38,009 nt of DNA from a virus. The stretch covers positions 1 through 38,009 of the IMG/VR virus record IMGVR_UViG_3300042397_000172. The stretch is one strand, 5' to 3'. The notes under the pieces are model-generated. The model was not told where the DNA came from, did not search any database, and worked only from the letters and a program-made list of their open reading frames with translations. Shown here piece after piece: positions 1 through 38,009 of this stretch (its first letter is position 1; each line of letters opens with the position of its first letter). The position numbers and the translations under genes were made by a program.

Positions 1-220
1 AGCCAACCAATGTGACATTGGTTTTTCCAGCAAACGTGATCGGCGCTGTGATGACATACGTACCAGCAGGGAACTCAAGAGTTCCTCCCGATGTAAGGGC
101 TGTTGCTGCGTTTTGAATTGCAGTTGTCGAATCTGCAACTCCTGAAGGGTCAGCACCATGATCAAGCACGTTGATCGGCGCACCTTGAATCATTGAATAG
201 GATACTTTTGTGAGAGACAT
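1..220 (-). CDS. Tailspike, N-terminal part (continues at 38009)
   Basis: This is the 5' part of a receptor-binding tailspike. The ATG at 220 follows an AAGGA ribosome site and the frame stays open to base 1, giving 73 codons. Residues 13-70 carry the Pectate_lyase_3 signature: NVLDHGADPSGVADSTTAIQ, then GGTLEFPAGTYVI. This marks the first turns of a right-handed beta-helix, as in phage depolymerases. Joining base 1 to base 38009 adds a Phe codon and runs in frame into the open frame that ends at 36508, about 573 residues in all. The gene follows two tail-fibre-like genes in the late block. The substrate is unknown; host surface polysaccharide is the usual target of this fold. Confidence 0.9.
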   Translation of the reverse strand, partial: MSLTKVSYSMIQGAPINVLDHGADPSGVADSTTAIQNAATALTSGGTLEFPAGTYVITAPITFAGKTNVTLVG

Positions 221-231
221 TTCAATGATCC

Positions 232-831
232 TTAAACATCGTACACAATGGACAAGCAGCAATAATCTTGGGCAATTTGGTAACCAGATGTTAAAAATTG
301 AATGGTAGTTCCAGAAACAAAACTTCCATATGTGCCCTGCACTGATATGAGAAACGCAAGTCCAAAAGTTGGACCATTTTGACAATTTCCATTTGCTGAA
401 TAAGGTAGCCCAGTGATAATTGGATAGCCTGTACCAGCGGATGCCATAGCGACGCGTATGTTGATTGTCGCAAATACGCGATTACCAATTTTTGTGTAAA
501 AGCCCTGTTGAGTTAAGTATGAGGTTATGGTTGGTGGTGTGCCGCTGCTGGACAAAACTGGCGTGAACGTACCTTCCTCATAGTCGTCCAACAACTCGCT
601 GGTCATGCCAGCGGCATGAGGATCGGCAGAAAAGTCGATGCCTTTACCTGCGGTGCCGATGACGAGGTTGCCAGTGGATAGTGTCAGTTCAGTGGCGCTT
701 ATTGCGCGTCCAGCGGTCAGGTTTGCAACGCTGACCTGTCGGGTCACACCACCTTGAACAATCGGTAAAACCTCGGTACCCGCAAGCGGGGTGGTGGATG
801 CGGGCAGTGCGGAGATTTTGGTATCGGCCAT
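232..831 (-). CDS. Tail fibre-like protein, 199 aa
   Basis: This is a probable minor tail or fibre protein. The N-terminus (ADTKISALPAST, then TEVLPIVQGG) matches an opening often seen in phage fibre proteins. Residues 81-95 (LLDDYEEGTFTPVL) and the following GFYTKIGNRV stretch form a C-terminal beta-rich module shared by many phage receptor-binding proteins. These matches come from recall of family motifs, not a search. The ATG at 831 has an AAGGA site. It lies 11 nt upstream of the tailspike gene and just downstream of another fibre-like gene, so the three form a receptor-recognition cassette. The exact role, such as adaptor, secondary fibre or chaperone, cannot be told. Confidence 0.7.
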   Translation of the reverse strand: MADTKISALPASTTPLAGTEVLPIVQGGVTRQVSVANLTAGRAISATELTLSTGNLVIGTAGKGIDFSADPHAAGMTSELLDDYEEGTFTPVLSSSGTPPTITSYLTQQGFYTKIGNRVFATINIRVAMASAGTGYPIITGLPYSANGNCQNGPTFGLAFLISVQGTYGSFVSGTTIQFLTSGYQIAQDYCCLSIVYDV

Positions 832-840
832 GACGGTTCC

Positions 841-1344
841 TTAGAAGTACAACACTTCAATGCTGGATGTGACTGGTGGGGCTTCGGAAAACAGCAACGT
901 TGTGCCTGTTACCGAATATGTGTTTTTCTGTTGGTACACCCCGTTGATATACACCTGAGTTGTGTTCTCATTAAACGGAGCGTTCGACAACGTAAAACTG
1001 ACTTGCGCCCCAGTACCGGTAAAGTTGTTGACGTAGTTACCCGCAGCGCCGGAACTCGACACATTGTCATACGTGGCAATCGTCACATCAGTGCTGGTCT
1101 TGAGCACAAACTTGTACAGCGTTGACGCAACGAGCCAAATTTCACCGCCCGGCACACGACCAGCAGCATCCAACACAATTGGGTTAGTGTGTGCGGTAAT
1201 GCCGGTGGACGACGTGTACGTTGGTTGGTTGGTTGTTGTACCAGCCAGATATGTGAAAATCTTGCCACCAGACAACGGGTTGCCGTTGTTGTCAAAAAAT
1301 TGCCAACCAACGCCACCAAATGCTGAAAGATTTACAGCGGGCAT
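841..1344 (-). CDS. Tail fibre or fibre-adaptor protein, 167 aa
   Basis: The N-terminal half has the pattern WQFFDNNGNPLSGGKIFTYLAGTTTNQPTYTSS with NPIVLDAAGR following. This is the common phage module that attaches fibres or spikes to the tail, related in style to the P22 tailspike head-binding domain (family-level recall). The C-terminal half (NFTGTGAQVSFTLS to QVYINGVYQQ) looks like a second beta-sandwich domain. It may anchor the tailspike or fibre to the short tail. The ATG at 1344 is preceded by GGAG. It lies 9 nt from the next fibre gene, in the same late transcript. Confidence 0.72.
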   Translation of the reverse strand: MPAVNLSAFGGVGWQFFDNNGNPLSGGKIFTYLAGTTTNQPTYTSSTGITAHTNPIVLDAAGRVPGGEIWLVASTLYKFVLKTSTDVTIATYDNVSSSGAAGNYVNNFTGTGAQVSFTLSNAPFNENTTQVYINGVYQQKNTYSVTGTTLLFSEAPPVTSSIEVLYF

Positions 1345-1347
1345 GTG

Positions 1348-1506
1348 TTACTCCAAGAGAATCAAGCCACCGTCCTCTTGCACGAGGTTGTTGCCTGATT
1401 CGGTGAGAAGGTTACTTTGTGCCTGTTCGCTGCCGCGACCGCCGAACAGCGAAATAATGCCACCCAGCCCAATGCCAACAGCGTTGCGAACAGCAAGAAA
1501 GCTCAT
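1348..1506 (-). CDS. Small hydrophobic protein, 52 aa
   Basis: The frame can be extended to 1572, but the ATG at 1506 is preferred because it overlaps the stop of the upstream gene in an ATGA junction typical of this operon. Residues 3-21 form one hydrophobic, glycine-rich stretch (FLAVRNAVGIGLGGIISLFGG), a possible membrane segment or amphipathic helix. The tail (NLLTESGNNLVQEDGG) resembles short repeats seen at the ends of phage virion proteins. The function is unknown; its place among portal and fibre genes suggests a minor virion or infection-stage membrane protein. Confidence 0.6.
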   Translation of the reverse strand: MSFLAVRNAVGIGLGGIISLFGGRGSEQAQSNLLTESGNNLVQEDGGLILLE

Positions 1507-1805
1507 TTTGTGTTCATCGGTTTGCAGTACACCGTGCCACCAGAAGAAATCTGGATGGCGCTCACTCGCCACAGACCGGATGTGCCGGTGGGGACTTTGA
1601 ATGGGATGGGTGTAAATGCGGGGATCGGGGTGCTTGCGGTTGTTGCCACAGCGCCTTCACCCACTTCAACATAGCAGGGTTCTGTGGACCAAACCACAAC
1701 ACCTTCAGGACCAGCGGGCCAGCCAGATGTGTTGGCCGCTGTGCCCGTGAAGGTAGCAGTTTGAGCCGGGAAATTGGCTTTGGCGAGGGGGTTGAGAAGT
1801 TCCAT
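1503..1805 (-). CDS. Conserved small virion-region protein, 100 aa
   Basis: No function is recognised. The protein is rich in Thr, Ala, Gly and Pro with little charge, as in beta-structured virion proteins. It ends with a segment (GLWRVSAIQISSGGTVYCKP) of a kind seen in small phage structural proteins. The ATG at 1805 has a clear AAGGAG site. It lies between the DUF5856 gene and the small hydrophobic gene, and its TGA stop overlaps the next ATG. It may be a decoration or tail-associated protein; this is inferred from context only. Confidence 0.6.
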   Translation of the reverse strand: MELLNPLAKANFPAQTATFTGTAANTSGWPAGPEGVVVWSTEPCYVEVGEGAVATTASTPIPAFTPIPFKVPTGTSGLWRVSAIQISSGGTVYCKPMNTK

Positions 1806-1814
1806 GATGGCTCC

Positions 1815-2177
1815 TTATGCCAGAAATTTTAACTTGTAAATGGCCGACAGGTAAACAGCAATGATTTCGTCAATGATGTTCTGCAATGTCGTGTCGGTCT
1901 TGCCGCAAACCTTGTACCGGTTTTCCTCGATGTACGCCAGCGAGTCCTCCAAGAAAGGCAAGATTGCACCGTCCTTGCGGGCTGACTTGAGCGAGATGGG
2001 GCCAATTAGACCATGACGGCCTTGGTACGCCTCGGCAAACTTGTCGGCAGCGTCCAGCACATCCTCGTAGAAGTGCCCAAGCGCCTTGTGTTTTGAGTAT
2101 GAACGGGTGTTGAGGTGGACGGAATGGGCCACATCCCGCGCCAAAAACAACTCACCCATGAAATCAGCGCAACTCAT
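1815..2177 (-). CDS. DUF5856 family protein, 120 aa
   Basis: This is an all-helical protein resembling the phage DUF5856 family. The diagnostic stretch is the N-terminal HSVHLNTRSYSKHKALGHFYEDVLDAADKFAEAYQGRHG (residues 18-56), with His and acidic residues spaced along helices in a ferritin-like manner. A metal-binding or ferritin-like fold is therefore possible but unproven. Family members occur in many tailed phages without an assigned role. The start shares one base with the portal stop (TAATG), so translation is probably coupled to portal. Confidence 0.75.
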   Translation of the reverse strand: MSCADFMGELFLARDVAHSVHLNTRSYSKHKALGHFYEDVLDAADKFAEAYQGRHGLIGPISLKSARKDGAILPFLEDSLAYIEENRYKVCGKTDTTLQNIIDEIIAVYLSAIYKLKFLA

Positions 2178-4369
2178 TACATCATCCCTTCAGGTGGCAT
2201 TTGACCCTGTTCGGGGGCCATTTGGGGCTGCTGCATCGGCATCTCAGGCATCTGCGGGGCACCACCGATCAAATCACCAGTGTCCATCGCTGCGGCGATT
2301 GTGCCCATCACAATGTCCTGAATCTGTTCGGGCGACATGCCAGCCTGCACAGCGGAAATGCGCTGTGTTTCGGCAGAGTATGCCTTGATGTCAGCTTCAA
2401 ACTGCTTGATCTGCATCTCGCGGGCTTCCATGCTCTGATTGACGTTTTGCAACATCTGGAACATGTTCTCCATCTCAGCGGCCATCGCCTCCATCTGCTG
2501 GTTGGCAGCGGCCAAGGCTGGATCGTCTTCGTCGGCCAGCACTTTGGGGTCGATGGTCTTTTTGAACCGCTTGGCGAGGTCTTGAGCACCGGGCCAGTCC
2601 ATGTTCTTGACAAACAGGTCGCCAGCAACTTGCCACAACTGTGGGTTGCCTTGCAGCAACTGGGCCATGCTTTCCAGAGCCTCTTGACGCTTGGTAGCGT
2701 AGCCGGGGCCGGTGATCACGCGCACATCGTACTTGCCGACAGCAGGGTTGTAGATTTTCTCGATCAACACACCCTCTTGGTCCACGATCCGCTTGACAGG
2801 TTCTTCCTGCATCGGGTTCATCTTGACGGTTGATGGCTCACCATCTTCACCAATGATGCGGGCGATGCGCTCGGTGTCGTAAATTTTGGGGATCAAATCC
2901 ACGAGTTGACGACCAATGTGACGGATCGCACGGGCCAAGTTGTCAACGTAATGGTAGGTGCCAATGTCGCCTTCACGCTGGCGGGCCAAGATGGCTTTGC
3001 CGGAACGCTCGTTGCTGGTCATGCCCAGCGATGCGTTGTACTGGCCGGTGGCCGACTTGATGTCTTCAGCAGCACCCGCCTTGGCTTGCAACAGACCGCT
3101 GGAGGCCATTGGAGGCTGTGCCCGCTGGGGTAGTGGCAACACAGCGCCTTGGCCGTCTGTAACGTCTGGGTTGACTTCCAGATAGGGCCAGTTGTTCGTG
3201 TTGGCAGTCTTCCACTGCTGCTCGTAACCCTCAAACTGACCACCGTACCCGATGAACGGGGCTTTGGGGGCCAGTGCCAGCATCTCAGCTTCCTGCGACA
3301 CCCAGTAGTTGTACATGCGCTGGGCATCCTTGGCGTTGCGCACCAAGCCCGACACGTACATCTGGCCGTCCACCTCAAACTCGTTGCCGACCACGCGCAC
3401 CACGGGGATGTAGGCACCGGCCCACTCGCGTTCTTCAAGGATGTCGTAGCCGTTGATCTTGCACCACTTGACCTTTTTGCGGTCAGCTTCGCGGGTGCGA
3501 ATCGGCTTGCCGAACATCATGCGCAGTGTCTTGTCCTCGGGCGTACCGCTGAACGCAGTCTGGTTGCCGGGGTACAAGTTGAGCGTTTGTTTCTCGTACT
3601 CAATGTAGAAGTACTCGGCGATGCGAACAGTGTTTTCACCGATCCACTGGGCGATGGACTGATCGCCCACGCCAAGGCTCATGAGGGTGCTGATGGGCGC
3701 TGCATCGGGGTACAGACGCTCATATTCAGCTTTGGTCAAGTCTTCCGTGACAAAGCACCAGCGGGCATCTGCGCCCGTGGGGTCTTGAATCATGGGGTCC
3801 ATGTAGACGCTGAAGCTGTTGCGGATGCGCCCGATCTTGATGTCCTGATCGAATGTCTTCTCGTCGCAGTACTCGGTCAGCAGACGGATGTAGCCTTCGC
3901 CGTAAGACACTTGGTTTTCGCAAGCGGTGTCGTAGGCCACGTCAGCATCGGAGATGTACTCGATGTGGCGAATCACGCCGTTGAACACGTCTGCCACGTC
4001 AACATCGGCCTTGTCGTCAGCCGGGATCACTTTGATGCCGGGACGGTTCATGCGCTGCTCGTTCGTCACTTGATGAACGTGCTGCGGCAGCTTGTTGATG
4101 GTCAGGCAGGGGCGGGCGTTGATCGTTTGACCCTGCACGGCACCACGAGTCTGGAGCACGTCAGCGGGCCATTGCCACTGATTGTCTGGAGAGCCTGCGT
4201 AGAACCGCAGGTCATCGAGTTCGTCTTCCCGAGTTTGGGAAAACGCCGCCATTGCCATTTTCATGCGTGAACGGGCAACGGTCAGAATATCCTCGGAACC
4301 GCCTTTTGACGGGTTCGGTCCGTTTTTTGCCACATTTGCTGCGGCTACGATTCCGGTGGTGTCTTTCAT
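2177..4369 (-). CDS. Portal protein, P22-like, 730 aa
   Basis: This is the dodecameric portal ring at one capsid vertex, the channel for DNA packaging and ejection. The length (730) is close to P22 gp1 (725). Family-typical parts are FYAGSPDNQWQWP near residue 53, the PCLTINKLPQHVHQVTNEQR segment near residue 83, and the SYGEGYIRL and FSVYMDPMIQDPTGADARW blocks around 150-205. The C-terminus is a long helical region with Met/Gln-rich repeats (MPEMPMQQPQMAPEQGQMPP), like the P22 barrel end but low in complexity. Its ATG overlaps the stop of the GroES-like gene (ATGA). TerL lies upstream in the same operon and is its motor partner. Confidence 0.95.
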   Translation of the reverse strand: MKDTTGIVAAANVAKNGPNPSKGGSEDILTVARSRMKMAMAAFSQTREDELDDLRFYAGSPDNQWQWPADVLQTRGAVQGQTINARPCLTINKLPQHVHQVTNEQRMNRPGIKVIPADDKADVDVADVFNGVIRHIEYISDADVAYDTACENQVSYGEGYIRLLTEYCDEKTFDQDIKIGRIRNSFSVYMDPMIQDPTGADARWCFVTEDLTKAEYERLYPDAAPISTLMSLGVGDQSIAQWIGENTVRIAEYFYIEYEKQTLNLYPGNQTAFSGTPEDKTLRMMFGKPIRTREADRKKVKWCKINGYDILEEREWAGAYIPVVRVVGNEFEVDGQMYVSGLVRNAKDAQRMYNYWVSQEAEMLALAPKAPFIGYGGQFEGYEQQWKTANTNNWPYLEVNPDVTDGQGAVLPLPQRAQPPMASSGLLQAKAGAAEDIKSATGQYNASLGMTSNERSGKAILARQREGDIGTYHYVDNLARAIRHIGRQLVDLIPKIYDTERIARIIGEDGEPSTVKMNPMQEEPVKRIVDQEGVLIEKIYNPAVGKYDVRVITGPGYATKRQEALESMAQLLQGNPQLWQVAGDLFVKNMDWPGAQDLAKRFKKTIDPKVLADEDDPALAAANQQMEAMAAEMENMFQMLQNVNQSMEAREMQIKQFEADIKAYSAETQRISAVQAGMSPEQIQDIVMGTIAAAMDTGDLIGGAPQMPEMPMQQPQMAPEQGQMPPEGMM

Positions 4370-4614
4370 GCGTCAAATACTCCGAGGGTGTGTGATTCCC
4401 TCATGACCAGAAGGTTGTCACCTTCCCATTTTAAGTCCTGACCGATGGAATCACCAAATAGCACCTTGTCGCCGACTCTCACGTCTTTGGCGTTTGGGCC
4501 AACGGAGATTACCACACCTGTGCCTGTTTGTTTCTGCTTCAGGAGGATGAAAAGCTCGTGTTTTTCCATGTCTGGGCGCACGATCAGGCAGTCTTGCAGG
4601 GCTTGAATGGTCAT
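4366..4614 (-). CDS. GroES-like co-chaperonin, 82 aa
   Basis: The protein has the Cpn10 fold signature. An opening strand (LQDCLIVRPD) is followed by a loop, then TGTGVVISVGPNAKDVRVGDKVLFGDSIG, and it ends LLVMRESHTLGVFD. GroES proteins have the same VxVGD, LFG and VMRE(S/D)xxLGV elements. The segment EKHELFILLKQKQ sits where the GroES mobile loop holds its hydrophobic IVL triad, so FILL may dock on host GroEL. It is shorter than bacterial GroES (about 97 aa). No GroEL is encoded, so it would act with the host ring, probably to fold coat or tail proteins, as T4 gp31 does. It lies directly before portal with an ATGA overlap. Confidence 0.88.
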   Translation of the reverse strand: MTIQALQDCLIVRPDMEKHELFILLKQKQTGTGVVISVGPNAKDVRVGDKVLFGDSIGQDLKWEGDNLLVMRESHTLGVFDA

Positions 4615-4763
4615 TTTTTGGGCTTCATTGTTGGTTTTTTGGCAGCTTCACGCTTGACTGAGTAGGCAATCGCAACTGCTTGTTTTTGGGGTTTCCCGGC
4701 TGCTACTTCAGCCTTGACGTTCTTGCGAAACGCCTCTTTTGAGGGTGACTTGACGAGTGGCAT
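4611..4763 (-). CDS. Small basic protein, 50 aa
   Basis: The ORF starts MPLVKSPSKEAFRKNVKAEV and continues AAGKPQKQAVAIAYSVKREA, a lysine-rich pattern I know from many phage genomes (close to DUF6496-type proteins) with no assigned role. It ends in KKPTMKPKK. The start is fixed by a TAATG overlap with the upstream gene and the stop overlaps the GroES-like ATG (ATGA). One of three consecutive small, highly basic late proteins between terL and portal. The charge suggests nucleic-acid or virion-DNA contact, which is inference. Confidence 0.75.
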   Translation of the reverse strand: MPLVKSPSKEAFRKNVKAEVAAGKPQKQAVAIAYSVKREAAKKPTMKPKK

Positions 4764-4927
4764 TACTTGGCCTTTTTGGCAGGTTTGGCGGTCTTGGCCG
4801 ACTCTTTAAAGTCTTTGTTGGTGGGCGCACCAGCAGAGCCGGGTTTGCGCATCTTCTCGCCAGAGCCAGCCGCGATGCGGGCGCGTTTGGCGTTGATGTT
4901 TGCATAGAGTCCGGGTTTTGTAGCCAT
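4763..4927 (-). CDS. Small basic protein, 54 aa
   Basis: The protein reads MATKPGLYANINAKRARIAA, then GSGEKMRKPGSAGAPTNKDF, ending in a lysine/alanine tail. The GLYANI, KR.RI, GSGE.MRKPG and GAPT elements recur in a widespread phage small-protein family of unknown function that is usually found near terminase and portal genes. The start ATG at 4927 lies 3 nt after the stop of the DUF6321-like gene, and the stop overlaps the next ATG (TAATG). It may be a virion or packaging accessory protein; no enzyme motif is present. Confidence 0.75.
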   Translation of the reverse strand: MATKPGLYANINAKRARIAAGSGEKMRKPGSAGAPTNKDFKESAKTAKPAKKAK

Positions 4928-4929
4928 GA

Positions 4930-5193
4930 TCAGCACTTCCATCGTTTGAGTGATGCCTTGGCCCGTTCTGCTGGACCTTTGGCGTTTTTGACAACCCCTT
5001 CCATGCGGGCACAGAACGAGTCTTTGCGGCCTTGATCGGCCTTTGTCTTGGGGCTGGGCGCGGGGGCTTTGAGATTGGATCCAGTCTCGCGGTTGTACTT
5101 GGCGCGGCCCTTTTCAGTCAGGCCAGCACCCTTGGATGCGGGCAGCTTCTCGCCACGACCGACACTCAGAGACACGCTTTTCTTGGTAGCCAT
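4930..5193 (-). CDS. DUF6321-like basic protein, 87 aa
   Basis: The protein has the DUF6321 pattern: SVSLSVGRGEKLPASKGAGL, EKGRAKYNRETGSNLKAPAP and a Cys-containing end (DSFCARMEGV to LKRWKC). The frame reaches back to 5208, but the ATG at 5193 is preferred because it overlaps the terL stop (TGATG). Two cysteines, in SFCARM and at the C-terminus, are fixed in relatives I recall. The function is unknown. Its constant place next to terL and its strong positive charge suggest a DNA-contacting late protein. Confidence 0.8.
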   Translation of the reverse strand: MATKKSVSLSVGRGEKLPASKGAGLTEKGRAKYNRETGSNLKAPAPSPKTKADQGRKDSFCARMEGVVKNAKGPAERAKASLKRWKC

Positions 5194-6734
5194 CACGAAC
5201 CCATCCATGAAGTTGTGGCTGCACCGTTTTGAGCGTTGCGCCGGGTGATTGTGCGTTCATTGTACTCCCGATGTGCCACAGGGTACGCGAAGGTCACGGC
5301 GATGGCGTCAGCCGCATCGGGGGACGCTTGTCCACGGGCTTTCATTTCCTTCTTGCCTTCCAAAAAGATGGTGCCTGCCGAGTTGGGTTTCTTCATCGGG
5401 CCGACCAGATCGCTCTTGAGCAGCCTGTCCTGCGGGATGCTGGCGGTCTTGAGCCAGTCGCGCATCGCACCCCAAATCTCAGCCCGCTTATTGCCCCACA
5501 TGGTCGGGTTCTTGGCCTTCCAGCCAAAGTTGACCCCGCGCACTTTGTACTTCTGCTCGGTCAATCTGTCAAGGATGCCGTATCCAAGGCCACCCTCGTC
5601 GATCACGGTCAGTGCTGGCCGGTACTCCTCGATGGCGTCGATAACATGGCCCACAGTGGTCATGGTGTCGTCACCACGGAACCGCTTGATCGCCACGATG
5701 TCCCGCCCTTGGCGCACGGCGATCACGGTGCTGTCCATGCCGCCCCGGGCCGGGTCCACGCCCACGATGATGGGCGCGGTCATGTCCTTGTGCAGTTGCC
5801 GCTTCATGGCGTCATCGACAAGGTGTGGTGCGATGAACTGGTCTTGGCCCGACTTGGGGAAGTCACCGTAGACCTCGACCCGGGCCTCGTCCGAGTCCTC
5901 ACCGTACTCGTTGATGATCTGCTGGTAGATGGTCTTGTCGGTGCCTTCTACTGTGCGGGCGTCGATCTTCTCGCTCTCCCAGAACTCCCGCTTAACACCG
6001 TCCACGGCCTCATAGAAGTACCCGGTGTTGCGACGACCGTTGCTGAACGCGAACCAGTACCGGTCCAAGATGTTCTCGGTGAAGAAGCCCGCAGCCACGG
6101 ACCAGATGCTGTCCGGGATACCGCTGGCCTCATCGAAGATCACCATCATGCCGTCCATGTTGTGGACACCGGCGTAGGCGTCAGGGTTCTCCTCGGACCA
6201 CAGCTTCCCCTCGGCACCCCAGTACCGGGTGCCTTTGCGCAGGTCACGCTCGACCAGTTCGGTCAACCAGTTGGCCGGGTTCAGGCTCGTGGCCGTGGGT
6301 TCCCACCAGTGGGCGTTGATCGCCATCGTGACCCACTTGGTCAACTCACCCCATGTCACTTTGCGCAACTGGTTCTCGCTGTTGGCCGACACGATGACAG
6401 ACGAACCAATGCGCGTACTCAGCATCCACAGGATCAACCAGCTAACCAGTGCTGATTTGCCCACCCCCCGGCCAGAGGACACAGCCCTGCGCAACGCGTC
6501 GATCAACTGGTCGTTGGTCAGCTTGCCCCGGTTCTCCTTGATGAAGTCCCGTATCCTGCGCAGTGCTCTCCTCTGCCATGCACGAGGGGCTTTGAAGTGT
6601 TCGAGGGGTGTGTTCTTCTGCCCCCAAGGGAACACAAAGAGCACAAACGCCTCGGGGTCGTCCTTGATAGACGGACTCCAAAGCTGGGCCATGAGCGTTT
6701 GCTCATCTTCTGGGCTGTACCGGGGCTTCTGCAT
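5193..6734 (-). CDS. terL: Terminase large subunit, 513 aa
   Basis: This is the ATP-driven packaging motor and headful nuclease. The Walker A-like motif is SGRGVGKS at residues 87-94, and Walker B is MMVIFDEAS with D201/E202. The C-terminal RNase H-like nuclease shows its acidic residues in VGVDPARGG (D327), TVIDEGG (D379) and SPDAADAIA (D473/D476). The length is close to P22 gp2 (499). A GTG lies one codon upstream, but the ATG at 6734 is better spaced from GGAG and overlaps the previous stop (TGATG). It works with TerS and docks on the portal. P22-type terminases package headfuls, which would fit a circularly permuted genome. Confidence 0.96.
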   Translation of the reverse strand: MQKPRYSPEDEQTLMAQLWSPSIKDDPEAFVLFVFPWGQKNTPLEHFKAPRAWQRRALRRIRDFIKENRGKLTNDQLIDALRRAVSSGRGVGKSALVSWLILWMLSTRIGSSVIVSANSENQLRKVTWGELTKWVTMAINAHWWEPTATSLNPANWLTELVERDLRKGTRYWGAEGKLWSEENPDAYAGVHNMDGMMVIFDEASGIPDSIWSVAAGFFTENILDRYWFAFSNGRRNTGYFYEAVDGVKREFWESEKIDARTVEGTDKTIYQQIINEYGEDSDEARVEVYGDFPKSGQDQFIAPHLVDDAMKRQLHKDMTAPIIVGVDPARGGMDSTVIAVRQGRDIVAIKRFRGDDTMTTVGHVIDAIEEYRPALTVIDEGGLGYGILDRLTEQKYKVRGVNFGWKAKNPTMWGNKRAEIWGAMRDWLKTASIPQDRLLKSDLVGPMKKPNSAGTIFLEGKKEMKARGQASPDAADAIAVTFAYPVAHREYNERTITRRNAQNGAATTSWMGS

Positions 6735-7117
6735 CACTTCTCCATTCTGCGGGCAAACTCAGCCATGAGTTCTTGGGCGATTCCTTGAATGGCGTAGGCT
6801 TCTTGCTCACGCCCGGGGCGATCTTCGCCGTAGTAGGCGCACCATTCTTGCCAGATGTGAACAGCTTCGTGCACAAGCAGTCCCGCAATTTCAACGGGTT
6901 TGCGATCTCGTGTGTCGCGCAGGCAAACGATTGCCACTTGCCCGTGATTTGAATGGGCGTGATGAACTGTCGCATCTGCTTGAGGGGTTTTGATCCACGG
7001 GTCTGTCATTTCCAGACGGCAGTGTTTCATTGCGGCGCGATATTCGACCTCAGACAGACAAAGGCAGAGATACGGTCCGGGTGCACTGATTCGCCGGTCA
7101 AGCCATTTGATTTTCAT
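6734..7117 (-). CDS. Putative zincin metallopeptidase, 127 aa
   Basis: The protein has an HExxH zinc-binding motif in a hydrophobic setting: AGLLVHEAVHIWQEW, with H83, E84 and H87. About 17 residues later comes GREQEAYAIQ, where a Glu (probably E106) would be the third zinc ligand. This is the gluzincin-like arrangement. No signal peptide or membrane segment is seen, so it should be cytoplasmic or packaged. The start is set by an ATGA overlap with the 32-aa ORF and the stop overlaps the terL ATG. Its place between terS and terL suggests a job in head maturation or packaging, but a host-directed protease or a binding-only zinc protein is equally possible. Confidence 0.75.
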   Translation of the reverse strand: MKIKWLDRRISAPGPYLCLCLSEVEYRAAMKHCRLEMTDPWIKTPQADATVHHAHSNHGQVAIVCLRDTRDRKPVEIAGLLVHEAVHIWQEWCAYYGEDRPGREQEAYAIQGIAQELMAEFARRMEK

Positions 7118-7212
7118 TTGGGCTTCTTTCCAAAGATCGCGTCCCAGTTGTCGCGGAACTTCTGGGGGTCGGGGATCGGTCTAGGCGCGGAGCCTTTGCC
7201 ACCATCACTCAT
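7114..7212 (-). CDS. Mini-protein between terS and the zincin gene, 32 aa
   Basis: ATG at 7212 has GGAG 9 nt upstream. It overlaps the end of terS by 8 nt, and its TGA overlaps the next ATG (ATGA). The protein starts MSDGGKGSAPRPI and ends KFRDNWDAIFGKKPK. Small proteins with a GKGS.PRP start and a (N/D)xxD.IFG end are common beside phage terminase genes in my recall, with no known role. Good coding context on both sides makes it likely to be translated. Confidence 0.65.
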   Translation of the reverse strand: MSDGGKGSAPRPIPDPQKFRDNWDAIFGKKPK

Positions 7213-7774
7213 CACGGTTCTCCAGTCGAGGGGTTACGTCAATGACCTCACCCTCAATCACCCGGGCTTGGGCCTGCGCCAGCGCCTCGGTGATAGAGAT
7301 GGTGCCACCCAGTTCAATTTGTTTCGTCTCGCCGTAGCGTTTGCGATTGTGTGCACCCATGAGCCACTTGCGCGTGTCGATGCGCAACTTGTCGCGGTTC
7401 ACCGTGTCGTTCGAGTTGGCGTCGATGGACTCGACCCCATCGGCAATCTCCAGAATCTCACCCGCAAGAAACTCAGTGCGCATCTCCTGCGCTTCCTTGA
7501 ACCGTTCATGGCGAACGGGGTCACGCTTTACCCAGCGCAGGAAGTCCTCATACGAGATGGCCCGGTGGTCATCCTCAATCAGCGATTGCAGGGACCGGCC
7601 CCGGTAGATGTCTTCCACGACCCTCTCGAAGATTTGCTCATATTCGACATGCAGCAACGCCCTTGCAGCCTTCGAGGTTCTGAGGGGTTCTGGGTCAGGC
7701 ACGGACAGCCAGTTGGGCAGTTGATTTTCACTGGCGACAGCCGTGCCTACAAACGAGGTGTTCTCTTGTTTCAT
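7205..7774 (-). CDS. terS: Terminase small subunit, Sf6/P22-like, 189 aa
   Basis: This is the pac-site recognition subunit that loads TerL on DNA. Residues 70-160 match the Sf6 gp1 type: an HTH-like stretch (ISYEDFLRWVKRDP), then EAQEMRTEFLAGEILEIADG, and KLRIDTRKWLMGAHNRKRYG, the typical end of the oligomerisation region. The C-terminal tail ending in VIDVTPRLENRDE is probably the TerL contact. No strong Shine-Dalgarno site precedes the ATG at 7774. It is the first gene of the late block and faces the control region; P22-like phages often carry pac inside this gene. Confidence 0.9.
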   Translation of the reverse strand: MKQENTSFVGTAVASENQLPNWLSVPDPEPLRTSKAARALLHVEYEQIFERVVEDIYRGRSLQSLIEDDHRAISYEDFLRWVKRDPVRHERFKEAQEMRTEFLAGEILEIADGVESIDANSNDTVNRDKLRIDTRKWLMGAHNRKRYGETKQIELGGTISITEALAQAQARVIEGEVIDVTPRLENRDE

Positions 7775-7836
7775 AGTGCCGTGATGCTATCACATGAGGA
7801 TGGTGTTGTGTAACGTGGATGCAATGGAGTAAGTGA

Positions 7837-7880
7837 ACCCATTGGGGTCAATGATTCGTAGAAGCATTTACCCATTGGGT
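7837..7880. promoter_or_regulatory. Operator pair on the late side
   Basis: There is an exact ACCCATTGGGT at 7870-7880 and an imperfect ACCCATTGGGG at 7837-7847, with centres 33 bp apart. On the minus strand, TTGACC (7851-7846) overlaps the second site, so binding here could control leftward transcription into terS. No good -10 is seen at the proper distance (TCCATT at 17 bp is weak). Confidence 0.5.
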
Positions 7881-8026
7881 TTCTGATTTTCTAAAAAATT
7901 TTCAGAGTTTCTGTGATGCCTACATAGCCGGACCATCGAACTCGCTGGCCCTACCCCCTCCCCTCGCCCCAGCGACTCCCGGGCACCACTGCAACCGCGC
8001 ACCCAGCACGGACACCCCAGCACCCG

Positions 8027-8043
8027 CGCACCCACTGGGTGCG
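8027..8043. promoter_or_regulatory. Operator palindrome, extended form
   Basis: CGCACCCACTGGGTGCG is a perfect 17-nt palindrome around C8035, containing the shared core ACCCANTGGGT at 8030-8040. It is the longest symmetric copy in the genome and is a likely dimeric repressor or activator site. Confidence 0.65.
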
Positions 8044-8063
8044 GAGATTCGCGCACCACTTAC

Positions 8064-8074
8064 ACCCAGTGGGT
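8064..8074. promoter_or_regulatory. Operator palindrome ACCCAGTGGGT
   Basis: Exact copy of the 11-nt palindrome; its centre is 34 bp from the extended copy at 8027-8043, nearly the same spacing as the late-side pair (33 bp). Confidence 0.6.
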
Positions 8075-8123
8075 CCACGTGTCCGGGTACTTTGGGCGGG
8101 CAAAGTGGGCACGGAATACGCGC

Positions 8124-8134
8124 ACCCAGTGGGT
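8124..8134. promoter_or_regulatory. Operator palindrome ACCCAGTGGGT
   Basis: Exact copy. The 11-nt segment AAAGTGGGCAC precedes it at 8102-8112 and again precedes the copy at 8189 (8180-8190), so this part of the array looks duplicated. Confidence 0.6.
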
Positions 8135-8155
8135 CCGGGGTTCAATCGAGAAACC

Positions 8156-8181
8156 GGGGAAATTCCCCAGAATCTGGGGAA
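8156..8181. repeat. Nested palindromes
   Basis: GGGGAAATTCCCC (8156-8168) overlaps the perfect 19-nt palindrome TTCCCCAGAATCTGGGGAA (8163-8181). They share the TTCCCC arm, so two alternative hairpins or two overlapping dimer sites are possible. The element sits between two ACCCAGTGGGT operators. Confidence 0.6.
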
Positions 8182-8188
8182 AGTGGGC

Positions 8189-8199
8189 ACCCAGTGGGT
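8189..8199. promoter_or_regulatory. Operator palindrome ACCCAGTGGGT
   Basis: Exact copy, the last of the upstream array and 136 bp before the early promoter at 8335. Confidence 0.6.
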
Positions 8200-8301
8200 C
8201 TGTGTTACCGTGTTTATGCAGCACGGCACCGGAATAACCTTTCCCGCGTGCGCGACCCTTAGATTCAATACGATTTTTAAACAGTCTTTTAATCCGAGAA
8301 T

Positions 8302-8330
8302 CCTAGAATCAGATACCCCTAGCTTCTAGG
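8302..8330. repeat. Inverted repeat CCTAGAA/TTCTAGG
   Basis: Seven-base arms (8302-8308 and 8324-8330) are separated by 15 nt and end 4 nt before the -35 of the early promoter. It could be a separate operator. Smaller CTAG-type dyads occur at 8878-8894 and just before the HTH gene (CCTAGCACATAGG, 11504-11516). Confidence 0.45.
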
Positions 8331-8334
8331 CAAT

Positions 8335-8365
8335 TTGTCACAACAATGTAGAAGTGTGGTAACAT
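8335..8365 (+). promoter_or_regulatory. Early promoter, extended -10
   Basis: The -10 is TAACAT (8360-8365), with the extended element TGG before it, making TGnTAACAT. TTGTCA at 8335-8340 is a possible -35 with a 19-nt spacer. The same layout recurs at 15489 and 22443. It would start the early transcript about 25 nt before the ATG at 8395. The upstream half of the -10 region (AAGTGTG, 8352-8358) is shared with the promoter at 22443. Confidence 0.6.
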
Positions 8366-8394
8366 GGAAACACTTAACCAACGGAGCACAACCC

Positions 8395-8901
8395 ATGCTA
8401 AACAGACAAGCCCTTGAAGATGCCGTTTATGCGGCGTACCCTGACCTTGAGATGTCCGACATCGAACGGCTACCCAGCGAAAAACTCGACTACATGCTGG
8501 GCGTGAGACAAGGCCGCTGGAAACTACCGCGAAGCAAGAAAGCCGCCGAACCCGAAGCCAAGACGATTTGGCAAGAAGTCGGGGAGCGTTACGAAGTGCG
8601 GGGCGGCGTGTTGGTTCACGTTGAATCGTGGCGCGTGTCGAATGATGCCGGGTATGACGTGCGCGAATACGTGCAGCAATGCGGGGAGCGTGTTCTCTTT
8701 GAAGGCCGCACCCGTTCAGCGTCAATCGTGGCGCACTACCTGACCACTGGCGAATGGGTAAAGCGAATCCCGAAGCCGCGCCGCATTCGTGCAGTCGTGC
8801 GGGATGGTGCGCGAGTGGTGCACTTGGGTTACTTCGCAACCGTGGAAGAACGGGACGCCGCAATTTTCGCCCACAAGCTAGGAATAACCCCTAGTGAATA
8901 A
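8395..8901 (+). CDS. First early protein, AP2-like C-terminus, 168 aa
   Basis: The frame reaches back to a TTG at 8335, but that lies in the promoter. The ATG at 8395 has GGAG 8 nt upstream. The C-terminal 40 residues (RAVVRDGARVVHLGYFATVEERDAAIFAHKLG) have the shape of an AP2/ERF DNA-binding element: basic strand, hydrophobic LGYF strand, then a helix rich in Ala. This type is also found in phage homing endonucleases and integrases. The middle (VREYVQQCGERVLFEGRTRSASIVAHYL) is not recognised. As the first early gene, directly under the early promoter, it may be a DNA-binding regulator or host-takeover protein. Confidence 0.7.
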   Translation: MLNRQALEDAVYAAYPDLEMSDIERLPSEKLDYMLGVRQGRWKLPRSKKAAEPEAKTIWQEVGERYEVRGGVLVHVESWRVSNDAGYDVREYVQQCGERVLFEGRTRSASIVAHYLTTGEWVKRIPKPRRIRAVVRDGARVVHLGYFATVEERDAAIFAHKLGITPSE

Positions 8902-8904
8902 TTT

Positions 8905-8944
8905 ACCCAGTGGGTATTGACAATTAGACCCAGTGGGTTAGAAT
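8905..8944 (+). promoter_or_regulatory. Second early promoter with two operators
   Basis: A perfect -35 TTGACA (8917-8922) and a TAGAAT -10 (8939-8944) are 16 bp apart. One ACCCAGTGGGT (8905-8915) ends 1 bp before the -35, and a second (8928-8938) fills the spacer up to the first base of the -10. Binding of a dimer at either site would block RNA polymerase. This is the clearest promoter-operator in the window and supports reading the other palindromes as operators. Confidence 0.8.
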
Positions 8945-8984
8945 TGAGCACATCAACAACCCGTAACCGTAAGGACTCGACACC

Positions 8985-9128
8985 ATGAACCGCCACGCCC
9001 TGCACTATCTCGATTTGCACCCCGAACCCCTGAAGACTGACGAACCCGCCCCGCTGATGATTTGGGCGGGTGCAGCCTTCGCACTGGGTGCCCTGTACCT
9101 GTTGACCGTGTTTGCCTTTTCCCTGTAA
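8985..9128 (+). CDS. Small membrane protein, 47 aa
   Basis: ATG at 8985 has AAGGACT 8-14 nt upstream and is the first start after the operator-controlled promoter. A charged N-terminus (MNRHALHYLDLHPEPLKTDE) is followed by one strong membrane segment from about residue 24 to the end (LMIWAGAAFALGALYLLTVF). No signal cleavage site is seen. It is probably a single-span inner-membrane protein. Early membrane mini-proteins in phages often act in host takeover or superinfection exclusion, but nothing in the sequence shows which. Confidence 0.7.
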   Translation: MNRHALHYLDLHPEPLKTDEPAPLMIWAGAAFALGALYLLTVFAFSL

Positions 9129-9154
9129 CCCGTAATTTGTAAGGACTGACCATC

Positions 9155-9649
9155 ATGACAACCGCAACCCTTGACACAATCGAAGCACTCGAAGCCCTGC
9201 CCGTCAAAATCGACTATGTGGCCGAAGTTCCCAGCAAGTGGGGCGAATCAAACCCGCGCACCGTTGACCAGTGGCGCGTGACTATTTCGAGCAAAGCCGG
9301 TCTCCACTCGTTCGACTATTTCACCGGCTTGGGACTGCGCACCCCGATCCCCGCGCTTTATTTGGCACATAACCCGCCACGCAGGGGGACACTGGCTTAT
9401 GAGCAACTCGAAAAAGCGCACCGCAAACCCAAAGCCCCAAAAGTTGCCGACGTGCTGCACTCGCTGATCATGGACTCAAGCGCAGCGGATGAAAACTTTC
9501 ACGACTGGTGCGACAACTACGGGATGTCGTCAGGCTCAGTTAAAGCCATGAACACCTACAAAGCGTGTCTGGAGATTGCCGTGGCACTGCGCAAACACTT
9601 TTCACCCGACACCCTGCGCCAAGTGCGCGAACTGTTGCAAGACTACTAA
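9155..9649 (+). CDS. Conserved early protein, 164 aa
   Basis: No function is recognised. The layout is QWRVTISSKAGLHSFDYFTGLGLR in the first half, then an acidic helical part with VLHSLIMDSSAADENFHDWCDNYGMSSGS and AMNTYKACLEIAVALRKHF. Proteins with the FDYFTGLG, D.SAADE.F..WC.N.G and ..TY.AC elements are frequent in phages, prophages and plasmids by recall. ATG at 9155 follows an AAGGACT site. It is second after the operator-controlled promoter, so probably immediate-early. Confidence 0.75.
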   Translation: MTTATLDTIEALEALPVKIDYVAEVPSKWGESNPRTVDQWRVTISSKAGLHSFDYFTGLGLRTPIPALYLAHNPPRRGTLAYEQLEKAHRKPKAPKVADVLHSLIMDSSAADENFHDWCDNYGMSSGSVKAMNTYKACLEIAVALRKHFSPDTLRQVRELLQDY

Positions 9650-9665
9650 ACCCGGAGCACTGACT

Positions 9666-9881
9666 ATGAAACACACTTTTAAATTGTCCATTGACTGCGC
9701 GAACGCTGCATTCTGCGAAGGCGACACCCCGACACCAGAAAGCGCAGCCCCTGAACTGGCCCGCATTCTTCGCGCAATTGCTGACCGTATCGAGTCCGGC
9801 GACACTTTCGACACTTTCCGCAACTGCCACGACATCAACGGCAACACCGTGGGCACTTTCGCCCTTAAGACGGAGCAATAA
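9666..9881 (+). CDS. Small early protein, 71 aa
   Basis: The ATG at 9666 is preferred over upstream in-frame starts inside the previous gene because GGAG lies 9 nt before it. The protein contains PELARILRAIADRIESGDTF followed by a C-terminal strand pair with DINGNTVGTFAL. This helix-plus-hairpin pattern is common in small phage and plasmid proteins of unknown role. Confidence 0.7.
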   Translation: MKHTFKLSIDCANAAFCEGDTPTPESAAPELARILRAIADRIESGDTFDTFRNCHDINGNTVGTFALKTEQ

Positions 9882-9884
9882 ACC

Positions 9885-10076
9885 ATGAAAACCGATTTCA
9901 AAGTTTACCCCCGCAAAATTCACGTTTACTGCAAAGGCGCACCCAAGACAGCCCCGCACCTGTCGCAGTTTTACGCATGGTCAACGAACGCCTATAAAAC
10001 GTGCCGCGATGCCGTGGCCGCTGCAAAGGCGCTGCACCCCTCCCAAGAATTTACCGCCCGTTTCGCAAAGGACTGA
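9885..10076 (+). CDS. Small early protein, 63 aa
   Basis: A basic protein with an N-terminal strand-rich part (KTDFKVYPRKIHVYCKG) and a helix (TCRDAVAAAKALHPSQEFTARF). The second half resembles the (C/A)xxAVxxAKxxHP(S/D)xxFxARF tail of small phage proteins. It is separated by 3 nt from the previous stop and by 3 nt from the next start, so it is in one tight operon. Function unknown. Confidence 0.65.
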   Translation: MKTDFKVYPRKIHVYCKGAPKTAPHLSQFYAWSTNAYKTCRDAVAAAKALHPSQEFTARFAKD

Positions 10077-10079
10077 ACC

Positions 10080-10352
10080 ATGAACGCCTACATTCAAACC
10101 CACGCAACCCGCCCGGACGGTTCCCGCGATAGTTTCGCCACGGTGGCCGTCGATTGCAAAACCGCACCCCTGTGGTGGCAAGAACGGGGGCTTTCGTTCA
10201 CCGCTACCGGGTACGGTTCCCGCATCCCCACGCCCCACATGGTCAAATTTAACGGACGGTGGCGGCGCGTCTACTGCCGGATTTTCTCGAACATCGGCAC
10301 CCTTTTTATCGGCCACGGCGAAAACCGTTTCACTGTCAATTTGGAGAATTGA
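10080..10352 (+). CDS. Small early protein, 90 aa
   Basis: ATG at 10080 has AAGGA at the proper distance. The protein is beta-rich and basic (SRIPTPHMVKFNGRWRRVYC), with many aromatic residues (WWQERGLSF). The KxNGRWRRVY pattern recurs in small phage proteins of unknown function. No catalytic motif is seen. Anti-defence or host-control activity is possible from its early position only. Confidence 0.65.
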   Translation: MNAYIQTHATRPDGSRDSFATVAVDCKTAPLWWQERGLSFTATGYGSRIPTPHMVKFNGRWRRVYCRIFSNIGTLFIGHGENRFTVNLEN

Positions 10353-10355
10353 AAA

Positions 10356-10673
10356 ATGAACACGCAACAACTGACCACCGAAGAACAAGAACGCGCCGCA
10401 TATATGGCGGGCGACACCCGGGCCGCTGAACTACTGGCCCAAATTGCCCAACTCGAAGCCGAACGGGATGCACTGGCCGAAGAACTGGAAAAGGCGCGGG
10501 AACGCTTGCCCGTTCGGTTTTTTATCGTTGACTATGACCTAGACGAAGGCCCGGATATCGTGGAAGTTGACGAACGGGACTTTTTAAGCGCCGATGGTTC
10601 GATTAAGTACGAACGCCACACCGTGTTTCAAAATGGCGTGGATCAAATTTGCCTGACAAAGGGGTTTGAGTGA
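10356..10673 (+). CDS. Coiled-coil early protein, 105 aa
   Basis: Residues 20-49 form a heptad-like coiled coil (AAELLAQIAQLEAERDALAEELEKARERL), probably for dimerisation. The rest is an acidic domain (VDYDLDEGPDIVEVDERDF) that ends with two short strands. Overall charge is strongly negative; acidic proteins of this sort sometimes mimic DNA, but there is no specific evidence here. GGAG precedes the start. Confidence 0.65.
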   Translation: MNTQQLTTEEQERAAYMAGDTRAAELLAQIAQLEAERDALAEELEKARERLPVRFFIVDYDLDEGPDIVEVDERDFLSADGSIKYERHTVFQNGVDQICLTKGFE

Positions 10674-10744
10674 TAACCGCCCTTTTAATCGCCCTAGCCG
10701 GTGTCGTTCTGGTCCCGCTAGTCTCTGACTTTCTCGACCTATAA
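10670..10744 (+). CDS. 24-aa membrane micro-protein
   Basis: A GTG start at 10670 overlaps the TGA of the upstream gene (GTGA) and has AAAGGGG 5 nt before it. The peptide is MITALLIALAGVVLVPLVSD followed by FLDL: one hydrophobic span with an acidic C-terminal end. This is the size and shape of phage membrane micro-proteins. The coupled start and good ribosome site favour expression, but nothing proves it. Confidence 0.5.
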   Translation: MITALLIALAGVVLVPLVSDFLDL

Positions 10745-10745
10745 C

Positions 10746-10765
10746 ACCACGCGAACCCGTAACCC
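10746..10765 (+). repeat. Left 20-bp direct repeat of the pentapeptide cassette
   Basis: ACCACGCGAACCCGTAACCC lies 16 nt before the pentapeptide-repeat gene. A copy with one change (G to A) lies at 11447-11466, right at the stop of that gene. Confidence 0.8.
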
Positions 10766-10781
10766 ATTGAAAGCCTGAACC

Positions 10782-11447
10782 ATGAAACACCAAATCAAAC
10801 ACCGCTTTACCGAATCCGTTCTTTTTGAATGCGACTTGCCCGACGACACCCCGTCCGGACTGGTCACCCGTCACGCTTTGGAAAAAGCTACCGCCGCCGG
10901 GGCCTACCTCGACGGGGCCTACCTCGACGGGGCCTACCTCGCCGGGGCCAACCTCGACGGGGCCAACCTCGACGGGGCCTACCTCGCCGGGGCCAACCTC
11001 GACGGGGCCTACCTCGCCGGGGCCTACCTCGCCGGGGCCAACCTCGACGGGGCCAACCTCGACGGGGCCAACCTCGACGGGGCCAACCTCGCCGGGGCCT
11101 ACCTCGACGGGGCCTACCTCGACGGGGCCTACCTCGCCGGGGCCAACCTCGCCGGGGCCTACCTCGCCGGGGCCAACCTCGCCGGGGCCTACCTCGCCGG
11201 GGCTTTATTGGTGGGCGAACGTCCAATTTTTCAAATTGGCCCCATTGGGTCACGTTGCGCGTATTTCACGGCATATCTGACAAGCGAAGGTGTGAAACTT
11301 CGGGCGGGTTGTTTCTTTGGCACCGTGGACGAATTCACCGCGAAATTGTCTAAAGAACACGGGGGCAACATCCACGCGAAAGAATACCGCGCCGCCCTTG
11401 ACCTGATCCATTATCACGCCGGATTGTGGACACCGCCGACACCTTGA
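10782..11447 (+). CDS. Pentapeptide-repeat protein, 221 aa
   Basis: Residues 40-139 are 20 exact tandem pentapeptides GA(Y/N)L(D/A), followed by a degenerate GALLV. This is the A(D/N)LXX type that folds as a right-handed quadrilateral beta-helix and can mimic DNA, as in MfpA and Qnr, which bind gyrase. The N-terminal 39 residues (MKHQIKHRFTES to ATAA) and the C-terminal domain (GSRCAYFTAYLTSEGVKLRA, CFFGTVDEFTAKL, AKEYRAALDLI) are non-repetitive; a similar C-terminal domain follows pentapeptides in other phage proteins by recall. The gene ends at a terminator. It may act on host gyrase or another DNA-binding target; the target is inference. Confidence 0.9.
   Translation: MKHQIKHRFTESVLFECDLPDDTPSGLVTRHALEKATAAGAYLDGAYLDGAYLAGANLDGANLDGAYLAGANLDGAYLAGAYLAGANLDGANLDGANLDGANLAGAYLDGAYLDGAYLAGANLAGAYLAGANLAGAYLAGALLVGERPIFQIGPIGSRCAYFTAYLTSEGVKLRAGCFFGTVDEFTAKLSKEHGGNIHAKEYRAALDLIHYHAGLWTPPTP
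10899..11198 (+). repeat. 20 tandem 15-bp units
   Basis: Each unit is GGGGCCxACCTCGxC. The first x is T or A (Tyr or Asn) and the second x is A or C (Asp or Ala); every other base is identical in all 20 units. The array encodes the pentapeptide helix. Such DNA identity suggests recent growth or homogenisation by slippage or unequal recombination. Confidence 0.95.
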
Positions 11448-11466
11448 CCACGCGAACCCATAACCC
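11447..11466 (+). repeat. Right 20-bp direct repeat of the pentapeptide cassette
   Basis: ACCACGCGAACCCATAACCC matches the copy at 10746-10765 at 19 of 20 positions. It begins on the last base of the stop codon. Confidence 0.8.
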
Positions 11467-11469
11467 CCA

Positions 11470-11500
11470 GCCCCTGAATTAGCGTTCAAGGGCATTTTTT
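11470..11500 (+). terminator. Rho-independent terminator after the pentapeptide gene
   Basis: GCCCCTGAA (11470-11478) pairs with TTCAAGGGC (11485-11493) with one mismatch around a 6-nt loop. ATTTTTT follows. It should end or attenuate the early transcript before the HTH gene. Confidence 0.75.
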
Positions 11501-11528
11501 GACCCTAGCACATAGGACACTCCCACCC

Positions 11529-11915
11529 ATGAACGAAACCCCCCTGAAACAACCCAAAACCCCGGCCCCCGGTACCGTGGCCGAACGGGTACGCCAAACC
11601 GTGGACCGCCTGAACCTCGACGAACCCCAGGCCGCTGAATATTTTGGCGTCCCCGTGTTCACCGTTCGCAAGTGGTGCACGGGCGAACGCGAACCCGGTG
11701 CAGCCGTGGCCCGTCTGCTTGATGTGCTGGGACTTGTCGAAGCACTGGCCCCGGCGCTGCATGATTCTTTTTTGCCGCCCGTGAGCACAACACCCCCGCG
11801 CAAGCGTGGCCGGGTGAAGAATTTGGCTGGAGAAATCGGTCATGTCGAAAAATCCGATTCCCCCGACTCAACCGATTCGATTGACAATTTGGTCATGTTA
11901 AAAAATCCCGGTTGA
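11529..11915 (+). CDS. Helix-turn-helix regulator candidate, 128 aa
   Basis: Residues 16-70 look like an XRE/YdaS-type DNA-binding domain: TVAERVRQTVDRLNL, then PQAAEYFGVPVFTVRKWCTG and a closing helix (AAVARLLDVLGLV). The second helix (VFTVRKWCTGER) has the recognition-helix pattern. The C-terminal part is a basic, Ser/Asp-rich tail (PRKRGRVKN, then DSPDSTDSID) without a known domain. ATG at 11529 has AGGA 11 nt upstream. It follows a terminator, so it may have its own promoter, though none is clear. It is the best candidate to bind the ACCCANTGGGT operators. Confidence 0.75.
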   Translation: MNETPLKQPKTPAPGTVAERVRQTVDRLNLDEPQAAEYFGVPVFTVRKWCTGEREPGAAVARLLDVLGLVEALAPALHDSFLPPVSTTPPRKRGRVKNLAGEIGHVEKSDSPDSTDSIDNLVMLKNPG

Positions 11916-11926
11916 AGGAGTCAACC

Positions 11927-12151
11927 ATGAACGCACTTGAACACTATGACCGCCTCTATGGTGACATGGACCTGAACCCCCAAGACGCTGCCCGATTCGT
12001 GTTTGTCTCGGGCTGGAATAGCGCAATGGAAGAAGCCATGAAGCGCGTGAATGCCATGCCCTTTGGCAATGACACCCGGGCATCGTTTGCCATCTATTTC
12101 CAGCAGATGATGATGGTTGACCCCTCGGACATTCAGGAGAAGATGCAATGA
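11927..12151 (+). CDS. Small early protein, 74 aa
   Basis: The ATG at 11927 has a strong GAAGGAG site; the frame reaches back 15 nt to a weaker TTG. The protein is helical with many Met and Asp residues (HYDRLYGDMDLNPQDAARFV, ARASFAIYFQQMM). A segment ARFVFVSGWNSAMEEAM is like small phage proteins where a Trp-centred helix is conserved. Its stop overlaps the glutaredoxin start. Function unknown. Confidence 0.65.
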   Translation: MNALEHYDRLYGDMDLNPQDAARFVFVSGWNSAMEEAMKRVNAMPFGNDTRASFAIYFQQMMMVDPSDIQEKMQ

Positions 12152-12381
12152 ACATCGTGATCTACACCAAGACCAACTGCCCCAACTGCACCACGGCCAA
12201 GCGGTTGCTGGACAGCAGGGGGATCGGGTTTGAGGATCGGGACATCGAGGTGCCGCTGTGGTTTGAGACATTGAACATGCTTTACCCAGAAGCCCGACAA
12301 ATGCCCCAGATTTTCATCAACAACCAGCGTGTCGGTGGACTCGCTGGACTTCAAAACGCACTCAAGGAGTTAGGACTATGA
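12148..12381 (+). CDS. Glutaredoxin, 77 aa
   Basis: This is a small thiol-disulfide oxidoreductase. The redox motif is CPNC at residues 11-14 after the IVIYTKTN strand. The cis-Pro loop is MPQIFIN, and RVGG with the following helix closes the fold, as in NrdH/Grx proteins. Length is typical. Phage glutaredoxins usually serve a ribonucleotide reductase, but no such enzyme is seen here, so it may feed the host enzyme or keep the zinc-finger neighbours reduced. The start overlaps the upstream stop (ATGA) and the stop overlaps the next start. Confidence 0.92.
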   Translation: MNIVIYTKTNCPNCTTAKRLLDSRGIGFEDRDIEVPLWFETLNMLYPEARQMPQIFINNQRVGGLAGLQNALKELGL

Positions 12382-12497
12382 CCGAATGCAAACACCGCTG
12401 GCTGCTCACCCCATCGCCACACCGCACCCAGTACCACTACCAGTGCGCCCGATGTGCCCAAGTGGCATGGGCCACGCTTAAGGAGAAGGCAGAATGA
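12378..12497 (+). CDS. Mini zinc-binding protein, 39 aa
   Basis: The ORF has ATGA overlaps at both ends and an AAGGAG site. C4-K-H6 near the start and the knuckle CARC (residues 24-27) within YHYQCARCAQVAW suggest one treble-clef or ribbon-like zinc site. Similar very short proteins are frequent in phage operons. It could bind nucleic acid or be a protein adaptor; unknown. Confidence 0.6.
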   Translation: MTECKHRWLLTPSPHRTQYHYQCARCAQVAWATLKEKAE

Positions 12498-12733
12498 GCA
12501 GCAAGCCAAACATCCATGACATACTTAAGAACGCCTGCGAGAAGTTCGGCCTGACGATGGGCGAGGCTTTAGCAATCACAAAAACACCGTTGCACCCACG
12601 CGAGCTGCGCGACGACTTTGCTGGCAAGGCGATGGCATCCGTGATTGCCCGAGGTGACGACACAAACCGCCCCGGCATGGCCGAGTGGTCTTACGCAATG
12701 GCAGACGTTATGCTGAAAGCGAGGAACGAATGA
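12494..12733 (+). CDS. Small helical protein, 79 aa
   Basis: ATGA overlap and AAGGAGAAGG precede the start. The N-terminal half (IHDILKNACEKFGLTMGEAL) looks helical, and the C-terminal half (AGKAMASVIARGDDTNRPGMAEWSYAMADVMLKA) is like many small phage proteins that have A..AM..V with a final ADxML helix. No function is known. Confidence 0.65.
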   Translation: MSSKPNIHDILKNACEKFGLTMGEALAITKTPLHPRELRDDFAGKAMASVIARGDDTNRPGMAEWSYAMADVMLKARNE

Positions 12734-12840
12734 AGCCCTGCACCGACTGCAACAGACCCCGACTGCCCGAGGGCGGGGTGCAAATGTCACCGACCCGGTG
12801 GATTTGCGCCCAGTGTTGGCGGAAATTCTTTACCAGTTAG
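12730..12840 (+). CDS. Mini zinc-ribbon protein, 36 aa
   Basis: The two knuckles CTDC (4-7) and CAQC (26-29) are separated by 18 residues, as in a zinc ribbon. ATG overlaps the upstream stop (ATGA). It is the last early gene and ends 9 nt before the terminator stem. Together with the 39-aa protein and the glutaredoxin it forms a small Cys-rich cluster. Role unknown. Confidence 0.6.
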   Translation: MKPCTDCNRPRLPEGGVQMSPTRWICAQCWRKFFTS

Positions 12841-12849
12841 GTAAACAAA

Positions 12850-12874
12850 AAAGGCCCGGTCAATCCGGGCCTTT
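12850..12874. terminator. Bidirectional terminator
   Basis: AAAGGCCCGG (12850-12859) and CCGGGCCTTT (12865-12874) form a perfect 10-bp stem with loop TCAAT. A-rich and T-rich flanks allow ending of both the rightward early transcript and the leftward primase transcript, whose stop is at 12876. Confidence 0.88.
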
Positions 12875-12875
12875 G

Positions 12876-15374
12876 TCATTCCATCGTGTCAGGGTCATAC
12901 CCCTTGACCAGTTTGCGCTCCTTGCCCTTGTCGTAGGCGTGGCGGTAGATGTAGTCAGCGTGGCGCTGCTTGGCCTTGAGCACCTGCTCCCGGTAGTCCT
13001 TGAACATCGTGGGCAGCGTGGGGTTGATGGCCCACATCGCACGGTGCTTGTGCAGTTCCTCCTCGATCTTGACAGCCCACCCGGCCTGCTCCAGCACCAG
13101 CATGGCGTCCATGACCATTTGGTCCTTTTGCCATTCGGTCTTGCCCTCCAGCTTACGCCGTGCTGACCGCTTCAGGGTGCGCAGGTCGATCATGGTGATC
13201 TCGGTGCTGTTCTGGATGATGTGGTCGATCACCCACTGGTCAAAGTCATTCGAGATAGCCCCGGCCACTTCACCCAGTGCGTAGCGGTAGGCGGGGATCA
13301 CGTAGCCCTTCACGAATGAGATGACCCTGTGGACAACATCGGGGGCAACCTGTGGGCTGAATGGAGACTCGATGACGTGGAACAGCAGGATTAACCGGCC
13401 AGCCAAGCCCTCCAGCTTGCCGAAGGCCGTCATGTACTCAGGCCCGCTGTCCAGCACCCTCTCGTCTTGCTTGGCCTCCTCGTACCATGCTTGGAACTCA
13501 CGGAACACGGTGTACGCATCGGGCGACAGTTGATAAGTCTGTGGGGGCAGCGCATAGGTCAGGCGCAGGGTGTTCTCCCACGCTGCGGCGCTGGTCAGGT
13601 ACTCGGGCACCGGCTGGCCCAGCTTGGTCTTGCTGCCGCGCAGGATGGCGGGGATGAATCGTTGCAGCAGGCCGTCAGCCGACAGTGGTGCCACGCTGGC
13701 CCGGAACACCGCTGGCTGGATGTTCCCGTAGATGCTCACGGCCAAGTTCTCGCAGTGGATCGACCCCGCGCCCACTCGGTCCATCTCGTAGTGTTCTGAC
13801 TCGTAGCTGACAACCCATGCAGAGCGATCCTCGCCACTGGTCTTGTCTGTCAGCTTGCGCACCCAACTGTTCATCTCATCGAGGTGGCACAGCAGGCCAC
13901 GAGGTCGGTCTGCCGCTTGGCGCACCAGCTTCTGACTCGTGATGTCGGACACCGTGATCTTCAGGGGCACGGGCTGGGGTGGCATCTCGGGAACCAGTGG
14001 GGCTTGATCAGCACCCAACAAGGCATCGGGCGAAGATGACCATTCGAGGAAGCCCTTTTTGGCCGCAGCATAGGCCGCTTCCTTGCCCTCCCAGTCCAGC
14101 AGTTCCTTGCCGTAGCGGGGCCGGTCCTCGGCTTCGATGTTCTTCAGCGGCGACAGCATGGGCCGCGATCCGGGTGACTTCTTGTCCGCTGGATCGCCCA
14201 AAGTCATGAGCCACAGCACCGGGGGCACACGAAACCCCGGCATGAGTTCCAGCCGAATGCGGGCATCAATCACCCCGCAGACAGCGGCCAACCCAGCGAA
14301 CAAAGGGACCAAAGGGTCACAGCCCACGCTTTCTGAAATCTCAGTGGATCGGGTCTTGAGGATGTTGGGCCACAGGGACAGGTCCATCTCGGGTGGCTTG
14401 GGCCGCAGGCCATCGAGTACGTTGATCGGCTCCATGACGGGCACCTCAACCTTGCTGAACAACTCGGACGCATCGGGCAGGGGTCTGGACCAGCCGTGGG
14501 ACTTGGCAATGTGAAACAAGGTGCCCAGCTTGACCGCTGTCGCTTTGTCAGGCTTGAAGCTGATCCACTGCGTCAGGATTTCACGCTCCCCGGGGTACTT
14601 GGTCTGCGCCGTGGCGCTCCACTCGTTCCACAGCGACAAAGCCTGCTCAAGCTGCTCGGTTTGAATGCCCGCCCAGTGCAGGGCCATGCCGATGCTGACC
14701 CACTCGTCGCGGGTGCAGTCAGCGGGCACCGCATCGAGTGCTTGCCTGATCTCCTCCCATGAGGCGTCAATCGAGCCGTCCGTGGCGATGGTGCGCTCTT
14801 TGTCCTGCGCCAGCATCCCACTCCACAGGTCCAGCAGGGCTTGAGGGATCACCGGCATCCGGGTCCAGTGACCGTGGCCTGCCCAGTGGTAGGGCTGGCG
14901 TGTCTCGGGGTGGATTGATGGGGGCAGCACGTCCTGCACCGTGAGACCGCTGACCGTGGCGCAGCGCAACTCGTAGGCCGTGATGCCGCTGTGCATGATC
15001 TTCTTCGATGGCAGCGCAGCGCCGAAGGGCATCGCGTACAGCAGCTTGCCGTGCCCGGGCTTGCCCGAATTGATCACCACGGCGTCAGGCGCATCGTAGA
15101 GGGCTTGCAGATCAATGCCATGCTCTGCCAGCAGACTGGTCGTCACGGTCCAGTTGTCGATGTCCAGCGCCATCGTGCCGCTGTACGCATGGGCCAAACC
15201 GATACCGTAGCCCGGGGGCAGGTCGCCTTGGGCCTTGAGGGCGTTCTGTTTGAGGTTCCAGCCCGGGGTGCGCGGCCCCTTGGTGTTGGCTGGAATGGGC
15301 ACAAGTGACCAACCGTGTCTGATGTAAGCGTCAACAGACGCTGGATGTGATTGCACAGTCTGTGGTGCTGTCAT
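12876..15374 (-). CDS. Primase-helicase, Prim-Pol plus DUF3987, 832 aa
   Basis: This is a multi-domain replication protein. Residues 15-180 are a bifunctional primase/polymerase (Prim-Pol) domain, with GWSLVPIPANTKGPRTPGW and the catalytic DxD in MALDIDNW (D71, D73). Residues 207-292 fit PriCT-2 (IRQALDAVPADCTRDEWVSIGMAL, then ALSLWNEWS). The rest is DUF3987, a helicase-like ATPase, with Walker A-like GDPADKKS (393-400) and Walker B-like LLCHLDEMNSW (D499, E500). The usual GKS is KKS here. A TTG at 15434 would add 20 residues but lies in a hairpin; the ATG at 15374 is coupled to a 15-codon leader ORF. It is the only non-late minus-strand gene and has its own promoter candidate at 15526-15496. 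Confidence 0.9.
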   Translation of the reverse strand: MTAPQTVQSHPASVDAYIRHGWSLVPIPANTKGPRTPGWNLKQNALKAQGDLPPGYGIGLAHAYSGTMALDIDNWTVTTSLLAEHGIDLQALYDAPDAVVINSGKPGHGKLLYAMPFGAALPSKKIMHSGITAYELRCATVSGLTVQDVLPPSIHPETRQPYHWAGHGHWTRMPVIPQALLDLWSGMLAQDKERTIATDGSIDASWEEIRQALDAVPADCTRDEWVSIGMALHWAGIQTEQLEQALSLWNEWSATAQTKYPGEREILTQWISFKPDKATAVKLGTLFHIAKSHGWSRPLPDASELFSKVEVPVMEPINVLDGLRPKPPEMDLSLWPNILKTRSTEISESVGCDPLVPLFAGLAAVCGVIDARIRLELMPGFRVPPVLWLMTLGDPADKKSPGSRPMLSPLKNIEAEDRPRYGKELLDWEGKEAAYAAAKKGFLEWSSSPDALLGADQAPLVPEMPPQPVPLKITVSDITSQKLVRQAADRPRGLLCHLDEMNSWVRKLTDKTSGEDRSAWVVSYESEHYEMDRVGAGSIHCENLAVSIYGNIQPAVFRASVAPLSADGLLQRFIPAILRGSKTKLGQPVPEYLTSAAAWENTLRLTYALPPQTYQLSPDAYTVFREFQAWYEEAKQDERVLDSGPEYMTAFGKLEGLAGRLILLFHVIESPFSPQVAPDVVHRVISFVKGYVIPAYRYALGEVAGAISNDFDQWVIDHIIQNSTEITMIDLRTLKRSARRKLEGKTEWQKDQMVMDAMLVLEQAGWAVKIEEELHKHRAMWAINPTLPTMFKDYREQVLKAKQRHADYIYRHAYDKGKERKLVKGYDPDTME

Positions 15375-15418
15375 AGAATAATCCCGTTGGTGATTGCAGT
15401 TGCCGACACTTCGTTCAT
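15371..15418 (-). CDS. 15-aa leader ORF before the primase gene
   Basis: ATG at 15418 has a strong AAGGAG at 8 nt. It encodes MNEVSATAITNGIIL, and its TGA overlaps the primase ATG (ATGA). It is in a different frame from the primase extension. The primase ATG itself has only a poor ribosome site, so translation is probably coupled through this mini-ORF. Whether the peptide itself does anything is unknown. Confidence 0.5.
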   Translation of the reverse strand: MNEVSATAITNGIIL

Positions 15419-15432
15419 TGAGCTTCTCCTTC

Positions 15433-15468
15433 AAAGCCCCGGTCTAACCACCGGGGCTTTTCTTTTTT
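15433..15468 (+). terminator. Terminator on the plus strand, leader hairpin on the minus strand
   Basis: AAAGCCCCGG (15433-15442) pairs with CCGGGGCTTT (15451-15460) around 8 nt. On the plus strand TCTTTTTT follows, a good intrinsic terminator that would stop antisense read-through before the replication operon. On the minus strand the same hairpin is in the primase leader and ends next to the AAGGAG of the mini-ORF. Confidence 0.8.
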
Positions 15469-15488
15469 CCAAAATAATTTCAAATCAG

Positions 15489-15519
15489 TTGCACAATGGT
15501 ATCACAGTCGTGCTACACT
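15489..15519 (+). promoter_or_regulatory. Replication operon promoter, extended -10
   Basis: TACACT (15514-15519) is preceded by TGC, giving TGnTACACT. TTGCAC (15489-15494) is 19 nt upstream. It drives the RHH gene at 15545 and the replication block. It overlaps almost fully with an opposite promoter. Confidence 0.6.
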
Positions 15520-15526
15520 GCGTCAT
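15496..15526 (-). promoter_or_regulatory. Primase promoter, facing the replication promoter
   Basis: On the minus strand, TACCAT (15501-15496) is preceded by TGA, and ATGACG (15526-15521) is 19 nt upstream. It has the same layout as the plus-strand promoter in the same 38 bp. The transcript would start near 15489 and include the leader hairpin. Confidence 0.5.
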
Positions 15527-15544
15527 CGGTCAAGGAAATTATTT

Positions 15545-15757
15545 ATGACATCACCCAAATCCAAATCAGCGTTCATGACTGTCCGAGTGACAGACAAGAC
15601 GCGCACCAAGTTTCATGAGAAAGCACGGAAGATCGGAACACCGAGCGAAGTGCATCGTGAAATCGTCGAGGCGTTTGTTGAAGACCGCCTCACAATTCAA
15701 CCCCCTGTAAACCGTAACCCTCTGGAGAAAATTTATGTCACTCGAACTCAAGATTGA
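15545..15757 (+). CDS. Ribbon-helix-helix DNA-binding protein, 70 aa
   Basis: After a basic start comes a beta-strand (FMTVRVTD), then helix 1 (KTRTKFHEKARKIG) and helix 2 (TPSEVHREIVEAFVEDRL), the Arc/MetJ-type RHH order, with the turn at GTPSEV. A short tail (QPPVNRNPLEKIYV) follows. RHH proteins dimerise and bind palindromes through the strand. ATG at 15545 follows AAGGA. As the first gene after the overlapping promoters it is a natural autoregulator that could switch between primase and the rest of replication. Its end overlaps the next gene by 23 nt. Confidence 0.8.
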   Translation: MTSPKSKSAFMTVRVTDKTRTKFHEKARKIGTPSEVHREIVEAFVEDRLTIQPPVNRNPLEKIYVTRTQD

Positions 15758-16157
15758 AGCCCTGACTGCCGCTGTCACCGCATTGACCGCACAATTGCAA
15801 TCCGGCAATGTAGCAGCACCCGCACCTGTTGCACCAGCACCAGCCCCTGTGGTACAAGCTGCCCCTGTCGCCGCTGCCCCTGCACCAGTTGCAGCACCTG
15901 CACCCGTGGCCGCTGCTCCAGCCATGCCAGCGCCTCCCACCTTCGCAGCCCCTGTGGCCGCACCTGCTGCCACTGGCGCACCGTTCTCTGACCCCAAGGG
16001 CTTGATCGACTATGTGATGGGTGCCTACAAAGCACTCGGCCCACAAAAAGGTGCCCTGATCCAAGGCGTCTTGACTGGTCTGGGCTACCAGAACATCAAC
16101 GATGTAAAGCCCGAGCACTATGCTGCACTGCACACTGGCGTTGAGGCACTGAAGTGA
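15735..16157 (+). CDS. Ala/Pro-linker protein of the replication operon, 140 aa
   Basis: Three parts are visible: an N-terminal coiled coil (LELKIEALTAAVTALTAQLQ, residues 3-22), an Ala/Pro-rich linker (about 26-82), and a folded C-terminal domain (FSDPKGLIDYVMGAYKALGP to HYAALHTGVEAL). Proteins of this plan stand before the recombination genes in many phages. The linker suggests a tether between an oligomer and a partner, perhaps the nuclease or ssDNA-binding protein that follow. GGAG precedes the ATG; the stop overlaps the next GTG. Confidence 0.75.
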   Translation: MSLELKIEALTAAVTALTAQLQSGNVAAPAPVAPAPAPVVQAAPVAAAPAPVAAPAPVAAAPAMPAPPTFAAPVAAPAATGAPFSDPKGLIDYVMGAYKALGPQKGALIQGVLTGLGYQNINDVKPEHYAALHTGVEALK

Positions 16158-17449
16158 GCGATCACGCCAAGCTGTCCCCATCGAAGCGCAGCCGCTGGGC
16201 TTTGTGCCCCGGCAGCATTCGAGAGGAGGCCAAGTACCCTGACACCGGTAGCGGCCCCGCTGCTGCCGATGGCACACACTCGCACACGTTGCTTGAGCAC
16301 TGCATCAAGAACGGCTTGTCGGACCCAATGGATCAGGTGGGGGAAACCTTCACCGATCACGAGGGCACGTTCAAGGTGGACGCTGACCGCGCAGCCCGGG
16401 TTAAGACCGCCATTGAGTACATCCGTGAGCGATCCATGAACGGGATGTTTAAGGTCATCTCCGAACAGAAGGTGGACCCCGAGTTCCTGCTGGGTCGCAA
16501 AGACCTGTCGGGCACTGTGGACTGCCAAATCATCGGCCCTGACTGGATCGAATTGATCGACTACAAGGACGGCATGGGTGTGGTGAGCGCCGAGGGCAAC
16601 ATGCAGCTTGAGCAGTACGCCTATGGTGTGCTGGCTGGCTACAAGCTGCCCGTGAACGGTGCTTACCCATTCAACACCCATCGCATGACGATCATCCAAC
16701 CCAAGCTGGCGCTGAAGGGCATGAAGCCGATCACTTCACACGAGGTGTCGGTGCGCTCTTTGCTCGACAACATGGGTACAATCATTGTGCAAGCCGCTGC
16801 CACTGACAAACCAGACGCGCCGCTTGTACCGGGTGAAAGTCAATGTAAATTCTGTCGTGCGAAAGGCTCTTGCGCCGCGCTGGCAGGTAACGTAATGAAG
16901 GAGGTAGGAATCATGTTCCAGCCAGTCGTAACCGAAACACTCGATGTCGCGCAGCAGTCTGCCGATAAAGACCCGGCCCAGATGGACGATGCCCAGATTC
17001 GTCAAATCATGGAAGCTGCTCCCCTGATGCGCCAACTCCTCGAAGCTGTGGAAAAAGAAGCCATGCGCCGCATGGAGTCAGGCATCTCGATCCCCGGCCT
17101 CAAACTGGTCAACGGTCGCGGCTCCCGTGCATGGGCGCTGCCCGAAGCCGAGATGGCCGAGAAGCTGGTCAAGATGGGCATCCCCAAGGGCGCGATCTAC
17201 GAAACCAAACTCGTCACACCCGCCAAGGCTGAGAAGCTGACGTGGGAGAAGAAAGACGGCACCAAGGTGACGTTGACCGAGCGCCAACTCAAACGCATGG
17301 AGCAGGAGTACGTCAGCAAACTGGCGGGCAAACTGACCGTGGTCCCCGAGTCTGATGGCCGTCCGGCTGTCATCATGAATGCTGCGCCGCTGTTCAGCGC
17401 AGTAGAGGCAGCACCCGCTGCCGAATCCCTGCCCTCGTGGCTTTCTTAA
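16154..17449 (+). CDS. DUF2800 PD-(D/E)XK nuclease, 431 aa
   Basis: This is a RecB/Cas4-like exonuclease. The nuclease core has GTVD (120-123, D123), IDYK (135-138, with D136 and K138) and QLEQYAYG (151-158). Four cysteines sit where Cas4, AddB and Exo5 bind an iron-sulfur cluster: C18 in ALCPGS, and C231, C234, C240 in QCKFCRAKGSC. The C-terminal third (about 290-420) is charged and may bind DNA. It starts with GTG, overlapping the upstream stop. With the DUF2815 protein after it, this is a common phage pair for end resection and strand annealing or recombination during replication. Confidence 0.9.
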   Translation: MSDHAKLSPSKRSRWALCPGSIREEAKYPDTGSGPAAADGTHSHTLLEHCIKNGLSDPMDQVGETFTDHEGTFKVDADRAARVKTAIEYIRERSMNGMFKVISEQKVDPEFLLGRKDLSGTVDCQIIGPDWIELIDYKDGMGVVSAEGNMQLEQYAYGVLAGYKLPVNGAYPFNTHRMTIIQPKLALKGMKPITSHEVSVRSLLDNMGTIIVQAAATDKPDAPLVPGESQCKFCRAKGSCAALAGNVMKEVGIMFQPVVTETLDVAQQSADKDPAQMDDAQIRQIMEAAPLMRQLLEAVEKEAMRRMESGISIPGLKLVNGRGSRAWALPEAEMAEKLVKMGIPKGAIYETKLVTPAKAEKLTWEKKDGTKVTLTERQLKRMEQEYVSKLAGKLTVVPESDGRPAVIMNAAPLFSAVEAAPAAESLPSWLS

Positions 17450-17464
17450 ACTGGAGTAAATGTA

Positions 17465-18151
17465 ATGTCTGAAATCATCTTTTTGTCGAACGTCCGTCTG
17501 TCTTTTCCCCATCTCGCTGAACCACAGCGCCAGATCAACGAGCAGACCGGCAAGGAACGCATCTCGTACAACTGCGAGTTCATCATGCCTGAGAGCCACC
17601 CCGGCTTCGCTCAGTTCATGGCCCGCTACGGTGCTTTGGCACTGGACAAGTGGAAAGAACACGCCCAAGCTGTCATGGGCATGATCCAGCAGGATCGCAA
17701 GACCCGCTGCTTTGGTCGTGGTGAGGAGAAGGTCAACAAGAAGACCTTCCAGCCGTATGACGGCTACGCAGGCCATGTGTTCATCACCGCAGGCCGCGAC
17801 ACCGCACCTCAGATGATCCAAGCCGATGGTCAGCCCATCGACCCCACCAACACGATGGCGTATCAGCAGTTGGCCCGCAAGATGTATGGCGGTTGCCGTG
17901 TCAACGCTGCGATCAAGCCTTGGCCGCAGGACAACAAGCATGGTCGTGGCATCCGCTGCGACTTGATTGCTGTCCAGTTCGCCGCTGATGACACGCCCTT
18001 CGGTGAAGGTGCTGTGGACGCCTCGGGCATGTTTGGTGCTGTGGCCGGTGCTCCCGCTGGCATGTTTGTACCTGCTGCTGCCCCAGCGCCAGCAATGCCT
18101 GCCGCACCGTTTGGCGCACCCACAGGTCTGCCTTCGTTCTTCGGCCAGTAA
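17465..18151 (+). CDS. DUF2815 ssDNA-binding protein, 228 aa
   Basis: The protein follows the DUF2815 pattern: IIFLSNVRLSFPHLAEPQ at the start, a central part with CEFIMPESHPG, and YDGYAGHVFITAGRD to YGGCRVNAAIKPW, an OB-fold like that of T7 gp2.5-type SSBs. The last 45 residues are rich in Ala, Pro and Gly (GAVAGAPAGMFVPAAAPAPA) and end in FGQ rather than an acidic tip. It probably coats single-stranded DNA for the polymerase and the DUF2800 nuclease. GGAG precedes the start. Confidence 0.88.
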   Translation: MSEIIFLSNVRLSFPHLAEPQRQINEQTGKERISYNCEFIMPESHPGFAQFMARYGALALDKWKEHAQAVMGMIQQDRKTRCFGRGEEKVNKKTFQPYDGYAGHVFITAGRDTAPQMIQADGQPIDPTNTMAYQQLARKMYGGCRVNAAIKPWPQDNKHGRGIRCDLIAVQFAADDTPFGEGAVDASGMFGAVAGAPAGMFVPAAAPAPAMPAAPFGAPTGLPSFFGQ

Positions 18152-18158
18152 TTGAATC

Positions 18159-18204
18159 GGGGCCACTGCCTCTGGGGGTTCCCGGGGGACCGGCCAGTGG
18201 CCCC
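18159..18204 (+). other. Stable hairpin between ssDNA-binding and polymerase genes
   Basis: GGGGCCACTG (18159-18168) pairs with CAGTGGCCCC (18195-18204); an inner GGTTC/GGACC helix can also form. No T-tract follows, so it is not a standard terminator. The polymerase ATG at 18223 has only a weak ribosome site 19 nt later. The hairpin may lower polymerase output or protect the upstream message. Confidence 0.65.
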
Positions 18205-18222
18205 ACCTACCCGGTAACCGTA

Positions 18223-20076
18223 ATGAGTAACGACTATGTATTCGACATCGAAACCTATCCCAACGTGTTCACGCTGGCAGTGGAACACGCAGAAGCACCT
18301 CTGCACTGGATGTTCGAGATCAGTGACCTACGCAACGACAGTCGTCAGATCATTGAGTTCCTCCAGTTCCTCAAGGACACCGACTCACGCATGGTCGGCT
18401 TTAACAACTTGGGGTTCGATTACCCTGTGATCCACACCCTTGTTCGCATGGGTCAAAGTGACGCCAACACGCTGTACCAAAAGGCGATGGCGATCATCAA
18501 CTCGCAAGACGAAGACGGCAGCAAGTGGATGCACATGGTCAAGCCCTCGGACCAGTTCGTGCAGCAGATCGACCTGTTCAAGATTCATCACTTCGACAAC
18601 CGCGCCCGATCCACCAGCCTCAAGGTGCTGGAGTTCAACATGCGCAGCGACAGCATTGAAGACCTGCCGTTCCCCGTGGGCACTGTGCTCAACCGTGAGC
18701 AGATCGAAGTGCTCAAGTCTTACAACAAGCACGATGTGGCGCAGACCAAGGCGTTCTATCACCACACGCTTGACATGATCCACTTCCGCGAAGAACTGAC
18801 GCGCAAGTACGCCCGGGACTTCATGAACCACAACGACACCAAGATCGGCAAAGACTACTTCACCATGAAGCTGGAAGAAGCCGGTGTCGCATGCTACGAC
18901 TTTGGCCCCAAGGGCCGCACACCTCGGCAAACCAAACGCCCGGTGATCCACCTCAAGGACGCCATCCTGCCGTGGATCAACTTCGAGCATCCTGAATTTA
19001 ACCGGGTGATGAACTGGCTCAAGGCTCAGACCATCACCGAAACCAAAGGGGTCTTCACGGACCTCACAGCAGCAGTCAATGGATTCACTTTTGTCTTTGG
19101 CCTTGGGGGAATCCACGGCTCTGTCGAGTCTGAAGTCATCGAGTCTGACGGTGAGTACGTCATCGTGGACTTGGATGTCACTTCATACTATCCAAACTTG
19201 GCAATCACGAATGGGTTTCACCCGGCCCATCTCGGAAAAGAGTTTGTCAGCATCTACAAACACCTGTTCGAGCAGCGCAAGCAGTACCCCAAGAAGTCCG
19301 CAGAAAGCGCGATGCTGAAGCTGGCGCTGAACGGTGTGTACGGTGACAGCAACAACCAGTTCTCGATCTTCTACGACCCGCTGTTCACCATGAGCATCAC
19401 GCTCAACGGCCAACTGCTGCTGTGTCTGCTGGCCGAGGGGTTGATGCACATCCCCGGGCTGCGCCTGATCCAAGTGAACACGGACGGCCTGACTGTGCGT
19501 GTGCCCCGGGCCAACAAGATGCTGGTCGATCTGGCCCGCGCTGCATGGCAGTCGCGCACCGGGCTGAACCTTGAGGAAGCTGTCTACAAGGCCATGATGA
19601 TCCGCGATGTCAACTCGTACATCGGCGTGTTTGAAGACGGCAGCACCAAGCGCAAAGGTGCCTACGAGTACAAAGTCGGCTGGCACCAGAATGCAGGTGG
19701 ACTGGTGGTACCCAAGGTGGCCGAGAAGGTGCTGGTCGAGGGCGCACCGATCCGCGAGACAGTCGAGCAGTGGCCCGACATCATGGACTTCATGCTGCGC
19801 ACCAAGGTGCCCCGCAGCAGTCACCTTGCAATCGAGTGGGACAACCAACAGCCGCAAAAGATTCAGAACATCACGCGCTACTACATCTCCGAAGGTGGTG
19901 GCCGCTTGTTTAAGTACATGCCACCCCTCAAGGGTAAGACCGAGTGGCGCAAGATTGGCGTCGAGTCGGGCTGGGGTGTGCGGGTCTGCAACGACATCAA
20001 TGACGCTGGCAAGTCGCCAGTCGATTTCGATTACTACGTCAGAGAAGTGGAGAAGCTATGTCTGGGTTTAGCGTGA
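18223..20076 (+). CDS. Family B-type DNA polymerase, 617 aa
   Basis: This is the replicative polymerase with proofreading. Exonuclease motifs: YVFDIETYPN (residues 5-14, D8/E10), FNNLGFDYP (Exo II) and YNKHDVAQTK (Exo III). Polymerase motifs: A is DLDVTSYYPN (316-325), B is LKLALNGVYG (365-374), C is QVNTDG (417-422). In motif C the first Asp of the usual DTD is Asn, a form I recall in this short phage subgroup. The length (617) is near phi29-type polymerases, but I do not recognise their terminal-protein regions, and the separate primase suggests RNA or DNA priming. No strong Shine-Dalgarno site precedes the start. Confidence 0.92.
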   Translation: MSNDYVFDIETYPNVFTLAVEHAEAPLHWMFEISDLRNDSRQIIEFLQFLKDTDSRMVGFNNLGFDYPVIHTLVRMGQSDANTLYQKAMAIINSQDEDGSKWMHMVKPSDQFVQQIDLFKIHHFDNRARSTSLKVLEFNMRSDSIEDLPFPVGTVLNREQIEVLKSYNKHDVAQTKAFYHHTLDMIHFREELTRKYARDFMNHNDTKIGKDYFTMKLEEAGVACYDFGPKGRTPRQTKRPVIHLKDAILPWINFEHPEFNRVMNWLKAQTITETKGVFTDLTAAVNGFTFVFGLGGIHGSVESEVIESDGEYVIVDLDVTSYYPNLAITNGFHPAHLGKEFVSIYKHLFEQRKQYPKKSAESAMLKLALNGVYGDSNNQFSIFYDPLFTMSITLNGQLLLCLLAEGLMHIPGLRLIQVNTDGLTVRVPRANKMLVDLARAAWQSRTGLNLEEAVYKAMMIRDVNSYIGVFEDGSTKRKGAYEYKVGWHQNAGGLVVPKVAEKVLVEGAPIRETVEQWPDIMDFMLRTKVPRSSHLAIEWDNQQPQKIQNITRYYISEGGGRLFKYMPPLKGKTEWRKIGVESGWGVRVCNDINDAGKSPVDFDYYVREVEKLCLGLA

Positions 20077-20348
20077 CTGAAGTAACAACCGAAGAACTTG
20101 AGGAGTGGAACAGAATGACAGCATTGAGCAAACAAGTGGCCGGTAACCACTACAAAGACCAACCGATTCAACCAGTTGAGTACATCCACGCCAACGCGAT
20201 TGGGTACTTTGAGGGCAACGTGATCAAGTACGTTTCCCGCTGGCGCAAGAAGAATGGCATCGCCGATCTTGAGAAGGCCAAGCACTACATCGAGTTGCTG
20301 ATCGAACTGGAAAACCGCAAAGAAGACGAGAGGTGCCAAGGTGCTTGA
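20058..20348 (+). CDS. DUF3310 family protein, 96 aa
   Basis: The core is the DUF3310 pattern: KQVAGNHYKDQPIQPVEYI, then AIGYFEGNVIKYVSRWRKKNGIADLEKAKHYIELLIE. Members are widespread in phages and are sometimes called nucleotide-kinase-like, without proof. The ATG at 20058 has GGAG and overlaps the polymerase end by 19 nt. An inner ATG at 20115 also has AGGAG and would give a 77-aa protein that starts where most relatives start; either could be used. Confidence 0.85.
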   Translation: MSGFSVTEVTTEELEEWNRMTALSKQVAGNHYKDQPIQPVEYIHANAIGYFEGNVIKYVSRWRKKNGIADLEKAKHYIELLIELENRKEDERCQGA

Positions 20349-20625
20349 AAAAGACATTGAGAAAAAGGTCTGCGATTACGCCAAGACCAAGAACGTGCTG
20401 GCATACAAGTTCACCAGCCCTGCCCGTGCCGCTGTGCCGGATCGTCTGTTCATCGGACCCGATGGGCGCATGTGGTTTTGCGAGTTCAAACGCGAGGGTC
20501 AAGTGCCCACGCCCGCGCAGTACCGAGAACACGACAGGCTTCGGCAACAGATGGTCAACGTATTCGTGATCGACAACGTGGCCGAGGGTAAGTTGATGGT
20601 TGACGTGATGGTGATGGGATGCTGA
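20341..20625 (+). CDS. VRR-NUC nuclease, 94 aa
   Basis: This is a stand-alone VRR-NUC (PD-(D/E)XK) nuclease. Catalytic residues fit VPDRLFI (D34), WFCEFKREG (E48, K50) and TPAQ (Q60). An early Glu in EKDIEKKV is also typical. Phage VRR-NUC proteins act on branched or Holliday-type DNA, so a role in resolving replication forks before packaging is likely. It starts with GTG, overlapping the DUF3310 end by 8 nt, and overlaps the helicase start by 7 nt. Confidence 0.9.
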   Translation: MLEKDIEKKVCDYAKTKNVLAYKFTSPARAAVPDRLFIGPDGRMWFCEFKREGQVPTPAQYREHDRLRQQMVNVFVIDNVAEGKLMVDVMVMGC

Positions 20626-22025
20626 CACCTGACCTGCTCCACGACTACCAAAAGAAGGCGGTCAACTTCCAGTCCACGCACCCCAACTCGATGCTGTGGC
20701 TCGACATGGGTCTGGGCAAGACCGTGATCACCTTGACCACACTGGCCCACCTGATCCGCACCCAGTTCCTGCGGGGTGTGATCATCGTGGCTCCCATCCG
20801 AGTCATCCGACTCGTGTGGAGGCAAGAGGCTGCGAAGTGGGAACACACCAAGCATCTTAAGTTCAGCATGGTGGCGGGCACCAAGGACCAGCGCACCCGC
20901 GCCCTGCTGCGCCCCGCTGACGTGTACATGATCAACTACGAGAACCTTGGCTGGTTGGCCGAGACTCTCCAGACCTACTTCGTCAAAAAGGATCGCCCCA
21001 TGCCGTTCAACGGGATCATTTGGGACGAGATCAGCAAGATGAAGAACAGCGCCACGAACCGGGTCAAAGCGTTTCGCAAGATCGCAGATCAGTTCGAGTG
21101 GACCACCGGCCTGACCGGCACCCCGGCCAGCAACGGCTACAAAGACCTGCACGGTCAGTTCCTCGTGGTGGACAAGGGTGAGCGTCTGGGCACCAGCAAG
21201 ACAGCGTTCCGCACCCGGTTTTACAAGAAGGCCGGACCCTACAAAGAGGTGCCCTATGAGGACACCGAGGACACCATCAAGAAGCTGATCGGTGACATCA
21301 CGCTTGAGATGTCAGCCGAGGACTACAACCCGCTACCTGACCTGATCGTCAACAACATCGAGATCGAGATGCCCGATGAGTTGCGGGCCAAGTACGACAG
21401 GCTGGAGAAAGAGTTCTTCATGGTGCTGGACAGCGGCAAAGAGGTCGAGGCGTTCAACCAAGCGGCTCTCACAAACAAATGCTTGCAGTTCTCCAACGGG
21501 GCCATGTACCCCATCGCCGGGATGCCCTTGTGGGAGCCGGTTCACGACATGAAGCTGGACGCGCTGGAGGACATCATCGACGAAGCCCAAGGTTCGCCCA
21601 TCCTGTGCGCCTATGCGTACCGGTCTGACGCCCAGAGGATCATGGAGAAGTTCAAAGACCTGCGGCCCATCAACCTGACAGAGTGCAAGACCGAGGCGTC
21701 ACTGACCAACGCCATGCACCGCTGGAAGACTGGCGACTGCCAACTCATGATCGGCCACCCGGCCAGCATGGGCCACGGCATCGACGGCTTGCAGAAGAAC
21801 GGCCACATCCTCGTGTGGTATGGCCTCAACTGGTCGCTGGACCTATACGAGCAGTTCAACGCCCGTGTGCGCCGTCAGGGTCAAGGGGCACCGGTCATGT
21901 GCCACCGCATCTTGATGCAAGACACACTAGACCAAGCACAAGCACTGGCCCTCGACGAGAAAGCCACAACCCAAGCTGGGCTGCGCAACGCAGTCAAACA
22001 ATACCGTCAATCCAAAGGAGTATGA
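20619..22025 (+). CDS. SNF2-type DNA helicase/translocase, 468 aa
   Basis: This is a superfamily 2 ATPase. Motif I is DMGLGKT (residues 29-35), Ia is VIIVAPIRVI, motif II is WDEIS (135-139), motif III is GLTGTPASN, and motif VI is QFNARVRRQGQ (412-422). Q-like HDYQKKAV precedes motif I. Phage SNF2 proteins of this size lie beside VRR-NUC genes and are thought to remodel or unwind replication intermediates; the Prim-Pol/DUF3987 protein may be the main replicative helicase. Its stop overlaps the following ATG. Confidence 0.92.
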   Translation: MLTPDLLHDYQKKAVNFQSTHPNSMLWLDMGLGKTVITLTTLAHLIRTQFLRGVIIVAPIRVIRLVWRQEAAKWEHTKHLKFSMVAGTKDQRTRALLRPADVYMINYENLGWLAETLQTYFVKKDRPMPFNGIIWDEISKMKNSATNRVKAFRKIADQFEWTTGLTGTPASNGYKDLHGQFLVVDKGERLGTSKTAFRTRFYKKAGPYKEVPYEDTEDTIKKLIGDITLEMSAEDYNPLPDLIVNNIEIEMPDELRAKYDRLEKEFFMVLDSGKEVEAFNQAALTNKCLQFSNGAMYPIAGMPLWEPVHDMKLDALEDIIDEAQGSPILCAYAYRSDAQRIMEKFKDLRPINLTECKTEASLTNAMHRWKTGDCQLMIGHPASMGHGIDGLQKNGHILVWYGLNWSLDLYEQFNARVRRQGQGAPVMCHRILMQDTLDQAQALALDEKATTQAGLRNAVKQYRQSKGV

Positions 22026-22027
22026 AC

Positions 22028-22459
22028 ATGAGCACTGAAGCAATTGAACTCTGGCACAAACGTGCCCGCCCTGAACCCACCGCTGCCGACTTCAACGTGC
22101 AGCTTGGGTGCCACTTCGAGGAGATCGAGGAGATGATGCGATCCATCGACACCAGTGATGATGAACTGTGGCATGACGTGCGTTTGCAGGTGTTGACGCT
22201 GGCTAAATTGCTCAAGATCAACGAACTCAAGGCCACCATCAATGACCGCAACGAGTTCCTTGACAGCATCGCCGATCAAGTTGTCACGGGTGTGGGTGCA
22301 GCATATTGCGCAGGCATGAGAGCCGCTGTGGCCTGTGATCGCGTGAACGCAAGCAACTGGTCCAAATTTGACCACAACGGCCAGCCTATCCGTGACGCCA
22401 ACGGCAAGATCAAAAAGGGTCCAAATTATCAGCCGCCAGTGCTTGACGGCCTCTACTAA
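22028..22459 (+). CDS. MazG-like NTP pyrophosphohydrolase, 143 aa
   Basis: An all-alpha protein with acidic clusters for metal: CHFEEIEEMM (EExxE type) and, further on, LDSIADQVVTGVGAAYCAGM (ExxD-like region). The end (DRVNASNWSKFD, GQPIRDANGKIKKGPNYQPP, LDGLY) matches phage PRA-PH/MazG proteins by recall. It would hydrolyse (d)NTPs or alarmone-type nucleotides in the host cell. An ATG at 22022 overlaps the helicase stop, but AAAGGAG is only 2 nt from it; the ATG at 22028 has proper spacing. Confidence 0.85.
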   Translation: MSTEAIELWHKRARPEPTAADFNVQLGCHFEEIEEMMRSIDTSDDELWHDVRLQVLTLAKLLKINELKATINDRNEFLDSIADQVVTGVGAAYCAGMRAAVACDRVNASNWSKFDHNGQPIRDANGKIKKGPNYQPPVLDGLY

Positions 22460-22473
22460 AAGTGTGATACACT
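22443..22473 (+). promoter_or_regulatory. Internal promoter with palindrome over the -10
   Basis: TTGACG (22443-22448), 19-nt spacer and TACACT (22468-22473) with TGA before it. The -10 lies in the palindrome AAGTGTGATACACTT (22460-22474, 6-bp arms). It sits in the end of the MazG-like gene and would drive 22504 onwards. Confidence 0.6.
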
Positions 22474-22503
22474 TGTTGCACATCAACCAAAGGAGTAACT
22501 GTA

Positions 22504-22713
22504 ATGATCCGTGAACTTGTCAACTGGGTGAAGAACGCATACACCACACCAAGCGCCGAAGCACTGGCACTGCGCGAGTTGGAGGACAGCAAGCGCAGGC
22601 TGCTGGAGGCGCAGACAGCGCGTGAGTACGCTGACAGCATGTGCAAGTACCGCGAGGCGCAGATTAAGCGCCTGACGGCCTATTTGCACAACGCAACAGA
22701 GACGCAATCGTGA
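22504..22713 (+). CDS. Small coiled-coil protein, 69 aa
   Basis: Mostly one long helix (LALRELEDSKRRLLEAQTAREYADSMCKYREAQIKRLTAYL), charged and likely coiled coil. Similar LRELE.AKR.LLEAQ..QEYA and AxIKRLxAYL patterns are frequent in phage proteins of unknown role next to HTH genes. AAAGGAG precedes the ATG. It is first after the internal promoter. Confidence 0.7.
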   Translation: MIRELVNWVKNAYTTPSAEALALRELEDSKRRLLEAQTAREYADSMCKYREAQIKRLTAYLHNATETQS

Positions 22714-22817
22714 TGTGGCCCTTCCCTCCCCCCGGTGGCCCAGTGCCGTGGACTCCACAGCAGGAGTCCGAGTACCAGCGCCAGCAGCGCAGCCAGCTAC
22801 CGGAGGCACCATTTTGA
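22713..22817 (+). CDS. Proline-rich mini-protein, 34 aa
   Basis: ATG overlaps the upstream stop (TGATG). The peptide MWPFPPPGGPVPWTPQQESE then a Gln/Arg-rich end. Similar MWPFPPPG starts recur between these two neighbours in other phages by recall. The stop overlaps the TTG start of the next gene. No function known. Confidence 0.55.
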   Translation: MWPFPPPGGPVPWTPQQESEYQRQQRSQLPEAPF

Positions 22818-23182
22818 ACAGTCTCAACCGTGGGCAGCGGGTCATCGACACCACTGCCGCCATTGTCGAGTTTGGCGAGATCACCGCGAGTGAGTTGGCC
22901 GAGTATCTGGGCATCACCCGATACGACGCCCACGCTGTGCTGAACCGCATGAACAAGCGAACCAAGGCCGGACTCAAGCGCATCTATGTCGTGCGGTACA
23001 TCGACGACCACGATGGTGCCCGCACCTATCCTCGGGCTGTCTTTGCGCTGGGTGACAAGCCTGATGCCAAGAAGCCCAAGGCTGACCAGCTTGCCGTCAA
23101 GCGCAGGTACTACGCACGGATGAAGTCGCGCACCACCATGAACAGCGTATTCAACCTCGGGATGCAATGGAGAGCAGCATGA
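22814..23182 (+). CDS. Winged-helix-like protein, 122 aa
   Basis: The chosen TTG start overlaps the TGA of the mini-protein (TTGA) and has GGAGG at good distance; longer upstream in-frame extension overlaps that gene and looks non-coding. Residues 10-65 fit a winged helix: VIDTTAAIVEFG, EITASELAEYLGITRYDAHAVLNRMNK and a wing with IYVVRYIDD. The C-terminus is basic (KPKADQLAVKRRYYARMKSR), good for DNA binding. It may regulate late or replication genes; no target is known. Confidence 0.75.
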   Translation: MNSLNRGQRVIDTTAAIVEFGEITASELAEYLGITRYDAHAVLNRMNKRTKAGLKRIYVVRYIDDHDGARTYPRAVFALGDKPDAKKPKADQLAVKRRYYARMKSRTTMNSVFNLGMQWRAA

Positions 23183-23664
23183 GAAAACGCAGCAAGTACA
23201 GACCAAAGCCCGTGCTGGTGAACCCACTCGGGTACGTCATTGAGTCCATGACACCCGTGACCAAGCATGACAACTTTCTGCTGGACCTCAAAATCAAAAA
23301 CAGCGAGTCAATGGTGTCATTGATGCAGGGCCGCGCTGTTAAATCCGACATGGATATTCTGATTGCCATGTCGAACGTCACCGAGGCACTGCACCAGATG
23401 GGGTTTGGCGCGGAATACAAAGATGTCTGCGTTGACGGAAGGTTTGCAATCCTGAAGATCATTGACCGCGCCCGACAGCACGGCAGGTTCACACCCACGG
23501 GGCCGGAGATTCAGACTCTAAACCTGCTTATGGAACTACACGATGCTCAAATGGACGTGATCACAGTGCGCGACATTGAGAAGGCGCTGGCGCTGGTGAA
23601 GTTCAAGATTCGGTACGACAAAGACACAATTAAATTGGCAAAGGTGCCGGAGGTGACAACATGA
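23179..23664 (+). CDS. Conserved phage protein, 161 aa
   Basis: The start at 23179 overlaps the upstream stop (ATGA); an in-frame ATG at 23167 is also possible. The protein begins RKRSKYRPKPVLVNPLGYVI and has DFLL-like and KIKNSESMV blocks, then DMDILIAMSNVTEALHQMGFG, FTPTGPEIQTLNLLMELHDAQMDVITVRDIEKAL. This family is widely conserved in phages of proteobacteria by recall, near the end of the replication block, without a known role. Mixed helical, no membrane segment. Confidence 0.78.
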   Translation: MRKRSKYRPKPVLVNPLGYVIESMTPVTKHDNFLLDLKIKNSESMVSLMQGRAVKSDMDILIAMSNVTEALHQMGFGAEYKDVCVDGRFAILKIIDRARQHGRFTPTGPEIQTLNLLMELHDAQMDVITVRDIEKALALVKFKIRYDKDTIKLAKVPEVTT

Positions 23665-23873
23665 ACTGCTGTGACGAATACGGAAATTGCAACCAAGGGC
23701 GTGATTGCCCAGTGCGAGTGGCAAAAGTGAAACAACGGTACGCGAAGTACCCGGAAGGGAAATACGTACCCTACCTGACCCGGCACCTCAAGCGGCTGGC
23801 CTACTGGATGCTGATGGCTCTGATTGGCCTGACAGTGTGGCCGGTGCTGGCTTATTTGGTCTTGCGGGCGTAG
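23661..23873 (+). CDS. Cys-rich membrane protein, 70 aa
   Basis: The N-terminus has CC.EYGNC...RDC (four Cys in 16 residues), a probable cytoplasmic metal or disulfide knob. Residues 47-68 (YWMLMALIGLTVWPVLAYLVL) are one membrane span. It overlaps the upstream stop (ATGA). The last 22 nt overlap the holin gene on the other strand, tail to tail. Related NCCDEYG-type proteins occur in other phages by recall; role unknown. Confidence 0.72.
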   Translation: MNCCDEYGNCNQGRDCPVRVAKVKQRYAKYPEGKYVPYLTRHLKRLAYWMLMALIGLTVWPVLAYLVLRA

Positions 23874-24220
23874 AACAGGGTGCGGTCACCGAACAGATAG
23901 AACCCAACGGCACCGGCAAAGTTGTCCACGGACTCGCTGTCGATGCTGTTGATCTTGAGGTAGGCCCAAGTGCCCAACACAATGACCCCGACAGCGGGGC
24001 GCATCAAGCGCACAGCAGCCTCAACCCAAGGGTATGAGGGGTTGGTGCCACCGGCATCATTCATCGCCTTGAACATGTTCAGATCGAGTTCGCGCATCTT
24101 GACGTACTCGTCCACGTTGACAGGTTTGTAGGTGTCTGTCTGGATGAATCGACCGATCAGGGATTTCCCTAAGTCAACGGCCAACGGGCCAAGTGCTGCG
24201 AGGATGGTCAACGGGTCCAT
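23852..24220 (-). CDS. Holin, three-span type, 122 aa
   Basis: Three hydrophobic segments are visible: residues 2-22 (DPLTILAALGPLAVDLGKSL), 66-86 (AAVRLMRPAVGVIVLGTWAY) and 97-116 (VDNFAGAVGFYLFGDRTLFY). A charged loop (YVKMRELDLNMFKAMNDA) lies between the first two. This matches the 3-TM holin family (Holin_3TM_1). It opens the inner membrane at lysis. The frame runs back to 24358 inside the endolysin gene, but the ATG at 24220 overlaps the endolysin stop (TAATG). It is the last gene of the late block. Confidence 0.85.
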   Translation of the reverse strand: MDPLTILAALGPLAVDLGKSLIGRFIQTDTYKPVNVDEYVKMRELDLNMFKAMNDAGGTNPSYPWVEAAVRLMRPAVGVIVLGTWAYLKINSIDSESVDNFAGAVGFYLFGDRTLFYARKTK

Positions 24221-24615
24221 TACGGGTACTCCTTGCGGGGCAGTTGAAAGTGTGGGCCGTCTTTGAACGTGCGCCAGCCGCCACCCCATTCGATTGGCAC
24301 CCCGACCTGTTTGGATGCTTCTTGCATGGCTGCGTTGATCTTGGCGTACAACGGCCACGACCAGTCAACCTGATCATCGACCCACGCGCCCAGATCAACA
24401 GCTTTGGCAAACCCATCGGCACCGGGGATGTGGCGCGAGTTCATTGTCTGACTGGCCCCCGACTCCACCAGCTTCTTTTGGCGAACCGCATCGCGGACAC
24501 CTTCAAGCACGGTGAAGTCCACAGTGGTCAGTTGAATGGCCTTCTCGACCACCTTGACCAGATCGGGGTGAACACCCTTGAGTCGCGCTTTAGATCGGAC
24601 ACCAAGGCTGTACAT
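24220..24615 (-). CDS. Endolysin, M15 peptidase, 131 aa
   Basis: An L-Ala-D-Glu or D-Ala-D-Ala type zinc peptidase (M15/VanY-like). Zinc ligands fit SRHIPGADGFAKAVDL (H62, D74) and DGPHFQLP (H122); E109 in PIEWGGGW is the likely catalytic base. Length (131) is near T5-type endolysin (137). No signal peptide or cell-wall binding domain is seen, so export would need the holin. It cuts peptidoglycan cross-peptides at lysis. Ribosome site is weak; the gene is 2 nt after the XhlA-like gene. Confidence 0.93.
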   Translation of the reverse strand: MYSLGVRSKARLKGVHPDLVKVVEKAIQLTTVDFTVLEGVRDAVRQKKLVESGASQTMNSRHIPGADGFAKAVDLGAWVDDQVDWSWPLYAKINAAMQEASKQVGVPIEWGGGWRTFKDGPHFQLPRKEYP

Positions 24616-24616
24616 C

Positions 24617-24844
24617 TCAGTGACCTTTGATCCAACTTAGGGCAAACCCTATGGCGCTGGAGATGAATGAAACAAAGGCCATTCCGGCCCAGAAGCCACC
24701 GCGCCCTTGGTTGGCGAGGGCCACAAGGTGCTCGACATGGCTTTCCATCTTGTCGATCTTGGCACTCATTTCGTCGAAGCGGCGCTCGTAATTCTGAACG
24801 CGCTCCCACAAAACGCCGTACTTTACTGGGTCAATCTCAGCCAT
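24617..24844 (-). CDS. XhlA-like lysis protein, 75 aa
   Basis: An N-terminal coiled coil (VQNYERRFDEMSAKIDKMESHVEHLVAL, residues 15-43) is followed by a short GRGG turn and one C-terminal membrane span (FWAGMAFVSFISSAIGFALSWI, 52-73). This is the haemolysin XhlA pattern, found next to phage holins and endolysins. It may help membrane disruption, or act as a spanin-like part; no lipobox partner was seen. The ATG at 24844 has GGAAG upstream; an ATG at 24859 is in frame but has a poor site. Confidence 0.75.
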   Translation of the reverse strand: MAEIDPVKYGVLWERVQNYERRFDEMSAKIDKMESHVEHLVALANQGRGGFWAGMAFVSFISSAIGFALSWIKGH

Positions 24845-24892
24845 GTCTACTGCTTCCATGATGAAGGGTGCCTGTATTTTAACTATTTTTGC

Positions 24893-27037
24893 TTACCGAA
24901 CAAACTCGTTTTCGACGAATCGCTCTGGTGCCAGCATGTTGACACCGGCAGCAGTTGTGCCAGTGACAGCGGCCCTAGTCGGGGCACCCCATTTTGCCGG
25001 ATCGGCCATGATTTGCAAAACACGGTTGCGCTCGGCAGCGGGTAGCGACTCCAGCAACTGAGCAGCACCCTCGGGTGTTTTCAGGGCTTCGGTCAAAGTC
25101 GCCATTGTCTTGGTGCCGATCTTGGTTTCCAAGATGTTCAGCGCCTTGTTGGTCGTCGCGGCCACGGCACTCAGGTAGGACGGCAGACGGAACTTGCTCA
25201 TGTTCTGGAGCAGCAGTTCTTTCAGGGCCACCTGACCACCTTCGACTTGGGACTTGATGTTGGCGTTGCGGATGACCTTTGCGGCCTCGTTTTCCAGCGG
25301 TGCCAGTGTGTTCTCGGCCAACTCGACAGCGATGTTGTACTTGCCCGGGCCGAGAATCTTCTCCACGGCTTCTGGGGACTCATTCTGCACGAGGCGTACA
25401 AAGGCGTTCTTGTCGGTCTTGAACAGACGCAGGGCTTCACCGGTCAACTGCTTTTCGGCAATCTTCTGGGACATTTGCGCGTGTTGCTTGAGGTAGTCGC
25501 GGTAGCCTGCACCACCTGCGGCCTCGATGGCATCGTCAATCACCGGCTTCACACGGCTCAAAACACCGGCTGCGAGGTTGCGCTGGCTGGTGGCGTCCAT
25601 ACCCGGGCGAAGCTGCTGGATCGCGGCATTGACCGAGTTCTTGCGAATGGCATCAAGGGCGCGGGCGTCGATGACACCACCACTGCTGGTCCATTTGGCA
25701 ATGTCGTCGCTGACGTTACGCATGGCACCCAGCAACACATCGTTGCCAGCGAACTCGGGATTGTTTGCCACGGTCTTGAGGCTGCGCACCAGTGGCTCAC
25801 CTTCGAGGGGTTTGATACCCACGGAGCGCAGAGCGCCAGCAGCCTGATCGGCAAACCGAGCACCTTGGCCCAGATCGAGGGAGGCGTCAGCGGCTTTGTT
25901 GGCCCAGTCGCCAAAGGCTTTCTCAGCCAACTCGCCCGAGTAGGTGTACTTGGTCAGGCCGACAGGCAGATCGCGTTTGATCAGGTTCAGACGGGCACTG
26001 GCGTTGGCAATGTCGCCCAGTTCCATAAGGCGGCGAACTTCCTGCACCTTGGCAGCAGCCTGCTCACCGAGGTCAGCAGACAGACCTTCCAGACGGGCGA
26101 CTTCTTTACCGAGGTTGGCACGAGTGAGTGCGCTTTCTCGCATGGGGCTGGTGATGCTACGGGCAGCTTCCTTTGCACCTTCCGTGGTAGCCCGGACATC
26201 TGCGGCTGTTTTGCCACCGGCCAGCTTGGACAGGGCGTTAAGCGACACATCGCCTTGGGACTTCTCCAGCGCCGACAGGAAGCGGGGATCGCGGGCCGTG
26301 GCTCGGTCGATCAGGGCTTGGAATGTGGGGCTGTTGATGTCGGCTGCGGCCTGCGCTGCGCTCATACCCTTACCCTGCCCTGCCTTGAGTGCGTTGAGCA
26401 CTTCGGGCAAGTCTGGGCCAAGGGCGTTGCGGGCGATGTCGGCAGCTTTGTTCTTGGGAATCTGGCGCAGGTCGGCCAGCTTGCCCACACCTTTCGCCAA
26501 CAGCGGGCCAGCCACACGGCCACCAGCTTCAAAGGTTGCACCCTCAAGCACGTTGCGCACAGGTTCTACGACTTGGGCTGCACCCTGACGAGGTGCTTTC
26601 ATGCCCATCGCCACATCGGCCAGTTCCAAGCCTTCCTTGGCAATACCGTAGCCCAGACCAGCACCACCTACGATGCCAGCCGGACCCATTGGTGTGCCCA
26701 GCAGACCGCCACCAATTGCACCACCAGCTTCGAGAAGCGGGGCGACAAAGGGACGTGCGGCCTGATAGACGCGCTGACCTGTGGTCAGTTCTTGACGGGC
26801 ACCGGGCATACCCTCGGACGCAGCCGTGCGGGGACGCAGCGACTCAGGCAGTTCCGGCGATGCTGGCGCTGCCGCCGTCAACACGCCAAACTTCTGACGA
26901 ATTGCATCCTGTGTCGCAGGGTTGGCTTTCGTGAAGTTCGGGTCTTGTACCGAGAACTTGTCAAAGATCGCCTGCTTCGTGGCTTCGTTGGCGTTGACGT
27001 AGTTGGGGTCGGTAAGGATGGAGGCCAGATTCGCCAT
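24893..27037 (-). CDS. Large ejection (internal virion) protein, 714 aa
   Basis: A long, mostly helical protein. The N-terminal part has short repeats (FDKFSVQDPNFTKANPATQD and IRQKFGV), then a Gly/Ala-rich hydrophobic patch (GGAIGGGLLGTPMGPAGIVG, about 105-125) that could insert in membrane. The remainder is Ala-rich helices without an enzyme motif. It fits the place of P22 gp16 or gp20, proteins ejected with DNA to form a channel across the periplasm. I see no lysozyme or transglycosylase active site. AAGGA precedes the ATG. Confidence 0.78.
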   Translation of the reverse strand: MANLASILTDPNYVNANEATKQAIFDKFSVQDPNFTKANPATQDAIRQKFGVLTAAAPASPELPESLRPRTAASEGMPGARQELTTGQRVYQAARPFVAPLLEAGGAIGGGLLGTPMGPAGIVGGAGLGYGIAKEGLELADVAMGMKAPRQGAAQVVEPVRNVLEGATFEAGGRVAGPLLAKGVGKLADLRQIPKNKAADIARNALGPDLPEVLNALKAGQGKGMSAAQAAADINSPTFQALIDRATARDPRFLSALEKSQGDVSLNALSKLAGGKTAADVRATTEGAKEAARSITSPMRESALTRANLGKEVARLEGLSADLGEQAAAKVQEVRRLMELGDIANASARLNLIKRDLPVGLTKYTYSGELAEKAFGDWANKAADASLDLGQGARFADQAAGALRSVGIKPLEGEPLVRSLKTVANNPEFAGNDVLLGAMRNVSDDIAKWTSSGGVIDARALDAIRKNSVNAAIQQLRPGMDATSQRNLAAGVLSRVKPVIDDAIEAAGGAGYRDYLKQHAQMSQKIAEKQLTGEALRLFKTDKNAFVRLVQNESPEAVEKILGPGKYNIAVELAENTLAPLENEAAKVIRNANIKSQVEGGQVALKELLLQNMSKFRLPSYLSAVAATTNKALNILETKIGTKTMATLTEALKTPEGAAQLLESLPAAERNRVLQIMADPAKWGAPTRAAVTGTTAAGVNMLAPERFVENEFVR

Positions 27038-27046
27038 GTTCTTTCC

Positions 27047-28405
27047 TTACTTGAGCAACGGGTTGCTTGTGTCCACACCACCGGCAGCGGGAGCAGCGGG
27101 TGCGCCGCCACCACCTGCGCGAGAAGCGCGAGATTGAGCGTTCGACACACCCTTGCGGATCACGTCTTGCAGGTCCATTGCGGCGCGGATGAATTCCTTC
27201 TCGTCTGTCGAGGTGGACATCCGGTTGATGGCGTCCGTACCCTTCTGGCCTTCTTTTTCCGTGATGGCACCGCCACCCTTGAGCGACTCGAAGGCTTCAA
27301 GGAACGAAGCACCCTTGATCTGGTCAAAGCGGGACATGAAGCCAGCGGCATCGGTGCCGGGAATGAACCGTGCACCGGGGAGCCATGTGGCACCCACGGC
27401 GTTTTGGAAACCGGGGTGGGTTTTCTCACCTTTGAGCAATTGACCGGTCTTCGAGTCGCGCTTGCCGATCAATTCGTCGATCAGGCGCATACCCTCCTCG
27501 GCACGACCAATGACCTTCGGCAGCGCCTGTTGTGCAGCCACGTCACCCTTGGCGATTGCTTCACCAACGGCTCGTGCGCCACCCATGCGCTGCTGGAACT
27601 CTGGGTCGGCATCACGACGAGCGTTTTCCTCAAGCACGGCAACACGGCGACCTTCAAGGCCGATGCGCAGACCTTCGTTCTTGATGCGCTCGGCTTCACC
27701 GGGGGCCATTGTCTTGGTCTGAGTGCCGATTGTTTTTAGTTCACCGGTCAGCGGCGCAAAGGTGCGCGACTCGACTTTACCGCCAAGGTCCGTGGTGGAC
27801 AGTTGCGGCTTGTTCAGTTCCATGAACTTCTCGGTGCCCAGCTTGGACTCGTTGATCAAGCGGTTCAGACCACCGGGGGTCTGCAACAACTGCTGAATGC
27901 GCTGCATCGACTGGTCCACCGTGATACCACGGGCTTCCAGTGCCTTGCCAATCACGGGGTCAGCATGGTTGGCTTTGTGCCACTGCATGTACGCCTCGGC
28001 AGCGTTGGGCGAAGTTGGGTCGATTGTTTCAAGGAACTGGCGCGACTGTTTCAGCTTGCTGTCAAGCAAGTCAACCTGTGCCTTTTGCTGCTTGGTTTTT
28101 GCTTCACCAAGTTCCAACAGACCCTTTTCAATACCCGGCAGCTTGGAGCCGAAGCCACCAGTCGAGAGTGACCCGCGCAGCTTGTTGACATCCACTTCAC
28201 CGGTCTGTGGGTTGTACGCTTCAGCGTATGCACGGTTCAACGCATTGGTCGATTCCTGCTCACGCTGAAGATTCTGCATCTGCAACTGGGCCAGTTGGTT
28301 CTGCTGCTGTGCGCCTTGGATCGCGGCCACGCGACCATACTGAGCCAGCGGGTCTTGCAGTTCGATGCCTTTGACAGCAAGGGCGATATTTGGGTTGATG
28401 GGCAT
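27047..28405 (-). CDS. Ejection protein, 452 aa
   Basis: Coiled, Gln-rich N-terminus (AIQGAQQQNQLAQLQMQNLQREQ), helical middle, and a C-terminal block FDQIKGASFLEAFESLKGGGAITEKEGQKGTDAINRM. That block is common in phage DNA-transfer or internal virion proteins by recall. The end is a Gly/Ala/Pro-rich tail (AGGGGAPAAPAAGG). It lies between two other ejection-protein candidates, matching the gp7-gp20-gp16 run of P22. AAGGACT precedes the start. Confidence 0.8.
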   Translation of the reverse strand: MPINPNIALAVKGIELQDPLAQYGRVAAIQGAQQQNQLAQLQMQNLQREQESTNALNRAYAEAYNPQTGEVDVNKLRGSLSTGGFGSKLPGIEKGLLELGEAKTKQQKAQVDLLDSKLKQSRQFLETIDPTSPNAAEAYMQWHKANHADPVIGKALEARGITVDQSMQRIQQLLQTPGGLNRLINESKLGTEKFMELNKPQLSTTDLGGKVESRTFAPLTGELKTIGTQTKTMAPGEAERIKNEGLRIGLEGRRVAVLEENARRDADPEFQQRMGGARAVGEAIAKGDVAAQQALPKVIGRAEEGMRLIDELIGKRDSKTGQLLKGEKTHPGFQNAVGATWLPGARFIPGTDAAGFMSRFDQIKGASFLEAFESLKGGGAITEKEGQKGTDAINRMSTSTDEKEFIRAAMDLQDVIRKGVSNAQSRASRAGGGGAPAAPAAGGVDTSNPLLK

Positions 28406-28414
28406 GATGAGTCC

Positions 28415-29134
28415 TTACAGGCGACCGCCGCCAAGCGAGTAATCGACTGGTGCCATCTGAGTGGTTTGGTAAGAATAGCTTGGTGCAGCGGTGGGCTGCG
28501 GAGCCAGTCGATTCATCATCTGCTGACCCTGATAGTAATTCAGGCCGGTGTTCAGAGCACCCGTCAGTGCGTTGGCACCACCCACGTAACCCGAGGCCCG
28601 CGCCGCAGCACCACTCATTTGGGTTTCGCCGATGTTCTGAGCAGCCTGCATACCAGCTTGACCAATCTGCTGCGCTGTGGTTTGACCCACACCGGCCAGC
28701 GATTGCAAAGGCTGGAGTCGGGCAGCGCGTTCAGTCTGATACCGGTTGAATGCGTTTGTGTATTCTTGCGATGCGAGGTCTTGACCGAATCGCTGAACGC
28801 CTTTAAGAGTGGCACCGGACAGCAGACCACCACGAGCAGCAGCGGACCGCTCCAGTCCTTTCATGCCCTCAGACATGCGAAACGAGTAGCCCGGGTCGGC
28901 TTGAAACTGAGCCATGCCGAAGTTTTGATAATCAGTCAGTGGGATCAGTTTATTGAGTGCCTGCTCACCGGCCTTGCGCCAAGGTTCCGACAGTTCAACC
29001 TGTCGTTCAAACATGCGCTCTTGCCCTTCGGCGGCACGATCAGCGGCAGCAGCCTGTGTGGATGCGGCACTTTTTGATGCGCTACCGCCAATTAACGCAC
29101 TGCCGACTACGGCACCAGCTACCCAAAATGTCAT
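28415..29134 (-). CDS. gp7-like ejection protein, 239 aa
   Basis: The N-terminus is a hydrophobic Gly/Ala helix (FWVAGAVVGSALIGGSASKSAA), then an amphipathic coil. The strongest signature is QADPGYSFRMSEGMKGLERSAAARGGLLSG, then ASQEYTNAFNRY, a pattern found in many DNA-ejection proteins of short-tailed phages (P22 gp7-like). It is probably packed in the head and released into the host envelope. The C-terminus is Tyr/Pro/Gln-rich. Its start overlaps the cupin-like gene stop (ATGA). Confidence 0.8.
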   Translation of the reverse strand: MTFWVAGAVVGSALIGGSASKSAASTQAAAADRAAEGQERMFERQVELSEPWRKAGEQALNKLIPLTDYQNFGMAQFQADPGYSFRMSEGMKGLERSAAARGGLLSGATLKGVQRFGQDLASQEYTNAFNRYQTERAARLQPLQSLAGVGQTTAQQIGQAGMQAAQNIGETQMSGAAARASGYVGGANALTGALNTGLNYYQGQQMMNRLAPQPTAAPSYSYQTTQMAPVDYSLGGGRL

Positions 29135-29604
29135 GGTGACACCTCAATTTGTTTGTTCTTGACCGTGTTGCCCAAAGCATACATCGAATCGGGTTCCACC
29201 TCAACCAACTCGGCCTCGGCTTCCTCGACCGTTGTCGCCTCGATGGCGTGAAACGTCATGCAAAGCGCGTCAGTGATTGCGTACACCGCCCGCTTTGTCC
29301 CGGGTTTGCTCTGAAACAGATGAGGCCCGGTGACCTCTTGCACATTGCCTTCGCCGTCCGTGATCGCCACGGTGCCTGACACGATGAGGTACAAGTGCTC
29401 TTTTTTATGGATCGCGCCAACTACCAACACACCAGCATGACGAAACACCTCGCGGCAGTACATGCCGCCATGAAAATAGTGCTTTGTCTCAGGCTCGTAC
29501 TGTGGCAGTTTTGACAGTTCCTGTTGGAGCGATTCTACCTTTTGCCGCATCATTTGAGGCGGCGCAACGGCGAACCCTTCTCCATAAGTCACTGTCATGT
29601 TCAC
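29131..29604 (-). CDS. Cupin-like structural-region protein, 157 aa
   Basis: The middle (residues 43-130) reads as a small beta-barrel of cupin type: HYFHGGMYCREVFRHAGVLVVGAIHKKEHLYLIVSGTVAITDGEG, then GPHLFQSKPGTKRAVYAITDALCMTFHA. Several His and a Glu lie where cupins bind metal. Proteins like this occur in tail modules of many phages; no enzyme activity is assigned. GTG at 29604 overlaps the upstream stop (GTGA); an ATG two codons later is an alternative. The C-terminus is acidic. Confidence 0.75.
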   Translation of the reverse strand: MNMTVTYGEGFAVAPPQMMRQKVESLQQELSKLPQYEPETKHYFHGGMYCREVFRHAGVLVVGAIHKKEHLYLIVSGTVAITDGEGNVQEVTGPHLFQSKPGTKRAVYAITDALCMTFHAIEATTVEEAEAELVEVEPDSMYALGNTVKNKQIEVSP

Positions 29605-29939
29605 TGAGTCACCTCACGGCCACTGACGCGCATGTTGATGGCGCTGGCGGTTCCAGCGATTGTACTGATGAAGTCGCCGGGGTTCAAAACCTGTCCGACC
29701 AACTCGGGGAAGGTGTACACCTCGGATGGCTGAAGCGTCTTGGTCTTGGTAATCAAGTTGCTGTTGCCAGCAGACCCGGCAGTTGTGACCAAGTTGACCG
29801 AGATTGTGGCAGCGCTGGCGCTGTAATTTGTCGCCGTGAACTTGTCGATGATCGCAGTCACGTTGCTGGCCGTGTACTGGGTTGTCTGGGTGTTCTCGAC
29901 CGTCTTGGCCGGAACGATGTTTTTGACGATGACAGTCAT
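29601..29939 (-). CDS. Conserved tail-region protein, 112 aa
   Basis: A Thr/Ala/Ser-rich, beta-type protein (VTAIIDKFTATNYSASAATI, NLITKTKTLQPSEVYTFPEL, VLNPGDFISTIAGTASAINM). The pattern is that of a small jelly-roll or Ig-like virion protein seen after the gp10-like gene in many podoviruses by recall. AAGGAG precedes the ATG. Exact role unknown. Confidence 0.7.
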   Translation of the reverse strand: MTVIVKNIVPAKTVENTQTTQYTASNVTAIIDKFTATNYSASAATISVNLVTTAGSAGNSNLITKTKTLQPSEVYTFPELVGQVLNPGDFISTIAGTASAINMRVSGREVTQ

Positions 29940-29951
29940 TCGGGTTTCTCC

Positions 29952-31250
29952 TTATTCCAATTCCAACGAATTGTTGGAGTCGTATTGCGTCATTATCCAA
30001 CTTGTGCCGTCAGACACCAAGGTGGCGTTGGCACCGGCCACTGCTTGTAGAATCGCGGTTCCCGCAGACCCACCAGCCAGCGGCACCACATTACTCGATG
30101 CTGACACGATGGTCTGTGCTTGGTAGTTCTGGAAGTGCAGAACCCGACCAATGCTGGTGCTGGGTGTGGGCAGCGTCACAACGCATGACGATCCCGACTT
30201 GTTGTTGATCAGCCATGTCTCACCAGCGGCAACGGTGAAGTTGGTTGTCTTGGTGATCGGTGCACCACCAGACCCAGCGATCACAGATGCTGCGGTGACG
30301 TTCTGCCAGATCGTGCCATTGTACTGAAGCAGGTCACCACTGACAGGCGACACGATGTTCACATCCCCCTCGAAGTCACCCAGCTTGCCACCAAAGGCAG
30401 GACGAATGAACAGCGACCCATTGGTGGCAGCATTTACCACTGCGGCCACAACCACTTTTGGGTTGGGTGCCGTGGGCACAGTTTTAGTCAAACCACCCGC
30501 AACGGCTGGGTTCAGGTACAAAATTTGCCCATCAACCCAAGTCTCTGCGCCACCCGTGGTGTTGATGCCGCGCACCAGACCGAAAGAGGTTACGTAACCC
30601 CAGCCGTTCGTGGCGATGTTCTCAGTCGCCACACCCATAACGTACAAGGCAGTCCCCGCCGTCAGGCCGGTGGCCGGAGCACCCTTGAGGGCACCCGAGG
30701 CACCCACGGTGCCGGTAAACATGATGACCTGACCCTCGGTAATCGTGGAGTCGGCCTTAATGCGGTAATACTGCTCCTCGCCGATCTGCTGTGTGGTTAC
30801 GCCACCAGCCATGACGAGGTTGAGCGTCTGGTTACCGTCAGCTTCATCCCAGTACAAGGTACCGGGGGCGGTGGTCGGCATACCCGCTGGGGTCGTGTCA
30901 AACGTCACCCACGGCACGTTGCTCTGCTGAAGCTGGCTCATGGTGCCCAACTCAGGACGCACCTGAAGCGCCAGCGCATCAACCTGTTTTTGCAACTCAG
31001 CAATTTGCGCCAGCAGTCCATCCTGCGAGGGGGTGATATCACCAGCCACCTTTTCGATGATGGCGTTGATTTCATCAACCGTGAGGCTCGGTGGACCCTT
31101 CTGCACGTCATCCAGTGAGATACTGCTCCCGCCCTGCGATTGACTGAGCGATAACAGAAACAGATACCACGGCATCGAGACAAACCCTGTCTCCGGGTTC
31201 AAAAAAGGAACCCGTGGCTGCGTGATGGGAACGATTGTTGGGTTAGGCAT
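29952..31250 (-). CDS. Tail fibre or needle-region protein, 432 aa
   Basis: The N-terminus contains PETGFVSMPWYLFLLSLSQS, a short virion-attachment pattern, then a coiled segment (QDGLLAQIAELQKQVDALAL). The centre (GTLYWDEADGNQTLNLVMAG, EQYYRIKADSTITEGQVIMF, TALYVMGVATENIATNGWGYVTSFG) is a beta-rich domain found in fibre proteins of many podoviruses. The C-terminus (WLINNKSGSSCVVTLPTPST) is another beta domain. It takes the position of P22 gp26/gp14 region after gp10 but is not like the gp26 needle. It overlaps the gp10-like gene end by 8 nt. Confidence 0.78.
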   Translation of the reverse strand: MPNPTIVPITQPRVPFLNPETGFVSMPWYLFLLSLSQSQGGSSISLDDVQKGPPSLTVDEINAIIEKVAGDITPSQDGLLAQIAELQKQVDALALQVRPELGTMSQLQQSNVPWVTFDTTPAGMPTTAPGTLYWDEADGNQTLNLVMAGGVTTQQIGEEQYYRIKADSTITEGQVIMFTGTVGASGALKGAPATGLTAGTALYVMGVATENIATNGWGYVTSFGLVRGINTTGGAETWVDGQILYLNPAVAGGLTKTVPTAPNPKVVVAAVVNAATNGSLFIRPAFGGKLGDFEGDVNIVSPVSGDLLQYNGTIWQNVTAASVIAGSGGAPITKTTNFTVAAGETWLINNKSGSSCVVTLPTPSTSIGRVLHFQNYQAQTIVSASSNVVPLAGGSAGTAILQAVAGANATLVSDGTSWIMTQYDSNNSLELE

Positions 31251-32673
31251 TTGTTGGACTCAGCAACAGTTCAGCGCCCATGATGGCGATCTTCACGGGG
31301 TCGGTGCCCGACACCTCGTAAACGCGATCACGCAGCTTCATGGTCATGCCCAGCCTGCGCCAAATGGCACGGCGATAGTATTCGCCAATCTTGCCGATGC
31401 TGATCCAGTGTTCGTTGGACCACGTGTGGCCGCCATCGTCCGACCAGCGCAACATGACCTGTGGGTCGCTACCTTGACCAAGGTTTAACCCAGTGCCTGA
31501 CTCGCAATCAAGCTGAAGGCTGTGGTGCGCGGTGCGCTTGAGGTTGTTCTGACCGGTGGGCAGTGCTCTCCACGAGCGCAGCCACTTTTGGATGCTGCCA
31601 TTGTCCGAGTAGTCGTCCAGATCGAACGAATACACGTTGCCGTTTTGGTAGTCACCCACCATGACCTTGGTGCCAAAGAACGCTTGACAGTTGCTGCGGT
31701 GACGAGTGAAGTCACCATTGGCAAACCCGGCGCGTTCATGCCATGCCTGAGTTGCCACGTCGTAGACCCACGTGGTGTCTGCGGCTGGGAAAATTAGCAC
31801 GTAGAAGCTGTGACCGTCTTGCTGGTAGGTGTACCCGATGGCGTCTGACAAGTCACCATACTGCTGGATGTGCCACTCGATGGCGTGGGTCGAGATGCGC
31901 TGACCCGAGTAGCCATTGGCCCGGTAAACCATGCCCTGACCACGGGCGTCCTTGCCCAGCCAGAACAGCCCGTTGTCCATCTTGGCAAGCGAGTAGGCAG
32001 CAGCGCAACCCAACTCGTTGAACGCACCTTGGATGCGCGAAAATGGAAAATCAGCGTTGCCGCTGTTGTACCAAACCTCGATGGAGTTGGTGCCGTAGAC
32101 CCACAGTTGCCCGTGGTCCACGATGATGCCGACCACGCCGTCAGGAGAACCCTCGGCGCTGGCAAAGTCCAGTGGATCAACAAGAGTACCCTCAAGCAAT
32201 GCAGTGACCCAGATTTTCTGGCTGTTTGGCTCGTTGAACACAAAGTAGCCGTCCAAGTAACCCACGGTCACAGCACCGGGAAAGTCCGGGTCGGTGATCT
32301 GCTGGAATACGTTGGTCAGCGAGTTGTAAATGAACGAGGGGCCGTTGCAAGCCACGAACAACTGGGTGCCGTTGTCGGCCATACTGACAGGCCCAGTACC
32401 TGACACGGTACCGATCAGGGTTACTGCGTAGGCAGGTGTCACCTTGTACAGTTGACTGCCGCTGACCACGTACAGGTTGCCAGCCAGCACCCACAGTCCA
32501 CGAATGGGACCGTTGCCCACTGCCACCTCCAGCTTGAGGCCGGGGGCGCGGTTCAGAAACGCAGGCTCTTTGCCAGCCTCGGGCACGATCTCGGGGAACA
32601 GGTTGACCATGCGGGCATCCGCAGCGTTGACACTGCGGGCCACGTAAGATGATCCGAGAATGGGCGTCTTCAT
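31243..32673 (-). CDS. gp10-like DNA stabilisation/tail hub protein, 476 aa
   Basis: This matches the Phage_stabilise family (P22 gp10, 472 aa), a beta-propeller-like hub that plugs the tail after packaging. Signs are the start TPILGSSYVARSVNAADARM then NLFPE, the repeated propeller-like blades (LWVLAGNLYVVSGSQLY, QLWVYGTNSIEVWYNSG, YVLIFPAADTTWVYDV), and the end with HTWSNEHWISIGKIGEYYRR. It binds gp4 on the portal side. Its ATG overlaps the gp4-like stop (TAATG). Confidence 0.93.
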   Translation of the reverse strand: MKTPILGSSYVARSVNAADARMVNLFPEIVPEAGKEPAFLNRAPGLKLEVAVGNGPIRGLWVLAGNLYVVSGSQLYKVTPAYAVTLIGTVSGTGPVSMADNGTQLFVACNGPSFIYNSLTNVFQQITDPDFPGAVTVGYLDGYFVFNEPNSQKIWVTALLEGTLVDPLDFASAEGSPDGVVGIIVDHGQLWVYGTNSIEVWYNSGNADFPFSRIQGAFNELGCAAAYSLAKMDNGLFWLGKDARGQGMVYRANGYSGQRISTHAIEWHIQQYGDLSDAIGYTYQQDGHSFYVLIFPAADTTWVYDVATQAWHERAGFANGDFTRHRSNCQAFFGTKVMVGDYQNGNVYSFDLDDYSDNGSIQKWLRSWRALPTGQNNLKRTAHHSLQLDCESGTGLNLGQGSDPQVMLRWSDDGGHTWSNEHWISIGKIGEYYRRAIWRRLGMTMKLRDRVYEVSGTDPVKIAIMGAELLLSPTNA

Positions 32674-33383
32674 TAGAAGTTACCGGCGTAGATGTTGAAC
32701 CGCTGACGATTTGCCACAACGGCGTAGGGCAGGCTCATGACATCGTATGGGTTGTTGATGCGCTTCAAGTTGCGCTTGCTGGTCATGGCGATGCGCTGCA
32801 CCTGCGGTGAAGGCTCCACACCAAACTCGGGTGCAATCTCCATTGCCAAGTTGTAGGCAAAGGCCCGCATGTAGCCCGGTGGAAAGAACAATTCGGTACT
32901 GAGCAGCGCAGGCTGCGTCAATTCCTGCACCGAGATGAAGTGCCACTCCAAGACCTGCGTGGGTCGAGGGTAGACGTACATCTCCACGTTGGGAAATGTG
33001 TTGTTGACAAAGATGACCTGCGGAAAGGTCGATGTCGATGTCTTGACAGCAATGCCGTTGTACTGGTCTTGGTTGATGAACTTGATGCCATACGACACGC
33101 CACTGGGGGCTTTGTAGTAGGTACCGTCATCGAGTTGAACCGGGCGATTGCCCACAAAGTCACCAGTTGGGCCAAGGGTGCGCTTGATTTCGCCAGCAGG
33201 CCACGAGAAGATTTGATCTTGGGTGCAGAACACGGACAGACGCTCGGTGTTCCACGAGTCGATCATCTGGTTCATTGCGACCAGAGCGTCTTGACTTGTT
33301 GCCGCTGACGCCGTTTCACCTTCGGCAAGAATACCAAGCAGCCTGAGTGCTCGGTTGATCTGATCGCCAGCGGTATAAGCCAT
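32673..33383 (-). CDS. gp4-like head completion protein, 236 aa
   Basis: The opening AYTAGDQINRALRLLGILAEGE, then AMNQMIDSWNTERLSVF, is typical of P22 gp4-type tail accessory factors that bind under the portal ring. It is longer than P22 gp4 (166 aa). The C-terminal region (FFPPGYMRAFAYNLAMEIAPEFG) is helical and also family-typical. It makes the adaptor between portal and gp10. AAGGA precedes the ATG. Confidence 0.92.
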   Translation of the reverse strand: MAYTAGDQINRALRLLGILAEGETASAATSQDALVAMNQMIDSWNTERLSVFCTQDQIFSWPAGEIKRTLGPTGDFVGNRPVQLDDGTYYKAPSGVSYGIKFINQDQYNGIAVKTSTSTFPQVIFVNNTFPNVEMYVYPRPTQVLEWHFISVQELTQPALLSTELFFPPGYMRAFAYNLAMEIAPEFGVEPSPQVQRIAMTSKRNLKRINNPYDVMSLPYAVVANRQRFNIYAGNF

Positions 33384-33384
33384 T

Positions 33385-33630
33385 TCAGTTTCCTTCGGAT
33401 TCGTCGCTTGCCGAAGTCAGAAAAGACGGGACTTCGTTGGGCTGTTCGACAGGTTGTTCGGTCACTTTGCGAGTCAGCTTGTTGCGCACAGGCTTGTCTG
33501 CTTTTGGTGCCACCTCGACAGGTGTGTCAGGATTGTACCGTGTCCAGCCGTTTTTTTCATCTTCGGCGAGTTCAACATCGTTGATGGCTACTTTGGCACC
33601 GTGAATTGGGTGTACGAGGGTTACGTTCAT
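33385..33630 (-). CDS. Small protein upstream of gp4, 81 aa
   Basis: The frame extends to 33642, but ATG 33630 has GGAG at 7 nt. It begins NVTLVHPIHGAKVAINDVEL, then NGWTRYNP, and continues with a basic, Pro-rich tail (KPVRNKLTRKVTEQPVEQP). This start resembles a small phage family where an (HP)xHGA strand and GW.RY.P recur by recall. It is downstream of the UUCG terminator and 1 nt before gp4. Perhaps a virion accessory; unknown. Confidence 0.68.
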   Translation of the reverse strand: MNVTLVHPIHGAKVAINDVELAEDEKNGWTRYNPDTPVEVAPKADKPVRNKLTRKVTEQPVEQPNEVPSFLTSASDESEGN

Positions 33631-33645
33631 TTGATTCTCCATGTG

Positions 33646-33669
33646 AAAACGGGGCCGAAGCCCCGTTTT
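33646..33669 (-). terminator. UUCG-capped terminator after the decoration gene
   Basis: AAAACGGGGC/GCCCCGTTTT is a perfect 10-bp stem around CGAA (UUCG on the minus transcript), ending in a U-run. It should lower read-through from coat/decoration into the tail genes. Confidence 0.88.
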
Positions 33670-33685
33670 ACCAGTTGCTCAAAAA

Positions 33686-34081
33686 TTAAGCAACGCGATA
33701 TGCGGTCCAAGTGCCATCGCCGGTTTTACGGGCGAGGAATCGGGCCGATGTGTTGGCGCTGACAGCAGCCACACCAACGATGGTCCAGCCAGTGCCGACC
33801 ACCAAAGTGGCAGCGTTGGTGCCGCCAATGTTGATGATGCCAAACTCAAATGCGGAGTTCACTTTCTGTGCGCTAGAAACGTCAGCTTCCAGATCGGCCA
33901 CGGTGGGCAGAGTCAGGTTGACGGCAGCGCCAGTGTATGTGAACAGACCATTCGACAGTTGAGCACCAGTCAGAGTTGCTGCGGCTGTCAGTGCTACGGG
34001 AGCACCTTGAACCGTCAGATTAGCTTCGCCGATGTTGCCGTCACCGATTTGGTAACCGCCTGCGCCGTTAGGGAGTGCCAT
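33686..34081 (-). CDS. Capsid decoration-like protein, 131 aa
   Basis: The start ALPNGAGGYQIGDGNIGEAN and the pattern ALTAAATLTGAQLSNGLFTY, LPTVADLEADVSSAQ, then VVGTGWTIVG, SARFLARKTGDGTWTAYRVA are frequent in proteins encoded just after phage coat genes. The whole is beta-rich and neutral. A role as capsid decoration or fibre is inferred from its place between two strong terminators after coat, which implies high and separate expression. AGAGGA precedes the ATG. Confidence 0.78.
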   Translation of the reverse strand: MALPNGAGGYQIGDGNIGEANLTVQGAPVALTAAATLTGAQLSNGLFTYTGAAVNLTLPTVADLEADVSSAQKVNSAFEFGIINIGGTNAATLVVGTGWTIVGVAAVSANTSARFLARKTGDGTWTAYRVA

Positions 34082-34108
34082 GATAATTTCCTCTCAAAGA
34101 ATGATTTT

Positions 34109-34129
34109 GAAAACAGGGGCCGAAGCCCC
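34109..34129 (-). terminator. UUCG-capped terminator after the coat gene
   Basis: GGGGC (34116-34120) and GCCCC (34125-34129) pair around CGAA; on the minus transcript this is a UUCG hairpin followed by UGUUUUC. It has the same core as the hairpin at 33646. It is weaker (5-6 bp) and likely partial. Confidence 0.75.
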
Positions 34130-34138
34130 CGCCTTGGA

Positions 34139-35338
34139 TTAGCCCCAGATGCGGCAACCCATTTGTGGACGAATCGTGTTGTAGCCATACAGCACGTCAA
34201 CACGGCAAGGCATGCGGTCGTTGTTGATGTCGTACTGACGAACAACACGCAGGCTGATACCGTTGTGAACGGCACGGCTTGCCATGTCAACGCCTTGTGG
34301 CAGCAACAGGTCAGCAGTGGCGAACGCAATGGCGTCTTTGTGGTACACCATGTTCTGTGGGTAGCTGGTCGAAGCAGCACCAACAAACACGACAGCCTTG
34401 CCAGTAGCAGGCAGGGACACCATAGTGCACAGGGCGTTACCAGCCGAGTACATAGGAGCCACGGTCACAGTAGCAGTGGTGCTGCTGGTCGAGGAGGCCA
34501 AAGCGACGAACTGGAACAACGAACCGGTGGACTCACGAGTCTGTGGGTTGGCTGCGAAGCAATCGGCGATGGTGAACACGTCACCAACAGCGATAGTTTC
34601 ACCAGAACCGACAGTCAGGGTCAGAGTGGTTGCGCCTTCGGAGGTCACGGCAGCGCCGGTTGTGTTGCCAGTGGCAGCACGGGTACCGCAGGTGTGAACC
34701 TTGATCGACTGGCTCATGTTGACTTCTTCGTAGCCCAACACTTGCTCACCCATCATGCCGTTCTTGAACTGGCGAGAGATGACATCTGTGGGGTTGAAGA
34801 AACCAGACAGACCGTTGACCAATGCAGCGTTGGCGGCAGGGTTCACGGTAGCGTAACGAGGCGACATGGTGGCGGCGTTCTCGTTCAGCTTCTGCTGGGC
34901 TTGCAACAGCACCAAGGCAGTCGATGGAGCAGAGCCGGGGGTACCGACAGAGTTACCAATCAACTTGTATGCGTTGGCAACGTCAGCGTCCACAGTGGAG
35001 GCCAACTGGCTGATACGTGGCTTCAAGACACGCTCTGCGAAGTCGTCCAACTGCATGGTCAATTCAGCGGATGTGAAGTTGATGCCGATGTGCTTCTGGC
35101 TGGAAACAGTCAGAGTGGTGAACTGTTCGTTGTCGTCCTGAACTTGCAGGGCGGCACCGTCAGTGACCAAAGCGCGGTCGGGCAAACGGATACGCAGTGT
35201 AGAACCGATCTTGGCACCTTCAACAGCGAAGCTGTCGTCGTACTGGCGGTTCACGTTGCGGGTGATCACCAAGTTGTTCTCAAGAATTTCGAGAGACTTG
35301 CGGGTGATCATGTCAATGGTTAAGAGACTGTTACTCAT
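34139..35338 (-). CDS. Major capsid protein, P22 coat-like, 399 aa
   Basis: The coat subunit (HK97 fold with P22-type insertion). Family signs: TIDMITRKSLEILENNLVIT at the start, then FAVEGAKIGSTLRIRLPDR, FTSAELTMQLDDFAERVLKP and SQLASTVDADVANAY. The central AATGNTTGAAVTSEGATTLT to GNALCTMV part is beta-rich, like the P22 insertion domain. The end is YDINNDRMPCRVDVLYGYNTIRPQMGCRIWG. P22 coat is 430 aa. The ATG has AGGAAA at good distance; scaffold is directly upstream. Confidence 0.95.
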   Translation of the reverse strand: MSNSLLTIDMITRKSLEILENNLVITRNVNRQYDDSFAVEGAKIGSTLRIRLPDRALVTDGAALQVQDDNEQFTTLTVSSQKHIGINFTSAELTMQLDDFAERVLKPRISQLASTVDADVANAYKLIGNSVGTPGSAPSTALVLLQAQQKLNENAATMSPRYATVNPAANAALVNGLSGFFNPTDVISRQFKNGMMGEQVLGYEEVNMSQSIKVHTCGTRAATGNTTGAAVTSEGATTLTLTVGSGETIAVGDVFTIADCFAANPQTRESTGSLFQFVALASSTSSTTATVTVAPMYSAGNALCTMVSLPATGKAVVFVGAASTSYPQNMVYHKDAIAFATADLLLPQGVDMASRAVHNGISLRVVRQYDINNDRMPCRVDVLYGYNTIRPQMGCRIWG

Positions 35339-35353
35339 GATGATTTCCTAAAA

Positions 35354-36154
35354 TTAGCGGTTGCGGAGTGCCCGTGCCTTGTCGAGTTGTCGTTGACGCT
35401 CGGCAGCAATCCAGTCCGATGTGCTCATGCTTTTGACAGAACGAGGATCGGTGGTGTCAGTGACACCGGGACTTACTGCTCGTGCGGTCACCGGACGAAT
35501 CGGGTCAGGCGCAGACGAGGTTTTCTTTTGGAAAGGTTCGGCACTTAATTTTGCCTCGACTTTACCAATCTCACGCGCTTGCAACAGTGGCGACAAGCGA
35601 GAAATGCGATCAGCTTCCTTGGGGTTGCTGCCCAGCCAGTATGCCAGATCAGGTCCAAGGTCAGACGCTTTGATGGTTTCGGCCATCACATCGGTGACGC
35701 GAAGGTTCGGGTTATACGCAACTTGGTCAAAGTCATCGTATTTGGACCGGGCCTCCTCCTCACGCTCTGCGAAGGTTTCTTCAATCTCAGCGCGTTGTTT
35801 CTGGATTTCCCGATGTTGGACCAATTTTTCAGCTTCGGCACGGATGAAATCCGCGTATGCCTGTGGGCTGTCAAATTGATCGGCAGTCGGAATCTCCGTT
35901 GGCGCGGCTGGCACGGGTGCCTGCTTTGCCTGCTGCTCACGTTCCCATTTGCGCTGTTCTCTTGCGAGGCGCTTGCCAATCATCGCGTCGATTTCAGCCT
36001 GCGAGTACTTCTTTTCCTCTTGGGTGCTACCGTCTTGATTCTCAGCTACTACCGGCGCATTTTGTGCATTGTCCGTGGTGGCCGTCACCTCGGGTGCTTG
36101 CGCGGAGTCAACTTCCGCTAAGGCTTGGACTTCATCAGTCATTTCATGTTCCAT
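35354..36154 (-). CDS. Scaffold protein, 266 aa
   Basis: An acidic N-terminus (EVQALAEVDSAQAPEVTATT) leads to a long charged coiled coil (AQAEIDAMIGKRLAREQRKWEREQQ-like region and LVQHREIQKQRAEIEETFAE). The basic C-terminus (DWIAAERQRQLDKARALRNR) should bind coat, as in P22 gp8 (303 aa). It guides procapsid assembly and leaves before packaging. The frame begins with a GTG at 36175; the ATG at 36154 is preferred, and an ATG at 36142 also fits. Confidence 0.85.
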   Translation of the reverse strand: MEHEMTDEVQALAEVDSAQAPEVTATTDNAQNAPVVAENQDGSTQEEKKYSQAEIDAMIGKRLAREQRKWEREQQAKQAPVPAAPTEIPTADQFDSPQAYADFIRAEAEKLVQHREIQKQRAEIEETFAEREEEARSKYDDFDQVAYNPNLRVTDVMAETIKASDLGPDLAYWLGSNPKEADRISRLSPLLQAREIGKVEAKLSAEPFQKKTSSAPDPIRPVTARAVSPGVTDTTDPRSVKSMSTSDWIAAERQRQLDKARALRNR

Positions 36155-36161
36155 TGGAACC

Positions 36162-36178
36162 CCGGTGAACCTCACCGG
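36162..36178. other. Hairpin before the scaffold gene
   Basis: CCGGTGA (36162-36168) and TCACCGG (36172-36178) form a 7-bp stem with a 3-nt loop, 8 nt upstream of the scaffold ATG. It lacks a U-run on the minus strand, so it may control scaffold translation rather than terminate. Confidence 0.5.
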
Positions 36179-36203
36179 TACGGTTGGGTTATCTTACAGC
36201 AGA

Positions 36204-36464
36204 TTACTCTGGCTGTGCAACATTCGTTTGTGCAGCTTGTGCAGCCTTATATGCGGCCACAACGTCAGCAGTGTGCGTTGCCGCACAAATGGCTTTAACG
36301 CGGGCAGATTCGCCGTTGTAGTCGTCGCCGGGTGCGACAACGTGGCGATGAAAGTTGCCACTGATTTGCTTGCCATCTTCCATGATGGAGGTCTTTGTGC
36401 GTACCTGTACGCTGCCATTTTCCAAGATCTCGATGCGATCAACTACGGTTACTTTTTCCAGCAT
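36204..36464 (-). CDS. Small protein between tailspike and scaffold, 86 aa
   Basis: A small beta protein with alternating strands (KVTVVDRIEILENGSVQVRT, TSIMEDGKQISGNFHRHVVA) then PGDDYNGESARVKAICAATHTADVVAAYKAA. The second half is like a family of phage proteins where P.GDD and V..I....H.. recur. It has AGGAGAG at good distance. Function unknown; it may have been placed here with the head genes rather than with the tailspike. Confidence 0.65.
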   Translation of the reverse strand: MLEKVTVVDRIEILENGSVQVRTKTSIMEDGKQISGNFHRHVVAPGDDYNGESARVKAICAATHTADVVAAYKAAQAAQTNVAQPE

Positions 36465-36481
36465 GATGCTCTCCTAGTATG

Positions 36482-36501
36482 GCCCAAGAATCCACTTGGG
36501 C
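36482..36501. other. Hairpin after the tailspike gene
   Basis: GCCCAAG (36482-36488) and CTTGGGC (36495-36501) pair around a 6-nt loop between the tailspike stop (36508) and the next gene. No U-run follows on the minus transcript, so it is at best a weak terminator or an mRNA end-protecting hairpin. Confidence 0.55.
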
Positions 36502-36507
36502 TTTGGT

Positions 36508-38009
36508 TTAGTGAATGACTTGCCAAACAACACTTGAATTGTCTGCGCCCGATGAAGAATTAATGGTAAATGTACCGTTGCCAACAGACGCAACAGACAA
36601 CTCACCAAGTGTTCCGCTGCTTCCGTATCGACTCACCATGATGTTGTCGCCGCTGTTGCAGTCAGAAGTGACCACGGAAACGGTTCCAGAGGCAAGAGTG
36701 GATCGACCAAACAGCAAGCCGTTGCGGGTAACGTTGCCGTAAGCGTTAAGCGACAAGTTACCGCTTTGGTTCAGATAGTTGGTATTTTTCTGCACCTTGT
36801 TGTTCGCAAGCACAACATTACCAGACTCATTAATTGCAAATGCAAAGTTATATCTCTGGACAAAGTTGTTCTCAACAGTCAACGTTGTGTTTGTTGGGGT
36901 CGTAGACCTCAAGTTGACAGCAATGCCTTGATTGGCAGAAAGAGTTGTAGTTGCATCAAGTGTGTTGTTTGAGATGTTGAACGCGCCCACGTACGCAGTG
37001 GTTGTAATAGCGGTGTACTGAATTTCAATAAACCCGTTTTCACCCCTGCTGCTGATTGTGTTATTTGTAATGTCAAGGTCATTGAAATACGAATCTGCTT
37101 GTGCGCCATAGCTAGACGCAATGCCCGGCATATGTAAAGCATTAATAATCCCACATGCGTTGCCGCTGGTCGATACAGACTGGTTGTTGGCAATTTTGAC
37201 GCCATTGAACGGGCCTTGAACTGTGACCATCCGTATAAAGTTGACCATTACATTGGACTCAATGATCACGTTTTCAGTCCAAGCGCCCCAGTCGTAAGCA
37301 AACACACCAATGCACGTTGCAACACGTACACCCCCGTCATTGACGAAAACGTTATTGGAAACAACAATATTCCGGCAAATTGTGTTGGCTGTTGGAAGAA
37401 AAGCAGCACCGGATTGCAGTGCCATCGTGTTGCTATCAACTTCGCAGTTGGGGCTTATCTCAATTTGGTTGTTTGAAATTATCCCACCATTGCAAGTGCT
37501 CAGTCGCATGAACTCAGCCATCGTGTTCTTGGACACGCAATTCGTGACCGTCACGTTGTCAACGTCATAGTAGAAGTCGATCACGCCAAGTCGGTGCGTA
37601 CCCGTGTTATCCCTGCCGCAATAATTGAACGTGCAGGTATCAATGGTGATGTACTTGGTGATGCCACTTGCGAAGATGCCGCAAGCATTTGTCGCAGGAC
37701 TGGTGTTTGCTGCGTTGTCAAAGTCGCAGTTTGTGACCTTGATTGCCGAGCTAGTTTGAAACAGCAAATGTTCTAGCTTTTGAGTTTGTGTTTGTAACGG
37801 TGAGGTAAAGCGGCAGTCCGTAACAATAATGTTTGAAGTGCCCCGAAAGAAACCAGCAACGGTGTACAGATTGACAAATGAACAATCGCGTATTGTTATG
37901 TTTTGGGCGGTGTTATAGACGTACACACCGCAGTTAAACACATCATCAAAATCAGCAGGCGTGTACAACGGCATTGACTGCATTTTGGCGTTAAATGTAA
38001 ACCCCAAAA
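36508..38009 (-). CDS. Tailspike, C-terminal part (starts at 220 across the seam)
   Basis: The frame is open from 38009 to the stop at 36508 and continues residue 73 encoded at base 2. The seam reads LVG-F-LGFTFNAKM, with no frame break. The body is a right-handed beta-helix: repeated turns rich in Asn with C/F/I packing residues (NITIRDCSFVNLY, NIIVTDCRF, AIKVTNCDFDNA, YITIDTCTFNYC, NVTVTNCVSKNTM). The C-terminal 90 residues (NKVQKNTNYLNQSGNLSLNA to SSGADNSSVVWQVIH) look like a small beta-sandwich. Such spikes bind and often cut surface polysaccharides; no catalytic residue can be named. A TTG at 38007 seems to start a shorter protein only when the window is treated as linear. Confidence 0.9.
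   Translation of the reverse strand, partial: LGFTFNAKMQSMPLYTPADFDDVFNCGVYVYNTAQNITIRDCSFVNLYTVAGFFRGTSNIIVTDCRFTSPLQTQTQKLEHLLFQTSSAIKVTNCDFDNAANTSPATNACGIFASGITKYITIDTCTFNYCGRDNTGTHRLGVIDFYYDVDNVTVTNCVSKNTMAEFMRLSTCNGGIISNNQIEISPNCEVDSNTMALQSGAAFLPTANTICRNIVVSNNVFVNDGGVRVATCIGVFAYDWGAWTENVIIESNVMVNFIRMVTVQGPFNGVKIANNQSVSTSGNACGIINALHMPGIASSYGAQADSYFNDLDITNNTISSRGENGFIEIQYTAITTTAYVGAFNISNNTLDATTTLSANQGIAVNLRSTTPTNTTLTVENNFVQRYNFAFAINESGNVVLANNKVQKNTNYLNQSGNLSLNAYGNVTRNGLLFGRSTLASGTVSVVTSDCNSGDNIMVSRYGSSGTLGELSVASVGNGTFTINSSSGADNSSVVWQVIH

Follow-up and report, generated by a model that had tools for sequence, protein, structure and literature searches.

A conserved palindrome array over an early promoter of freshwater P22-like phages, probably the operators of a regulatory switch

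A conserved array of short palindromes next to the terminase small-subunit gene terS is, as judged from its sequence and distribution, very probably the operator array of a phage regulatory switch, and we estimate the probability of this reading at about 0.85. The array lies in a 38,009-bp phage contig of IMG/VR, the whole length of which was analysed and is referred to here as the window. It consists of multiple near-identical palindromes, one of which overlaps a promoter, as in phage-repressor operator arrays, and it is kept in related phages along with a phage DNA-binding protein. The conservation in relatives and the copy inside the spacer of the early promoter together argue for a real operator array over this promoter. 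They also strengthen the sequence-only reading of the palindromes as the operator set of a phage switch, and are compatible with both a lysis/lysogeny switch and a timed shut-off of early genes.

The portal protein of the contig is P22-like (Pfam E-value 8.7e-180), and the gene content comprises an Sf6-like TerS, a TerL, a phage DNA polymerase and a primase-polymerase/helicase encoded on the minus strand. The latter gene (12876-15434, with a DUF3987 helicase domain) opposes the surrounding early genes, and a strong hairpin terminator is present at 15433-15460. No integrase was seen among the translated genes of the record, and the RHH marker of the family (Table 1) finds 206 relatives on viral contigs versus a single match among 84,980 genomes of bacteria and archaea, which agrees with the earlier suspicion that classical lysogeny may not be involved. 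An Rfam search of the window gave no match.

A word scan of the whole record shows exactly seven exact copies of ACCCANTGGGT, all within 7870-8938 and all intergenic, with the starts given in Table 1; the copies reported by the sequence-only reading are thereby complete. Its expectation of about 0.04 copies is reproduced by the base composition of the record (0.043), while dinucleotide shuffles yield 0.08 copies on average, none of 100 shuffles reaching seven. The near copies which it placed at 7837 and 11240 are present as well, but further one-mismatch copies occur at 6331, 13272 and 16323, so a lone near copy outside the array is uninformative. Less of its statement that the copies lie next to divergent promoters could be retained, since the early promoter of Table 1 is the only sigma-70-like promoter between 7700 and 9200, and no recognisable promoter was found on the terS strand of this interval. 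Most array copies touch no recognisable promoter, and none is recognisable near the terS-proximal site or the AT-rich block. Promoter control alone is insufficient to account for the distal copies beside this block, which may be part of an origin.

Table 1. Features of the window related to the palindrome array.
Feature	Position	Strand	Remarks
terS, Sf6-like terminase small subunit	7205..7774	-	first gene left of the array; phrog_1482 E 1.1e-23, Pfam PF20901 E 2.2e-19
Operator site 1 (ACCCATTGGGT)	7870..7880	no strand	95 bp upstream of terS, near the AT-rich block; near copy at 7837-7847 beside it
AT-rich block, conserved (GATTTTCTAAAAAATTTTCAG)	7886..7906		logo of 104 relatives; in terS sense gAAAATTTTTTnnAAAAtcAaAA immediately before site 1
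Four-site cluster (8030, 8064, 8124, 8189)	8030..8199		G+C-rich intergenic DNA
Accessory early gene between cluster and promoter	8398..8901	+	homologue in 7 motif loci among the matches listed
Operator site immediately before the early-promoter -35 box	8905..8915
Early promoter TTGACA-16-TAGAAT	8917..8944	+	11/12 consensus bases
Operator site closing the -35/-10 spacer	8928..8938		abuts the -10 box
Candidate binder, XRE-type HTH protein, 128 aa	11529..11915	+	MqsA-like DNA-binding domain; inside the early operon
Rival binder, small RHH-like protein, 70 aa	15545..15757	+	own promoter

The scan of genome and relatives that had been proposed as a check turned out in favor of the array. The relatives are represented by 110 distinct terS-upstream regions, combined from the loci of a motif scan and those fetched through the HTH and RHH candidate proteins. 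At least three copies of ACCC-N3-GGGT are found in 106 of these regions (median 7, maximum 17), adding up to 747 copies compared to 3.8 expected after shuffling, and five relatives in which exact copies are scarce or missing (G062, G063, G065, G066 and G069) have, at the corresponding place, versions of the word that differ by one base. The spacer between the half-sites is strictly chosen, with 3 bp in the 747 copies, 4 bp in only 27 and other short lengths hardly ever, and its center reads ANT in 71% and GCT/AGC in 20% of the cases. The spacings between copies are free and show no helical phasing (444 spacings, no periodicity above random), indicating that selection acts on single 11-bp sites; the cluster spacings of 34, 60 and 65 bp are identical in the close relatives L005, L015 and L104. 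Pairs of copies within 30 bp occur at no fewer than 119 loci of the viral collection versus 14 for the reversed motif. Among the matches listed in this first scan, about 65 loci have the array immediately in front of a gene for a TerS homologue, and those outside the family represent tandem repeats, chance matches or other phages without an HTH or RHH homologue.

The overlap with the promoter is also a recurrent feature. In 61 of the 110 relatives, a site follows 4-7 nt after a TTGACN hexamer and fills the promoter spacer, often with TAGAAT, TATAAT or a similar word directly behind it, and in about 50 phages the site is located 5-6 nt from the -35 box, between the TTGACN hexamer and a TAnnnT-like word. 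A second site is situated exactly 59 bp upstream of the promoter site in many relatives, and an inverted CACR...GTG repeat beyond the AT-rich block is present in 45 of 104 relatives (background 3%).

The protein binding to the array was not yet known to the sequence-only reading, and the choice can now be narrowed to a probable candidate, the HTH protein of Table 1. It is favored because of its match to the MqsA DNA-binding domain, the closeness of the published MqsA operator ACCT-N3-AGGT to ACCC-N3-GGGT, and the different promoter element of the rival RHH gene. The first early protein (8398-8901) was rejected as a general binder because of the few motif loci with a homologue (Table 1). The HTH profile matches the MqsA DNA-binding domain in the PDB (3fmy, E 1e-4), while the matches to Pfam MqsA (PF15731, E 1.2e-3) and NCBIfam TIGR03830 (E 1.7e-3) are both below the curated cut-offs, the former being restricted to positions 71-120 of the 131-position profile. 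A CxxC pair is missing from the window protein, as is the N-terminal zinc-binding domain of the MqsA family, and no MqsR toxin gene is recognisable by Pfam among the neighbors of its gene: the products of 10356-10673, 11927-12151, 12148-12381 and 12494-12733 show no Pfam toxin match, and one of them is a glutaredoxin. A pentapeptide-repeat protein with near-identical AYLDG/ANLDG units is encoded at 10782-11447, without a homologue in the motif loci listed (tblastn).

The AlphaFold model of the HTH protein reaches pLDDT values above 93 for residues 11-80 and aligns with HigA2, MqsA and Aca2 at Z-scores of 6-7, which are weak evidence if taken alone. MqsA is known to bind ACCT-N3-AGGT and TAACCT-N3-AGGTTA via Asn97 and Arg101 (PMC4901048; PMC4894380). 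The contact residue Arg101 aligns with an invariant Lys48 of the HTH family, and the position of Asn97 is occupied by Phe, Tyr or His in the homologues. The recognition helix is variable in distant homologues (FTLRK, HALIK, HTYIK), yet the word stays constant, and a Mantel test of operator center against protein divergence gave a weak correlation for HTH (r 0.08) and was not decisive in the comparison of HTH with RHH. An AT-hook-like RGR/GRP motif is found in the disordered C-terminal tail of about half of the HTH homologues.

Array and candidate binders show a closely matching distribution. In a first set, from which the fragments G046 and G048 ending near the array had been left out, each of the 12 long array-bearing family records contains both HTH and RHH, and in a second set RHH occurs in 28 of 28 records and HTH in 25. 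The three records with RHH but no HTH (G054, G062 and G076) appear to be contigs ending inside the early region and therefore do not discriminate between the two proteins. Both are absent from 11 records of the sister clade of MW202483 (TerL about 66% identical to that of the window), which share the packaging genes, and the word is missing there save two single copies in about 59 usable terS-upstream regions out of 66, the other seven being excluded because the contig ends there. This joint presence and joint absence suggests that array and binder come and go together, although co-distribution does not separate HTH from RHH. At the place where ACCC-N3-GGGT would stand, MW202483.1 (L125) carries six GTTTA-N2-TAAAC palindromes (28220-28590), and such an array is also seen in L350, while three copies of TTCGGC-N3-GCCGAA are found in the sister phages L389, L390 and L404.

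The word is also encountered outside the family. Eight unrelated, mostly low-G+C phages (L096, L105, L107, L111, L116, L120, L020 and L102) carry ACCCANTGGGT every ~30 bp inside acccaaaaa...tatt units, and no HTH or RHH homologue was detected in those of this tandem-repeat type that were searched. Four phage contigs, most of 53-58 kb (L014, L036, L090 and L106), contain a pair of ACCCANTGGGT sites at a distance of 25 bp, close to a promoter-like TTGACG word; none of three searched encodes an HTH or RHH homologue, and their paired sites probably belong to an independent regulator.

That the array is bound instead by the RHH-like protein, which as an Arc/MetJ/CopG-type dimer would repress or time the early promoter, seems rather unlikely. 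RHH dimers are able to bind short palindromes, and the protein is encoded in every long family record that has the array and absent from the unrelated motif-pair records as well as from the 11 sister-clade records; moreover, its putative beta-strand FMTVRV is well conserved and Arg14 is invariant. However, 94 of 95 relatives have no ACCC-N3-GGGT in front of the RHH gene, and its promoter (~15495-15545) has a different conserved, near-palindromic spacer element, TTGCACAATcGTATCACAGnTGTGCTACACT. Neither the sequence nor the structure of the protein matched a solved RHH protein, and its predicted model is poor, with nothing usable returned by Foldseek and VIA-align, so the RHH assignment rests on sequence pattern. 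The spacer element of the RHH promoter may be RHH's own operator.

Still less probable is a main function of the array as replication origin, with iteron-like sites and an AT-rich block opened by an initiator, and with the promoter overlap as secondary control. Such an origin would be in line with the conserved AT-rich block adjoining site 1, a feature of iteron origins whose unwinding here is putative, with the up to 17 copies per phage, most of them distant from promoters, and with two perfect DnaA boxes (TTATCCACA) in inverted orientation that are separated by 59-60 bp within the array of six relatives (L010, L031, L058, L061, L101 and L119). However, an exact DnaA box is absent from the window and from 102 of the 110 relatives, the missing helical phasing differs from classical iterons, and the placement in the -35/-10 spacer is the behavior of an operator. 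The DnaA-box pair of the six relatives flanks a CTTATATAAGAC-like palindrome. Finally, TerS or another packaging protein might mark the packaging start at these sites, as the array always adjoins terS, but this is very improbable: the sites sit within the early promoter, the sister-clade phages have homologous packaging genes and no array, and TerS varies freely between 39 and 99% identity while the word remains constant, for which reasons TerS was rejected as binder.

The most plausible course of events, in which the array serves as operators for a phage-made repressor, probably the HTH protein, that represses its own early operon, would be as follows. Host RNA polymerase would start the rightward early operon at TTGACA-16-TAGAAT, and HTH dimers would accumulate from the gene carried about 2.6 kb downstream in this operon. 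A dimer would recognize ACCC-N3-GGGT (ACCCAGTGGGT) with one half-site per monomer, like MqsA on ACCT-N3-AGGT, and dimers at the 8905 and 8928 sites, on the promoter itself, would block the polymerase, thereby shutting off the early operon including the HTH gene in a negative feedback. We infer repression as the effect of binding from this arrangement; the distal sites at 7870-8199 may serve to enrich the repressor locally, with a possible influence on terS or on replication starting here. A wider and doubtful extension would have the antitoxin-type domain as master regulator of a freshwater phage family in which no integrase is visible, with up to 17 operators coordinating early transcription, terminase expression and replication start, and the AT-hook-like tail possibly holding the AT-rich block.

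These results provide a testable operator word, a promoter and a candidate repressor for common uncultured freshwater P22-like podoviruses, a group for which we found no described regulation; likewise, a literature search found no paper reporting the word as a phage operator. If the proposal is true, MqsA-type recognition of half-sites 3 bp apart would serve phages as a master switch, and sister phages would lack or replace the whole module of array and binder as one unit. The closest named relative, phage DSL-LC05 (OR003940.1, TerL 92%), has four exact array copies at 33446-33970, at the same place. It comes from Dishui Lake and is predicted to be virulent (PMC10611076), and the array is unmentioned in the accessible part of that description; its HTH gene is annotated as 'repressor protein C'.

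Among the known systems, the E. coli MqsA operators resemble the array in their build of two 4-bp half-sites 3 bp apart, and the difference is confined to the inner base of each half; MqsA, whose DNA-binding domain is of a related HTH type, represses its own operon. In contrast to MqsA, the phages described here have up to 17 sites, no zinc-binding domain and no recognisable MqsR toxin gene nearby. The OL/OR operators of lambda and those of P22 c2 likewise give an HTH repressor several places to bind, one of them over an early promoter, whereas in our case no integrase was seen, no divergent repressor gene stands beside the array, the operator is shorter and the repressor gene would be located downstream in the controlled operon. 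The stoperators of Cluster A mycobacteriophages are similar in offering many identical repressor sites per phage genome (PMC9283540), but these are asymmetric 13-mers distributed genome-wide and oriented with transcription, while the array is palindromic and confined to 7870-8938. Phage-repressor operator arrays as such are already known; the novelty here resides in the phage family and its word, in the connection with an MqsA-type domain and in how densely phages without a visible integrase use the sites.
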